Source of the DNA: Cellulomonas sp. KRMCY2
GTDB taxonomy: Bacteria > Actinomycetota > Actinomycetes > Actinomycetales > Cellulomonadaceae
Assembly (NCBI RefSeq): GCF_000526515.1
Contig: NZ_JAGF01000001.1
Coordinates: forward strand, 4,278,001-4,342,000
Reading direction: 5' to 3'
DNA: 64,000 nucleotides
Below, piece by piece: positions 1-64,000 of the stretch; the first letter of the stretch is position 1, and every line of letters starts with the position of its first letter. Under the pieces are notes generated by a model. That model was not told where the DNA came from, searched no databases, and saw only the letters and a program-made list of their open reading frames with translations. The translations under genes were made by a program, and so were the position numbers.

Positions 1-58
1 GGCAGTCGTGCCGGCCGTCGGTCCGTCCGTCGCTGTGGCAGTCGTGCCGGCCGTCGGT
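1..58. repeat. 22-bp direct repeat, two copies 36 bp apart
   Basis: Bases 1-22 and 37-58 are identical. No gene can be assigned to bases 1-166. A minus-strand GTG at 86-88 opens a frame that runs off the left edge and reads as a His/Asp/Gly-rich string, with a purine-rich stretch upstream. pyrH normally follows tsf in actinobacteria, so this could be the pyrH leader or start region. The sequence does not settle it. Confidence 0.6.
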
Positions 59-166
59 GTGGTCGTCGTGGTCCTTCGTTGCGGTCACGTCCTGCACCAC
101 AGCTCCTCCACCCTCGCGTCCGGGACCGGGTCCCCCTGCAGGCGCCCGGGTCAAGCCTGGCACGTG

Positions 167-219
167 CGCGACGGCGGCCCGTCGACCGGCCTCGGGCCGG
201 GCACTGGGCCGCCGTCGCG
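167..219 (-). terminator. Intrinsic-type terminator of rpsB-tsf
   Basis: A perfect 14-bp inverted repeat (CGCGACGGCGGCCC at 167-180, its complement at 206-219) encloses a loop that has its own short GC stem. It begins 17 bases after the tsf stop codon. There is no clear U-run, which is common for actinobacterial terminators. Position and stem strength support the call. Confidence 0.75.
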
Positions 220-235
220 ACGTCGGTTCGTGTGC

Positions 236-1075
236 TCAGGCTCCCACGCGGAACCGCGCGAAGCCCGTCACGGTGCCGCTGACCTCGGCGAGGACCTGGC
301 TGACCGACTTCTTCTGGTCCTTGGCGAACGCCTGCTCGACGAGCACGGTCTCCTTGAAGAAGCCGTTGAGCCGTCCTTCGACGATCTTCGCCATCGCGGC
401 CTCCGGCTTGCCCTCGTTGCGCGAGGTCTCCTCGGCGATCCGGCGCTCCGACTCGACCGTCTCGGCCGGGACGTCGTCGCGGGTCAGGTAGATCGGGGAG
501 TACGCGGCCGTGTGCATCGCGATGTCCTTGGCCACCTCGGCACCCGCTGCGTCGGTCCCGATCAGCACCCCGACCTGCGGCGGCAGGTCCTTGTTGACCT
601 TGTGCAGGTAGACGGTGACCTTCGGCGCAGTGATCCGGGCGACCCGGCGCAGGACCAGCTTCTCGCCGAGGGTCGCAGCCGTCTCGTCGATCATCTGGGC
701 GACTGTCCGACCGTCGACCTCGGAGGCAAGGATCGCCGCGACGTCGTCGGTGCCGGCCGCGACAGCGCTGGCCAGCACCTTGTCCGCGAGCGCGATGAAG
801 TTGGGGCTCTTGGCGACGAAGTCGGTCTCCGAGTTGAGCTCGACGAGCACACCGGTCTGGCCGGCCGCGACGTCGGCGATGTTCGCGGCGACCAGGCCGT
901 CGGACGTCGCACGACCCTCACGCTTGCTCACGCCCTTGAGGCCCTTGACGCGGATGATCTCCAGCGCCTTCTCGGCGTCGCCGTCGGCCTCGTCGAGGGC
1001 CTTCTTGACGTCGAGCATTCCCGCGCCCGTGCGCTCACGCAGGGCCTTGATGTCAGCGGCGGTGTAGTTCGCCAT
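236..1075 (-). CDS. tsf: Translation elongation factor Ts
   Basis: This 279-residue protein is the guanine nucleotide exchange factor that recycles EF-Tu-GDP. The N-terminal UBA-like domain starts MANYTAADIKALRERTGAGM, with the family signature RTGAGMLDVKKAL at residues 15-27. The EF-Tu-contacting TDFVAKS segment follows at about residues 84-90, then two dimerisation/core subdomains. The length fits actinobacterial EF-Ts. It lies 72 bases downstream of rpsB on the same strand, the conserved rpsB-tsf pair, and a strong hairpin follows its stop. Nothing unusual is seen. Confidence 0.97.
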   Translation of the reverse strand: MANYTAADIKALRERTGAGMLDVKKALDEADGDAEKALEIIRVKGLKGVSKREGRATSDGLVAANIADVAAGQTGVLVELNSETDFVAKSPNFIALADKVLASAVAAGTDDVAAILASEVDGRTVAQMIDETAATLGEKLVLRRVARITAPKVTVYLHKVNKDLPPQVGVLIGTDAAGAEVAKDIAMHTAAYSPIYLTRDDVPAETVESERRIAEETSRNEGKPEAAMAKIVEGRLNGFFKETVLVEQAFAKDQKKSVSQVLAEVSGTVTGFARFRVGA

Positions 1076-1147
1076 CGTGTGTCCTTACGTCTGTTCCGTG
1101 GGTCGGTCGTCAGCCGGTGGCCGACGACCGACCCTTCAGGATCTGGG

Positions 1148-2188
1148 TCAGTTCGACGTCTCGTCGGCGGCGGGCTCGTCGGCGACGGGGGCCTCGACGA
1201 CCTCAGCCACCTCGACAACAGGAGCCTCGACAACCTCAGCCACCTCGACAACAGGAGCCTCGACAACCTCAGCCACCTCGACAACAGGAGCCTCGACAAC
1301 CTCAGCCACCGGTGCCTCGACGGCCACCGCGGCGGCCGGCGCTGCAGCGACCGGCTCGGCCTCTGGGACGACGACGTCGGCGACCGCGGCGTCAGCGACG
1401 GCCGGGGCCTCGGCTCCGGCGAGGAGCTCGCGCTCCCACTCGGCGAGCGGCTCGGACGCGGCGGCGTCGGTGCCCTCGGGCGCCGCCGTGCGGCCGGCGT
1501 GACGGGCGATGAGGCCCTCCGCGACGGCGTCGGCGATCACGCGCGTCAGCAGGGCGACAGCGCGGATCGCGTCGTCGTTGCCCGGGATCTGGTAGTCGAC
1601 CATGTCCGGGTCGCAGTTGGTGTCGAGGATCGCGACGACCGGGATGCCCAGCTTGCGGGCCTCGTCGACGGCGAGGTGCTCCTTGTTGGTGTCGACGATC
1701 CAGACCGCGGACGGCACCTTGGCCATGTCGCGGATGCCGCCGAGGGTCTTGGCGAGCTTGTCCCGCTCGCGACGCATGATGAGCAGCTCCTTCTTCGTGA
1801 AGGCACTGCCGGCGACGTCGTCGAAGTCGATCTCCTCGAGCTCCTTGAGCCGCTGGAGACGCTTGTTGACCGTCTGGAAGTTCGTGAGCATGCCGCCGAG
1901 CCACCGCTGGTTGACGTACGGCATCCCGACCCGCACGGCCTGATCGGCGACGGGCTCCTGGGCCTGCTTCTTGGTCCCGACGAAGAGGATCGTGCCACCG
2001 TGCGCGACGGTCTCCTTGACGAACTCGTACGCGCGGTCGATGTACCCCAGCGACTGCTGAAGGTCGACGATGTAGATGCCGTTGCGCTCGGTGAAGATGA
2101 AGCGCTTCATCTTCGGGTTCCAACGGCGGGTCTGGTGCCCGAAGTGGACACCACTCTCGAGCAGCTGGCGCATGGTCACGACGGCCAT
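1148..2188 (-). CDS. rpsB: 30S ribosomal protein S2 with long acidic C-terminal tail
   Basis: S2 joins the 30S subunit late and is needed for S1-type mRNA contacts. The conserved core ([20 protein letters not shown] to about residue 260) is complete. The start at 2188 is chosen because homology begins there and GGAAGGA lies about 6 bases upstream; the frame stays open further upstream without homology. The core is followed by about 85 extra residues rich in Ala, Val and Glu, ending in three to four copies of an 11-residue unit ([11 protein letters not shown]) encoded by a 33-bp tandem repeat. E. coli S2 is 241 residues, while this one is 346. Tails of this kind occur in some actinobacterial S2 proteins, but an exact repeat is notable. 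First gene of rpsB-tsf. Confidence 0.96.
1191..1310 (-). repeat. 33-bp in-frame tandem repeat in rpsB
   Basis: Copies lie at 1191-1223, 1224-1256 and 1257-1289, plus a partial copy at 1290-1310. The second and third copies are identical; the first differs at one base. The period is a multiple of three, so copy-number change would add or remove 11 residues without breaking the frame. Confidence 0.9.
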
Positions 2189-2202
2189 GGCACGTCCTTC
2201 CG

Positions 2203-2223
2203 GCGCGGTCCGTGGGACCGCGC
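2203..2223 (-). promoter_or_regulatory. Hairpin next to the rpsB ribosome binding site
   Basis: A perfect 9-bp stem (GCGCGGTCC at 2203-2211, complement at 2215-2223) with a 3-base loop sits directly upstream of the rpsB Shine-Dalgarno sequence (complement of 2195-2201). Ribosomal protein mRNAs often carry autoregulatory hairpins here, but no known S2 leader family was recognised. A regulatory role is inferred from position only. Confidence 0.4.
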
Positions 2224-2571
2224 ATCTGCAGGCGGGCCACGTCTGAGGTGGACCCGCTGTCCGGTTGTCGGCGTCGGTCGGGTGACCGGTCGCCCCTGGC
2301 GTCGTGCGGTGCCGACACCCGACCGTGCGAGAGGCACGGTCAGGACCGTCGTCGGCACGCGCTCCCACCCCCGGACTGCTCCGGGACCGGCGGGAAGTCG
2401 GCGCGCGATGTCACCCGGCGGACCGGGTGCACCGACGATCGTACCGGACCCGCACGCGTCGCCCGCACGGCGCGACCGTCGGTCCTCCACAGCACCCGTC
2501 GGGGGGCGTGCCATCCACCGCCCGGACGGGACCGTCGCCCGTGGCCCGCGCGGTCGGATCAGGCTCAGCTC
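2224..2571. other. Divergent intergenic region between rpsB and the M23 gene
   Basis: The rpsB-M23 gap totals 383 bases. It should carry the rpsB-tsf promoter and that of the divergent peptidase. A weak minus-strand -10 candidate (TACGAT, complement of 2438-2443) would give a leader of about 240 bases, but no convincing -35 was found. No small gene is supported. Confidence 0.5.
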
Positions 2572-3132
2572 ATGTCAGCCCGCCACGCCCTGGTCGCCGC
2601 AGGCCTCGCCGCCGCCCTGTTCGCCCTGACGGCCACACCGTCGCCGACCGCTCGCCCCGACCCCACGGCGGTCGCCGCGAGAGGTCCGGCCGAACTGCCG
2701 ACGACCGCGGCCGACGGGTCGTACGGCCTTCCCGTCGGCGAGGGGGTGGTCCTGAGGTTGTACGCCGCGCCGTCGACGGTGTGGGGCCGCGGTCATCGTG
2801 GCGTGGACCTGTCGGCCGGTCCGGGAGACCTGGTCCGCGCCCCTGCGGCCGGTGTGGTGGCCTTCGCCGGCACCGTCGTCGATCGCGACGTGCTGACGAT
2901 CAACCACCCGGACGGACTCCGCTCGAGCCTCGAGCCGGTCGTGCCGTCGGTGGACGTCGGCCAGCCGGTCGGCGCGGGTGACACGGTCGGCAGCGTCCAG
3001 GACGTCGTCACGCACTGCCGGCCCGACGCCTGCCTGCACTGGGGAGTCCGCCGGGGCGAGGTCTACCTCGACCCGCTGGACCTGCTCGCCGGCGCCGGAC
3101 CGGTCGTCCTGCTCCCCGTGTCGGCACCGTGA
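2572..3132 (+). CDS. Secreted M23 (LytM-like) peptidase family protein
   Basis: This 186-residue protein has an N-terminal hydrophobic signal segment (about residues 5-22), then a Pro/Ala-rich stretch and an M23 fold. The first zinc motif is HRGVD (His75, Asp79). The usual HxH motif reads CLH (Cys154, His156): the second His, a zinc ligand, is kept, but the first, thought to assist catalysis, is Cys. It may cleave peptidoglycan cross-bridges weakly or act as an inactive activator. ATG 2572 is used because the signal peptide begins there; the upstream frame has no homology. An M23 gene beside rpsB and whiG is conserved in actinobacteria. A 15-bp tandem repeat follows its stop. Confidence 0.85.
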   Translation: MSARHALVAAGLAAALFALTATPSPTARPDPTAVAARGPAELPTTAADGSYGLPVGEGVVLRLYAAPSTVWGRGHRGVDLSAGPGDLVRAPAAGVVAFAGTVVDRDVLTINHPDGLRSSLEPVVPSVDVGQPVGAGDTVGSVQDVVTHCRPDACLHWGVRRGEVYLDPLDLLAGAGPVVLLPVSAP

Positions 3133-3191
3133 ACGCCGGCACAGTGAACGCCGGCACCGTCACCGCCGGCACCGTGAACGCCGGCACCGTG
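3132..3191. repeat. 15-bp tandem repeat, four units
   Basis: Units of consensus AACGCCGGCACCGTG lie at 3132-3146, 3147-3161, 3162-3176 and 3177-3191, beginning at the last base of the M23 stop codon. The end of the coding region resembles a partial unit. Each unit contains GCCGGC, which is self-complementary. The array fills the gap between two convergent genes and could fold as a bidirectional terminator. Confidence 0.85.
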
Positions 3192-3225
3192 ACCTGCCGT
3201 CATACCAGGATGCGTTCCTGGGGCC

Positions 3226-4089
3226 TCAGCCCCGCTCACTCTCCTGGAGGCTCGCCCGCAGGCGGAGCATCGCGGCGGTGTGCATCTGCGAGATCCGGGA
3301 CTCGGTGACGCCGAGCACTCGGCCGATCTCGGCAAGGGTCATGCCCTCGTAGTAGTACAGGACGAGCACGATCTTCTCGCGCTCCCCGAGACGCTCGATC
3401 GCCCGGGCCAGGAGGATCTTGGTCTCCTGGGCCTCGACGTTCCCCGCGGGGTCGACGGCGCCTGGGTCCTCGAGGGTGTCGAGCAAGGACAGCGAGTCCC
3501 CGCGCTCGGACCCTGCACCCAGCAGCTCGTCGAGCGCCGCGACGTTGACCGTCGAGAGCTGGGTGAAGACCGCGCGCAGCTCACCGACACCGATCTCGAG
3601 GCGATCGGCGACCTCGCTCTCCGATGGCGCCCTGCGCAGCTCGCCCTCGAGGTCGGCGAACGCGCGGTCGACCGCCCGGGCCTTGGTCCGCACCGAGCGC
3701 GGGATCCAGTCGATCGCCCGCAGCTCGTCGATGATCGCGCCCCGGATCCTCGAGCTCGCGTAGGTCTCGAACTTCACGGCGCGATCGGTCTCGTACTTCT
3801 CGATCGCGTCGATCAGCCCGAACATGCCGTAGGACACAAGGTCCGCCTGCTCCACGCTGCTGGGCAGCCCGGCTCCGACGCGTCCCGCGACCATCGTCAC
3901 CAGGGGGGCGTAGTGCAGGATCAGCCGTTCGCGCGCGGCGCGATCCCCCGACTCCTTGAAGACGGCCCAAATGGACACGACGTCGACGGCGTCGGCCATG
4001 GCGCCTTCGCTGTACGGCCGCGGCACGACCCTGCCCGACGAGTGGGCAGGCGTCGCGACCGGGGTCTTGGCCCGGACCTGGGTTGCCAT
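3226..4089 (-). CDS. whiG: FliA/WhiG-family RNA polymerase sigma factor
   Basis: This sigma-70 family group 3 factor redirects RNA polymerase to motility (FliA) or, in Streptomyces, sporulation (WhiG) promoters. Region 2 includes [17 protein letters not shown] and [19 protein letters not shown] region 3 helix bundle follows, then region 4 with the helix-turn-helix [18 protein letters not shown] near the C-terminus. ATG 4089 is preferred over the longer frame because it lies 10 bases after the xerC stop and has a purine-rich GAGAGAAG upstream; this gives 287 residues. The xerC-whiG-M23-rpsB order matches Streptomyces. The target regulon cannot be told from this window. Confidence 0.9.
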
Positions 4090-4099
4090 GGCTTCTCTC

Positions 4100-5029
4100 T
4101 CAGGCTCGGGGATGGGCTTGGAGGTACGACTGGCGGAGCCGGTCGGCACTCACGTGGGTGTATCGCTGAGTCGTCGCAAGCGTCGCATGCCCGAGGACCT
4201 CCTGAACGCTACGAAGGTCCGACCCGCCCTGAAGGAGGTGGGTCGCGGCCGTGTGACGCAGTCCGTGCGGCGCGATGTCCTCGACGCCGGCTCGGCGGGC
4301 CGCACGGTGGACGAGCGTCCTGACCTGCCGCTGGTCGATCCGCTGACCGCGGGTCCCGAGCAGGAGGGCGGGACCGGAGGTCGCCGTGGCGAGCCGTGGG
4401 CGGCCGACCTCGAGCCACCGGGTGACGGCCCTGGCAGCGGGAACCCCGAACGGGACCACCCTCTCCTTGGCCCCCTTGCCCATGACCCGCAGGAGACGTG
4501 ACGCATGGTCCACGTCGCCGACATCGGCACCGACGAGCTCTCCGACTCGCACCCCGGTCGCGTACAGCAGCTCGACGGCCGCCCAGTCGCGCAGGGCAAG
4601 GGGGTCGTCGTCCGATGCCGTCTCGCGTGCGGCGTCGAGCATCGCGGCCGCCGACGGGACGCCGAGGGCAACAGGGAGCGTGGCGCCGGGCTGCGCCGTG
4701 ATGAGCCGTACCGCGGGATCGGCAGCGATCGCACCCTCGCGGGCCGCCCAGGCGTAGAAGGCGCGGACAGCGGCACCACGGCGGGCGATCGTGGCACGGG
4801 CCAGTCCGCCGCTGATCATCGAGGCGAGCCAGCCGCGCAGCAGCGGGAGCTCGACCTGGTCCCAGGTCAGGCCTCGCCGTCGTGCGAAGCCGAGCACGTG
4901 CCGGACGTCGCCGCAGTAGGCGCGCACGGTATGGCTCGACATGCCCCGCTCGGCCTCCAGATGCACCTCGAACGCCGCCACGACCTCCTCATCGGTCATG
5001 GCAGCGGTAGTGCCCGGCTTCGGGTGCAT
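4100..5029 (-). CDS. xerC: Tyrosine recombinase XerC
   Basis: XerC acts with XerD at the dif site to resolve chromosome dimers. The 309-residue protein has an N-terminal SAM-like core-binding domain and a C-terminal catalytic domain. Catalytic elements seen: Arg in TGVRVGEL, Lys in [14 protein letters not shown] (HxxR), the second His in LGHATL and the nucleophile Tyr in TQRYTH. The start is uncertain: ATG 5029 has no clear ribosome site, and ATG 4999 (11th codon) is possible. It lies between dprA and whiG. No mobile-element features accompany it, so a housekeeping role is more likely than an integrase. Confidence 0.92.
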
Positions 5030-5081
5030 GTGTCTACCGTGTCGTGCCTTTCGCGCGGTAACAAGACGGGGCGTGCAGACT

Positions 5082-6353
5082 TCACCCGCTCCGGGGCGGA
5101 TGACTTTGTTCGGTTGCCTGAGTCATCCCGTTCTGTCCGGATTGCATACCGCCCTTGATCACCCGTCTGCTCCAACGGCCGGCCTCCTGAACGGCGAGGC
5201 CGGCGAGCTCGAGCGAGCCCAGGGCGGCGCGAACCTCCCCGATGGCGAGGCCCGCAGCGCGGGCGACGGACTCGGCTGCGGCCCCGCGGCGCAGGGGTAG
5301 GGCGTCGAGGGTTCGACGGGCCTCGGGGCCGAGATCTTCTCCGACCGCCGGTGGCGCGTCTCGTCGAGGAGCCAGGTCCGTACCGACACCGCCGACGAGG
5401 TCGAGGACCTCGGCCGTGTCGGTGACACAGACGGCCGCGCCGTCACGCAGGAGCCGGTGGCAGCCGGCGGAGGCCGCGGAGGTCACCGGACCGGGCACGG
5501 CACCGACCGGCCGGAGCAGGGCCGCCGCGTGACCCGCGGTGTTGAGTGCTCCGGACCGCCAGGCGGCCTCCACGACGACCGTCCCTCTGGCGGACGCTGC
5601 GATCAGCCGGTTGCGCTGCAGGAAGCGGGACCGGCTCGGTACACAGCCCGGCGGGACCTCGCTGACCAACGCACCCCCCGCGTCGCAGATCGCCGCGAGG
5701 AGTCGGGAGTTGCCGGCCGGGTACGGCCGGTCCACGCCGCCCGCCAGGAAGGCGACAGTCGTCCCGGTGGTCGCCAGCGCCGCCCGGTGGGCCACGGCGT
5801 CGATCCCGTAGGCGCCTCCGGAGACCACCGACCAGTCGGCCGTCGCCATCCCCGCAGCGAGCTCCGCCGCGACGTGCTCCCCGTAGGACGTGCAGGCACG
5901 CGCACCGATGATCGCGACCGAGCGGTCGAGCTGCCGGTCGAGATCGGGCACGCCGCGCACCCACAGGCACGGCGGAGCCGCGGCACCGAGGTCGTCGAGA
6001 CCAGCGGGCCAGCCCGGACCCTCGGGCACGACGACGACCCCGCCGAGCCGTGCCAGGGCGTCGAGCTCGCGGCGGGGATCGAGCGTTGAGAGGCGCGGCA
6101 GCCAACGGCTCGCGGCGCTGCCGAGCCGGCGCGCCACGTCAGGGCCGAGTCCCGGGAGACCGGTCCGCGGACCAGCAGCCGGGCCCGACCCGTTCGCCTC
6201 GATGGCCGGCGCCACAGCACGCAGCCAGGCCAGCGCGTCACGGGGCCCGAGGGCCGCGACGACAGCACCTGCCACGAGGTCCCCCGGCTCTGCCAGTCGG
6301 CTCCAGGCGGCCCTGGCGAGCACGACAGCGGCGAGCTCGTCGTCGGAGATCAT
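5082..6353 (-). CDS. dprA: DNA processing protein DprA
   Basis: DprA (Smf) binds incoming single-stranded DNA and loads RecA during transformation; most bacteria keep it whether or not they are competent. The 423-residue protein has an N-terminal helical region, then the Rossmann-like DprA core with GARACTSYGEHVA and SGGAYGIDAVAH, a VVEAAWRSGALNTA segment, and a C-terminal winged-helix segment (about residues 330-400). ATG 6353 overlaps the yifB stop by 4 bases, so the genes are likely translationally coupled. Order yraN-yifB-dprA is conserved. Confidence 0.94.
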   Translation of the reverse strand: MISDDELAAVVLARAAWSRLAEPGDLVAGAVVAALGPRDALAWLRAVAPAIEANGSGPAAGPRTGLPGLGPDVARRLGSAASRWLPRLSTLDPRRELDALARLGGVVVVPEGPGWPAGLDDLGAAAPPCLWVRGVPDLDRQLDRSVAIIGARACTSYGEHVAAELAAGMATADWSVVSGGAYGIDAVAHRAALATTGTTVAFLAGGVDRPYPAGNSRLLAAICDAGGALVSEVPPGCVPSRSRFLQRNRLIAASARGTVVVEAAWRSGALNTAGHAAALLRPVGAVPGPVTSAASAGCHRLLRDGAAVCVTDTAEVLDLVGGVGTDLAPRRDAPPAVGEDLGPEARRTLDALPLRRGAAAESVARAAGLAIGEVRAALGSLELAGLAVQEAGRWSRRVIKGGMQSGQNGMTQATEQSHPPRSG

Positions 6354-7885
6354 GAACCCACCTGACCACGGGTGCGCAGGAGCAGCGCCTGGCCGATCTC
6401 GGCCGAGCCCGGCCGGTCACGGCCGGCGAGGTCCGCGAGCGTCCAGGCGATCCGGAGCACCCGGTCGACACCGCGCAGGCTCAGGAGCCCCGTGTCGAGC
6501 GCACGCTCGAGATCCCGATCCGTCGCCGCGTCGCCGCTGTTGGCCCGCAACCAGGACCCGGGGACCTCGGCGTTCGTCACCCAGGGAGTTCCAGCCAGTC
6601 GGCGGCGTGCCACGGCGCGGGCCGCGGCGACCCGGGCGGCCACCACCGCCGAGGACTCAGGCGTCGCCGCGAGCGACCGATCCACCCGGCTGACCGGCAG
6701 CACCTCGAGCTGGACGTCGACCCGGTCCAGCAGCGGGCCCGACAGCCGGGAGAAGTACCGCCGACGCGCCATCGGGGTGCAGCTGCACTCGAGTCCCTTG
6801 CCGACCGACCGGCCGCACGGGCACGGGTTCGCCGCGAGCACGAGCTGGAACCGGGCCGGGTACCGCGCGATGCCGCCGGACCGATGGATGACGAGCTCAC
6901 CGTGCTCGAGCGGCTGGCGCAGGGTCTGCAGCACCCGTGGCGAGAACTCCGGCGCCTCGTCCATGAAGAGCACCCCGCGGTGGGCACGCGACGCCGCCCC
7001 GGGCCGGGGCAGCCCCGACCCGCCACCGATCACCGCCGCGGGCGTCGCCGTGTGGTGCGGGTCCTCGAAGGGCGGCCGGCGCAGCAGACCGCCGGACGGC
7101 CGGAAGGTCCCCGCGACCGAGTGCACGGCCGTGACCTCGACCGCGGCGCGCTCGTCGAGATCGGGCAGCAGGCCGGGCAGCCGGGCGGCAAGCATCGTCT
7201 TCCCGGCGCCGGGCGGTCCGACCATGAGCAGGTGGTGGCCACCTGCCGCGGCGACCTCGAGCGCCCATCGGGCCGCGCCCTGCCCCAGCACGTCGGTGAG
7301 GTCGAGCGTCGAGGGGACGTCGCAGTGCGTCGGTCCCGGCAGCACGGGCTCGACCTCCGGCACCGGGCCGAGATCCGCGCCGTACCCTGCCGCGACCTCC
7401 GCGAGGCTGGCCGCGGCAACGACCCGGGCGCCGGGCACGAGCCTCGCCTCGGCTGCGTTGCCGACCGGGACGACCACCCGGTCGTACCCGGCGGCGACTG
7501 CCGCCGCCACAGCGGGAAGGATCCCTCGCACGGGGCGCAGCCGCCCGTCGAGCCCCAGCTCACCGAGGTGCACGGCACCGGCGACGCCGACCGGGTCGCA
7601 CTCCCCCGCCCCGGCGAGCGTCGCCACCGCGATCGCCAGGTCGAAGCCCGCCCCGGCCTTGGGCAGGGACGCAGGTGACAGATTCACCGTGATCCGGCGC
7701 TGCGGCCACCGGATGCCCGAGGAGGTGACGGCAGCCCGCACGCGGTCACGTGCCTCGGCCAGGGACGCGTCCGGCAGCCCGACGAGGGTGAACCCGGGCA
7801 CGGAGGCCGCGAGGTGCGACTCCACCTCGATCATGTGGCCGGTGAGCCCGACCAGCGAGACCGAGCGAGTCCGCCCGAGCCCCAT
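6350..7885 (-). CDS. YifB/ComM family Mg-chelatase-like AAA+ ATPase
   Basis: This 511-residue protein has an N-terminal Lon-protease-like domain (MGLGRTRSVSLVGL onward, about 1-170), a Mg-chelatase-type AAA+ domain with Walker A GPPGAGKT and Walker B-like VLFMDEAPE, and a C-terminal chelatase domain. Its relative ComM is a branch-migration helicase in natural transformation. The Cys residues in NPCPCGRSVGKGLECSC are a conserved metal-binding-like patch. ATG 7885 is used because homology starts there and it overlaps the yraN stop (ATGA). Confidence 0.93.
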   Translation of the reverse strand: MGLGRTRSVSLVGLTGHMIEVESHLAASVPGFTLVGLPDASLAEARDRVRAAVTSSGIRWPQRRITVNLSPASLPKAGAGFDLAIAVATLAGAGECDPVGVAGAVHLGELGLDGRLRPVRGILPAVAAAVAAGYDRVVVPVGNAAEARLVPGARVVAAASLAEVAAGYGADLGPVPEVEPVLPGPTHCDVPSTLDLTDVLGQGAARWALEVAAAGGHHLLMVGPPGAGKTMLAARLPGLLPDLDERAAVEVTAVHSVAGTFRPSGGLLRRPPFEDPHHTATPAAVIGGGSGLPRPGAASRAHRGVLFMDEAPEFSPRVLQTLRQPLEHGELVIHRSGGIARYPARFQLVLAANPCPCGRSVGKGLECSCTPMARRRYFSRLSGPLLDRVDVQLEVLPVSRVDRSLAATPESSAVVAARVAAARAVARRRLAGTPWVTNAEVPGSWLRANSGDAATDRDLERALDTGLLSLRGVDRVLRIAWTLADLAGRDRPGSAEIGQALLLRTRGQVGS

Positions 7886-8241
7886 CAGCAGACCCCGGCC
7901 AGGTGCTCGACCGTCGCCGCGCCGCGGCGAGAGGTCCGCACGGCGATCACGTCGATCCGCACGCTCGTGGGATGCAGGTCGTGCGCGTCGAGCCACTGAC
8001 CGGTGAGCCGTCGCAGCCGCGCCATCTTCGCGGGCGTGACCGCCTCGGCCGGATGACCGAAGCCGTCCCCGCTGCGGGTCTTAACCTCGACGACCACGAG
8101 CTCGGTGCCCTGCAGCGCGACGATGTCCAGCTCACCGGCCGGCCCCCGCCAGTTGCGGTCGACCACCTGCCAGCCGCAACGGGTCAGGTACGACGCAGCG
8201 ACGTTCTCCCCGTACCGCCCGACGGCGTCCTTGGCTCTCAT
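7885..8241 (-). CDS. YraN (UPF0102) family endonuclease-like protein
   Basis: This 118-residue member of UPF0102 has a restriction-endonuclease-like fold. Core motif residues are present: GExxA early (GENVAASYL), then GELDIVALQG and VVVEVKTRSG, giving the E-D-EVK type metal site. The physiological role of the family is unsettled. ATG 8241 is chosen because GGAGGTGG lies just upstream; an in-frame GTG 21 bases earlier is less likely. First gene of yraN-yifB-dprA. Confidence 0.9.
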   Translation of the reverse strand: MRAKDAVGRYGENVAASYLTRCGWQVVDRNWRGPAGELDIVALQGTELVVVEVKTRSGDGFGHPAEAVTPAKMARLRRLTGQWLDAHDLHPTSVRIDVIAVRTSRRGAATVEHLAGVC

Positions 8242-8442
8242 GCGACCACCTCCGGTCACCACGGTGGCGCGTGCGCGTCCGTCGGTACCGACCGGGACTC
8301 ACCGGGCTGTGGACGCACAGGTCGTCGACGGGGCCTGGGGCGGACCGGATCGACACCACACGGTCCACCGGGCCCACGGCGCAGGGCGCTGGAGGCACCG
8401 GACAGGCGGCCGGACGCACGGCCGAACCGGCCGCAGACCCGC

Positions 8443-8766
8443 TCAGCGGCGGAAGGTCCCGCTGTCCGGCAGGTCGAGCTCGGCCTTGGCCAGCTCCTCG
8501 ACGTTGACGTCCTTGAACGTGACGACCCGGACGGACTTGACGAACCGTGCGGAACGGTAGACGTCCCAGACCCAGGCGTCGTTCAGGCTGACCTCGAAGT
8601 AGACCTCGCCGGCCGCCGAGCGCACCTGGAGGTCGACCTGGTTGGCGAGGTAGAACCGTCGCTCGGTCTCCACGACGTAGGCGAAGAGCCCCACCACGTC
8701 CCGGTACTCGCGATAGAGCGCGAGCTCCATGTCGGTCTCGTAGTTCTCAAGGTCTTCCGCGCTCAC
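8443..8766 (-). CDS. DUF2469 family protein
   Basis: This 107-residue actinobacterial protein of unknown function has the family's highly conserved core (SAEDLENYETDMELALYREYRDVVG, then ETERRFYLANQV). No catalytic motif or membrane segment is seen. GTG 8766 gives the family start (MSAEDLE) with GATGGA upstream; an ATG at 8784 would add six residues and overlap rnhB. It follows rnhB closely, a conserved lepB-rnhB-DUF2469 unit. The next 200 bases down to yraN hold no gene. Confidence 0.88.
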   Translation of the reverse strand: MSAEDLENYETDMELALYREYRDVVGLFAYVVETERRFYLANQVDLQVRSAAGEVYFEVSLNDAWVWDVYRSARFVKSVRVVTFKDVNVEELAKAELDLPDSGTFRR

Positions 8767-8773
8767 GTGTCCA

Positions 8774-9517
8774 TCATGGACCATCGAACGACGCGGACGC
8801 GTCGGCGCGGACCGGGGCGAGGGTGCCGGTACCGCCGAGCGGTAGCCGCCACGTGCGCCGATGCAGGTCGCACGGACCCAGCAGACGCAGGGCTGCGAGG
8901 TGCTCGGGCGCGCCGTAGCCCTTGTTCTCGTGCCACCCGTACGCGGGGTGTCCCTCGGCCAGCCCGACCATCAGCGCATCCCGCTCGCACTTGGCCAGGA
9001 CGCTCGCCGCAGCGACCGAGGCGCACGTCTGGTCAGCCTTCACCCGGGTGCGCACGGCCGGTTCGCGGTGGCCCGGCTGGTCGAGAGCCGACGCGGGTGC
9101 GGGCTCGTCGAACAGCCCACCCTGAGCCGGTGCGCTGAGCCAGTCGTGCGACCCGTCGAGCAGGACGAGGTCGACCGGGACGGCCAGCTGGGCAAGGGCC
9201 CGGCGTCCGGCGAGCCGCAGTGCGGCGATGATGCCCAGCTCGTCGATCTCGGCCGGGCTGGCGTGCCCGACGGCGCGCGCCGTCCCCCACCGACCCAGCG
9301 CCGGCAGCAGGCGTTCCCGGGCGGCCGCAGACAGCAGCTTCGAGTCGGCGACACCTCGCGGGCAGGTCCTGGTGAACAGATCGACGGCCACCGCACCGAC
9401 GCTGACCGGCCCGGCGAGCGCGCCGCGGCCCACCTCGTCCATGCCGACGACGACCTGCGCTCCGGACCGCAGGAGCGCACGCTCGTGGCGCAGGTCCGGG
9501 CGGATCGACGGACTCAC
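8774..9517 (-). CDS. rnhB: Ribonuclease HII
   Basis: RNase HII removes ribonucleotides embedded in DNA and Okazaki primers. The 247-residue protein has the N-terminal [14 protein letters not shown] motif (Asp-Glu metal ligands), an aspartate in VLLDGSHDW and the C-terminal [15 protein letters not shown] segment. A roughly 25-residue insert (about [20 protein letters not shown]) lies between the last two. GTG 9517 overlaps the lepB stop (GTGA). The frame upstream of it is a shadow of lepB. Confidence 0.93.
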
Positions 9518-10428
9518 GGTGCGGCCCCGCTCGGGACCTCCGAGAACGTCGGACCGGGATTGCGCAGGACCTGCCAGCGATCGATCGGCCACACCGTCAC
9601 GAAGGCGACGCCGACCACGTTCTCGAGCGGGATGCTCCCACCGCCCGGCCCGCCCTGCTTGTACCGCGAGTCCTGGGAGTTCTGCCGGTTGTCCCCCATC
9701 ACCCACAGCCCACCTGCCGGCACGACCACAGAGAACTCGAGCTCGCTCGGGATCGCCCCTGGTGCGATGTAGGGCTCGTCGAGCGGCTGACCGTTGACCG
9801 TGAGCCTGCCCTGCTCGTCGCAGCACTCGACGATGTCCCCCGCCAGGCCGATGACCCGCTTGATCAGGTGCTCGCCGGAGTCCTGAGGCAGGAGACCGAC
9901 GTAGGTCAGCGCAGACGTCACCGCGGCACGCCAGGCGGGCTGGGACTCCTGCGGCTCGCTCGGCAGCCAGCCGCCGGGATCCTTGAAGACGACGATGTCG
10001 CCACGGTGCACGTCGAGTGGCCCGGGAGCGAGCTTGGTCACGAGCACCCGGTCACCGACCATGAGGGTGGTCTGCATCGACGCACTGGGGATGAAGAACG
10101 CCTGCACCAGGAAGGTCTTGATCAGCAGGGAGAGCACCAGGGCGCTGGCGACGATGATCACGGTCTCTCTGACCCAGGCCGCGAACCGGCTGCGCCGGAC
10201 GCGGTGCCCGGGGACCGGGACCGGCTCGCTGACCGGCTCGTCGGGTCGCACGTCATCGGTTCCGGTGGTCTGCGCGAACGACCCGGCGGCGCCGGGGCCG
10301 GACGGGGCCGACGACGCGCCGTCCTCGCCAGGCCCGACGGCTGCGGCGTCGTCGCTTCGACGAGGCGGGAGGGATTCGGTCGGGCGGGAGGTCACACCCT
10401 CCACTGTGCCATGTCCGGCGGCCGTCAT
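9514..10428 (-). CDS. lepB: Signal peptidase I
   Basis: Membrane-bound serine peptidase that removes Sec and Tat signal peptides on the outer face of the membrane. It is 304 residues. The first 80 or so form a hydrophilic Pro/Glu/Ser-rich cytoplasmic region, followed by one membrane segment (about 88-110). The catalytic Ser117 lies in PSASM and the general-base Lys in [12 protein letters not shown]; box [11 protein letters not shown] is present. Starts further in are possible, as the N-terminus is poorly conserved. Followed by rnhB with a 4-base overlap. Confidence 0.93.
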
Positions 10429-10480
10429 CGGGTCGCGTCCGGAGCGGCACGCCCTGGGGCACCACCCGTCGGTGCGGACG

Positions 10481-10516
10481 ACGACGGGCGGCCACCCGGA
10501 GGTGACCGCCCGTCGT
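10481..10516 (-). terminator. Terminator downstream of rplS
   Basis: A 16-bp stem with one mismatch (ACGACGGGCGGCCACC at 10481-10496, partner at 10501-10516) and a 4-base loop lies 19 bases beyond the rplS stop and upstream of lepB. It separates rplS from the lepB unit. Confidence 0.8.
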
Positions 10517-10535
10517 GAGCTCGTGGAGCCGACGC

Positions 10536-10895
10536 CTACTTGTGCGACGGCGTCTCGCGCTTCTCCTTGATCTTGGCCTTCTTGCCGCGGAGCTTGCGCA
10601 GGTAGTACAGCTTCGCGCGACGCACATCACCACGGGTGATGACCTCGACGGACTCGAGCGACGGCGAGTGCACCGGGAAGGTGCGCTCGACACCGACGCC
10701 GAAGCTCACCTTGCGGATGGTGAAGGTCTCGCGGATGCCACCACCGTGACGGCTGATGACGATGCCCTGGAACGCCTGGATGCGAGAGCGGGTGCCCTCG
10801 ACAACCTTGACGTTGACCTTGAGGGTGTCGCCCGGGCGGAAGTCCGGGATGTCGGACCGCAGCGATGCTGCGTCGACGGAGTCGAGAGTGTTCAT
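10536..10895 (-). CDS. rplS: 50S ribosomal protein L19
   Basis: L19 sits at the 30S-50S interface. The 119-residue protein is full length and well conserved: [26 protein letters not shown] and the basic C-terminal [23 protein letters not shown] 10895 is preferred to a frame extension of eight residues because GAGGAAG lies about 8 bases upstream and homology begins at MNTLDSVD. The trmD-rplS order is conserved, but 165 bases separate them here, so rplS may have its own promoter in 10896-11060. Confidence 0.96.
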
Positions 10896-11025
10896 CGTGG
10901 TCGCTTCCTCGTCTGCCACAGGTCAGGCGTGTCATGGCGGGCAGCCAGGCTGCCTCGTCGGATCTGGAGCGGGTGCGTCTGTCCTGCCGGGGCTGTGACC
11001 ACCGACAAGGCTGTGACCGCCTCCC

Positions 11026-11074
11026 CTGTGGCAGAGGCGCAGCCGACGCACACCAACAGGTCAGTCTGCCACAG
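11026..11074. other. Inverted repeat between trmD and rplS
   Basis: CTGTGGCAGA at 11026-11035 and its complement at 11065-11074 are perfect 10-bp arms 29 bases apart, and the second arm covers the trmD stop region. It could be a trmD terminator or part of the rplS leader. Confidence 0.35.
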
Positions 11075-11864
11075 TCTCGCTGCCCGGCACGACTCCGGCG
11101 TCCGTGACCGACCAGCCCAGCACGGCAAGGAGGTTCCGGTCGTGCTCGTCGAGGTCACCCGGCACGAGCCGGCGCATCAGGTCGGGCCGGAGCGCGGCGG
11201 TCCGCTCGAACGCCTGGTCGCGGCGCCACCGTGCGATCCGGCCGTGGTGCCCGGAGAGCAGCACGGGCGGAACGGTGTGCTCGCGCCACTGCGGTGGTCG
11301 CGTGTAGACCGGGTACTCGAGCAGGCCGGCGGCGCCGTGCGACTCCTCGACGAGCGACTCCGGGTTCCCGACGACCCCCGGCAGGAGCCGCGCGACCGCC
11401 TCGACGACGACGAGCGCTGCGACCTCTCCCCCGTTCAGGACGTAGTCCCCGAGGGACAGCTCCGTCACGGCGACGCCCTGCGCCCGGTAGTGCTCCGCGA
11501 CGCGCGCATCGATGCCCTCGTACCGGCCGCAGGCCACGACCAGGTGCGGCACGGCGGCGAGCCGCTCGGCGGTGCGCTGCGTGAACGGGCTGCCGGACGG
11601 TGTCGGGATGATCAGCTCGGTTCCCGGTGCGGTCGGGCTGCCGAGGATCGCGTCGAGGGCCTGCCCCCACACGTCGGGCCGCATGACCATGCCGGCGCCT
11701 CCGCCGAGCGGTGAGTCGTCCACCGTCCGGTGACGGTCGGTCGCCCAGTCGCGCAGGTCGTGCACCCGCAGGTCGAGCAGGCCCGTCGTGCGGGCCTTGC
11801 CGACGAGCGACAGGTCGAGCGGGCTGAAGTACTCCGGGAAGATCGTGACGACGTCGATCCGCAC
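11061..11864 (-). CDS. trmD: tRNA (guanine37-N1)-methyltransferase
   Basis: TrmD methylates G37 next to the anticodon using S-adenosylmethionine and so prevents frameshifting. The 267-residue protein starts [13 protein letters not shown]. The SPOUT trefoil-knot SAM site shows as [13 protein letters not shown] and [14 protein letters not shown], and [11 protein letters not shown] follows. GTG 11864 is chosen because homology starts there and it begins two bases before the end of rimM's stop region; an in-frame ATG at 11894 would overlap rimM. It is coupled to rimM. Confidence 0.95.
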
Positions 11865-11865
11865 G

Positions 11866-12408
11866 TCAGGCCCCGGGATCCGACTCGTCGACATCGGCCA
11901 CCGGACCGTCGGCCGCGAGCAGACCCAGCGGCCCGTCGACGACCACCCGCCCACCTGCCACGTCGACCACCGGGACGATCGCCCGGACGAACGGGATGAG
12001 CGTGCGCTCGCCGCCCGTCTCCCGGACGACGAGCGCGTCCTGGGCCGGCAGGTGCTCGAGTGCGATCACCTCGCCGACGACTGTCCCGTCCGGGCGCTCG
12101 ACCCGCAGCCCGGCGAGCTCGTACGGGTACCACGCGTCCTCCTCGTCGGAGTCGCCTGCCTCGATGACGAGCTCGACGCCGCGCAGCGCCTCGGCCGCGG
12201 TGCGGTCGGTCGCCTCGGCGAAGGTCACGTACCAACGATCGGCCAGGCTGCGGACCTGGGTGACGGTCAGCGGACCGGCCGATGCCGGGACGGTCCGGAG
12301 CACCTCGCCGACGACGAACCGGTCCGCCGGAGCGTCGGTCCGCACGTCGAGGCCGACCTCACCGCGCAGGCCGTGCGCGCGGCCGACGGTGGCAACGGTC
12401 AGCTGCAT
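11866..12408 (-). CDS. rimM: 16S rRNA processing protein RimM
   Basis: RimM helps mature the 30S head around S19. The 180-residue protein has the N-terminal RimM barrel ([23 protein letters not shown]) and a C-terminal PRC-barrel ([22 protein letters not shown]). ATG 12408 has GAGAGGACG upstream. It is the first gene of rimM-trmD and is separated from khpA by a strong hairpin. Confidence 0.94.
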
Positions 12409-12460
12409 GGGGCGTCCTCTCGAGACGGGCGGGAACGGGCACGGTGCGTGCCACGACGCA

Positions 12461-12501
12461 GCGCAGGCCCGGTCCCCAGGGTACGGGGGCCGGGCCTGCG
12501 C
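12461..12501 (-). terminator. Terminator downstream of rpsP-khpA
   Basis: A 17-bp stem with one G-U pair (left arm 12461-12477, right arm 12485-12501) and a 7-base loop lies 17 bases after the khpA stop. It divides rpsP-khpA from rimM-trmD, which in many bacteria form one operon. It may give rpsP higher expression than the downstream genes. Confidence 0.8.
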
Positions 12502-12517
12502 CGGTGGTACGTGCCGG

Positions 12518-12757
12518 TCAGCGGCGGTCGACGTCCACGACGTCGACCCGCACCGAGCCGTCGGTCGACAGGGCACCGACGACCGTGCGCAAGGCCCGGG
12601 CCGTACGCCCGCTGCGACCGATCACCCGACCGAGGTCCTCAGGATGGACCCTGACCTCGAGGAGCTCCCCGCGGCGCAGCGACCGGGCGCTCACCCGGAC
12701 GTCGTCCGGGTGGTCGACGATCCCGCGGACGAGGTGCTCCAGTGCGTCGTCGAGCAT
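12518..12757 (-). CDS. khpA: KhpA-type KH-domain RNA-binding protein
   Basis: A single KH domain of 79 residues with the GxxG loop in VIGRSGRTARAL. Homologues (KhpA/YlqC) dimerise, often with KhpB, and bind many RNAs. The ATG overlaps the rpsP stop (ATGA), so the two are probably translated together. Placement between rpsP and rimM is typical. Confidence 0.92.
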   Translation of the reverse strand: MLDDALEHLVRGIVDHPDDVRVSARSLRRGELLEVRVHPEDLGRVIGRSGRTARALRTVVGALSTDGSVRVDVVDVDRR

Positions 12758-13269
12758 CAGACCTGCTCCTGTGCGCCCTCGACGGTCGCCTCGTCAGCTG
12801 CGACAGCCTCGACCTCGGTGGGCTCCTCGACGGCCGGCGCTGCGGCGGCCTTCTCGGCGGCGGCCTTGGCCTCGGCGGCCTTGGCCCTGGCCTCCGAAGC
12901 CTTCGCCTTGGCCTTCTCGGCGGCGTCAGCAGCTGCGGCGACTGCCACGGCTGCCTCGGCGCGCTCGTCGAGCTTGGGAGCCTTGACGCGCAGCGTGCCC
13001 TCGGCACCCGGCAGGCCCTTGAACTTCTGCCAGTCACCGGTGACCTTGAGCAGTGCGAGGACCTGCTCGGTCGGCTGTGCGCCGACGCCGAGCCAGTACT
13101 GCGCCCGCTCCGAGATGATCTCGATGAGCGAGGGCTCCTCGGTGGGGTGGTACTTGCCGATCTCTTCGATGACGCGGCCGTCGCGCTTGGTGCGCGAGTC
13201 GGCGACGACGATGCGGTAGTACGGCGCGCGGATCTTGCCGAAGCGCTTCAGACGGATCTTGGTGGCCAC
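12757..13269 (-). CDS. rpsP: 30S ribosomal protein S16 with Ala/Lys/Glu-rich tail
   Basis: S16 is an assembly protein of the 30S body. The core (residues 1 to about 85) is complete: [26 protein letters not shown] and [12 protein letters not shown] 13269 is used because homology starts there and AGGAGAG lies about 10 bases upstream. About 80 extra residues rich in Ala, Lys and Glu follow, predicted helical, then an acidic end. E. coli S16 is 82 residues, this one 170. Such tails are known in actinobacterial S16. The 252 bases upstream to ffh contain no supported gene. Confidence 0.95.
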
Positions 13270-13521
13270 TGTGGTGGTCTCTCCTGGTTCTGCTGGGATG
13301 GTCAGCGCATGCCGGCCCGTGGGGTGGGTAGCTGCGACGACCTCAAGGACGCGGTGACGTGCGGGTAGAGGGTCCGAACGCACCGGGTACAGCGGGTCAT
13401 TCTGCCAGATCCGGCGGGTACCTGGTGCACCGGCCCGCCGCTCACTCCGCCAGGACCCGTCCGCGCCGCTCCGGCGGGGCCGCTGCGGCGTCGGTGGGCC
13501 GAGCCCGGAGCGGGGCCGGGG

Positions 13522-15135
13522 TCAGCGGCCGAGGAACCTCTCGAGGCCCGGCGGCAGCTCGAGCTGTGCCGGGTCTGGCTCCGGCTTCGCCGGGGTGCCG
13601 AGACCGAAGGCCGAGCCCGCCGGCGCCTTGGGCAGCTCACCGGCGGCTCGCTGCACCGCCTCACGTTCCTGCAGGGCCCGCTTGGCCGGGTTGCCCGACT
13701 TCGCCTTGCCGCGCGCCTGGGCCTGCGGCGCCATCCGGCCACGGGCCTTCTTGCCGCCCATGCCGGGAAGGTTGCCCATCCCGGGCATCCCCATGCCGCC
13801 ACCACGCGCCATCTGCTTCATCATCTTCTGGGCGCCGGCGAACCGCTCGAGGAGCTGGTTGACGTCCGTCGTCGTCGAGCCGGAACCGCGTGCGATGCGA
13901 GCTCGGCGCGAGCCATTGATGATCTTGGGTGTGCGACGCTCGGCGGGAGTCATGGACCGGACGATCGCCTCGATCCGGTCCACCTCGCGCTCGTCGAAGT
14001 TCTCGATCGCCTCACGCATCTGCCCCATGCCCGGCAGCATGCCGAGCATCTTCTTCATCGAGCCCATCTGCTTCAGGCCCTGCATCTGCGCCAGGAAGTC
14101 CTCGAGCGTGAAGTCCTCGCCGGCGGCGAGCTTGCCGGCCATCGCCTCGGACTGCTCGACGTCGAAGGCCTTCTCGGCCTGCTCGATCAGCGACATCACG
14201 TCGCCCATGTCGAGGATGCGCGAGGCCATCCGGTCCGGGTGGAAGACCTCGAAGTCGGTGAGCTTCTCGCCGGTCGACGCGAAGATGATCGGCCGGCCGG
14301 TGACGCTCGCGACCGACAGGGCCGCGCCGCCGCGCGCGTCGCCGTCGAGCTTGGACAGCACGACGCCGGTGAACCCGACGCCCTCGGCGAAGGCCTGCGC
14401 GGTGGTCACCGCGTCCTGGCCGATCATCGCGTCGATCACGAAGAGGATCTCGTCCGGCCGCAAGGCGTCCCGGATGTCGGCTGCCTGCTGCATCATCTCG
14501 GCGTCGATGCCGAGCCGGCCGGCGGTGTCGACGATGAGCACGTCGTGCTGGCGGCCGACCGCCGTCGCGAGGCCCTGCCGTGCCACATCGACCGGGTCAC
14601 CGGGTGGGACGACGGTGCCGGTACCGCCGGTGTCCTCCTGGGCGCCCGGGTGCGGCGCGAACACCGGCACCCCGGCGCGCTCGCCCACCACCTGGAGCTG
14701 GGTCACGGCGTTCGGCCGCTGCAGGTCCGCCGCGACGAGCAAGGGGGTGTGCCCGAGGCCCTTGAGGTGTACGGCGAGCTTGCCTGCGAGCGTCGTCTTG
14801 CCGGAGCCCTGCAGGCCGGCGAGCATGATCACGGTCGGCGGGTTCTTGGCGAACGTCAGCGGACGCTGCTCGCCACCGAGCACGGCGACGAGCTCGTCGT
14901 TGACGATCTTGACGACCTGCTGCGCCGGGTTGAGCGCTCCGGAGACCTCGGCCGACAGCGCGCGCTCGCGCACCTTGCCGGTGAACTCGCGGACCACCGG
15001 GACGGCCACGTCGGCGTCGAGCAGGGCGCGCCGGATCTCGCGGACGGTGGCGTCGATGTCCGCCTCGGAGAGCCGGCCCTTGCTGCGCAGGTTCTTGAAC
15101 GTCGAGGTCAGGCGGTCGGACAGCGTGGCGAACAC
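13522..15135 (-). CDS. ffh: Signal recognition particle protein Ffh
   Basis: Ffh (SRP54) binds signal sequences and SRP RNA and delivers ribosomes to FtsY. The 537-residue protein has the N domain, the G domain (GLQGSGKTTLAGKL, DTAGRLGID, SKLDGDARGG) and the Met-rich M domain (GMLPGMGQM and later MKQMARGGGMGMPGMG). An extra C-terminal region of about 80 residues ends RFLGR. GTG 15135 fits the family start (FATLSDRL) with GAGG upstream; an ATG at 15159 adds eight unconserved residues. Confidence 0.95.
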   Translation of the reverse strand: MFATLSDRLTSTFKNLRSKGRLSEADIDATVREIRRALLDADVAVPVVREFTGKVRERALSAEVSGALNPAQQVVKIVNDELVAVLGGEQRPLTFAKNPPTVIMLAGLQGSGKTTLAGKLAVHLKGLGHTPLLVAADLQRPNAVTQLQVVGERAGVPVFAPHPGAQEDTGGTGTVVPPGDPVDVARQGLATAVGRQHDVLIVDTAGRLGIDAEMMQQAADIRDALRPDEILFVIDAMIGQDAVTTAQAFAEGVGFTGVVLSKLDGDARGGAALSVASVTGRPIIFASTGEKLTDFEVFHPDRMASRILDMGDVMSLIEQAEKAFDVEQSEAMAGKLAAGEDFTLEDFLAQMQGLKQMGSMKKMLGMLPGMGQMREAIENFDEREVDRIEAIVRSMTPAERRTPKIINGSRRARIARGSGSTTTDVNQLLERFAGAQKMMKQMARGGGMGMPGMGNLPGMGGKKARGRMAPQAQARGKAKSGNPAKRALQEREAVQRAAGELPKAPAGSAFGLGTPAKPEPDPAQLELPPGLERFLGR

Positions 15136-15237
15136 GTAAGGAACCTCACCAGGTGGCACATGTGCGGGACGGGGGTGCGGAGGTCCCAGGGTACCTGCCC
15201 GGTGCTGCGCCGCCCGGTCGGCTCGTCCGGCTCGGGG

Positions 15238-17022
15238 TCACGGCCCGGCGAGGTGCTCGGCCGCACGCCGGGTCAGGTCGTCCACCAGCCTGGCCCGCCA
15301 CGGCGTCCACGCCGTCGGGCCGGCGGCGGACGCGTCGGCCTCGGTCAGCGCTCGGAGCACCTCCAGGAGGTCCGCCCGCTGGTCGACGGCGGCACACAGC
15401 TCCGCGACGGTCGCCGGATCGTCCGGGTCACGCGCCGTGGCGAGCGTCGCGAGGGTCAGGTGGTGTCGCACCAGAAGAGCGACGTCGTCGGACTCCGCCC
15501 GGGCGAAGCCCATCCTCGCCATGATCGTCGGGACCAGCGCGGCACCCTCGATGCTGTGGTCGGTCGCCCCGGGGCGCTTGCCGATGTCGTGCAGGAGGGC
15601 GGCGAGCAGCAGCTCGTCACCCCGCCGCACCGCATGGCGCGCGCGGCCGGCGCGGGCGACGGTCTCGACGAGGTGCCGGTCGACGGTGTGCCGGTGGATC
15701 GGCGAACGCTGCGGCCGGTTGCGCACCTGCTCCCACTCCGGGATCCAGCGCGTCACGACACCGGCGAGGTCGAGGGTCTCCCACACCGGTGTCTGCGCCG
15801 GACCGGCCGCCAGCAGGGCCAGCAGGTGCGCGCGGGCCACCGCGGGCCACGGCTCCGGGAGGGCTGGGGTGCGCGCCAGGCTGGCCACCGTCACCGGGGA
15901 CAGCGGCAGCCCGGTGCGGGCCGCCGTCGCGGCCGCCCGCAGGCTCAGGATGGGATCGTCCTGCGGCTGGACGCCAGCGGCGAGGACGAGCTCGCCGTCG
16001 TGCTCCACCAGCCCGTCACCGACCGAGCGGAGCCTCGGCGCGAGCCGCTGACCCCGCACGATGACGGGCCGACGCAGGGACGGCCGGGCCAACGCCTGCC
16101 GCGCGTGCCGCACCGTGGTGTCCAGGGCATGGGAGATCGTCCGCCCGGCCTCGGCGATGCCGGCCAGCAGGTCGTCGGCGTCCCCGGCCCCGAGCAGCGC
16201 GGCGACCTCGTCCTGGTCGGCGCGCAGCAGGCGGTTCGTCGCACGACGGGTCGTCACGTGCAGCGCGTCCCGCACGTCGAGCAGATGGGCGTAGGCGTCG
16301 TCGACCGCCCCGTGCGGCCGGTCCGTCAACCAGGTCGCGGCCAACGCGAAGACGACGACCGCGTCCCGGAGCCCGCCGCGCGCCTCCTTGAGGTCCGGCT
16401 CGACGAGGTAGGCGAGCTCCCCGGCGCGCTCGGCGCGCGCCTTGGTGGTCGCGAGCAGCTCAGGCAACCTCCTGCGCGCGGCCGAGCGCCAGTCCTCGAG
16501 CAGGGCGGTCCGCGCGCGGTTGACCACCGTGCGGTCCCCGGCCACGACCCGCAGGTCGAGCAGCCCCACCGCGGCCGGCAGGTCCGCGCTGGCGACCTGA
16601 CGGCACTGCGCGAGCGAGCGCACCGAGTGGTCGAGATCGAGGCCGGCATCCCAGATCGGGTACCACAGACGCTCGGCGACCGCGGCGACCTGCGCGGACG
16701 ACCGGCTGCGCCCGTCGTGCACGAGCAGCAGGTCGAGGTCGCTCGACGGGCTCGCGTCACTGCGCCCGAGACTGCCCACCGCACCGAGCGCGATGCCGTC
16801 GGTCGAGGGCTGGTCGGCGACGACCTCGTCCCAGAGCTCGACCAGGCGCCCGGTGACCAGACCGGCCACCGCCGCTCGGCGCACCGATCCGTCGGCCCCC
16901 GGGCCGGTCATCCGTGCGGCGAGGTCCAGCCGGTCAGCCTTGAGGTCCCGCACCCCCGTGCGGGGGTGCGGGACCTCGGGAGAAAGGCCGCCGACCGCAT
17001 CCCCCAGCGGTCGGTCGGGCAT
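15238..17022 (-). CDS. glnD: PII nucleotidylyltransferase GlnD, C-terminally short
   Basis: GlnD modifies PII on Tyr51 (adenylylation in Corynebacterium, uridylylation in enterics) and reverses this. Seen: the nucleotidyltransferase motif [21 protein letters not shown], a helical PII-UTase domain, and an HD domain ([12 protein letters not shown], then [10 protein letters not shown]). The protein stops soon after the HD domain. The two glutamine-sensing ACT domains that usually bring the family to about 690-890 residues are absent, and only 102 bases remain before ffh. The start is unsure: ATG 17022 (594 residues) reads through a 16-bp hairpin at 16942-16977, and ATG 16911 lies just after it (557 residues). 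It follows amtB-glnK as in Corynebacterium. Confidence 0.85.
16942..16977 (-). terminator. Strong hairpin at the glnK-glnD boundary
   Basis: GAGGTCCCGCACCCCC at 16942-16957 pairs perfectly with 16962-16977 across a 4-base loop. It is 62 bases past the glnK stop and lies inside or just before the 5' end of glnD, depending on the glnD start. It probably terminates or attenuates amtB-glnK transcription so that glnD is made in smaller amounts. Confidence 0.7.
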
Positions 17023-17038
17023 CAGCGGACCTGGGCCG

Positions 17039-18690
<1,652 letters not shown>

Positions 18691-18750
18691 AGAGATCGCC
18701 TCTCCCCACGCCAGCCGGGTGGCTGGTCGTGACAACCTTCGGGGAGTGCT

Positions 18751-18777
18751 GTTTCGGTATGGCTCCTGGCCGGTTAC
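18751..18777 (-). promoter_or_regulatory. Possible GlnR-like half-sites upstream of amtB
   Basis: Read on the minus strand, GTAAC (complement of 18773-18777) and GAAAC (complement of 18751-18755) are 22 bases apart start to start. That fits the 11-base periodicity of actinobacterial GlnR boxes (gTnAC-n6-GaAAC), though the middle half-sites do not match. They lie 60-90 bases upstream of amtB. Weak evidence. Confidence 0.25.
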
Positions 18778-18834
18778 GGCTGGGTGACAAGAAGCCGCGC
18801 CAGGTGAACGTCACGTTTCGTGAGCGCTCGGTCC

Positions 18835-20025
18835 TCAGCCCTGCAGGAGACCGTCGACGAAGACCTCGGGGTCGAACGGGGCCAGGTCGTCCGGCCCCTC
18901 GCCGAGCCCGACCAGCTTGACCGGGACGCCGAGCTCGCGCTGCACGGCGATGACGATGCCACCCTTGGCCGTGCCGTCCAGCTTGGTCAGCACGATGCCG
19001 GTCACCCCGGCGACCTCGGCGAAGACCCGCGCCTGGTTCATGCCGTTCTGGCCGGTCGTGGCGTCCAGGACGAGCAGCACCTCGGCGATCGGGGCCTGCC
19101 GCGACAGGATCCGGACGATCTTGCCGAGCTCGTCCATCAGCCCGGCCTTGTTCTGCAGGCGTCCGGCGGTGTCGACCAGCACCACGTCGACCTCGTCCTG
19201 GAGCCCGCGGCGCACGGTGTCGAAGGCGACGGCCGCCGGGTCGGCGCCCTCACGGTCCGAGCGGACCGTGGCCACCCCGACGCGCGAGCCCCAGGTCTGG
19301 AGCTGGTCGGCGGCCGCCGCGCGGAAGGTGTCGGCGGCACCCAGCAGGACCGATCGGTCCTCGGCGACGAGCACCCGGGCGAGCTTGCCGACCGTCGTCG
19401 TCTTGCCCGTGCCGTTGACGCCGACCACCAGCACGACGGCGGGGTGCCGGACGGCCACCTGGCCGTCGACCGGCGGGATCGTCACGGGTTCGGTGTGCAG
19501 CGCACGGTCGGCGCGCGGGTCGAGGAGCTCGAGGAGCTGTTCGCGCAGCAGCGCGCGCACCGCGACCGGCTCCCGCACGCCGAGCACCCGGACGCGCTCG
19601 CGCAGCCCGTCGACCAGCTCGCGGCTCGGCCCGGCGCCGACGTCGGCCAGCAGCAGGGTCTCCTCGATCTCGTCCCAGTCGTCCTCCGTGAGGTGGTCGC
19701 GGGACAGCACGGCGAGCAGCCGGGTGCCCAGCGGCGAGCCGGAGCGGGCCAGGCGCTCGCGCAGCCGGGTCAGACGTCCCGCGACCGGCTCGGGAACGTC
19801 GAGGACGGGGGTGGCGGGGATGGCGGGGACCTGCACCCCGACCGGCGCCGGCTCCACCAGGACATCGGCCCCGGCCGGGCTCGGAGCGGGTGCCGCCGGC
19901 GGCGTGCCCGGGATCTGCTCGCGGCGCGCGGCGCGTCGCCGCGGCACGACGACGACGCCGATGCCGATGCCGAGCACGGCAAGGACCGGCAGGGCGATGA
20001 TCAGGAAGTCGCTGAGCTGGTTCAC
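18835..20025 (-). CDS. ftsY: SRP receptor FtsY
   Basis: FtsY docks the SRP-ribosome complex at the membrane. It is 396 residues with an N-terminal membrane anchor (about 5-28) typical of actinobacteria, a Pro/Ala-rich linker, and the NG domain with VVGVNGTGKTTTVGKL, DTAGRLQNK and TKLDGTAKGG. The start is GTG 20025; no strong ribosome site is seen but the anchor begins there. Downstream of smc and a small membrane-protein gene, on the same strand. Confidence 0.95.
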   Translation of the reverse strand: MNQLSDFLIIALPVLAVLGIGIGVVVVPRRRAARREQIPGTPPAAPAPSPAGADVLVEPAPVGVQVPAIPATPVLDVPEPVAGRLTRLRERLARSGSPLGTRLLAVLSRDHLTEDDWDEIEETLLLADVGAGPSRELVDGLRERVRVLGVREPVAVRALLREQLLELLDPRADRALHTEPVTIPPVDGQVAVRHPAVVLVVGVNGTGKTTTVGKLARVLVAEDRSVLLGAADTFRAAAADQLQTWGSRVGVATVRSDREGADPAAVAFDTVRRGLQDEVDVVLVDTAGRLQNKAGLMDELGKIVRILSRQAPIAEVLLVLDATTGQNGMNQARVFAEVAGVTGIVLTKLDGTAKGGIVIAVQRELGVPVKLVGLGEGPDDLAPFDPEVFVDGLLQG

Positions 20026-20069
20026 CGGAGCAGTCTCTCAGGAGCCGGGCGCGCAGGCGTCCGGGGAGG

Positions 20070-20420
20070 TCAGCGGCGGCCGGGCCGGGGCGCGGTCCGC
20101 AGGGCCCGGGACGTGGCGCGACCGAACGTCCCGACGAGCTCGCCCGGGCGGACGTAGTCGGTCTCCGCCGGCTCGCCGAGCGAGAAGAGCTCGTCGACGC
20201 TGCCAGTCTCCGCCTCAGCCGCTTCGACCAGGTCCTTGCGGGCATCGGCCAGGAGGCCGCCGCGGCGCCCACGGTCCCGGCGCAAGCCGCTGCGCACGTC
20301 CGTCAGGAACTCACCGGCACCACGCGAGCGACTTGCCGCAGCGCCGGCGAGGCTGGCGACGAGCATGACGAGCGCGGCGACGACGAGGGCGACAACGATC
20401 CACAGAACCACGGGTGCCAT
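20070..20420 (-). CDS. Small membrane-anchored protein of unknown function
   Basis: A 116-residue protein not recognised by family. It has one N-terminal membrane segment (MAPVVLWIVVALVVAALVML) and a charged cytoplasmic part with an Arg-rich stretch followed by an acidic segment (KDLVEAAEAETGS) and a C-terminal basic tail. ATG 20420 is chosen because it opens directly on the membrane segment; the longer frame overlaps smc. It sits between smc and ftsY on the same strand. A role with either is only inference. Confidence 0.65.
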   Translation of the reverse strand: MAPVVLWIVVALVVAALVMLVASLAGAAASRSRGAGEFLTDVRSGLRRDRGRRGGLLADARKDLVEAAEAETGSVDELFSLGEPAETDYVRPGELVGTFGRATSRALRTAPRPGRR

Positions 20421-20502
20421 AGGGCCAGTACACCCCGGTGCACGGGACCCGTCACACCGTCCGCGGTGATCGCCCATGATCACCACACGATCTCCACACG
20501 CG

Positions 20503-23500
20503 TCAGGCAGGCGCGTCCTCACGCATGCGCTGACTGATCACCGTGGTCACGCCGTCACCTCGCATGGTCACGCCGTACAGGGCGTCGGCGATCTCCATGG
20601 TGCGCTTCTGGTGCGTGACCACGATGAGCTGGCTGTCCGTGCGGAGCTCGCGGAAGATCTCCAGCAGGCGGCCCAGGTTCACGTCGTCGAGCGCCGCCTC
20701 GACCTCGTCCATCACGTAGAACGGGCTCGGACGCGCCTTGAAGATCGCGACGAGCAGCGCGACGGCCGTCAGTGACCGCTCACCGCCGGACAGCAGCGAG
20801 AGCCGCTTGACCTTCTTGCCCGCCGGGCGCGCCTCGACCTCGATGCCCGTGGTGAGCATGTTCTGCGGATCGGTCAGGACGAGCTTGCCCTCGCCGCCGG
20901 GGAACAGCCGCGGGAAGACGATGTCGAACTGGGCGGCGGTGTCGTGGAACGCCTCGGTGAAGACCTGCTCGACCCGCTCGTCGATCTCCCGCACGATCTG
21001 CATGAGGTCGGCACGGGACCGCTTCAGGTCCGCGAGCTGGGTCGACAGGAAGGTGTGGCGCTCTTCGAGAGCTGCGAACTCCTCGAGCGCGAGCGGGTTG
21101 ACCCGGCCGAGCAGCGACAGCGCCCGCTCGGCGGCGCGCAGCCGCTTCTCCTGCTCGGCCCGCACGTACGGCACGTCGGTGGCGGCGTCCGGGTCCGGCT
21201 CCGCACCGGGCGGGGCCGCGACGGGGACCGGTCGGTCGGGACCGAACTCGTCCAGGAGCACCTGCGGGTCGATGCCGAGGTCCTCCACCGCGCGGGTCTG
21301 CAGCTGCTCGACCCGCAGCGCCTGCTGCGCCCGTGCGACCTCGTCGCGGTGCGCCACGTCGGTCAGCTCGGCGAGCTGCCCCGCCCATCGCCCGACCTCG
21401 GCCCGCACGACGACGAGCTGGCCGTCACGCTCGGACCGGGCGGCCTCGGCTGCCTCACGTGCCTCCGTCGCCCGGCGCAACGAGTCCTCGATGGCGGACA
21501 GCGCCACGGCGGCACCCGCCCGGACGGCCTCGGCCCGGCGTGCCTGCTCGGCGCGCTGCCGGGCCCGCTCGGCTGCCCGCTCGCGGGCCTGACGCTCGGT
21601 GGCGGCAGCACGTTCGAGCGACTGCGCGCGTCCCGCCAGCGCCCGGGACCGCTCCTCGCTCGTGCGCAGGGTCAGCCGCGCCTCGGTCTCCCGGGCCCGA
21701 CCCGCGGCCGCCTGGGCAGCCTGCTCGTCGCGGACCAGGCCCGCCGCCTCGATCTGCTCGTCGGACTCGGCCGGGTCGGCCTCCGCGTGCGCGAGACGCT
21801 CGGCGAGCTCGGTGAGCTCGATCTGGTCGGTCGAGAGCCGCTGGTCGGCGGCAGCGAGGGACGTCTGCGCCCGCTCGGCCTCGGCGCGCGCCGCCCGAGC
21901 CGCCGACCCGAGGTGACCGAGCTGCTCGGCGACGGCGGCCAGGGCGGCATCGGACTCGTGCAGACGCTCGAGGGTCGCCTCGTGCCGGGCGCGCGCCTCG
22001 GCCTCGACCCGCTGGGCCGCTGCGAGCTCGAAGCGCGTGCGCTCGCCGCGTGCGACGGCCTCCGCCGCCCGGGTCCGGGCGTCGTCGAGCGCGCCCTGCA
22101 GCTCGAGCGCCCCGGGAGCGCTCGCCGAACCACCTGAGGCATGGACCGCACCGAGCAGGTCGCCGGCACGGGTCACGGCGGTGAGCTCCGGCCGCGCGGC
22201 GACCAGGGCCCGCGCGCGGGCGAGGTCCTCGACGACGACGATGCCGGCCAGCAGCGCCTGCACGGCCGCGCGGACCGCCGGGGCGGCCTGGACCAGGTCC
22301 GTCGCCGGGGTCGCGCCGTCCGGCAGGTCGGCGATCCCCGCCGGTGGCCGGCCACCGGGCCCGATGAGCAGCGTGGCTCGTCCGGCGTCGTCCGAGCGCA
22401 GCCAGCGCAGGGCGTCGACGGCGACGTCGACGGACTCGACGGCCACGGCGTCCGCTGCGGCCCCGAGCGCCGCGGTGATGGCGTCCTCGTAGCCGGGCCG
22501 GACGCTCAGCAGCGCGGCGACCGACCCGAGCGTCCCGGGCAGGTCGTCCGCCGCCAGGAGGGCACCGGCTCCGTCCTTGCGGACCAGGCTCATCTCCAGC
22601 GCCTCGACGCGCGCCGTCCAGGTGGCGCGGTCGCGGTCAGCGGCCTGCTCGGCCTCGCGCAGGGCGGCCAGCGTGGCGATCGCCTGCTCGAGGGCCTCGA
22701 CTGCGGCCTCGTGCTCGGCATCGAGTCCCTCCTCGCCCTCCTCGGCGCCCGCGACCTTCGACTCGAGGGCCGCGAACTCCACGGTGGCCTCGTGCCCGCG
22801 GTGCTCCGCGGCCGCGAGCGACTCACGCAGGCGGCCGATCTCCGCCTCGGTGGCCTCGAGCCGGCTACGGCGGGCCGCGACCTGCCCGGCGAGGCGCGCC
22901 AGGCCCTCCCGCCGGTCGGCGACGGCCCGCTGGAGCGTCGCGAGGTGACGCTCGGCGCCGTGCGCCTGCTCCTCGAGCTGCTGCCGGGCGACGACGGCGG
23001 CCTCGACCGCGATCCGGGCGAGGTCGACCTCGGCGCTCAGCTCGGCCTCGGCCGCGCGGGCGCGCTGTGCCTGGGCCTCGAGGTCCTCGGGATCACGGCC
23101 GGACTGCTCGGCGTCCTGATCGGCCGACCCGAGCAGCCGCAACCGCTCACCGGCGAGCGTCGCCGTCCCGCGCAACCGTTCGCGCGCGGAGGAGAGGCGG
23201 TACCAGACCTCGCTCGCCTCGGACAGCTCGGGGGCGGCCGCAGCGGCGGCCGCCTCGAGGGAGGCCAGCCGGCTGCGCGCCGCGGTCAGCGCGGCGTCGA
23301 CCTCCGCGCGCCGGTCGCGCAGGGCTGTCTCGTCGGCGATCTCCTGCTCGAGGGTTGCGGTGAGCTGGGCGAGGTCGTCCGCGAGCAGGCGCGCCTTGGC
23401 ATCGCGCAGGTCGGCCTGGACGGTCTGGGCCCGGCGGGCCACCTCGGCCTGCCGGCCGAGCGGCCCGAGCTGGCGGCGGATCTCGCTGGTCAGGTCGTTC

Positions 23501-24072
23501 AGCCTGGTCAGGTTCGCCTGCATCGAGTCGAGCTTGCGGAGTGCCTTCTCCTTGCGCTTGCGGTGCTTGAGGACGCCGGCCGCCTCCTCGATGAAGCCCC
23601 GACGCTCCTCGGGCGTGGCGCGCAGGACGGCGTCGAGCTGCCCCTGCCCGACGATGACGTGCATCTCTCGGCCGAGGCCCGAGTCCGACAAGAGGTCCTG
23701 GATGTCCAGCAGCCGGCACGGTGCGCCGTTGATGGCGTACTCCGAACCACCGCTGCGGAACAGCGTCCGGGAGATCGTGACCTCGGAGTAGTCGATCGGC
23801 AGCGCGCCGTCGACGTTGTCGATCGTCAGGCTGACCTCGGCCCGGCCCAGCGGGGGGCGGCCGGCGGTGCCGGCGAAGATGACGTCCTCCATCTTGCCGC
23901 CGCGCAGCGACTTGGCCCCCTGCTCGCCCATCACCCAGGCGAGGGCGTCGACGACGTTGGACTTGCCCGACCCGTTGGGCCCGACGACGCAGGTGACACC
24001 GGGTTCGAAGTTCAGGGTCGTCGCCGAGGCGAACGACTTGAACCCACGCAGGGTCAGCGTCTTGAGGTGCAC
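20503..24072 (-). CDS. smc: Chromosome partition protein SMC
   Basis: SMC is the ATPase of the condensin complex with ScpA and ScpB that organises and segregates chromosomes. The 1,189-residue protein is full length: N-terminal Walker A GPNGSGKSNVVDALAWVMGE, a first coiled coil, a hinge (about residues 500-650, with TLGSVAALL and glycine pairs), a second coiled coil, and the C-terminal LSGGERSLTAVALL signature with Walker B YVMDEVEAALDD. The 46-base gap to ndk holds no gene. Residues in the coiled coils are strongly Ala/Arg/Glu, as expected at this GC content. Confidence 0.97.
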   Translation of the reverse strand: MHLKTLTLRGFKSFASATTLNFEPGVTCVVGPNGSGKSNVVDALAWVMGEQGAKSLRGGKMEDVIFAGTAGRPPLGRAEVSLTIDNVDGALPIDYSEVTISRTLFRSGGSEYAINGAPCRLLDIQDLLSDSGLGREMHVIVGQGQLDAVLRATPEERRGFIEEAAGVLKHRKRKEKALRKLDSMQANLTRLNDLTSEIRRQLGPLGRQAEVARRAQTVQADLRDAKARLLADDLAQLTATLEQEIADETALRDRRAEVDAALTAARSRLASLEAAAAAAAPELSEASEVWYRLSSARERLRGTATLAGERLRLLGSADQDAEQSGRDPEDLEAQAQRARAAEAELSAEVDLARIAVEAAVVARQQLEEQAHGAERHLATLQRAVADRREGLARLAGQVAARRSRLEATEAEIGRLRESLAAAEHRGHEATVEFAALESKVAGAEEGEEGLDAEHEAAVEALEQAIATLAALREAEQAADRDRATWTARVEALEMSLVRKDGAGALLAADDLPGTLGSVAALLSVRPGYEDAITAALGAAADAVAVESVDVAVDALRWLRSDDAGRATLLIGPGGRPPAGIADLPDGATPATDLVQAAPAVRAAVQALLAGIVVVEDLARARALVAARPELTAVTRAGDLLGAVHASGGSASAPGALELQGALDDARTRAAEAVARGERTRFELAAAQRVEAEARARHEATLERLHESDAALAAVAEQLGHLGSAARAARAEAERAQTSLAAADQRLSTDQIELTELAERLAHAEADPAESDEQIEAAGLVRDEQAAQAAAGRARETEARLTLRTSEERSRALAGRAQSLERAAATERQARERAAERARQRAEQARRAEAVRAGAAVALSAIEDSLRRATEAREAAEAARSERDGQLVVVRAEVGRWAGQLAELTDVAHRDEVARAQQALRVEQLQTRAVEDLGIDPQVLLDEFGPDRPVPVAAPPGAEPDPDAATDVPYVRAEQEKRLRAAERALSLLGRVNPLALEEFAALEERHTFLSTQLADLKRSRADLMQIVREIDERVEQVFTEAFHDTAAQFDIVFPRLFPGGEGKLVLTDPQNMLTTGIEVEARPAGKKVKRLSLLSGGERSLTAVALLVAIFKARPSPFYVMDEVEAALDDVNLGRLLEIFRELRTDSQLIVVTHQKRTMEIADALYGVTMRGDGVTTVISQRMREDAPA

Positions 24073-24118
24073 AGCTAGGAGCCTAGGAGGTCATGCGGCG
24101 TGGGCGGTGGAGGCTGCG

Positions 24119-24550
24119 TCACAGGGCCGGGAACCACAGCCCGATCTCGCGCTCCGCCGAACCGGCCGCGTCCGAGCCGTGCACCAGGTTCTCGGTCACC
24201 GCACGGCCCCAGTCGCGACCGAGGTCGCCGCGGATCGTGCCGGGTGCCGCCGTGGTCGGGTCGGTGCTGCCGGCCAGGGACCGGAAGCCCTCGATGACGC
24301 GTTCGCCCTGCACGACGACGGCGAGCACCGGGCCGGAGCTCATGAACTCGACCAGCGGGCCGAAGAACGGCTTGCCCGCGTGCTCGGCGTAGTGGTCGTG
24401 CAGCAGGGCGGTGTCGGCGGTCCGCAGCTCGGCGGCGACCAAGGCGTATCCCTTGGCCTCGATCCGGCGCAGGACCTCCCCCACCAGACCGCGGCGGACG
24501 GCATCGGGCTTGACCAGGACCAGGGTGCGTTCGACGGCGGGCGCGTTCAT
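24119..24550 (-). CDS. ndk: Nucleoside diphosphate kinase
   Basis: Ndk transfers the gamma phosphate of ATP to nucleoside diphosphates through a phosphohistidine. The 143-residue protein shows ERTLVLVKPDAVRRGLVGE and the catalytic His in NLVHGSDAAGSAEREI. ATG 24550 matches the family start. It follows a DUF4233 gene, the conserved folC-DUF4233-ndk order, but here folC is 5 kb away. Confidence 0.96.
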   Translation of the reverse strand: MNAPAVERTLVLVKPDAVRRGLVGEVLRRIEAKGYALVAAELRTADTALLHDHYAEHAGKPFFGPLVEFMSSGPVLAVVVQGERVIEGFRSLAGSTDPTTAAPGTIRGDLGRDWGRAVTENLVHGSDAAGSAEREIGLWFPAL

Positions 24551-24570
24551 GGCCGCCACCCTATCGGCCG

Positions 24571-24945
24571 TCACACGACCGTCGCGTCCGCCGGTCGCTC
24601 CCGCTCGAGCCGCTCGTTGTCGATCCGACCGCCGAGCCGCAGGGCCACCACCCACAGCACCGCGAACACCCCGCCGACGACGAGCATCAGCGGCACCACG
24701 GCCCCGGCGGCCAGGACCGGCACCTGCAGCGCCGACCCGGCGACGTAGCCGCCGGGCCCGCGCAGCATGCCGGCGACGAGCACCAGGGCGACGGCGAGCG
24801 AGCCGCCGACACCCCAGACCACCGGCGAGGGTGCAGCGCGCAGCCCGAAGGCGACGAGCGCCGCGAACAGGGCGACGAAGGCCTCCAGGACCAGGATCGT
24901 CGCCGCGAACTGGCGCTTCGTCGATCGGGGCGGCGCGGGGCTCAT
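24571..24945 (-). CDS. DUF4233 membrane protein
   Basis: A 124-residue protein with four predicted membrane segments (from about residue 12, ATILVLEAFVALFAALVAFG, to VVPLMLVVGGVFAVLWVVAL) and a short charged C-terminus. DUF4233 proteins are actinobacterial and of unknown function, usually encoded between folC and ndk. ATG 24945 is preferred over an upstream in-frame start. Only 19 bases separate it from the MFS gene upstream. Confidence 0.85.
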   Translation of the reverse strand: MSPAPPRSTKRQFAATILVLEAFVALFAALVAFGLRAAPSPVVWGVGGSLAVALVLVAGMLRGPGGYVAGSALQVPVLAAGAVVPLMLVVGGVFAVLWVVALRLGGRIDNERLERERPADATVV

Positions 24946-24964
24946 GCCGCCCAGGCTACCGAGG

Positions 24965-27356
<2,392 letters not shown>

Positions 27357-27367
27357 GGGAGGTAACT

Positions 27368-27399
27368 TTACACCAGCTGTAATTATGCATCCAGTGTAA
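27368..27399 (-). promoter_or_regulatory. Palindromic AT-rich operator/promoter of tetR-MFS
   Basis: TTACAC (27368-27373) and its complement (27394-27399) flank the element, and TTACACCAGCTGTAA at 27368-27382 contains a second 5-bp inverted repeat. It is much more AT-rich than its surroundings and lies 12-43 bases upstream of the regulator's start. TetR proteins bind this type of site. Confidence 0.6.
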
Positions 27400-27409
27400 T
27401 GAGGGTGAA

Positions 27410-28174
27410 CTACGCCTCGCCGAATCCGCCGTCGACCAGCGCGACGACGGCGTCGAGCGCGGCCCGGGCCCCCGGACCGGACGCCACGACGGTCAGCGCG
27501 CGGCCCCCGACGGCACCCAGGCGCATCAGCTGCAGGACGCTCGTCCCGTCCACCCCGTCCACCCGCACCGTCGCCCCGGAGTCGGCCACCGCCCGCGCGA
27601 GCACAGCCGCCGGCCGGGCATGCAGCCCGAGCGGGTTCCGCACCACCACGACGGCTGTCAGCGCGCCGTACGGCACCGCACCCGGCCTACCGTCGGGCGC
27701 CGTTCCCGGTCCCCCGTCCGGCGCCACGTCACCCCGGGCGACGTCGGCGAACCCGGCCACGAGCGGGTGCCGGGCACCCGCGGCGACAGCGGACGCCTCG
27801 ACCGCCACGAGGTCGCCGCCCTGCTGCGCCGTGACGGCGGCGGCCACCGCTCCCTCGATCAGCGGCGCGTCAGGTACCCGCACACGCGCGGCCTCCTGCG
27901 CGTCGAGAAGCTCCACGACGGCCTCCGCGGTCAGCACGGCCGAGCCGAGGTCGGTGAGCACGACCACACCGCCGCCCGGGTCGCCCGCGTCGGCCGTCAC
28001 GGCCAGCGCGGTCACGATCGCTGCGCCGACCCGGTCGATGCTGGTGCCGATGCCCTCCGCCGTGCCGCCCGCGGGCAGGATCGTGACGTCGGGCGCCATC
28101 TGGCTCGCGATCTCCGCGGCCCCCTCAGCGGCCGCGGCCGAGTGCGAGACGAGCACGAGCGCCACGTGCGCCAT
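27410..28174 (-). CDS. dhaM: PTS-dependent dihydroxyacetone kinase, phosphotransfer subunit DhaM
   Basis: DhaM carries phosphate from the PTS to the ADP bound on DhaL. The 254-residue protein has an EIIA-mannose-type domain with its active His11 (LVLVSHS), a Gly/Pro/Ala linker (about 140-170), and an HPr-like domain with the active-site motif NPLGLHARPAA. The EI-like third domain of E. coli DhaM is absent, the usual two-domain form in Gram-positives. ATG 28174 overlaps the dhaL stop (TGATG); a GTG one codon earlier is possible. Confidence 0.93.
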   Translation of the reverse strand: MAHVALVLVSHSAAAAEGAAEIASQMAPDVTILPAGGTAEGIGTSIDRVGAAIVTALAVTADAGDPGGGVVVLTDLGSAVLTAEAVVELLDAQEAARVRVPDAPLIEGAVAAAVTAQQGGDLVAVEASAVAAGARHPLVAGFADVARGDVAPDGGPGTAPDGRPGAVPYGALTAVVVVRNPLGLHARPAAVLARAVADSGATVRVDGVDGTSVLQLMRLGAVGGRALTVVASGPGARAALDAVVALVDGGFGEA

Positions 28175-28847
28175 CACACGGCCACCGCGGCGTCCGCTGC
28201 CGCTCGCAGCACGAGTGCCGACGAGGCCGCACCCGGGTCGCGATGGCCGGCGCTCCGCTCACCGAGGTAGCTCGCACGTCCCTTGGTGGCGACCATCGGG
28301 TCGGTGGCGACGGCGCCGAGCTCCGCAGCGGTGGCAGCGGCCGCGAGGACCTCCTGCGCGGTGCACCCGGCCCCGGCAGCCCGCTGTGCCGCCGTCGCGG
28401 CCGGCGTCCAGGCGTCGACCATCGTCTTCTCGCCGGGGCCGGCCTTGCCCCTCGCCACGATGCCCTCGAGGCCGGCTTCGATCATGGCGACGACGGCGGC
28501 CGGGTCGAGCGCCGGCAGGCCGGTCACCTTCGCGGCGCGCAGGTACGCCGTGCCGTACAGCGGGCCCGCCGCGCCCCCGACCGTGGACATCAGGGTCGTC
28601 GCGACGAGCCTGAGCACATCGCCGACCTGCGCGCGCGGCTCGGCGAGCTCGTCCAGCCGCGCGAGCACCGCCGTGAAGCCCCGGTCCATGTTCTCGCCGT
28701 GGTCACCGTCACCGATCTGCCGGTCCAGCTCGATCAGCTCGGCGCGGTGCTCGGTGACCACCTCGGCCGTCAGGCGCACCCAGCGCTCCGCCCATGCGAC
28801 GTCGAGCGCCCCGTGACGAGCCGCGTCCCGCACCATCTCCGGGGGTC

Positions 28848-28851
<4 letters not shown>
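28174..28851 (-). CDS. dhaL: Dihydroxyacetone kinase ADP-binding subunit DhaL
   Basis: DhaL holds ADP as a cofactor and passes phosphate to dihydroxyacetone on DhaK. The 225-residue protein shows the metal-binding motif DRQIGDGDHGENM (about residues 44-56), then STVGGAAGPLYG and KGRASYLGERS, all family signatures. GTG 28851 overlaps the dhaK stop (GTGA); ATG 28836 would be five codons shorter. Second gene of dhaKLM. Confidence 0.94.
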
Positions 28852-29843
<992 letters not shown>

Positions 29844-29862
29844 GACGTGCACCCCTCGGTTC

Positions 29863-29889
29863 GCCACGTCCGGCATCGCCGGACGTGGC
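29863..29889 (-). terminator. Perfect hairpin between folC and dhaK
   Basis: GCCACGTCCGGC at 29863-29874 and its complement at 29878-29889 form a 12-bp stem with a 3-base loop, 20 bases upstream of the dhaK start and 77 bases past the folC stop. It could end ileS-folC transcription, or act in the dhaK leader. Confidence 0.55.
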
Positions 29890-29966
29890 CAGCATCCGAG
29901 GGCCGCGTCACGGCCGTCAAGGGGACGGCGGCGCGTCGCGGGGCGCGGGGACGGACGACGCCCCGT

Positions 29967-31352
29967 TCAGGCGCGGCCGAACAGGATCCGCGCCTCGGCC
30001 GCCATCGTCACCGAGCCCGTCACCAGGACGCCGGCCCCCGTCGGTGTGCCCTCGGTGCCGCCCTCGCTGAGCTCGACCGCTCGTGCGATCGCCGCGTCCA
30101 GCCGCTCGACGACGTGCACCCGGTCCTCGCCGAAGACCTCGACGGCGATCGCTGCCAGGTCGTCGACGTCGTGCGCGCGCACCGACGTCGACCGCGTGAT
30201 CACCACCTCGTCCAGGACGGGCTCGAGCACACCGAGGATCGCCTCGGCGTCCTTGTCCTGCAGGATGCCGACGACGCCCACCAGCCGGTCGAAGGTGAAC
30301 GCCTCCTCGATCCCGGCGGCGAGCGCGAGCGCCCCGGCGGGGTTGTGCGCGGCATCGACCAGAACGGTCGGCGACATCCGGACCACCTCGAGCCGGCCAG
30401 GTGAGTCCATCCCGGCGAAGCCCCGCTCGACGGCATCCGCAGCGAGCGCTCCGCTGTCGCGCAGCAGCGCCTCGGTCGCCGCGAGGGCGAGCAGGGAGTT
30501 CTGCGCCTGGTGGGCCCCGAGCAGCGGGAGGAAGACCTCGGTGTACAGCCCGCCGGTCGTGCGCAGGCTGAGCAGCTGTCCGCCTACCCCGGGCTGACGC
30601 TCGACGACCTCCAGGTCGACACCCTGCCGCAGCACGCGGGCACCGTGGGTCGCGGCCGCGGTGAGCAGCACGCCGTCGACCTCCTCGCGCTGCTGGGCGA
30701 TCACGACAGTCGTGCCGTCCTTGATGATCCCGGCCTTCTCCCCCGCGATGTCGACCAGCTCGTGCCCGAGCCACTTCTCGTGGTCGTGCGAGATCGGGGT
30801 GATCACCGCGACATCGGGCAGCACGACGTTGGTCGCGTCCCAGGTGCCGCCGAGCCCGACCTCCACGACGGCCACATCGACGGGAGCGTCGGCGAAGGCC
30901 GCGAACGCCATCACCGTCAGCACCTCGAAGAAGCTCAGTCGCGGCCCGCCGGCGGCCAGCGAGCGCTGGTCGACCAGGTGCACGTACGGCGCGACGTCCT
31001 GCCACAGCTCGACGAACCGCTCGGCGCTGACCGGCTCGCCGTCGATCGCGATCCGCTCGGTCACGCTGGTCAGGTGCGGACTGGTGAACCGGCCGGTGCG
31101 CAGACCGTGCTCGCGCAGCAGCCGCTCGATCATCCGGCTGGTCGACGTCTTGCCGTTCGTGCCGGTGACGTGCACGACGCGGTACGCGTGCTGCGGCTCG
31201 CCGAGCAGGTCGCACACGTCGCGCACCCGGTCGAGGGTGGGATCGAAGTCGTGCTCGGGCGCGCGGTCGAGGATGCCGGCGTAGACCTCACGCAGGGCGG
31301 CCTCAGCCTCCGTCCGACCCGGGCCGGACGCGTCAGTACCCGAACCGCTCAT
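29967..31352 (-). CDS. folC: Bifunctional folylpolyglutamate/dihydrofolate synthase
   Basis: FolC adds glutamate to dihydropteroate and then to tetrahydrofolate. The 461-residue Mur-ligase-like protein shows the ATP loop [42 protein letters not shown] and the C-terminal [13 protein letters not shown] 31352 overlaps the ileS stop (ATGA), so it is probably translated from the ileS transcript and shares its T-box control. Confidence 0.95.
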
Positions 31353-34300
31353 GACTCTGCTCCCTCGGCTGCTCCCTCGTCCGACCCCTCGTCCGGGACG
31401 GCGAGGTCGACGCGAGCGACCGCGACGACGCCGTCGGCCACCGCACCCGCCTCGACCACGACCGTGGTCGCGAGGGTCTCGCGACCGATCATCTCCTGGT
31501 GCGCCTCGACCGCGGCGACCTGCTCGACCGGCACCGTCAGCGTGAGCCGGATCCGGTCGGAGACCTGAAGACCGGCGGCCTTGCGCTCGTCCTGGACCAC
31601 CCGGACGACATCCCGCGCGTAGCCCTCGGCGACCAGGGCGTCGTCGAGTCCGGTGTCCAGCAGCACGACCCCGCCGCCGGACAGGACAGCGGCCACCTGG
31701 TCCTCGCCGGCCCCCTCGGCCACCACTGTCGTCAGCTCGTACTCGGCGGGCTCGAGCGGCACCGGGCCGGCGGCGGTCTGCACCACCACGACGTCGTCCA
31801 GCCTCGTCCAGTCGCCCGCCTTCGCTGCGCGGATGACCTCCTGGACGCCTCGGCCGAGCCGCGGTCCGGCCACCCGGGCGTTGACCGCCAGGCGCGAGGT
31901 CACACCGAGCTCCGCCGGCCCGACCTCGGCGATGTCGACGAGAGTCAGGTGCTTGACGTTGAGCTCGGCCGCGATCAGCGCGCTGTACGGCTCGACGGCC
32001 GCAGGGTCGCTGAGCGCCACCCCGAGCTCACGCAGGGGCTGGCGCACGCGCAGCCCGTTGGCCTTGCGCAGCCCGAGGGCGACCGAGACGATCTCGCGGA
32101 CCTCGTCGACGGCTGCGACCAGCGCGTCGTCGGCGACGAGCACCTGGCCGAGCGCGGTCGGCGCGCCCTCGGCGTCGACGAGCACCGGCCAGTCGGTCAG
32201 GTGCACGCTGCGCCCGCCGGTGAGCCCGCGCCAGACCTCCTCGGTCAGCAGCGGCGCGAGCGGCGCCATCACCCGGGTGAGCACCTCGAGCGCCGTCGCG
32301 AGGGTCGCGAACGCCGCCGGGTCCTCGTCCCAGAACCGCTGACGCGCGGTCCGCACGTACCAGTTGGTGAGCACGTCGAGGTGCACCCGCACGGTCTCGC
32401 ACGCACCGGGCACGTCGTAGGCGTCGAGCTGGGCCGTCGTCGTCGTGACGAGCGCCCGGGTACGCGCCAGCAGGTACCGGTCCATGACGGGTAGGTCCGC
32501 GACCTGCTCGGCCCGCAGCGGCTCGGCGACGAGCCCGGCACCGCCGTCGGCCGCACCGGCGTAGAGCGTGAAGAAGTACCAGGTGCTCCACAGCGGGAGC
32601 AGCACCTGGCGCACCTCGCTGCGGATGCCCTCCTCCGTGACGACCAGGTTGCCGCCGCGCAGGATCGGCGAGGCCATCAGGAACCAGCGCATCGCATCCG
32701 AGCCGTCGCGGTCGAACACCTCGTTGACGTCGGGGTAGTTGCGCAGCGACTTGCTCATCTTGCGGCCGTCCGAGCCGAGCACGATGCCGTGCGAGACCGA
32801 CGTCCGGAAGGCCGGCCGGTCGAACAGTGCCGTCGCGAGCACGTGCAGCGTGTAGAACCAGCCGCGGGTCTGCCCGATGTACTCGGTGATGAAGTCGCCC
32901 GGGTAGTGGTTCTCGAACCAGTCGGAGCTCTCGAACGGGTAGTGCACCTGGGCATAGGGCATCGACCCGGAGTCGAACCACACGTCGAGCACGTCCGGGA
33001 TCCGCCGCATCGTCGAGCGGCCGGTCGGGTCGTCCGGGTTCGGCCTGGTCAGCTCGTCGATGAACGGCCGGTGCAGGTCGGTGACGGGCACCCCGAAGTC
33101 GGCCTCGAGGTCGGCGACCGAGCCGTACACGTCGATCCGGGGGTAGGCCGGGTCGTCGCTCTCCCAGACCGGGATGGGCGTGCCCCAGTAGCGGTTGCGG
33201 GAGATCGACCAGTCGCGGGCTCCGGCCAGCCATTTGCCGAACTGGCCGTCGCGGATGTGGTCGGGCACCCAGGTGATCTGCTCGTTGAGCTCGACCATCC
33301 GGTCGCGGAACGCGGTGACGCGGACGAACCAGCTCGAGACCGCCTTGTAGATCAACGGGTTCCGGCAGCGCCAGCAGTGCGGGTAGGAGTGGTCGTACGT
33401 CTCGTGCCGCACGACGACGGCACGCTGCGGCTGCGCCACATCGGCGAGCGGTCCGGTGCCGGCCTTGAGGTCGGCGATGATCGGAGCGTTGGCGTCGAAG
33501 ACCAGCTGACCCGCGTAGTCGCGGACCTCGACGGTGAACCGGCCCTTGCTGTCGACCGGCACGACCGGGGTGATGCCCGCGGCGTCGCACACGGCCATGT
33601 CGTCCTCGCCGAAGGCCGGCGCGAGGTGCACGAGGCCGGTGCCGTCCTCGGTGCTCACGAAGTCGGCGACGAGCACCTGGTGGGCGTTGGGGTGACCCTC
33701 GAAGTAGCCGAACGGCGGGGTGTAGCGCCGACCGGCGAGCTCGGCACCGGTCACCCGGCCGACCTCGCGCGCATCCTCGCCGAGCTCGCGCGCGTAGGAG
33801 GCGAGCCGGGATGCGGCCAGCAGGACGACCTCGTCGGCGAACGCGGATCCCGGCCCCGGGACGACCGAGACGTACTCGATCTCGGGCCCGACGGCGAGCG
33901 CGAGGTTCGACGGCAGGGTCCACGGCGTCGTGGTCCACAGGAGCGCGAGCTCGCCGGTCTCCAGGCGGACGCCGACGGTCAGGGCCGGGTCCTGACGGTT
34001 GGCGTAGACGTCGTCGTCCATCCGCAGCTCGTGGTTCGACAGCGGGGTCTCGTCGCGCCAGCAGTAGGGCAGGACGCGGTAGCCCTCGTAGACCAGACCC
34101 TTGTCGTGGAGCTGCTTGAAGGCCCAGACGACCGACTCCATGTACGTCAGGTCGAGGGTCTTGTAGTCGTTGTCGAAGTCGACCCAGCGGGCCTGGCGCG
34201 TCACGTACTCCTGCCACTCGTCGGTGTAGCGCAGCACCGACGTGCGGCACACCTCGTTGAACGCGGCGATGCCCATCTCGTCGATCTGGGCCTTGTCCGT

Positions 34301-34651
34301 GATCCCCAGCACGCGCTCGGCCTCGAGCTCGGCCGGCAGACCGTGGGTGTCCCAGCCGAAGCGGCGCTCGACCCGGCGCCCCCGCTGGGTCTGGTACCGC
34401 CCGACGACGTCCTTGGCGTAGCCGGTCAGCAGGTGCCCGTAGTGCGGCAGGCCGTTGGCGAAGGGCGGGCCGTCGTAGAAGACGAACTCGTTGGCACCCT
34501 GCTCCCCCGCCGGACGCTGGTCGATGGACGCCTGGAAGGTCCCGTCGGCGTGCCAGTAGGACAGCACGTCCCGCTCCATCGCCGGCAGGTGGGGTGAGGC
34601 GGGGACGGCGGGGCCGTCGTCGCGCGCGGGCCGGTGCATCGGGTAGGCCAT
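31349..34651 (-). CDS. ileS: Isoleucyl-tRNA synthetase, long IleS2-like form
   Basis: A class I synthetase of 1,100 residues. HYGH (residues 70-73) is the HIGH motif and KMSKS starts at residue 631. The editing domain lies between them and an anticodon-binding domain follows. The length and sequences such as [16 protein letters not shown] and DTHGLPAE place it with the eukaryote-like IleRS2 group, often less sensitive to mupirocin. ATG 34651 is used because AGGAGC lies about 8 bases upstream and homology starts there; the frame is open for 650 further codons only because of GC bias. A T-box leader precedes it. Confidence 0.95.
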
Positions 34652-34739
34652 CGAGGTGCTCCTGTACGTCACGGTGCTGGCTGGTCGTCGTGCTGCCACA
34701 TCGTGCGAGGACGACGGTCCGGCGTCATCGGACGCCGTG

Positions 34740-34930
34740 CCCACCGCGGTGCCACCTCGCTTGCCCCGACTCGTCGGCCCCGGAGACCGGGGACGACAGG
34801 GCGGGACCGCTCGTCGAGGCTGTGACGGGCCCACCCGTCCGGTTCTACTGCGGACGCCGTCCCGTGCGGGGACCGCGCCCGGTTCTTCCGGAGGCTCGCC
34901 GGTGATGGCCGGGTCGACGCCTGTGCCGCT
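34740..34930 (-). promoter_or_regulatory. T-box leader controlling ileS (AUC specifier)
   Basis: Read on the minus strand, the T-box AGGTGGCACCGCGG is the complement of 34744-34757. About 150 bases upstream, the sequence GGCCATCACCGGCGAGCC places an isoleucine codon AUC (complement of 34904-34906) in the expected specifier position. A -10-like TAGCAT (complement of 34932-34937) lies just before. About 90 bases separate the T-box from the start codon, without a U-run, so control is more likely on translation than by termination, as in known actinobacterial ileS T-boxes. The bulge reads UGGC. The rest of the 420-base gap, 34938-35071, holds no gene. Confidence 0.85.
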
Positions 34931-35071
34931 GATGCTACCCGGCCCGCCCGGCGGCCGGCTCACCGAGGTCGGCGCCGCCACACGGCCACGCCCGCATGGC
35001 CCTGGACGACCCGGTCGCCACAGCCCTGCCATCGCGGGCGGAATCAGGGCCGAGGTGCCAGGGTGTTGCCC

Positions 35072-35842
35072 ATGAGCACCGTTCGCGCAGCGGCCGCAGC
35101 GGCCGGCAACACTCCCGTCGTCGAGCATGGTGCGCGCCTCGGCTACGCCGCCGGCGGCCTGCTCCATCTCCTGCTGGCGTGGGTCACCGTCCAGATGGCC
35201 TGGACCTCGTACGGCGGCGAGGCGGACCAGTCCGGCGCGCTCGGCACCCTCGCGGGGAGCGCCGTCGGCTCGATCCTGCTGTGGGCGACAGCGGCCGGTT
35301 TCGCGCTGCTCGCCGTCTGGCAGGTCATCGAGGCCATCGCCCGGCGCGACCTCGGTACCTGGCTCAAGTCCGCAGGCAAGGCCGCGGTGTACGTCGCGCT
35401 CGCCTGGACGGCCGCGTCGGTCGTCCAGGGTTCGGGTGGCAGCTCGGACACGTCCGGGATGACCGCGTCGCTGATGGCCAAGCCATACGGCAGGGCTCTG
35501 CTCGCGGCTGTCGGCCTGACCGTTCTCGGGATCGCGGTCTACCACGTCGTCAAGGGGTGGCGCGCGAGCTTCCTGGCCGACCTCCGTGAGCACCCCGGGA
35601 CCTGGACGGTGACTACGGGACGCATCGGCTACGTCGCCAAGGGGGTGGCGCTGGCCCTGGTCGGCGCCTTCCTCGTCGGTGCGGGGGCGACGGGCGAGTC
35701 GGAACGCGCCAAGGACCTCGACGGTGCGCTCCGGTCGGTCCTGGAGGCGCCGCTGGGCAAGGTCCTGCTGACGCTCGTCGCCATCGGCTTCGCCGCCTAC
35801 GGCCTGTACTCGTTCGCGCGCGCGCGCTACGCCCGGGTCTGA
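35072..35842 (+). CDS. DUF1206 membrane protein
   Basis: A 256-residue protein with six predicted membrane segments arranged as three repeated pairs, the DUF1206 pattern; each repeat begins with a Gly-Tyr-rich turn such as [17 protein letters not shown] or [16 protein letters not shown]. Function unknown. ATG 35072 starts the conserved region. Its end overlaps the convergent PAP2 gene by 16 bases. Divergent from ileS. Confidence 0.85.
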
Positions 35843-36522
35843 CCGGCGTCTCGTCGGAGGTAGCGCCAGGCCAGCCACGCGCAGACCAGACCGGTGGCCA
35901 TCCCGACGAGCACGTCCGACGGGTGGTGCATGCCCCGGTAGAGCCGGGAGTACGCCACCAGGAGCGGGACCGCCAGACACGCCGCGGTGGCCGCCCAGCG
36001 CAGCACGGGATGGCTGATCCGCTGGCACAGCAGGGCCAGGGTCACGTAGAACGCCGTCGACGCCCCGACGTGGCCGCTGGGGAAGCCCGACGTCGGCGGG
36101 GAGACGTCGAGCGGCTCCACCCCCGGCCGGCCACGGCCGACGGCCGCCGCCGAGGTCACGAAGACCGCCGACTGCACCGAGATCGCGATGGCCGGGACGA
36201 CCGCGAGCCACCACTGGCGCGTGCGCCACCAGACCACCGCCATCACGACGGCGCACACCGCGATGATGAGCAGCGTCCCGCCGATGGCGGACCACGCGGC
36301 GGTGAACGCGTCGAGAGCCGGTGTCCGCGAGGCGGCCAACGCCTCGTTCACCGCGACCTCGCCCGGCAACCCGTCGAGCGGTCCGACGATCAGCAACCCG
36401 ATCGACACGATCGCGAGCCAGAGGCCGAGTGCGGGGATCAGGGTGCGGCGCACGAGGTCGTTCCAGGCTTGGGCGAACGTCGGCTGGGACGGGTCGAGCC
36501 CGAAGCGGTGCAGGAAGGCCAT
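35827..36522 (-). CDS. PAP2-family membrane phosphatase (first)
   Basis: A 231-residue protein with about six membrane segments. PAP2 motifs: GRGRPG (motif 1, with the Arg-Pro pair), PSGHVG (motif 2, catalytic His) and [16 protein letters not shown] (motif 3, nucleophile His). Members remove phosphate from lipid phosphates such as phosphatidate or undecaprenyl pyrophosphate on the outer membrane face. The exact substrate is not predictable. Its ATG overlaps the stop of a second PAP2 gene (ATGA). Confidence 0.88.
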
Positions 36523-37217
36523 CAGTTCCCCTCAAGGTCGTGGACGGTGGTGGACGGGCGCCGGCCGACGAAACCGAGGTAGGAGGCCCCCGCCATCGCG
36601 CAGCCCAGGGCGACACCCGCAACGACGTCGGACGGGTAGTGGGCGCCGAGGTACACGCGGTCCAGTCCGGTCACGACCACCGCCGCGGCCACAGCCCCCG
36701 GGACCGCGATCCGACCGCGCGGGCCGAGCAGCGGCCAGACGAGCAGGACGAAGATGAGGCCGGCGGACGCGGTGTTGGTCGCGTGCCCGGACGGGAAGCT
36801 GTAGCCGGGGGCGTGGGCGACCGCGTCCTCGACGACCGGACGTGCCCGTCGCACGAGGAGCTTGACCAGCAGCCCGAGGTTCCACGAGACCATCAACGTG
36901 ATGAACGCCCACAGGGCGCGCGAGGCCAGGCCGTGCCGGCGCCAGACCCACACGCACGCCCCCGTCACGACGAGGTTGACCCACCGCGCTTCGAACGCAG
37001 CCTGCCAGATCAGCAGCACACTGCGCAGCGCGGGGTTCGCCCGCGTGACGTCGGTGGCTGCCGCGATCGCCAGCTCGTCGACGTGGACGACGGGCGAGAC
37101 CTGGGCGCGGATCAGGAAGGCCAGAGCAGCCACCGGGAGACCGAAGCCGAGTGCGAAGCCGACCGCACGTCCCATCCGGCGCCACCGCGGGACGTGGATC
37201 GGCCCGTGGTCAACCAC
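36522..37217 (-). CDS. PAP2-family membrane phosphatase (second)
   Basis: A 231-residue paralogue of its downstream neighbour, of the same length. Motifs: [16 protein letters not shown] and [16 protein letters not shown]. Again about six membrane segments. GTG 37217 is given; ATG 37175 (15th codon) is possible, and neither has a good ribosome site. The pair overlaps by 4 bases and is probably translated together. Confidence 0.87.
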
Positions 37218-37415
37218 CGGACCGCCGCAAGGGTCGGCGCGGGGCTCGCTGCCCGATCATTCGGAAAGGCTAGGACGAGGCTGGCGTCGGCGCGCGTCGG
37301 AGCGTCCCGCTCGAGCCCGTCAGTCCCCGATCCGGCTCGACGGGCAGACGGGACCATCCCGGTACTGGTTGGATACGGACATATCAGGCATCCGTCCAGC
37401 GGCAGGAGGTGACGC

Positions 37416-38153
37416 ATGGCGGGCGACGCAGCGCGCGCCGGCACGGGTCCGGACGCTGCGGACGGGCTGTCGCGTGCGATCCTCGACCGCCGGCCCTCCG
37501 CCGCGCGAGGATCGGGCGCGACAGCCGCACCCGCTCCGGCGCCGCCGCCGGTGGACCTCGACCGGTCCATGGCGCGCGACTACGCCGACGTCGTCGCAGC
37601 GGTCCGTCTCATCTCGGGCGACCGGAGCCGGGCCGAGGAGGCCGTCCAGGACGCCCTCGTGGCCCTGGTGTCCCGGCCGCCGGCCGAGCCGCTCCGCTCC
37701 GCCAGTGCCTGGGTCACCGTCGTCGCCTCCAACGCCGCCCGGTCGCACTACCGCCGGACGGGTCTCGAGCAACGCCCGCTCGACCGGGTCGGCGGAGCCA
37801 CCGGGCCGGCGTCGACCGGCACGGCATCCACCGGCACGGCATCCACCGGCACTGCGTCCACCGAGATCGAGTCCACCGGCATCGAGTCCACCGCGATCCA
37901 GGACGACGAGATCCAGGACGACGACGCGGCCGACCGACTCGCTCAGCAGGTGGCGGTGCGCGACGCGATCGGACGCCTCCCGCTCGGGCAGCGCCAGGTG
38001 TGCGTGATGCACTAGTACCGCGACGCCTCGGTCGCGGACATCGCGGCGGGCCTCGGTGTCACCGAGGCGACCGTCACGACCCAGCTCTACCGGGCACGCG
38101 TCGCGCTCGCCGTCGCCCTCGGCGCGACCGTCGAGGAGGAGCCCGGTGCCTGA
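37416..38153 (+). pseudogene. ECF-type sigma factor gene interrupted by an amber codon in region 4
   Basis: The reading frame is sound at both ends. It starts at ATG 37416 behind a strong AGGAGGTGACGC. Region 2 is recognisable (YADVVAAVRLISGDRSRAEE, ASAWVTVVASNAARSHYRR). Region 4 begins RLPLGQRQVCVMH, then TAG at 38013-38015, then continues YRDASVADIAAGLGVTEATV and LYRARVALAVAL to a TGA at 38151. Relatives have aromatic residues here, so TAC to TAG is the simplest change. The truncated 199-residue product lacks the -35-binding helix-turn-helix. A six-unit 15-bp repeat encodes the linker. A sequencing error or readthrough is possible. Confidence 0.85.
37815..37904 (+). repeat. 15-bp minisatellite in the sigma factor linker
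   Basis: Six units (consensus ACCGGCACGGCATCC, degenerating rightward) at 37815, 37830, 37845, 37860, 37875 and 37890. They encode a Thr/Ser/Gly/Ile-rich linker between sigma regions 2 and 4. The period is a multiple of three. Confidence 0.85.
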
Positions 38154-39200
38154 GCCCGAGCGCACCTCCCTGGACGCGATCGTGCGCCGCGCGCTGCACG
38201 ATGCGGCGCAGCCCGGCGACCCGACGGGGGTCGCCGAGCTGGTCCGTGCGCGCCTGGTGAACGATCCGCACCTGCCCGGTCACGGCAGTCCCGGCAGTCC
38301 CGGCAGTCCCGGCAGTCCCGGCAGTCGCAGCGGCGGCCCAGGGGCCGTCGGCACCGCACCCGGCGTCCCCACCGCCCGTCGGTCCGCTGCCGGGGCCGAC
38401 CCGCCCGGCGGACGCACGGCAGGCGGGTGGGTCGCGTCGGAGCCGGTGAGCGGACGGCTCGGTGGCCCAGGCGTGCGGGTCCGGTGGATCGCCGGCGCCG
38501 CGGCGGCGATGATCGTCATCGGCGCGGGACTGGTGTTCTCCGGTGTGCTCGACCGGCCGGGCCTCGGCGTCGTCGACGGCAACAACGTGGCCGTCACGGC
38601 CGACGACGCCCCGCGCACCTCCGCCACCGCCGACGCGTGCCCCGGCGCCGATGCCTTCGGGTCGCTCGTCGCGGACTACCGGGACGACTCCGCCGGCCGG
38701 GCCCGCGACGGCTGCCGCCCGGTGGTCGCCGAGACCGGAGCGGCCGCCGGGATCACCGCCGCGCCGACCGTCGGGCCGACGGCGACGCCCCTGAGCCGGC
38801 CCCGGCACCGGCCCCGACGACCGACCCCGTACCGGACCCCAGCCCGACCACACCGGGGCCGCCGACCAACGCCGCGCCGCACCTGGTCCAGGTCGCCGCG
38901 GCCGACGCCGAGATCTGGACCTCCGACAGTGCGGGGACCTGTGGGCCGACCAGCACGCAGGTGAGCGCCGACGCCACGGACGACGCGGGGGTCGCGGGCG
39001 TCACGATGAGCTGGTCGGGCACCACCGTCCCGATGTCCTCGGTCGCCTGGACGTGGAGCGGGACCTTCGGCGGGTTCACCAATGCCGACGTGCCGACCTC
39101 GACCTACACCGACGTCGCGGTGACGGTGACCGCCGTCGATGCGGCCGGTGCGTCGGCCGCGGCGCAGGTCACGGTCCGCGTCCGGTACTGCCCGGTCTGA
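38146..39200 (+). pseudogene. Membrane anti-sigma-like protein gene with a -1 frameshift
   Basis: GTG 38146 overlaps the sigma gene's end by 8 bases. The first part encodes VPEPERTSLDAIVRRALHDAA, a Gly-Ser-Pro repeat, and one membrane segment (VRWIAGAAAAMIVIGAGLVF). Near the C-run 38788-38791 sense coding moves to another frame: before it the frame reads AAPTVGPTATP, after it PEPAPAPAPTTDPVPDP and a Thr/Val/Ser-rich extracellular domain ending in VRYCPV (stop 39198-39200). One extra C would restore a single product of about 350 residues. The anti-sigma role is inferred from operon position and topology only; no ZAS motif is seen. Confidence 0.75.
38284..38328 (+). repeat. 9-bp tandem repeat, five units
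   Basis: GGCAGTCCC units at 38284, 38293, 38302, 38311 and a variant at 38320, encoding Gly-Ser-Pro repeats in the cytoplasmic part of the membrane protein. Confidence 0.85.
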
Positions 39201-39234
39201 GCGGTCAGGCGCCCGCGCCGGGGCGGCGCGCAGA

Positions 39235-40311
39235 TCAGTCCGGGAGCACCGTCAGGTCACTCGGCAGACCTCCGAGGGGGCCGTGCCGCAGGCACGCGAC
39301 GGAACGCCGGGGCTCGAGGCCTGCGAACGCCGTCGGGCCGATGGTCGGGTGCTCGACGGTGCACACGTCGGCCACGGCGCTGCAGCGCGGCGCGAACGGG
39401 CAGCCGGGCGGCCGCGCCATCAGGTCGGGCGGCGAGCCGGGGATCCCGCCGAGCTCACGGCGCGGGCCGCGCAGCGGCGGGAAGGAGTGCAGCAGGTCGC
39501 GCGCGTAGGGGTGCCTCGGACGCCGGTAGATGTCCTGGGCGGGCGCGTCCTCGACGATCTCACCGGCGTACATGATCGCGATCCGGTCGGCGATCTCGAT
39601 CAGCAGCGACACGTCGTGCGTGATGAAGATGACGGAGAACCCGAGGCGGTCGCGGAGCTCGGCGATCTGCTCGATGATCTGGCGCTGCATGACGACGTCG
39701 AGCGCGGTCGTCGGCTCGTCCATGATCAGCACCTGCGGGTCGAGGGCGAGCGCCATCGCGATCATGACCCGCTGGCGCATGCCCCCGGACAGCTGATGAG
39801 GGTACGAGCGCAGCCGGTCCGCGGAGATGCCGACCATCTCGAGCAGATCGGCCGAGCGCTCCAGCGCCTCGCGTTGCGACACACCCGGACGGTGCGCCCG
39901 GATGCCGTCGGCGATCTGGCGGCCGACCCGGAACACCGGGTTGAGGCTGTTCATCGCACCCTGGAACACGATCGCCATGTCCTGCCAGCGTGCGGCGCGC
40001 AGCGCGGCGTCGGACATCGAGAGCACGTCGGTGCTCGACCCGTCGCGGTCGTGGAAGATCACCTCGCCGCCGGTGATCAGACCGGGTGGCGGCAGCAGCC
40101 GGGTCGCTGCATAGGCCAGCGTCGACTTGCCGCACCCGGACTCCCCGGCCAGGCCGAGCAGCTCGCCACGGTGCAGGGTCAGCGAGACCTGACGCAGCAC
40201 GTGCGTCGGCGTGTCGTCGTAGCCGTAGTCGACCGACAGGTTGCGGATCTCGAGCGCGGGCTGCGGGCTCGCCGCAGGCAGCGGCAACCGCTGCGACGTC
40301 AGGGCGGTCAT
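39235..40311 (-). CDS. Oligopeptide-family ABC transporter ATPase (OppD-like)
   Basis: A 358-residue ATPase with Walker [13 protein letters not shown], signature LSGGMRQRV, Walker [13 protein letters not shown], and the C-terminal oligopeptide-transporter extension with cysteines ([15 protein letters not shown]) typical of OppD/DppD. Last gene of the operon beginning with the GH3 glucosidase; its ATG overlaps the preceding permease stop by 4 bases. Such transporters carry oligosaccharides as well as peptides. Confidence 0.9.
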
Positions 40312-41303
40312 GACCGGTCCTCCGTGGCCTCATGGACGACCGGCGTGAAGCCGATGCGCGGCCGGATGCCGCGGCGACGCAAGGCACGTGCGTGCAGCCC
40401 CGTGCTGCGCAGACGCGGGTTGACGAACTCGTCGATCCCGAAGTTGATCAGGGTCAGTCCCATCCCGAGCAGCGCGATGCACAGCCCGGCCGGCACGAAC
40501 CACCACCACGCACCCCGCTGCAGGGCCAGGTTGTTCTGCGCCCAGAAGAGGATCGTGCCCCAGTTCCAGTCGCTGACCGACGTGATGCCGATGAAGGCCA
40601 GCGTGATCTGGGAGAGCACGGCGAAGTTGACCGTGCCGACGAAGCCCGCGGCGATGATCGCAGTCAGGTTCGGCAGGATCTCGGCCGTGATGATCCGCCA
40701 GGTCCGCTCGCCGTTCGCTCGGGCGGCCTCGATGAAGTCGCGTCTGCGCAGCGAGAGGGTCTGGGCGCGCAGCACCCGGGCCCCCCAGGCCCACCCGGTC
40801 GCCGCGATGACCAGCGCGACGGTCAGCCCGCCGGCCGACGGCAGCTGGCCCGCGATGATGATGATCAGCGGCAGCTGCGGGATGACGAGGAACACGTTGG
40901 ACAGGGCCGAGAGCGTCTCGTCGCCGACTCCCCCGACGAACCCTGCGGTCACACCGATCAGGACGCCGACGACCGTCGCTGCGATCCCGGCGGTGAAGCC
41001 GACGATCATCACTCCCCTGGTGCCGACCAGGATCTGGGACAGGATGTCCTCGCCGAGGTGGGTCGTGCCGAACAGGTGCCGGAGGGACGGCCCCTGCAGC
41101 ACGTCGGCGCTGATCATGGAGGGGTCGTAGGGCGCGAGCCACGGCCCGAGGAAGGCCAGCAACGTGAAGAACCCGAGGATCGCGATCCCGGTCAGCGCCT
41201 TGGCGTTGCGCAGGAAGAGCAGCTTCTGCGGCTTGCGCGTCCGGGCGCCGGGCCCGGGGGCGACGTCGGGCGTGCCGGACAGGATCGTGGTGTCGACGGC
41301 CAT
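40308..41303 (-). CDS. Oligopeptide-family ABC permease (OppC-like)
   Basis: A 331-residue permease with about six membrane segments and the BPD_transp_1 EAA-type loop (EAARANGERTWRIITAEILPN). The N-terminal domain ends LAPYDPSMISADVLQGPS, and HLFGTTHLGEDILSQI is the OppC signature. It lies 3 bases after the OppB-like permease gene. Confidence 0.9.
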   Translation of the reverse strand: MAVDTTILSGTPDVAPGPGARTRKPQKLLFLRNAKALTGIAILGFFTLLAFLGPWLAPYDPSMISADVLQGPSLRHLFGTTHLGEDILSQILVGTRGVMIVGFTAGIAATVVGVLIGVTAGFVGGVGDETLSALSNVFLVIPQLPLIIIIAGQLPSAGGLTVALVIAATGWAWGARVLRAQTLSLRRRDFIEAARANGERTWRIITAEILPNLTAIIAAGFVGTVNFAVLSQITLAFIGITSVSDWNWGTILFWAQNNLALQRGAWWWFVPAGLCIALLGMGLTLINFGIDEFVNPRLRSTGLHARALRRRGIRPRIGFTPVVHEATEDRS

Positions 41304-41306
41304 GTC

Positions 41307-42287
41307 TCAGCCTTCCTGACGGGTCCGCGGGTCGAGCGCGGCGTAGACGACGTCCGCGAACACGTTCGCGACGAGCACGGACAGGGTGATGACCAGGAAG
41401 CACCCCTGCATGAGCGGGTAGTCGTGCGTCGAGACAGCCTGGTAGAGCACGTAGCCGATGCCCTGGTAGGAGAAGACCATCTCCATGATCAGGGTGCCGC
41501 CGACGATGAAGCCGAGGGACAGGGCGAAGCTCGACATCTGGGGCAGGATCGCGTTCCGCGCGGCGTAGCCGAAGACCACCGAGCGCTCCGGCAGCCCCTT
41601 GGCCTGGGCGACCGTGACGTAGTCCTCCGACGAGACGGTGACCATCATGTTGCGCATGCCGAGGATCCAGCCGGAGACCGAGGACAGGACGACCGTCAGG
41701 GCCGGGAGCGCGCCGTGCTCGATCACCGAGCCGGCGAACTCCCAGCTCAGGTTCGGCACCATCGACCGGTCGTAGTTGCCGCTGCTGGGGAACCAGCCGA
41801 GCGCGACGGAGAGCAGTGCGATCGCGATCAGCCCTAGCCAGAAGTACGGCACGGCCGAGAAGAACGTCGAGACCGGCAGCAGGCCGTCGGCCCACGTGCC
41901 GCGACGCCACCCGATGAACGTGCCGATGAGCGTCCCGATGAGGAAGCTGATGACTGTCGCGATGCCGACGAGCCCGATGGTCCAGGGCAGCGACTGCTGG
42001 ACGATCTCGATGACCGGCGTCGGGAAGAAGGTGAACGACACCCCGAGGTCACCGGAGAGCAGAAGCCGCCAGTAGGCCAGGTACTGGTCCCAGGTCGACT
42101 GCGTCGAGTCGACCCCGAAGAGCACCTCCAGGGCATGCCGGGCGTTCGAGTCGAGCCGGCCCTGGAAGCGGTTGAGCAGGGCCGTGACCGGGTCGCCCGG
42201 CATGAAGCGCGGGATGAAGAAGTTGAGGGTGATCGCCGCCCAGGCGGTGATCAGGTAGAAGACGGCGCGACGGACGAAGAACCTCAT
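41307..42287 (-). CDS. Oligopeptide-family ABC permease (OppB-like)
   Basis: A 326-residue permease with an N-terminal membrane segment ([21 protein letters not shown]), the OppB pattern [11 protein letters not shown], and the loop [29 protein letters not shown] 42287 overlaps the preceding ATPase stop by 4 bases; the long open frame upstream is not coding. Confidence 0.9.
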
Positions 42288-43429
42288 CGCCGGTCCTCCT
42301 TCGCAGGCTCGTGGCCGACGGCGGCCAGGACTGTCACGTCGATCGCCGGGCGGGCGCAGTAGGCATCGAGAACCGAGCCCAGGACCGGGCGGTCGAGCCG
42401 TTCGGAGTAGCCCCAGCACGCGGCCAGCCGACCAGGACCGACCTCGACCAGCGGGGGCACCTCGGCGGTGCACAGGTCCACAGCGAACGGGCACCGGGGG
42501 TTGAAGCGGCAGCCGGGCGGTGGGGTGACCAGGCTCGGCGCCTCGCCACGGGCGCCGCGGGCACGGGCGTCGAGGTCGTCGGGGTCGGGCGCCGAGCGGA
42601 CCAGCAGCTGGGTGTAGGGGTGCCGGGGGTCCTGGGTCACCGACTCGCTGTCCCCGGACTCGACCACGCGCCCGGCGTACAGGACCACTGTCCGGTCCGC
42701 GAAGTACCGTGCCGAGGCGATGTCGTGGGTGATGTAGAGGATCGCGATGTGCAGGCGGTCCCGGAGGTCGCGCAGCAGGTTGAGGATGCCGAGGCGGATC
42801 GAGACGTCGAGCATCGAGATCGGCTCGTCGGCGAGCAGCACCTCGGGGTCGGCGGCAAGGGCCCTGGCGATGGCGACGCGTTGCCGCTGACCGCCGGACA
42901 GCTCGTGCGGGAACTTGTCGACGTACCGCTCGGCCGGCGTCAGCTGGACGCGCTCGAGCAGCTCGACCAGGGCGCCCTCCAGCTCGGTCCCGCGCAGCCG
43001 ACCGCGATGGATCCGCAGGCTGCGGGTCAGGATGTACCGGACGGTGTGCACCGGGTTCAGCGAACCGAACGGGTCCTGGAAGATCATCTGGACCTGGTGC
43101 ACGTACCGCCGGAACGCCCGCCGGTTGTGCGCCGTGGCGTCGGTGCCGTGCAGCAGGATCTGGCCGCTCGTGACGGGCATCAGCTGGGCGAGCAGCCGGG
43201 CGATGGTCGACTTCCCCGACCCGGACTCCCCGACCAGCGCGACGACCTGCCCGCGGCGCAGCTCGAGGTCGACGTCGTCGACCGCGTGCACCACGGCACG
43301 CGAGCGCAGGCCGCGCACCGGGAAGTGCTTGCGGATCGCCCGGGCGACCAGGACCGGTTGCTCGTCGGCAGCCGGCGGGGTGCGCAGGGCTGCGCCCGGC
43401 GGGATCGGTTCGTTCGGTCGGGTTCGCAT
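42284..43429 (-). CDS. Oligopeptide-family ABC transporter ATPase (OppF-like)
   Basis: A 381-residue ATPase with Walker [15 protein letters not shown], signature [15 protein letters not shown], Walker [13 protein letters not shown], and the Cys-containing C-terminal extension ([13 protein letters not shown]). ATG 43429 has GAGGTG upstream. With the OppD-like ATPase at the operon end it gives the two-ATPase layout of this family. A 110-base gap precedes it, after the binding-protein gene. Confidence 0.9.
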
Positions 43430-43539
43430 GGGGCACCTCGTCGTCGGGGCGTCGGTGGCGGGCGGCCGCAGGTGCGGTCGGCGGCGGGGGGCGCCCACCG
43501 CACCTGCGGGTCATGCGCTCATCGGAGCGTCGGGCCCGC

Positions 43540-45216
43540 TCAGCCCGCAGACTCCAGGTGCATCAGGATCTGAGAAGCCTGCGGTCCGGTCGGCTGCGGC
43601 TGGTTGTACGGGTCCTCCTCGGAGGGCCAGCCGACGTAGCTCTGGGTGGAGTACTGCGCCGCGTACGGACGCGTCACCATCGCCAGCGCCGGGACGTCCT
43701 CGACGAAGATCCGCTGAACGGTCTCGATCGCGGCCTGCCGCTCGTCCGCATCGGTGGTCGAGGCGAACGTGGCCAGTGCCTCGGTGGCCTCGTCGTTGTT
43801 GTAGCGACCGAAGTTCCAGGTCACCGACTCGCCGAGCGGGCCGTACTTGGCGCCGTCCATGATGTCCGAGTAGATGTCCCACGGGGTGGCCCCGGTGTCG
43901 GTCCAGTGCAGCGAGGCCTGGAAGTCGCCGTTCGGGATGATCTGACCGAACCATGCGTCGACGTTCGCCGGCTGGACGTCCGCCGCCGCCCCGAGCTCGG
44001 CGGCCGCGTCGGCGACGAGCTGCAGCGATGTCAGGTAGTCGTTCCACCCGGCCGGGTTGGTCAGGGTGAACGTGACGGCCTCACCGTCGGGGTCGATCAG
44101 CGCATCGCTGCCGTCCCAGGTGTAGCCGGCGTCCTCGAGCAGCGCGCGTGCGCCGTCGACGTCGACGTCGAAGCCCTTGCCGTCGAACTCCGAGGCGAGG
44201 AACTCGGCGCCGGCCGGCTGCGGAAGGCCGGTGATGTTGTCGAGCGGCGGGAAGACGCCCGAGGTCGCGACCTCACTGATCTGCTGGCGGTCGACGACCA
44301 TGTTGAGCGCCTGACGGAAGGCCTTGTTGTTGAACGGCTTGGTCTCGTTGTTGAGGAAGAGGGTGTCGATGCCCAGGCCGGCCGGTGCCCACTGGTGGAA
44401 GTTCTCGGGGTCGTTGGCGATGTAGACGTTCTCGTAGTCGGCGATGAACGTCCAGCCCCACTGCACCTCACCTGTGGACAGGGCGGTGGTGAGCGCGTTG
44501 TTGTCGTTGAAGGACGAGTAGCGCAGCTCGGCCACCTTCGGCTCGCCGCCCCAGTAGTCCGGGTTCGGCACCAGGGTGGCGGCCTGCGGGGTCCAGGTGT
44601 CCAGCACGTACGGACCGGTGCCGATCGGGTCGGCGTTGACGTCCGTCGTCGGGTCGGCGATGTCCTTCCAGATGTGCTGCGGCACGATGATCTGCTGCAG
44701 CGGCTTGAGGTAGTTCACGTACTGACCGGCCGTGAAGCCGATCGTGGCCGTGTTGCCGTCGACGCTGATGTCACCGAACGGCAGGGCGTTGTTGTTCAGC
44801 GCCGGGAAGTCCTTGAGCAGCGAGAACGTGAACGCGATGTCCTCGGCGGTGAAGGGCTCGCCGTCGGACCAGGTCACGCCTTCACGGGCGGTGAAGGTGA
44901 CCTCGGTGAAGTCGTCGTTCCAGGCATAGGACTCCGCGAGCCACGGCTCGGGCTCGTCCGAGGGGCGGATGAGGTTGATCTGCACCAGGGGCTCGTACAT
45001 CGCCCACGTGTAGCCCAGGGAGTTGCCGGACGAACCGGCGACGGCCGTGAACGGGGAGTGGTTCTCGGTCTGGGTGCCGTTCGGCATGCCGATGGTGAGC
45101 ACGTCACCCCCGGCGTCGGGGCCCTGCTCGCCGTCGTCGGCCGAGCCGCACCCGGCGGCGAGCAGCGCCACGGCGGCGATACCCGCGGCGATCCCTGCGA
45201 TCCTTGTCCTTCTCAC
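43540..45216 (-). CDS. Family 5 extracellular solute-binding lipoprotein
   Basis: A 558-residue SBP_bac_5 protein. The signal peptide ends in a lipobox LLAAGC (Cys23). The family core includes YEPLVQINL, FTAREGVTWSDGEPFTAEDI and KPFNNKAFRQALNMVVDRQQI. GTG 45216 has AAGGAGG upstream. It would deliver substrate to the permeases encoded downstream. Association with a beta-glucosidase suggests beta-linked oligosaccharides such as cellobiose (as for Thermotoga transporters of this family) rather than peptides; this is inference. Confidence 0.9.
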   Translation of the reverse strand: MRRTRIAGIAAGIAAVALLAAGCGSADDGEQGPDAGGDVLTIGMPNGTQTENHSPFTAVAGSSGNSLGYTWAMYEPLVQINLIRPSDEPEPWLAESYAWNDDFTEVTFTAREGVTWSDGEPFTAEDIAFTFSLLKDFPALNNNALPFGDISVDGNTATIGFTAGQYVNYLKPLQQIIVPQHIWKDIADPTTDVNADPIGTGPYVLDTWTPQAATLVPNPDYWGGEPKVAELRYSSFNDNNALTTALSTGEVQWGWTFIADYENVYIANDPENFHQWAPAGLGIDTLFLNNETKPFNNKAFRQALNMVVDRQQISEVATSGVFPPLDNITGLPQPAGAEFLASEFDGKGFDVDVDGARALLEDAGYTWDGSDALIDPDGEAVTFTLTNPAGWNDYLTSLQLVADAAAELGAAADVQPANVDAWFGQIIPNGDFQASLHWTDTGATPWDIYSDIMDGAKYGPLGESVTWNFGRYNNDEATEALATFASTTDADERQAAIETVQRIFVEDVPALAMVTRPYAAQYSTQSYVGWPSEEDPYNQPQPTGPQASQILMHLESAG

Positions 45217-45268
45217 TGTGTGCCTCCTTGCACTGATGGATGGTGATGCGGGGTCGAGCTCCGTCAGG

Positions 45269-47767
45269 TCAGCGGTTGACCTCCTGTTCGAGTCGCAGAT
45301 CGCGGACCGAGCGGCCCACGCGCAGGCGATAGGGGCCGGCCGGGAGCGTCCAGCCGTGCGCCGCGACGTCCCAGACCTGCAGGGCACGCACCGGGACGTC
45401 GATCCGGGCGGTGGCCGGGTCGCCGGGCTCGGCGCGGGCGACGGCGAAGCCGGCGAGCCAGCGGACCGGACGCTCCGGGCCGTCCGCCGGGCCCTCGAGG
45501 TAGGCCTGGACCACCTCGTGACCCGCCCGGGGCCCGGTGTTGCGCAGCTCGACCTCGAGCCCGAGTCCGCCGTCGGCGGTGTCCCAGCAGGTCAGTGCGT
45601 CGTACTCCCACGTCGTCCAGCCCAGGCCGTGCCCGAACGGCGCAGCCGGGGTCCGGCCCAGGAGGTCCCAGGACCGGTATCCGACGTGCAGGCCCTCGTG
45701 GTAGTCGACCCGGTCGTCGATCCCCGGAACGGCGCCGGGGACCGGGACGTCGGCCTCGGTGGCCGGCAAGGTCCAGGGCAGCCGGCCGGCGGGCTCCGTG
45801 ACGCCGAGCAAGACGTCGGCGAGCGCGTGCCCACCCTCCTGGCCCGGGAACCAGGTCCAGATGACGGTCCGGGCGCGCTCGAACCACGGGAGCACGAGCG
45901 GCGCCCCGGCGTTGACCACGACGACGGCGTCCGGTGCGACGTCGAGGAGCCGCTCGACGAGCTCGTCCTGCCGGCCCGGCAGTCGCAGCGAGGTCCGGTC
46001 CCAGCCCTCCGACTCGACCTCGTCGTTGGTGCCGACGACCACCACGACGGCGTCAGCGCCCACGGCGGCCGCGACGGCCTCGTCGATCTCCTGGCTGATC
46101 GACGGCCCCGGCGGCCGGTGACGCAGGGCGGCGCGGGCGAAGCTGCCGTAGCCGTCGGTGACGACGTTCTGCACCGTCGCCTCGAGCAGGACCGAGCGCG
46201 GCTCGTCGACCTCGATGAGCAGCCCGCGGTCGTCCGGGCTGTTGACGCTCGAGTCGAGGACGACCTCGGAACCGACGACGACCTCGTCGTGGGCGACCAG
46301 CCGACCGTCGACCCGCACCGTGCAGCGCCCGACGGTGCCGACGCCGACCCAGTGCGCGCCGCGCCCGGCGAGCGCCACTGTCGTGCGGATGCGGACGGCG
46401 GCGGTCAGCGGCCCCGCGTCGCGGAGCCAGCCGGACCACGGCCCGGTGTGCCGTTCGGTACGCAGCACCGCCCCGGCGGCGTCGAGCAGGTCGATCCGCA
46501 GCCCGGCCGCACCCGACACCGGGTCGACGGCGCGCGCGGTCACGTCCAGGTCGGGTGCGTGCCGTCGGGCGTCCCCACCGCGCAGGACGACGACGTCCGC
46601 ATCCGGCAGGGCCGCCCGGAGCCCCTCGTGCGGGGTCACGACGTGCCACGGCCGCACGCTCGCGCTGCCGCCGCCCTGGATGAAGGCGTCGACGGCGTTC
46701 GGGCCGATCAGGGCGACCCGGGCGGTGGCGGGCAGCTCGAGCGGGAGCTGGCAACCCTCGTCCCGCAGCACGACGGTCGATCGCGCGGCGAGCTCGCGCA
46801 GCAGGGCACGGTCACCGGCGAGCGCCTCCGCGGCCGGTCCGGTCGGCAGGCCGTCCAGCGCGTCGACCCGGCCGGCGAGCCGCAGGATCCGCAGCACCTT
46901 GTCGTCGACGGTCGCCTCGCTGACCTCGCCGGCCAGGACGGCGTCGAGCAGGCCGTCGACCCACGGTCCGCCGGGCCCCGGCATCACGAGGTCGAGGCCG
47001 GCGTTCGCAGCGGCGGCTGCGGAGCGGGTCGCGAGCCAGTCGCTCATCACGACTCCGTCGAAGCCCCACTCGGACTTGAGGATCCCCCGGAGCAGGCCGT
47101 GGTGCTCGGTCGCCGTGGCGGCCTCCTGGCCGTCGTCGAGCCCGTTGTAGGCGGCCATGACGGTCCAGGCGCCGCGATCGACGAGGTGCTCGAACGGGGC
47201 GAGGTAGACCTCACGCAGGGTGCGCTCGCTCATCCTGGCGAGGTAGCTCGTCCGCGCGGTCTCGGAGTCGTTGGCCACGAAGTGCTTGACGCAGGCCGCC
47301 ACGCCGCAGGCCTGCATGTGCTCGACGAGGCTGCCGGCGATCTGCGCCGTGAGCAGCGGGTCCTCGGCGAAGCACTCGAAGTGCCGACCGCCGACAGGTG
47401 TGCGCTGCAGGTTGACGACCGGCGCGAGCACGACGTCGACGCCGTGCCGACGCGCCTCGGCAGCGAACAGCCGGCCGGCCCGGGCTGCCAGGTCGACGTC
47501 CCAGGTCGCGGCGAGCGCGCTCGGGGCCGGGAACGATGCCGAGGTCTCCCCCTCGATCTCACCGGTGCCGCGGACGCCGGCCGGACCGTCCGACACGACG
47601 AGCGACCGGAGACCGATCTCCGGGAGCGGGTGCAGCCGCCACGACGTGGCACCGGTCAGCAGCCGGACCTTGGCCGGCAGGTCGAGCCGCGCGACGCGGC
47701 GGACCAGGTCGGCCTCGGTGGCACCCGTCTGGTCCGGCGGGTGGGTCCCCAGGCTGAGCGACGTCAC
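45269..47767 (-). CDS. Glycoside hydrolase family 3 beta-glucosidase
   Basis: An 832-residue enzyme, probably cytoplasmic as no signal peptide is seen. It releases terminal beta-linked sugars. GH3 N-terminal barrel with KHFVANDSE and GFDGVVMSDW, where Asp243 is the nucleophile; a (alpha/beta)6 domain follows, interrupted by a PA14-like insert (about residues 400-530), and a fibronectin III-like C-terminal domain. GTG 47767 has AAGGAG upstream. First gene of the operon with the ABC transporter, facing a TetR gene. Confidence 0.93.
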   Translation of the reverse strand: MTSLSLGTHPPDQTGATEADLVRRVARLDLPAKVRLLTGATSWRLHPLPEIGLRSLVVSDGPAGVRGTGEIEGETSASFPAPSALAATWDVDLAARAGRLFAAEARRHGVDVVLAPVVNLQRTPVGGRHFECFAEDPLLTAQIAGSLVEHMQACGVAACVKHFVANDSETARTSYLARMSERTLREVYLAPFEHLVDRGAWTVMAAYNGLDDGQEAATATEHHGLLRGILKSEWGFDGVVMSDWLATRSAAAAANAGLDLVMPGPGGPWVDGLLDAVLAGEVSEATVDDKVLRILRLAGRVDALDGLPTGPAAEALAGDRALLRELAARSTVVLRDEGCQLPLELPATARVALIGPNAVDAFIQGGGSASVRPWHVVTPHEGLRAALPDADVVVLRGGDARRHAPDLDVTARAVDPVSGAAGLRIDLLDAAGAVLRTERHTGPWSGWLRDAGPLTAAVRIRTTVALAGRGAHWVGVGTVGRCTVRVDGRLVAHDEVVVGSEVVLDSSVNSPDDRGLLIEVDEPRSVLLEATVQNVVTDGYGSFARAALRHRPPGPSISQEIDEAVAAAVGADAVVVVVGTNDEVESEGWDRTSLRLPGRQDELVERLLDVAPDAVVVVNAGAPLVLPWFERARTVIWTWFPGQEGGHALADVLLGVTEPAGRLPWTLPATEADVPVPGAVPGIDDRVDYHEGLHVGYRSWDLLGRTPAAPFGHGLGWTTWEYDALTCWDTADGGLGLEVELRNTGPRAGHEVVQAYLEGPADGPERPVRWLAGFAVARAEPGDPATARIDVPVRALQVWDVAAHGWTLPAGPYRLRVGRSVRDLRLEQEVNR

Positions 47768-47817
47768 TGTGGCTTCTCCTTGCGCTCCGGTGCGGAAGCC
47801 ACCAGTGAAGCACAACG

Positions 47818-47835
47818 TTACTTACAGGTCAGTAA
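47818..47835. promoter_or_regulatory. Palindromic operator between the GH3 and TetR genes
   Basis: TTACTTACAGGTCAGTAA is a near-perfect palindrome (arms TTACTTAC and GTCAGTAA, one mismatch, 2-base centre) in an AT-rich 84-base divergent gap. It overlaps the predicted -35 of the TetR gene. A likely site for the TetR protein, controlling both directions. Confidence 0.6.
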
Positions 47836-47839
47836 GGTC

Positions 47840-47845
47840 TAAGAT
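47840..47845 (+). promoter_or_regulatory. -10 element of a leaderless TetR transcript
   Basis: TAAGAT ends 6 bases before ATG 47852, and no Shine-Dalgarno sequence is present. This spacing is characteristic of leaderless mRNAs in actinobacteria. TTACTT at 47818-47823 would be the -35 with 16-base spacing. Confidence 0.5.
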
Positions 47846-47851
47846 CACAGT

Positions 47852-48565
47852 ATGGTTACGGATGTGACGACGCACCGCGAGGGCACAGCCGACGTCCGAC
47901 CGAGCCCGGAGCCGCCCACCCACCGCCGAAGCCGCAAGCCGCGCGCCGAGACCGCGGCCCGCCGCGAGGCGATCCTGCAGGCGGCGATGACCACGTTCGG
48001 GGCCAAGGGCTACTACAACGGCTCGCTCACCGAGGTCGCCGACCAGGTGGGCATCACGCACGCCGGCGTCCTGCACCACTTCGGCAGCAAGGACCAGCTG
48101 CTGCTCGAGGTCCTCGAGTACCGCGACCGCACCGACGTCGAGCACCTCGAGGGCCAGCAGGTGCCCGGCGGGCTCGGGCTCTTCGAGCACCTGGTCAAGA
48201 CGGCCCGCCTCAACGCCGAGCGCCCGGGGATCGTGGCGACCTACGCCGTTCTCTCAGCCGAGGCAGTGACCGAGAACCACCCCGGCCAGGCCTGGTTCCG
48301 GATGCGGTACACCGTGCTGCGCGACCAGGTCAGGACCGCCCTGACCGAGGTGTGCGACCCCGCCGACCCGCCCAGCAGCGGCGACCTCGACGCCGCGGCC
48401 GCCTCCGTGCTCGCCGTGATGGACGGCCTTCAGGTCCAGTGGCTGCTCGACCGTGACAACGTCGACCTCGCCCGGCACACGGCCTTCGCGATCGAGGCGA
48501 TCCTGGCCGCGGCCGTGAGCGGGCGTCGTCGCACACCGGTGCTGCGCTCGCCGGCCGAGGCCTGA
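47852..48565 (+). CDS. TetR-family regulator of the beta-glucosidase/ABC operon
   Basis: A 237-residue regulator. A Pro/Arg-rich N-terminal extension of about 30 residues precedes the helix-turn-helix (LTEVADQVGITHAGVLHHFGSKDQLL, cited in parts: LTEVADQVGIT and HHFGSKDQL). The ligand domain follows. Divergent from the GH3 gene with an operator-like palindrome in between, so it probably represses the operon until sugar is present. A VLHHFGSK helix differs from the usual YYHFxSK. Confidence 0.88.
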   Translation: MVTDVTTHREGTADVRPSPEPPTHRRSRKPRAETAARREAILQAAMTTFGAKGYYNGSLTEVADQVGITHAGVLHHFGSKDQLLLEVLEYRDRTDVEHLEGQQVPGGLGLFEHLVKTARLNAERPGIVATYAVLSAEAVTENHPGQAWFRMRYTVLRDQVRTALTEVCDPADPPSSGDLDAAAASVLAVMDGLQVQWLLDRDNVDLARHTAFAIEAILAAAVSGRRRTPVLRSPAEA

Positions 48566-48634
48566 CGGACCGAGCAGCACCTGACGGAAGGAGCACCACC
48601 CGACCGGCTGGGAGGGCTTCGCCCGGGTCGGCCG

Positions 48635-49384
48635 TCAGCCGCGGGCCACCTGGGTGTTCGACACCTGGGCGCGTGGCCGGATGACCATCGAGTCGATGTT
48701 CACATGGTGCGGTCGGGTCAGGCACCAGACGATCGCATCGGCGACGTCCTCGGCGACCAGCGGCTCGGCGACCCCGGCATACACGGCGTCCGCCTTCGCC
48801 TGGTCGCCGTCGAACCGCCGCACCGAGAACTCCTCGGTGCGCACCATGCCGGGGGCGATCTCGATCACCCGGACCGGCTGCCCGACGAGCTCGAGCCGCA
48901 GCGTGCTCGCGATCGTCCGCTCGGCGTGCTTGGCGGCGACGTACCCGCCGCCGCCGGGATAGGTGCCGTGCGCCGCGGTCGAGGTGAGCACGACGATGTC
49001 ACCTCGACCCGAGGCCGTCAGCGCCGGCAGCAGGGCCTGGGTGACGCGCAACGTGCCCAGGACGTTGACCTCGAACATGGACCGCCAGCGCGCCACGCTG
49101 CCCGAGGCGACCGGGTCGGCGCCGACGGCACCACCGGCGTTGTTGACCAGGGCGTGCACGGGACCGCCGGCCGTGACCTCGTGCGCGAGGAGGGCGACGT
49201 CGTCGCCGGACGTCACGTCCGCGACCAGCGGCACGGCGCCGGTCTCGGCCGCGAGCCGTGCCAGACGGTCGGCCCGGCGGGCGACCGCGACGACGTCCCA
49301 GCCCCGAGCGCGCAGCAGTCGCACGGTCGCCGCACCGATACCCGAGGATGCACCGGTCACGACGGCGCGCAGCGGTCCTGTCAC
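48635..49384 (-). CDS. Short-chain dehydrogenase/reductase
   Basis: A 249-residue classical SDR. Cofactor motif TGASSGIG (residues 10-17), NNAG, the catalytic Ser in VLTSTAAHG, and YVAAK (Tyr, Lys). An Arg-containing segment after the second strand (VARRADRL) suggests NADP(H). GTG 49384 overlaps the aminotransferase stop (GTGA). It resembles YdfG-type hydroxy-acid dehydrogenases, but the substrate is unknown. Co-translated with the aminotransferase. Confidence 0.88.
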   Translation of the reverse strand: MTGPLRAVVTGASSGIGAATVRLLRARGWDVVAVARRADRLARLAAETGAVPLVADVTSGDDVALLAHEVTAGGPVHALVNNAGGAVGADPVASGSVARWRSMFEVNVLGTLRVTQALLPALTASGRGDIVVLTSTAAHGTYPGGGGYVAAKHAERTIASTLRLELVGQPVRVIEIAPGMVRTEEFSVRRFDGDQAKADAVYAGVAEPLVAEDVADAIVWCLTRPHHVNIDSMVIRPRAQVSNTQVARG

Positions 49385-50709
49385 GTCGAGATCTCCTTGT
49401 CGAGCGTCGTCAGTGCCTCGTCGTAGATGTGCAGGGCCCGCTGGACCTCGTCCTGGGTCACGACGCACGGCGGGACCACGTGGATCCGGTTGTCCGCGAG
49501 GAACGGCAGGAGGCCACGGCCGAGCAGGTCGGACTTCAGACGACCCATCACCGCCGCGGAGACCGGCTCACGGGTCGTGGCGTCGGCGACGAGCTCGAGC
49601 GCCCAGAACACGCCGAGACCACGGACCTCCCCCACGACCGGGTGCCGCTCGGCCAGCTCGGCGAGTCCGGGACCGAGCACCGTCGCACCGATCCGGGCCG
49701 CGTTCTCGACGATGCCCTCGCTGTCCATCGCGTCCAGCGTCGCGACGATCGACGCCATCGCCAACGGGTGCCCGGAGTAGGTCAGCCCGCCCGGGAACAC
49801 CCGCTCGTCGAACGTCGCGGCGATCTCGTCCGAGATCAGCACGCCGCCGGTCGGCACGTAGCCCGAGTTGACCCCCTTGGCGAACGTGACCAGGTCCGGC
49901 ACGACGTCGAACTGGTCGAACGCGAACCAGGAGCCCGTCCGGCCGAAGCCGGCCATCACCTCGTCCAGGATCAGCACGATCCCGTACCGGTCGGCCAGCG
50001 CCCGGACGCCGGGCAGGTAGCCGGGTGGCGGGACGAGGACGCCGCCGGTGCCGACGACCGTCTCGAGCAGGATCGCAGCGATCGACGCCGGCCCCTCCGC
50101 CTCGATCACCCGGTGCAGGTGGTAGAGCGCACGCTCGGTCTCCTGCTCGGGCGAGGTCGCCCAGAACTCGGTGCGGTACAGGTAGGGCCCGAAGAAGTGC
50201 ACGTGGCCGCGGGCGAACTCGTTGGGCACCCGCCGCCAGTCCCCCGTCGCGACGATCGCCGCGCCGGTGTTGCCGTGGTACGACCGGTAGGTGGACAGGA
50301 CCTTGTCCCGGCCGGTGTGCAGCCGCGCCATCCGCATCGCGTTCTCGTTGGCGTCGGCCCCGCCGTTGGTGAAGAAGACCTTGCGCATCCCGTCCGGCGC
50401 GAGCGCCGCGATCGCCCGGGCGGCCTGACCGCGGACCAGGTGGGCGTGGCCTGGCGCGACAGTCGTCATCGCCTCGGCCTGAGCGCGGATCGCCTCGACG
50501 ACCCGCGGGTGCTGGTGCCCGATGTTGACGTTGACCAGCTGGCTGGAGAAGTCCAGGTACCGGCGCCCCGCGTCGTCCCACACCTCGCTGCCGAGACCGC
50601 CGGCCAGGACGAGGGGGGCGAGCGAGCCCTGCGCGGACCAGGAGTGGAAGACGTGGGCACGGTCCAGCCGGAGGGCCAGGAGATCCTGCGCGTTCGGTTC
50701 CGAGGGCAT
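49381..50709 (-). CDS. Class III pyridoxal-phosphate aminotransferase
   Basis: A 442-residue fold-type I aminotransferase. Motifs: FFTNGGADANENAMRMAR, YRSYHGNT, VLILDEVMAGFGRTGSWFA (cofactor Asp) and VTFAKGVNSGYVPTGG with the Schiff-base Lys. It is closest to omega-amino-acid:pyruvate or taurine/putrescine-type enzymes. The substrate is not certain. The SDR overlapping its end could reduce the aldehyde or keto acid it makes. Confidence 0.88.
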   Translation of the reverse strand: MPSEPNAQDLLALRLDRAHVFHSWSAQGSLAPLVLAGGLGSEVWDDAGRRYLDFSSQLVNVNIGHQHPRVVEAIRAQAEAMTTVAPGHAHLVRGQAARAIAALAPDGMRKVFFTNGGADANENAMRMARLHTGRDKVLSTYRSYHGNTGAAIVATGDWRRVPNEFARGHVHFFGPYLYRTEFWATSPEQETERALYHLHRVIEAEGPASIAAILLETVVGTGGVLVPPPGYLPGVRALADRYGIVLILDEVMAGFGRTGSWFAFDQFDVVPDLVTFAKGVNSGYVPTGGVLISDEIAATFDERVFPGGLTYSGHPLAMASIVATLDAMDSEGIVENAARIGATVLGPGLAELAERHPVVGEVRGLGVFWALELVADATTREPVSAAVMGRLKSDLLGRGLLPFLADNRIHVVPPCVVTQDEVQRALHIYDEALTTLDKEIST

Positions 50710-50770
50710 CGGGACACCCTTCTCGTCGTGCCCACGGTCGCGGTGGGCGATCCCACCACCCTAGGCCGGT

Positions 50771-50790
50771 GCGTGTGCGAGCATCGGCGC
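50771..50790 (+). promoter_or_regulatory. 20-bp element upstream of the GGDEF gene (copy 1)
   Basis: This 20-base block matches 52588-52607 at 19 of 20 positions. It contains GAGCAT (50779-50784), a possible extended -10. Here it lies 99 bases upstream of the GGDEF start codon. Confidence 0.4.
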
Positions 50791-50888
50791 GACCGCCGCG
50801 GCTCATCTCCGTCGCTCGGGAGCCGATGGGCAGAGCGACGGTGCTGACGCGCCGCCGTGGGCGCACCGCGGCAGGGAGGTGGATCTGG

Positions 50889-52538
50889 GTGTCCGCAGTC
50901 GTCGAGCACACCCTGCCTGCCGTGAGCACCGTCGCGCCCGACTGGGATGCACTCGTCGAAGAGATGGAGTTCCTCCGGGACTCCGACGCGCGCGCGTGCG
51001 TGCGACGCTCGGTCGAGGCGATCACCCTCGCGCGCGCCCTCGCCGACGAGGACGCCGAGATGCGCCTGTCGTACTTCGCCGCCTTCGCGCACCACCTCCT
51101 CGGCGAGGACGGCCCTGCCCTCGAGGCCGCAGGCCGCACCGAGCACCTCGCCCGCGAGCGCGGAGAGCTCGTCTGGCAGTCCCGCGCGCTCGCCTGCCGC
51201 GGCCTGGTCCACCATGAGGTCGGCGACATCGAGGATGCCGTCGACCTCCTGGTTCGCGCGCTCGACCTGCGCCAGGAGGCCGGCGACGTGCTCGGCACCG
51301 CCGAGATCCTCAACAACCTGGGGACCGTCTACACCGGGATGAGGCAGTTCGCCCCGCAGGCTGCTCGGGTGCTCACCGACGCCCGTCGCCTGTGGCTTAC
51401 CGCGGGCGACACCGACCATGCGTCGATCGCCCTGACCGGACTGGCGAAGGCCTACGTGGCGACGAGCGGCTACCTCGCGGAGACCAACCCCAGAGGTGCG
51501 CTGACTGCGGCACGGCACGCGCTCGGCATCGCGCAGCAAGCGGTCGAGGAGTCCGATGCCGCAGGCCTGAGCCGGACCGGGGTCGACGCCCGTCTCGCCG
51601 TCGTCGGAGCGCACCTCGTCGCCAACGACCTCGACGCCGCCGGGACGGTCCTGGAGGCCACCCGCGCGATGCTCGCGAGGTTCCCCACGGCCCGCCAGCA
51701 GCTCACACTGCACCGGGTCCGGGCGGGCTGGCTCGTGCGGACCGGCCGGCACGACGAGGCCGTGCTCGAGGTGTGCGACGGGCTCGACCTGTGCGAGGAG
51801 CTCGCCCGACCGGGCGAGCGGCTCGAGCTGCTGCGGACCCTCGTCGCGGCCCACGAGGGGTGCGGCGACCCGATCGCGGCGCTGCGCACCCTGCACGAGG
51901 TGTACGACCTGACGATCCAGCAGAGCCGGGCCGTCGCGGAACGCCGTGCGGTGCTGCTCAGCTCGCGGCTCGAGGTCGAGCGCGCCGAGCGGATCGCCGC
52001 GGCCGAACGGCGCCGCTCCCTCGCCCTCGAGCAGCACAACACCCGGCTCACGCACGAGGCGACGCACGACGCCCTGACCGGGCTGCCGAACCGCCGTGCC
52101 CTCGACACCGCCCTGGCGCAGTGGGTCGGCGATCATCCCGGACCGTTCGCCTTCGCCCTCGTCGACATCGACCACTTCAAGCACGTCAACGACCACTGGT
52201 CGCACCAGGTGGGCGATCACGTGCTGACCCGGCTGGGCTCGCTGCTGGGCGAGGCCGTGCGGTCGAGCGACCTCGCAGCGCGGTACGGCGGCGAGGAGTT
52301 CGGCCTGCTCCTCGACGCACCCGACGCGACCGTGGCGCACGACACCTGCGAGCGGATCCGCGCGGCGGTCGCTGCGCTCGACTGGGCGGACCTGATCCCC
52401 GGCTCGGGCCTGACCGTCAGCATCGGCCTGACGATGGGCGCCTCGGGCTGCTCGGTCGACGCGCTCCTCGGACGGGCGGACAGGGCGCTGTACGAGGCCA
52501 AGGCCCAGGGCCGCGACCAGGTGCGTCTGAACCTCTGA
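50889..52538 (+). CDS. TPR-containing diguanylate cyclase
   Basis: A 549-residue protein without membrane segments or signal peptide. Residues 1 to about 350 are helical TPR-like repeats (for example AEILNNLGTVYTGMRQ), a short coiled coil follows (VERAERIAAAERRRSLALEQ), then a GGDEF domain (HDALTGLPNRRAL, DIDHFKHVND, YGGEEFGLL). The intact GGEEF signature predicts cyclic di-GMP synthesis, and RSSD five residues before it is the product-inhibition I-site. GTG 50889 has GGGAGG about 10 bases upstream, which decides the start over an upstream open frame. Confidence 0.92.
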   Translation: MSAVVEHTLPAVSTVAPDWDALVEEMEFLRDSDARACVRRSVEAITLARALADEDAEMRLSYFAAFAHHLLGEDGPALEAAGRTEHLARERGELVWQSRALACRGLVHHEVGDIEDAVDLLVRALDLRQEAGDVLGTAEILNNLGTVYTGMRQFAPQAARVLTDARRLWLTAGDTDHASIALTGLAKAYVATSGYLAETNPRGALTAARHALGIAQQAVEESDAAGLSRTGVDARLAVVGAHLVANDLDAAGTVLEATRAMLARFPTARQQLTLHRVRAGWLVRTGRHDEAVLEVCDGLDLCEELARPGERLELLRTLVAAHEGCGDPIAALRTLHEVYDLTIQQSRAVAERRAVLLSSRLEVERAERIAAAERRRSLALEQHNTRLTHEATHDALTGLPNRRALDTALAQWVGDHPGPFAFALVDIDHFKHVNDHWSHQVGDHVLTRLGSLLGEAVRSSDLAARYGGEEFGLLLDAPDATVAHDTCERIRAAVAALDWADLIPGSGLTVSIGLTMGASGCSVDALLGRADRALYEAKAQGRDQVRLNL

Positions 52539-52587
52539 CCCGGGCGTGGTCGCCCGGCGACGGGCCGTCCCGTCATCCGTGGCCGAT

Positions 52588-52607
52588 GCGTGTGCGAGCA
52601 TCAGCGC
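52588..52607 (+). promoter_or_regulatory. 20-bp element upstream of the ybjQ-like gene (copy 2)
   Basis: Near-copy of 50771-50790. GAGCAT (52596-52601) ends 6 bases before ATG 52608 and no Shine-Dalgarno is present, suggesting a leaderless transcript with this as its -10. Confidence 0.4.
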
Positions 52608-53099
52608 ATGATCGTCGTGACCACCAATGACATTCCGGGATACCGCGTCGAAGCCATCCTCGGCGAGGTGATGGGACTGACCGTCCGCTCGGCGAACATG
52701 GGGGCGAACTTCACCGCCGGGTTCCGCGCCATGGCGGGCGGCGAGATCACCGAGTACACGCAGGTCGTCCACCAGAGCCGCCAGGAGGTCATGCACCGGA
52801 TGGTGGCCGACGCCGCGGCACGGGGGGCCAACGCGATCATCGCGATGCGCTTCGACAACGGCTCGATCGGCAGCGCCTTCACCGAGGTGTGCGCGTACGG
52901 GACGGCGGCGATCGTCGAGCCGATCCCGGCGGGCGAGCCCGGCGCGACCGACCAGTCGGCGCACTTCGCCCGCGTCGGCGCAGCGGACGACACGCCCTAT
53001 GCCCAGCCGGCCGGTGGTGCGACGCCGCCGCTGCCCTCCGTACCGTTGTCCCCGCCGATGCCGCCGATGCCGCCGATCACCCCGGGCATGCACCGCTGA
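52608..53099 (+). CDS. YbjQ (UPF0145) family protein
   Basis: A 163-residue protein. The core (MIVVTTNDIPGYRVEAILGEVMG, then SRQEVMHRMVADAAARGANAIIAMRFD) matches the YbjQ/DUF74 family, pentameric beta-barrel proteins of unknown function, sometimes called heavy-metal-binding on weak grounds. About 50 C-terminal residues form a Pro/Met-rich tail not found in the core family. ATG 52608 gives the family start. Confidence 0.88.
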   Translation: MIVVTTNDIPGYRVEAILGEVMGLTVRSANMGANFTAGFRAMAGGEITEYTQVVHQSRQEVMHRMVADAAARGANAIIAMRFDNGSIGSAFTEVCAYGTAAIVEPIPAGEPGATDQSAHFARVGAADDTPYAQPAGGATPPLPSVPLSPPMPPMPPITPGMHR

Positions 53100-53307
53100 G
53101 ACGGGCCGTCCGACCGGTGGCGCGTCCCGCCACCGGGTGCACCCGGCCGACGCCGGGGCCCTGCGTCCTCGCGTAGGCTTGCGGACGGATCCTGGGCCCA
53201 CGATGGCCCGGTCGACCGGCCTCGATCTGGGCCGCGATCCGTGGTCGGCAGCTGGGCCGGCCGTGCACCGCACCGCACCCCACTCGTCGCTGCCTTCCGG
53301 AGTCCCC

Positions 53308-54372
53308 ATGTCCCAGCACCGTCAGCCCCCTCGCACCGTCCGCCGTCGACCCGTTCGGCTCGCCGTGCCGGGACTCGGTCTCGCCCTGCTGCTCAGCGGG
53401 TGCACCGCCGTGGCCGCACCGGCGCAGGACGACGCGACCGGTGCGGCGGACCAGGCGACGGCCGCGGCGGAGCCGTCACCCGAACCCGCTGCGTTCCCGC
53501 TCACCATCGACAACTGCGGCGTGCCGGTGACTGTCGACGCCGCGCCGCAGCGGGTCGTGACCATCAAGTCGAGCGCGACCGAGATGCTCCTTGCCCTCGG
53601 CGTGGGTGACCGCATCGTCGGCACCGGCTTCCCCGACGGGCCCGTGCCCGAGGAGTACGCCGACGCGGCCGCGGACCTCCCGCTGCTGTCCGACCGCGTC
53701 CCGGCCGCGGAGGTCGTTCTGCAGGCCGAGCCGGACCTGGTCTACGCCGGGTGGGAGTCGAACCTCACGGCCGAGGGCGCCGGTGACCGTGCGACCCTCG
53801 CCGGGCTCGGCGTCGCGACGTACGTCGCCCCGTCGGCCTGCAAGGACCCGGCCTACCAGCCGGACCACCTGACCTTCGACGAGGTCTTCGACGAGATCGG
53901 TGAGGTCGCAGCCCTGCTCGGCGTACCCGAGGCCGCGACGGAGCTGGTGGCCGAGCAGCAGGCCGCCCTCGACGCGCTGGCCCCGGACGACAGCGGTCGG
54001 ACGGCTCTGTGGTACTCCTCCGGCACGGACGTCCCGTACGTCGGCGCCGGCATCGGGGCGCCGCAGATGATCATGTCGGCCGTCGGGCTGACCAACATCG
54101 CCGAAGGTGTCGCCGACACCTGGGCGTCCTTCAGCTGGGAGCAGGTCGCCCAGGACGACCCGGACGTGATCGTGCTCGTCGACGCCGCGTGGAACACGGC
54201 CGAGCAGAAGAAGGAGCTCCTCGCGACGAACCCGGCGACAGCGAACCTCACTGCCGTCCGCGCGGAGCGCTACCTCGTGGTGCCGTTCGCGGCGTCCGAG
54301 GCAGGCGTCCGGAACGTGCCCGCTGCGCTCGACCTCGCCGAGCAGCTCGCAGCGCTCGACGTGACCGGATGA
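53308..54372 (+). CDS. Proposed F420-0 ABC transporter substrate-binding lipoprotein
   Basis: A 354-residue periplasmic-binding protein of the iron-siderophore/cobalamin (BtuF-like) fold. An Arg-rich N-terminus and lipobox LLSGC (Cys32) give a membrane-anchored lipoprotein. Features: RVVTIKSSATEMLLALGVGDRIVGT and WASFSWEQVAQDDPDVIVLV. The family assignment (TIGR03868 type, proposed F420-0 binding) rests on the three-gene cassette and the adjacent cofE and F420-dependent enzyme; a siderophore or cobamide transporter is the alternative. ATG 53308 starts the signal peptide. The upstream 208 bases hold a -10-like TAGGCT and no gene. Confidence 0.8.
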   Translation: MSQHRQPPRTVRRRPVRLAVPGLGLALLLSGCTAVAAPAQDDATGAADQATAAAEPSPEPAAFPLTIDNCGVPVTVDAAPQRVVTIKSSATEMLLALGVGDRIVGTGFPDGPVPEEYADAAADLPLLSDRVPAAEVVLQAEPDLVYAGWESNLTAEGAGDRATLAGLGVATYVAPSACKDPAYQPDHLTFDEVFDEIGEVAALLGVPEAATELVAEQQAALDALAPDDSGRTALWYSSGTDVPYVGAGIGAPQMIMSAVGLTNIAEGVADTWASFSWEQVAQDDPDVIVLVDAAWNTAEQKKELLATNPATANLTAVRAERYLVVPFAASEAGVRNVPAALDLAEQLAALDVTG

Positions 54373-55451
54373 CAGGTCGCGCGTCCGAGGAGGCCGGCAC
54401 CGGCCGCGCGCAGCGGCCCGTGACCACGTCGGCCGCGCTCGTCGTGGCGACCGCCGTCCTGGTCGCGTCGGTGACGTTCGCGGTCACTGTCGGTCCGGCC
54501 GGGATCGCCGCGGTGGACGTGTGGCAGTCGGTCGGCCACCACCTCGATGGGCTCCTCACGGGGCGCACCGACGCCCCGCCCCTCGGGTTGCTGCTCGACG
54601 GCATCGTGTGGGATCTCCGGCTGCCGCGCGTGCTGACCGCCGCGGCCGTCGGGGCCGGCCTGGCCGTGGCCGGCGCGGTGATGCAGAGCCTGACCCGGAA
54701 CCCGTTGGCCGACCCGTACCTGCTCGGCCTGTCGTCGGGCGCATCGCTCGGCGCGGTCGCGGTCCTCGTGCTCGGTGTCACGGTCCTGCTCCCGGTCGCC
54801 GCGTTCGCCGGCGCCGTGCTGGCCCTCGCCGCGGCGCTCGGCCTCGCCGGGTCGCTCGGCACGATCACCCCCGCCCGCACCGTCCTGGCCGGCCTCGCCG
54901 TCGCCCAGCTGTGCGCCGCAGGGACGTCGTTCGTGATCTTCTGGTCGGCGACCGGCGACTCCTACCGCGAGATCCTCGCGTGGCTGATGGGCTCGCTCGC
55001 CGGTGCGGGCTGGACGGCGGTGGCGATCGCCGGCGGTGCGGTGCTCGTTCTCGGCACGCTGCTGACCATGACCGGGCGCACGCTCGACGCGTTCGCCTTC
55101 GGGGACACCGCAGCCGCGACCCTCGGCATCGACGTGCCGCGGACCCGCTGGACCCTGCTGACTGTGGTGGCCCTGCTCACCGGCGCGCTCGTCGCAGTCA
55201 GCGGGTCGATCGGGTTCGTCGGCCTGATCCTGCCGCACGCCGTCCGGCTGGTCGTCGGTGCGGCGCACCGCCGTCTGCTGCCGATCGCCGCGCTGGCCGG
55301 CGCGAGCTTCCTGGTGTGGGCGGACGCCGCGGCACGCACGCTGTTCGAGCCTCGCGAGCTGCCCGTCGGGATCGTCACGGCGTTCCTCGGCGCGCCGGTG
55401 TTCGCGCTGATCCTGTGGCGGCGGCGCAGCGCGAGCGAGGGCCTGGCATGA
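54369..55451 (+). CDS. Proposed F420-0 ABC transporter permease
   Basis: A 360-residue FecCD-type permease with about nine to ten membrane segments. Motifs: LRLPRVLTAAAVGAGLAVAG, MQSLTRNPLADPYLLGLSSGASLGA and GSIGFVGLILPHAVRLVVG. ATG 54369 overlaps the binding-protein stop (ATGA). It forms a dimer channel for the BtuCD-like importer. Confidence 0.85.
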   Translation: MTGRASEEAGTGRAQRPVTTSAALVVATAVLVASVTFAVTVGPAGIAAVDVWQSVGHHLDGLLTGRTDAPPLGLLLDGIVWDLRLPRVLTAAAVGAGLAVAGAVMQSLTRNPLADPYLLGLSSGASLGAVAVLVLGVTVLLPVAAFAGAVLALAAALGLAGSLGTITPARTVLAGLAVAQLCAAGTSFVIFWSATGDSYREILAWLMGSLAGAGWTAVAIAGGAVLVLGTLLTMTGRTLDAFAFGDTAAATLGIDVPRTRWTLLTVVALLTGALVAVSGSIGFVGLILPHAVRLVVGAAHRRLLPIAALAGASFLVWADAAARTLFEPRELPVGIVTAFLGAPVFALILWRRRSASEGLA

Positions 55452-56224
55452 GCCTCCGGCTCGACCACCTGGCCTGGTCGGTCGAGGGACGCGTCATCCT
55501 CGGCGGCGTCGACTGCACCCCGCCGCGTCGCGGGCTGACCGGACTGCTCGGCCCCAACGGCGCAGGCAAGTCGACCCTGCTGCGGCTGATCGCAGGCGTC
55601 CTGCGCCCCGACGCCGGGCGCGCGCTGCTCGACGGCGACGACCTCCTCGCACTGCCGCGCCGCGAGCGCGCCCGTCGGGTCGCCCTGGTCGAGCAGGACT
55701 CCGCCTCGCAGGTGCCGCTCACCGTCCGCGACGCCGTGCTGCTCGGACGCACGCCGCACGGGTCGCGGTGGGGCGGGCTGACCGCGCACGACGAGGCAGT
55801 GGCCGACGCGGCGCTCGCCGAGGCGGGGGTCGTGGAATTCGCCGACCGACTGCTCGGGACGCTGTCCGGCGGCGAGCGGCAACGCGTCCACCTGGCCCGC
55901 GCCCTGGCACAGGACCCGGACCTGCTGCTCCTCGACGAGCCGACCAACCACCTGGACGTGCACGCCCAGCTCGACACCCTGGACGTCGTGCGCGGGCTGA
56001 CCGCACGGGGCGTCACGGTGCTCGCCGCGCTGCACGACCTGAACCTCGCCGCCGCCGCCTGCGACCACCTGGTGCTGCTCGACGCCGGGCGCGTGGTGGC
56101 GACCGGCCCGGTCGCCGAGGTGCTGCGCCCGGAGGTCCTCGAACCGGTCTACCGCGTGCGCTGCCTCGTCATGACGCACCCGGAGACCGGCCGGCCCGTG
56201 CTGACCTTCGCGCCACGGGCCTGA
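55448..56224 (+). CDS. Proposed F420-0 ABC transporter ATPase
   Basis: A 258-residue FecE/BtuD-type ATPase. Walker A GPNGAGKSTLLRL, signature LSGGERQRVHLARAL, Walker B LLLLDEPTNHLD, and a switch His in ALHDLNLA. ATG 55448 overlaps the permease stop (ATGA), completing a tight three-gene importer operon. Confidence 0.87.
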   Translation: MSLRLDHLAWSVEGRVILGGVDCTPPRRGLTGLLGPNGAGKSTLLRLIAGVLRPDAGRALLDGDDLLALPRRERARRVALVEQDSASQVPLTVRDAVLLGRTPHGSRWGGLTAHDEAVADAALAEAGVVEFADRLLGTLSGGERQRVHLARALAQDPDLLLLDEPTNHLDVHAQLDTLDVVRGLTARGVTVLAALHDLNLAAAACDHLVLLDAGRVVATGPVAEVLRPEVLEPVYRVRCLVMTHPETGRPVLTFAPRA

Positions 56225-56260
56225 CCGTCGCGGCACGGGCCTGACCGTCGCGGCACGGGC
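56221..56260. repeat. 20-bp tandem duplication after the ATPase gene
   Basis: Bases 56221-56240 and 56241-56260 are identical and a partial third copy follows to about 56267. The first copy includes the stop codon of the ATPase gene. Confidence 0.85.
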
Positions 56261-56311
56261 CTGACCGGACCTCACCGCGAGGTCGTCGGACAACGCTGGC
56301 ACCATGGAGCG

Positions 56312-56890
56312 ATGACACCCGCCCTGTGGCTCACCGGGGACCCGGCGGCCGACCGGCTGCTCGAGTCGGACCCCTTCGCCCTCCTCGTCGGCATGCTCCT
56401 GGACCAGCAGGTACCCATGGAGACCGCCTTCGCCGGCCCGCGCAAGATCGCCGAACGGATGGGCGGGCTCGACCCGCGGCGCATCGCCGACGCCGACCCG
56501 CACGCCTTCGCCGCGCTGTGCGCCACGCCACCGGCCGTGCACCGGTACCCGGGATCGATGGCGGAGCGCATCCAGGCCGTCGCCCGCGCCGTCGTCCAGA
56601 CGTACGGCGGTGACGCCGCCCGGCTGTGGACCGACGGCGGACCGGACGGTCCGGAGGTCCTGCGCCGGCTCGAGGCCCTGCCCGGCTTCGGGGCCCAGAA
56701 GGCCAGGATCTTCCTCGCCCTGCTCGGCAAGCAGCGCGGGGTGGCGCCGGCGGGCTGGCGCGAGGCCGCCGGTGACTACGGGGCGGACGGCGCCCGACGC
56801 TCGATCGCCGATGTCACGGACGCCGACTCCCTCGCGCAGGTCCGCGAGACCAAGAAGGCCCTCAAGGCAGCGGCGAAGGCCGGCCACTGA
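56312..56890 (+). CDS. HhH-GPD family protein (uncharacterised TIGR03252 type)
   Basis: A 192-residue protein with the DNA-glycosylase HhH-GPD fold: [20 protein letters not shown] and the helix-hairpin-helix [20 protein letters not shown]. The catalytic Lys or Asp expected shortly after the hairpin is not clearly present, so activity is uncertain. Members are actinobacterial and uncharacterised. The C-terminus is Lys/Ala-rich. It overlaps the convergent cofE gene by 29 bases. Confidence 0.82.
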
Positions 56891-57692
56891 TCGGTCCGGC
56901 GCCCCGCCCGTCGGCCAGACCGCGGGCGTAGGCCTCGGCGGTGCCCTCGGCGAACAGGTCCTCGTCGGCCGGCCGGACCACGCTGCGTGCGCCGTCGCCG
57001 TCGTCGTCGAGGGCCAGCACGTACCGACGCATCCCCCGCACGACGGCGACCGGCCGGCCCGTCATCTTGCCGGTGACCAGCTCGGTCGCCGCCGCGATCT
57101 CGTCGGCCACGGCCGTGATCGTCGAGTCCAGCCGCCGCCCGTGGCTGTCGCTGCGACCCCGCAGGTCCTCCAGCACGACGACGCCGGCAGCACCGATCGC
57201 AAGGTCGGTCAGCCCCTGCCGCCAGGCCCGACCGGCGGTGTCCGTCACCAGGACGCCGATGCGCACCCCGGACGAGGCCTGCAGACCGCGGCGGAGCCCA
57301 CGGGCCGAGGAGTCAGGGTCCGCCGGGAGCAGCAGCACGGTGCCCTCCGGTGTGTTCGAGGCGTCGACGCCGGCCGCCGCCATCACCAGGCCCTGGCGGT
57401 TCTCCACGATCCGGAGCACCCCTGCCGGGTGGATACGGGTCGCCACGACCCGCACGGTCTCCTGAGTGATCGCCTGCTCGCGGTCGGCGGCGGTCAGCAC
57501 GCGCCCCTCGGCCTTCGACACGACCTTGCTCGTCACGACCACGACGTCGCCGTCGGCCAGGCCACCGCTGCCGTCCGGCCAGGCCAGGCCCTGCACCGCC
57601 GCTCCCACCAGGGCGACCAGGTCGTCGCCGGGCCGGACCTCCGGCAGGCCGTCCAGACCGATGACGACCAGGGGCTCGATCGCCTCGGTCAT
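56862..57692 (-). CDS. cofE: Coenzyme F420-0:L-glutamate ligase CofE
   Basis: CofE adds glutamates to F420-0 with GTP, giving F420-n. The 276-residue protein shows the family pattern [19 protein letters not shown], then [25 protein letters not shown] and [14 protein letters not shown]. The C-terminal nitroreductase-like domain found in FbiB is absent. No cofC, cofD or fbiC lies in the window. Next to the proposed F420-0 importer it suggests salvage. It lies 13 bases after the oxidoreductase gene on the same strand. Confidence 0.92.
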
Positions 57693-57705
57693 CGGGCGGA
57701 CCGGC

Positions 57706-58710
57706 TCATCGGTGCAGCGCAGGCAGCACGTCGCGGCCGAAGACCTCGATCCACTCGCGCTGGTTGCGCCCGACGTTGTGCAGGTAGACCCGGTCGAACC
57801 CGAGGTCGAGGTACTTCTGGATCGCCGCCCGGTGGGCGTCCGGGTCGGCGGAGACGACCATGCGGCCCGCGAAGTCCTCCGGCCGGACGAGCTTGGCCAT
57901 CTGCTCGAAGTCGTAGGGCGAACGGATGTCGGCCTTGGGGAACCGCATGCCGCCGTTGGGCCACTCGGTCATCGCGTTGACCATGGCCTGCTCGTCGGTG
58001 TCGGCCCAGGACATGTGCACCTGGAGCACCTTGGGCATCGTCGACGGGTCCTTGCCCGCCTCACGAGCGCCCTCCTCGAACCTGGCGAACAGCCCGGAGA
58101 TCTTCTCCAGCGGCGCCCCCACCGTGATCAGGCCGTCCGCATGCCGACCGGCGCGCTTGGCGGTGACCGGGCCGGCCGTGGCCACCAGGATCTCGGGGGC
58201 GACCGGCGGCATGGTCCACAGCCGGGTCGACTCCATCTTGTAGAAGGTGCCCGAGTGCTTGACGTCCTTGCCGGTCAGGCCGGACTGGAACAGCTTGGTG
58301 ATGATGTCGATGGCCTCGAACATCCGGTTGATCCGCTCCGGGGCCTCGGGCCAGTAGCCGGCCACGACGTGCTCGTTGAGCGCCTCGCCCGAGCCGAGCC
58401 CGAGCCAGTGCCGACCGGGGTACATCGCCGCGAGGGTCGCCGAGGCCTGCGCGACCATCGCGGGGTGCCAGCGGAAGGTGGGCGCTGTGACGCCCGGCCC
58501 GATGTCGCCCGTCGTGCGCTCGCCCAGCGCCGCCAGGACGTTCCACACGAAGGCCGACTGACCCTGCTGCGGGACCCACGGCTGGAAGTGGTCGGCAGCC
58601 ATCACACCGGAGAAGCCGTTGGCCTCGGCGAGCACCGAGAGCTCGATCACCTCGGTCGGGTGGAACTGCTCGAGCATCGCCGCGTACCCGATGGTCAGGC
58701 CGTCGCCCAT
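57706..58710 (-). CDS. F420-dependent oxidoreductase, G6P-dehydrogenase-related (TIGR03557-like)
   Basis: A 334-residue luciferase-like (beta/alpha)8 protein. Cofactor-site residues of Mycobacterium Fgd1 are matched: DHFQPW (His40 and Trp44 equivalents) and SGEALNE (Glu109 equivalent). The region holding the glucose-6-phosphate-binding Lys198 of Fgd1 (SGKGEE) reads VGAPLE here, so the substrate is probably not glucose-6-phosphate. ATG 58710 opens the fold. Operon with cofE. Confidence 0.88.
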
Positions 58711-58733
58711 GTGCTCCTCCGTCGTCGCGCGCC

Positions 58734-58767
58734 GTCACCGGGTCCGGACGTTCCCGGACCCGGTGAC
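58734..58767 (-). terminator. Terminator of the FtsX-type exporter operon
   Basis: GTCACCGGGTCCGG at 58734-58747 pairs perfectly with 58754-58767 over a 6-base loop. It is 19 bases past the permease stop and 24 bases upstream of the oxidoreductase start, so it isolates the two operons. Confidence 0.82.
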
Positions 58768-58785
58768 GACCCTACGCGGCGGACC

Positions 58786-61362
58786 TCACTCGTAGGAGAC
58801 GGCGTCCAGCACCGGGAGCCGCGCCGCGCGGATCGCGGGCCACACGGCAGCCAGCACACCGACGACGACCGCGAGCGCGAGCATCACGCCGAGGCTGGTC
58901 CACGGGATCGCCAGGATGCTCAGCCCCTCGTCGGCGAAGACCGCAGGCATCGCCGAGGCGAGCCCGACGCCGACCGCGATCCCGAGCACCGTGCCGAAGA
59001 CAGCCGTGAGCACCGACTCGATGGTCACCGTCCCGGCCAGCTGGAGCCGCCCCAGGCCGACGGCCCGCAGCAGCCCGATCTCCCGGGTCCGCTCGATCAC
59101 CGACAGCGCCAGGGTGTTGACGATGCCGAGGACCGCGATGACGATCGACAGGCCGAGCAGCGCGTACAGGATCGTCAGGACCTGGTTGACCTGGTCGGCG
59201 AGCTGCGAGGCGAAGTCCGCCGCGTCGAGCACCGACAGGACGACGTAGGGCTTGACGACCTCGAGCAGGTCGGCGCGCACGACCTCGAGGTCGACGCCGT
59301 CGGCGCCGTTGATCATCACGGTGTCGATCACCCCGCCGGTCGGCGGGACGACCTGGTCGTAGACCGTCGACGGCAGGACCACGGCAGTCCCGATGGCCCT
59401 GGCGTCGATGACCGCACCGATCCGGGCAGTCACGCTCGCCCCGTCGGAGCTGACCGTGAGCTCGTCACCGACCGCCCAGTCGTTGTCCTGCGCCGCGGAC
59501 TTCTGGACGGCCAGGTCACCGGCCCCCAAGGAGTCGAGGTCACCGCTCACCACGACGACGTCCATCACCCGGTCGAAGGCCACCGGGTCGACACCGACGA
59601 CCGAGGTCCGCTCGGCCGCGCCGTCGCCCGTGGCGACCTGCACCTGGGCGTAGGTCAGGGCGTCCACCGTCGCGACACCGTCGACCTCCGCCATGGCGTC
59701 CACGGCCTCCCGCGGCACGTCGAAGGTGGCCGACTGGACGATCAGGTCACCGGTGAACTCGTCGGCGACGATCGAGGCCGTCGAGGCCTGGGTCGAGGCG
59801 GCGAGCACGGATGCTGCGCCGACCAGCGCCATCCCGATCATCAGGGCCCCCGCCGTGCTCGCGGTGCGCCGCGGGTTGCGCGTCACGTTGCCGCGGGCCA
59901 GGGTGCCGATCGGCTTGAGCCCCCGGACGAACGGCGCAGCCACGATCCCGAGGGTCGCCCTGGCGACGAGCGGTGAGACCGCCAGCATGCCGATGATCAC
60001 GGCCGCCGCACCGACCCCGAGCAGCGTCCCACCGTTGTCCTGGGCCCAGGTGACGGTGTCCGGCGCGAGGGCGGCGAAGGCCACCGCGGCGGCGCCACCG
60101 ACGAGCAGGAGCAGTCCGACGACGGCTCGGGTCCGCAGCGACTGCTCGACCTCCGGCGCGTCGTCACGCATGGCCTCGACCGGTGGGACGAGGGCTGCGC
60201 GCCGGGCGGGCATCGCGGCCGAGACCACCGAGACCACCGTGCCGATCAGGACCGAGACGACAACCGTCTGCGTCTCGAGCGGGATCGTGGACCCCAGGTC
60301 CATCCCCATCTGCTCGAAGACCACCCGGAGGATCGAGACCAGGCCGAGGCCACCGGCGACGCCGAGCAGCGAGCCGATCACCCCGACGGCGGCCGCCTGG
60401 ATCATCACCGAGGCGAAGACCTGCAGCGGCGAGGCTCCGACGGCGCGCAGCAGGGCGAGCTCACGCATGCGCTGGCGGACCGACATCGCGAAGGTGTTGG
60501 CGATGATGAACCCGCCGACGAACAGCGAGATCGCCGCGAAGACCAGCAGGAAGGTGTTGATGAAGCCGAGTGCGTCCTCGATGGCGGCCTGCGACTCCTC
60601 GCGCATGACCTCGCCCTCGACGACCTCCACCTGGCCACCGTCGACGACCGGCGCGAGGTTCGCCGCCAGATGGGCGTCGGTGACGCCGTCCTGGGCGTAG
60701 ACCGCGATCGTCGTGGTCCGTCCGTCGGGGGCGAAGACCGCCGTCGCCGTGTCCAGGTCGAAAAAGGTCATCGTGGCCCCGGCGAACGGCACCAGCCCGG
60801 ACACGACGCCGACCACCTCGACCTGCGTGAGCTCCCCGCCCACGATGACTGTCGTGGTGTCACCGAGGGCGAGCCCGGCGGTCTCCAGGGTTCCCGCCTC
60901 GAGCGCGACCTCGCCGGGCTGCTCGGGCGCGCGGCCCGCCGAGAGGGCCATCGACGGATCGGCCGGGTCGAAGCCCATGCCGAAGCTGGGCGCCCCGGCG
61001 TTGATCACGGCCGTGCCGTCCGCGCCGACGAGGATGACCGAGCCGCTGATGTCGGGCACGACCTTGTCGACGCCGTCGACCGCCGCGATCTCGTCGGCGA
61101 GGGCCAACGGGACCCGGGCGCGGGCCCCGGCGAGGCTGAAGTCCTCGGACATCTGGTCGGCGCCGTCCGCCGTCTCGGGCAGACCGCGGACATAGGCGTC
61201 GCCGAGCATCGTGGACTCGACGATGTCGGAGAAGGTGGACGAGAGCATCGTCCGCAGCGAGAAGGTGCCGGCGACGAACGAGACCCCGAGGGCGACAGCG
61301 AGCAGGGAGAGCGCGAACCGGACCAGGTGGGCCCGGATGCCGCGCAGGGCGACGCGTCCCAT
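58786..61362 (-). CDS. FtsX/MacB-type ABC permease
   Basis: An 858-residue permease with two FtsX domains. The first membrane segment (LVRFALSLLAVALGVSFVAGTF) precedes a large extracellular domain. A block of three or four segments lies at about 265-370 (FINTFLLVFAAISLFVGGFIIAN) and another at about 440-515, then a second extracellular domain and a C-terminal block (VLTILYALLGLSIVIAVLGIVNTLALS). Such permeases export lipoproteins, peptides or drugs by mechanotransmission. ATG 61362 overlaps the ATPase stop (ATGA). Confidence 0.9.
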   Translation of the reverse strand: MGRVALRGIRAHLVRFALSLLAVALGVSFVAGTFSLRTMLSSTFSDIVESTMLGDAYVRGLPETADGADQMSEDFSLAGARARVPLALADEIAAVDGVDKVVPDISGSVILVGADGTAVINAGAPSFGMGFDPADPSMALSAGRAPEQPGEVALEAGTLETAGLALGDTTTVIVGGELTQVEVVGVVSGLVPFAGATMTFFDLDTATAVFAPDGRTTTIAVYAQDGVTDAHLAANLAPVVDGGQVEVVEGEVMREESQAAIEDALGFINTFLLVFAAISLFVGGFIIANTFAMSVRQRMRELALLRAVGASPLQVFASVMIQAAAVGVIGSLLGVAGGLGLVSILRVVFEQMGMDLGSTIPLETQTVVVSVLIGTVVSVVSAAMPARRAALVPPVEAMRDDAPEVEQSLRTRAVVGLLLLVGGAAAVAFAALAPDTVTWAQDNGGTLLGVGAAAVIIGMLAVSPLVARATLGIVAAPFVRGLKPIGTLARGNVTRNPRRTASTAGALMIGMALVGAASVLAASTQASTASIVADEFTGDLIVQSATFDVPREAVDAMAEVDGVATVDALTYAQVQVATGDGAAERTSVVGVDPVAFDRVMDVVVVSGDLDSLGAGDLAVQKSAAQDNDWAVGDELTVSSDGASVTARIGAVIDARAIGTAVVLPSTVYDQVVPPTGGVIDTVMINGADGVDLEVVRADLLEVVKPYVVLSVLDAADFASQLADQVNQVLTILYALLGLSIVIAVLGIVNTLALSVIERTREIGLLRAVGLGRLQLAGTVTIESVLTAVFGTVLGIAVGVGLASAMPAVFADEGLSILAIPWTSLGVMLALAVVVGVLAAVWPAIRAARLPVLDAVSYE

Positions 61363-62177
61363 CAGACCCGCACCTCGACCGTCGAGGAGGCGAACCGGCC
61401 GGCGAGGAGCGCCTCGGACCGGGCCGGGGTCAGGGTGGCCAACGCGTCGAGCACGGTGGTCGGCGTCGGGTTCTCGAGCTCCCCGACCAGACGGCCGTCG
61501 GCGAGGAAGAGCACCCGGTGCGCGTACGAGGCGGCCGTCGGGTCGTGCGTGACCATGACGACCGACTGCCCGAGCTCGTCGACCGAGCGGCGCAGGAAGC
61601 CGAGCACCTCGCCGGACGAGTGCGAGTCGAGGTTGCCGGTGGGCTCGTCGGCGAACACGACCGCCGGGCGGGAGACCAGCGCACGCGCGCAGGCGACCCG
61701 CTGCTGCTGGCCGCCGGAGAGCTCGTTCGGGCGGTGGTCGAGCCGGTCACGCAGCCCGACGGCGTCCACGACCAGGTCGAACCAGGCGCGGTCCACCGGG
61801 GTGCGCGCGATGTCGAGCGGCAGGGTGATGTTCTCCTCGGCCGTCAACGTGGGGATGAGGTTGAACGCCTGGAAGACGAAGCCGAGCCGGGTGCGGCGCA
61901 GGCGGGTCAGGCGACGCTGGTTCATCGACCCGACGTCCTCGCCGTCCACCACGACGGTGCCGGCCGTCGGTGTGTCCAGGCCCGCCATGCAGTGCATCAG
62001 GGTGGACTTGCCCGATCCGGACGGGCCCATGATCGCAGTGAGCTCGCCGCGGGCGAAGTCGACGCTCACACCGTCGAGCGCCCGGACCGACGCCTCCCCC
62101 TTGCCGTAGGTCTTGACCAGGTGCCGTGCCGAGGCGATCTGTCCGTTCGCCTCGGGGTCGGTTGCCAGTGCGCGCAT
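61362..62177 (-). CDS. MacB/LolD-type ABC ATPase
   Basis: A 271-residue ATPase with Walker A GPSGSGKSTLMHC, signature LSGGQQQRVACARAL, Walker B VVFADEPTGNLDS and switch His MVTHDPTAA. ATG 62177 begins shortly before the domain. First gene of the exporter operon. The 266 bases upstream to valS hold no gene but include a 21-bp repeat. No response regulator is adjacent. Confidence 0.92.
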   Translation of the reverse strand: MRALATDPEANGQIASARHLVKTYGKGEASVRALDGVSVDFARGELTAIMGPSGSGKSTLMHCMAGLDTPTAGTVVVDGEDVGSMNQRRLTRLRRTRLGFVFQAFNLIPTLTAEENITLPLDIARTPVDRAWFDLVVDAVGLRDRLDHRPNELSGGQQQRVACARALVSRPAVVFADEPTGNLDSHSSGEVLGFLRRSVDELGQSVVMVTHDPTAASYAHRVLFLADGRLVGELENPTPTTVLDALATLTPARSEALLAGRFASSTVEVRV

Positions 62178-62330
62178 GGTTCTTCCGTTCGTGTCGTCGA
62201 TGAGTGATCCCCATGATCTCGGCCCACAGGTGCTCGGCGGATCGGGGAACCCCCTCAGGGTCCCCTGAGATCCGGACCGGGTCACCCTGAATGTCCCCTG
62301 AATGCCCGGCTTCGCCCGGTTCAGCTCGGC

Positions 62331-62393
62331 GCACCGGTCCGATCCGGCTCGGCACCGGTCCGATCCGGTTCGACACCCGTCCGATCCGGCGCA
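62331..62393. repeat. 21-bp tandem repeat, three units
   Basis: Units at 62331-62351, 62352-62372 and 62373-62393 (consensus GCACCGGTCCGATCCGGNTCG, given as GCACCGGTCCGATCCGG plus variable end). The first two differ at one base; the third is more divergent. It lies in the divergent gap between the exporter ATPase and valS. Confidence 0.8.
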
Positions 62394-62443
62394 TCCGCCC
62401 CGGCGTACGTGGGTCCCGGCCGGGTCTGGGAGAATCGGCGACC

Positions 62444-64000
62444 ATGAGCGACACGCATGCCTCGGTCACTGTCTCTACGAGCACTGTCCCGGCGACGGCC
62501 TCGACCTCGTCGCGGGTACCGGACAAGGTCAGCCTGGACGGCCTCGAGGACCGCTGGGACGCCACCTGGTCCGAGGCCGGGACCTACGCGTTCGACCGGA
62601 CCAGGACGCGCGACCAGGTGTACTCGATCGACACGCCGCCGCCGACGGTCTCGGGCTCGCTGCACGTCGGCCACGTCTTCAGCTACACCCACACCGACGT
62701 CGTCGCCCGGTACCAGCGGATGCGCGGGCGCGAGGTCTTCTACCCGATGGGCTGGGACGACAACGGCCTGCCGACCGAGCGCCGGGTGCAGAACTACTAC
62801 GGCGTGCGCTGCGACCCCACGCTGCCGTACGAGACCGACTTCGCCGTGCCGCACGAGGGCGGCGAGGGCAAGAGCATCAAGGCCGCCGACCAGGTCCCGA
62901 TCTCGCGCCGCAACTTCGTCGAGCTGTGCGAGCGGCTGACGGTCGAGGACGAGCGGCAGTTCGAGGCGCTGTGGCGGCGGCTGGGCCTGTCGGTCGACTG
63001 GCGCCACCACTACCAGACCATCGGCGTGCCGTCCCGCGTGGTCGCGCAGAAGGCGTTCCTGCGCAACCTGGCCCGCGGCGAGGCCTACCAGGCCGAGGCC
63101 CCCGGCCTGTGGGACGTGACCTTCCAGACCGCCGTCGCGCAGGCCGAGCTCGAGGCGCGCGACTACCCGGGCCACTTCCACCGGGTCGCCTTCCACGCGA
63201 CCGACGGCTCCGGTCCGGTGCACATCGAGACCACCCGGCCCGAGCTGATCCCGGCCGTCGTCGCGCTCATCGCGCACCCCGACGACGTGCGGTACCAGCA
63301 CCTGTTCGGCACGACCGTCCGCGCACCGCTGTTCGACATCGAGATCCCCGTGCTGGCCCACACCGGGGCCGAGATGGACAAGGGCGCCGGCATCGCGATG
63401 TGCTGCACCTTCGGCGACCTCACCGACGTGCAGTGGTGGCGCGAGCTGCAGCTGCCCACCCACTCGGTGATCAGCCGCGACGGCCGCCTGCTGCGCGAGA
63501 TCCCCGACTGGATCGCCGACGACGCCGGCCGCGCGCTGTTCGGCGAGCTCGCCGGCAGGACGACGTTCTCGGCACGGGCGGCGGTGGTCGACGCCCTGCG
63601 CGCCACGGGCGACCTCGACGGTGAGCCCACGCCGACCCAGCGGATGGCGAACTTCTACGAGAAGGGCGACAAGCCGCTCGAGATCGTCACCTCCCGTCAG
63701 TGGTACATCCGCAACGGCGGCCGGGCCGACGGTGCGGGCGCGGGACTGCGCGAGGCGCTGCTCGCCCGGGGCGACGAGCTCGCCTTCCACCCGGAGTTCA
63801 TGCGCGTGCGCTACGAGAACTGGGTCGGTGGCCTCAACGGCGACTGGCTGATCTCCCGCCAGCGCTTCTTCGGCGTGTCCATCCCGCTGTGGTACCCGCT
63901 CGACGCCGACGGCGAGGTCGACTACACCCGCCGCATCGTGCCGGACGAGGCGAGCCTCCCGGTCGACCCGAGCAGCGACGTCGCACCCGGCTACACGGCC
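62444..64000 (+). CDS. valS: Valyl-tRNA synthetase, N-terminal part (cut by window end)
   Basis: The open frame of 519 codons runs past base 64000 without a stop. It begins MSDTHASVTVSTSTVPATAS, a low-complexity start, followed by the class I catalytic core: PPPTVSGSLHVGHVFSYTHT with the HIGH motif as HVGH, and MGWDDNGLPTERRVQNYYG. An editing domain follows (HIETTRPELIPAVVALIAHP). The KMSKS part lies beyond the edge. GAGAAT at 62430-62435 could be a -10 for a near-leaderless transcript. Divergent from the ABC exporter operon. Confidence 0.95.
   Translation, partial: MSDTHASVTVSTSTVPATASTSSRVPDKVSLDGLEDRWDATWSEAGTYAFDRTRTRDQVYSIDTPPPTVSGSLHVGHVFSYTHTDVVARYQRMRGREVFYPMGWDDNGLPTERRVQNYYGVRCDPTLPYETDFAVPHEGGEGKSIKAADQVPISRRNFVELCERLTVEDERQFEALWRRLGLSVDWRHHYQTIGVPSRVVAQKAFLRNLARGEAYQAEAPGLWDVTFQTAVAQAELEARDYPGHFHRVAFHATDGSGPVHIETTRPELIPAVVALIAHPDDVRYQHLFGTTVRAPLFDIEIPVLAHTGAEMDKGAGIAMCCTFGDLTDVQWWRELQLPTHSVISRDGRLLREIPDWIADDAGRALFGELAGRTTFSARAAVVDALRATGDLDGEPTPTQRMANFYEKGDKPLEIVTSRQWYIRNGGRADGAGAGLREALLARGDELAFHPEFMRVRYENWVGGLNGDWLISRQRFFGVSIPLWYPLDADGEVDYTRRIVPDEASLPVDPSSDVAPGYTA

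Follow-up and report, generated by a model that had tools for sequence, protein, structure and literature searches.

Does an amber codon inside region 4 of a sigma factor gene mark an unusual way of decoding, an error of the assembly or the decay of the gene? The question is raised by an ECF-type sigma frame of Cellulomonas sp. KRMCY2, located in a stretch of 64,000 nucleotides that was analysed as a whole and is called the window here. According to the evidence set out below, the locus most likely shows a two-gene regulatory switch of an ordinary kind that is going out of use, and not a new way of reading genes.

The frame runs from ATG 37416 through the in-frame TAG 38013-38015, at residue 200 of 245, to TGA 38151-38153. 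The TAG is the single internal stop, and the frame is otherwise open. That register is kept on both sides of the TAG had been claimed in the initial annotation, and the claim was borne out by codon use as well as by the open frame. Past the TAG the sigma frame scores 0.74 bits per codon, which is the score of coding DNA, against -0.87 and -0.99 for the other forward frames and 0.19 for the best antisense frame, the codon model having been trained on frames that include those of the window. The strong ribosome site noticed at the same time was found as AGGAGG at 37404-37409, 6 bases upstream of the ATG. No homopolymer surrounds the TAG, and the lesion has the look of a substitution. The alignment with residues 11-168 of the sigma factor of G019, a genome of another genus in the same family, is continuous across the TAG; its identity of 42.6% (BLAST, gaps counted) was obtained with low-complexity filtering off, in a run that also gave spurious matches down to E 4e-8.

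Domain searches place the TAG within region 4. Pfam recognized Sigma70_r2 (PF04542) above its cut-off at residues 57-115 (E 1.6e-7) and, with the TAG read as X, Sigma70_r4_2 (PF08281) at residues 180-231 (E 1.6e-10). The 45 codons past the TAG match Sigma70_r4_2 by themselves (E 5.7e-6, 26.3 bits vs a cut-off of 25.7), in agreement with the helix-turn-helix that the first reading of the sequence had recognized there. Truncation at the TAG would retain region 2, as was also expected, with 20 of the 52 residues of region 4, and the helix-turn-helix would be gone. A translated fragment should accordingly be unable to recognize the -35 element of a promoter. Region 4 is not contained in one translated product, and the gene is an ECF sigma factor by descent, not by its expected product. 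The linker between the Pfam boundaries of region 2 (end 115) and region 4 (start 180) has 64 residues and is much shorter in the relatives. The read-through sigma (P0001, TAG as X) passes the ECF superfamily model TIGR02937 with 53.3 vs 42.9 bits. With the SigE-family model TIGR02983 it stays under the cut-off (74.5 vs 141.55), and the intact sigma factors of G019 (96.6) and of L015 (119.5), the latter from a MAG labelled Microthrixaceae, are likewise under it.

The residue replaced by the stop was examined in an alignment of six relatives. The amber column holds Tyr in G019, L015, L016, L106 and L107, and His in L105. Since Tyr occupies the column in five of the six, a Tyr codon turned amber fits, and the single TAC to TAG change put forward initially is in line with it. 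In a four-row sigma alignment, 14 columns (stop included) are changed in the window only, compared with 12, 7 and 5 in the other rows, so that the count is not far above that of the most divergent relative, which weighs against decay. The features of the locus are collected in Table 1.

Table 1. Features of the sigma/partner locus in the window and of its counterparts in G019 and L015.
Feature	Coordinates	Strand	Basis or content
Truncated ECF-type sigma frame, 199 aa	37416..38015	+	region 2, repeat-swollen linker, start of region 4
15-bp tandem repeats coding the linker between regions 2 and 4	37798..37924	+	tandem repeat detection
TAG inside region 4, in frame	38013..38015	+	Tyr in 5/6 aligned relatives, His in 1
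Region 4 continuation (helix-turn-helix), same frame, TGA end	38016..38153	+	Pfam, codon scores
Partner 5' part: N-terminal domain and membrane-spanning stretch (by eye)	38146..38775	+	homology, codon score
9-bp tandem repeats within partner gene	38279..38326	+	tandem repeat detection
Region of the partner frame change	38763..38800	+	homology start, codon scores
Partner 3' part, another frame: P/T-rich and Ig-like, TGA 39198-39200	38787..39200	+	homology
Intact partner gene (G019 pair)	L003:252-1295	-	shared architecture
Intact partner gene (L015)	L015:5462-6601	+	shared architecture
28-base motif (G019)	L003 upstream of 1815	-	pattern search
28-base motif (L015)	L015 4875-4902	+	pattern search

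Tandem repeats were also detected at two other places in the window: a 33-bp unit at 1191-1310 (3.6 copies, 98% match) and a 20-bp unit, which is not a multiple of three, at 56201-56267 (3.3 copies, 95% match).

The intact relatives reveal what the sigma gene is paired with. In G019 it has an overlap of 8 bases with a second gene and in L015 one of 4 bases, and both genes are open in either genome. The partner proteins share one order of parts: a short N-terminal domain is followed by what looks by eye like a membrane-spanning stretch, and then come SH3-like, P/T-rich and Ig-like parts. The name SH3 was taken from a Pfam match to SH3_3 in L015 (E 0.016) and the name Ig from one to Big_13 in G019 (E 0.0099), both of them below threshold; every Pfam and NCBIfam model stayed below its cut-off for the intact partners, and no Pfam model named the partner frames of the window. 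The relatives thus bring to light a pair in which the partner of the sigma factor, with its SH3-like and Ig-like parts, lies below the cut-offs of both collections. The partner is probably an anti-sigma factor.

In the window, the partner begins at GTG 38146, 5 bases ahead of the sigma TGA, and its homology is divided between two frames. The N-terminal 45 aa gave Z 13.0 vs G019 and Z 5.2 vs L015, and the Ig-like part (from 38865, second frame) gave Z 9.8 and 12.0, respectively; none of 1000 shuffles reached the score in any of the four comparisons. As a control, the remaining two forward frames of this partner DNA gave Z -0.9 to 1.0. Codon scores change frame near 38773-38800, second-frame homology begins at 38763, and the coding bias is strong on both sides of the change. 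The SH3-like part, similar between G019 and L015 (Z 16.1), was undetectable in the window, for which the comparisons with the two gave Z 2.0 and 1.3. Two observations weigh against a broken partner gene: the N-termini of the G019 and L015 partners resemble each other only weakly (Z 3.9, 3 of 1000 shuffles), and under default BLAST filters both partner pieces stayed short of E 1e-4 against G019. With low-complexity filtering off, spurious matches down to E 4e-8 appeared. Partner homology is therefore based on the shuffle tests, the frame controls and the codon scores.

Compared with the intact homologues, the locus carries the frame-disrupting lesions of a pseudogene in both of its genes, namely the TAG in the sigma gene and, in the partner gene, the frame change together with an undetectable SH3-like part. 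By its sequence, the partner gene of the window appears broken, although the missing SH3-like part could be an old and harmless loss. The frame change and the SH3-like loss mean that the unit affected is the operon and that the sigma lesion is not isolated. This qualifies the initial annotation, which had described an otherwise intact sigma gene with a Tyr-to-amber change and a truncated product. The truncation and a frame open but for the TAG stood, and the Tyr-to-amber change fitted; the linker proved to be repeat-swollen and the overlapping partner gene proved to be broken as well.

The distribution of the sigma gene looks sporadic within the limits of the searches. With every candidate scored, the 199-residue sigma part had a match at E ≤ 1e-10 in only one of 19 genomes of the genus, its own, and the gene is thus no general feature of the genus. 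Among 221 genomes of the family, the read-through sigma was matched at E ≤ 1e-6 in 11, its own included, in a search that scored 12 candidates per genome, from which absence elsewhere does not follow; the best match besides its own genome was G019 (E 3.9e-19). A weaker match from this search, in G002 of the window's own genus (E 1e-9, 39%, residues 11-150), lies within a 706-aa open frame. In 394 genomes of the class, with 8 candidates per genome scored, a profile search gave four matches at E ≤ 1e-30, its own included; for the three from elsewhere, the genes that follow are by eye unlike the partner. The search of 396 genomes of the order with the partner N-terminal part returned no match even in the window's own genome and is hence uninformative.

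The neighbourhood was compared in the same manner. In 16 kb of G019, the sigma pieces alone matched at E ≤ 1e-4 out of 11 window pieces tried. The ABC gene downstream in the window has matches in 9 of the 19 genus genomes at E ≤ 1e-90. Two adjacent PAP2-family genes lie beside the sigma gene, at 35827-37217 on the minus strand of the window, and a similar pair is found elsewhere in the genome near G000:C1:2430225. Where such a pair occurs in six other genomes of the genus, sigma pieces are absent from its 1.5 kb flanks at E ≤ 1e-4. A phage origin was considered and rejected: for the sigma factor PHROGs returned four families, the best of which is a sigma family collected from phages (E 4e-11); for the two partner pieces it returned none.

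We regard a decaying two-gene pseudogene operon, consisting of an ECF sigma factor and a membrane-bound partner, as the probable explanation. By analogy with the usual ECF pairs, the sigma factor of the intact relatives would be tethered to the membrane by its partner and set free when the SH3-like and Ig-like parts of the latter sense a signal from outside. In this genome a nonsense change would have cut the sigma gene within region 4, and the partner gene would have been damaged by a change of frame and by the loss of its SH3-like part. As the sigma fragment is expected to be unable to recognize the -35 element, the switch is probably dead here. Expanded repeats in both the sigma and the partner gene support such a decay. 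Against it, the coding bias is still strong past the TAG and around the frame change, so that the decay must be recent.

The alternatives differ in how they treat these lesions. Intact coding sequence past the TAG is what would be expected if the codon were read through, or if the two halves acted as separate subunits in the manner of SigO-RsoA. Nevertheless, when the search for suppressor tRNA genes suggested by the initial annotation was run, none of the 45 tRNAs found in the genome had the anticodon CTA (Rfam search, all 45 places read with ARAGORN), and a suppressor tRNA was accordingly rejected. ARAGORN additionally reported a tRNA of unknown type at L044:1293-1378 (+), adjoining a tRNA-Trp and outside the 45 Rfam matches, which is probably spurious. 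Reassignment of TAG was likewise rejected, as TAG terminates 18 of 181 long reading frames and accounts for 45 of 395 stops tested in a 464-kb sample. A split sigma with a separately started region 4 gene was rejected too, because no ATG, GTG or TTG was found in the 45 codons past the TAG. Readthrough and a split sigma are thus left without support, and we consider either extremely improbable. It is unlikely, to a lesser degree, that the assembly consensus is wrong both at the TAG and at the frame change and that the two genes are intact in the cell. The strong coding signal flanking both lesions is compatible with such errors, and the frame change lies amid GC-rich sequence that contains short runs of C; the TAG, on the other hand, is substitution-like and outside homopolymers, the missing SH3-like part would require a separate cause, and the genome is one contig, 99.98% complete. 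The sample mentioned above (20 spaced 20-kb stretches plus the window, from a genome of 4,495,232 bases) provides base rates for both kinds of lesion. The 395 stops tested in it all end a coding-like stretch. After 12 of them the same frame goes on for at least 40 coding-like codons, and for 11 of the 12 a start codon occurs among the first 25 codons, as would be expected of a following gene. TAG 38013 is the only one of the 12 without such a start codon, and none of the other 394 stops tested resembles it. Loose frame-switch signals numbered 30 among 931 coding-like stretches, and two of them passed a stricter filter set post hoc (own frame ≤ -0.7, other frame ≥ 0.2 and above antisense, no nearby start codon): the window partner gene and L057 near 3082, by eye a long spurious frame before a membrane transporter-like gene. 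Such lesions do not abound in the sampled tenth of the assembly, and two fall within 800 bases of one operon, which favours decay over errors.

A further alternative is that the truncated sigma factor, with region 2 and part of region 4, still works together with the membrane-anchored N-terminal part of the partner, both being kept in a shortened form that might serve, for instance, as a decoy. In its favour, the pieces retained are region 2 and the partner N-terminal part. A precedent exists in Nocardia, where, according to an extract of PMC7509140, a truncated SigK partner still inhibits SigK. However, the Nocardia stop is found in several species (same extract), while here the 18 other genomes of the genus searched are without a match at E ≤ 1e-10, and homology and coding bias extend past both lesions, which is not expected for a long-established short form. 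We therefore judge the working short pair quite improbable. An operon trimmed rather than killed, in which the region 2 fragment and the short membrane-anchored partner would persist as decoys, by binding RNA polymerase or in competition with other ECF sigma factors, appears very improbable; the functional Nocardia remnant is the reason why we leave some slight probability to a short form that was retained. For the decaying operon, which we prefer, the consequence is mainly one of annotation, in that the sigma and partner genes should be marked as probable pseudogenes; otherwise the case is ordinary.

The upstream region was also compared with those of the relatives. A 28-base motif, GTCAACCTGA...CTCCTC...CGTC, stands in closely similar form and with equal spacing 5' of the G019 and L015 sigma genes; its pattern was written after both upstream stretches had been viewed. 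The pattern also hit a place in L106 that looks different, and L105 and L107 gave no match. For L015 the distance was counted from a chosen start, ATG 4917, the longest frame starting at 4764. Judged by its sequence, the motif is likely to be an autoregulatory promoter, and its GTCAACC...CGTC agrees with the AAC/CGT hallmark of ECF promoters described in an extract of PMC8103513. GTCAACC...CGTC was not found in the window at 37217-37450. GTCAACC occurs at 37209-37215, about 200 bases 5' of the ATG, and is followed at about the same spacing by GGTC, not CGTC. As GTCAACC is in excess in the window (11 observed vs 5.4 expected; 11 reached in 2 of 100 shuffles), this lone copy carries little weight, and it is possible that the sigma promoter was lost.

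Among the titles found in the literature none concerned an amber-cut sigma factor, and an extract of PMC3078919 holds nothing on a broken sigma gene. The locus is nevertheless readily placed beside known systems. It is similar to the ECF (group IV) sigma factors with membrane anti-sigma factors in that its sigma factor has regions 2 and 4 only and that the partner overlaps downstream and has, by eye, a membrane-spanning stretch. It differs from them by the amber codon in region 4 and by a linker of 64 residues, compared with the "less than 50" given as a criterion in the extract of PMC8103513. SigO-RsoA of Bacillus subtilis, according to the same extract, is a two-subunit sigma factor with regions 2 and 4 in separate frames, whereas the second part in the window has no start codon and continues in the frame of the first. 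The Nocardia locus, in the portion of PMC7509140 available, has a truncated rskA beside sigK, often annotated as a pseudogene, and resembles the window in having a stop codon within a sigma/anti-sigma pair; there it is the anti-sigma factor that is cut and its remnant is reported to work, whereas in the window the sigma factor itself is cut.
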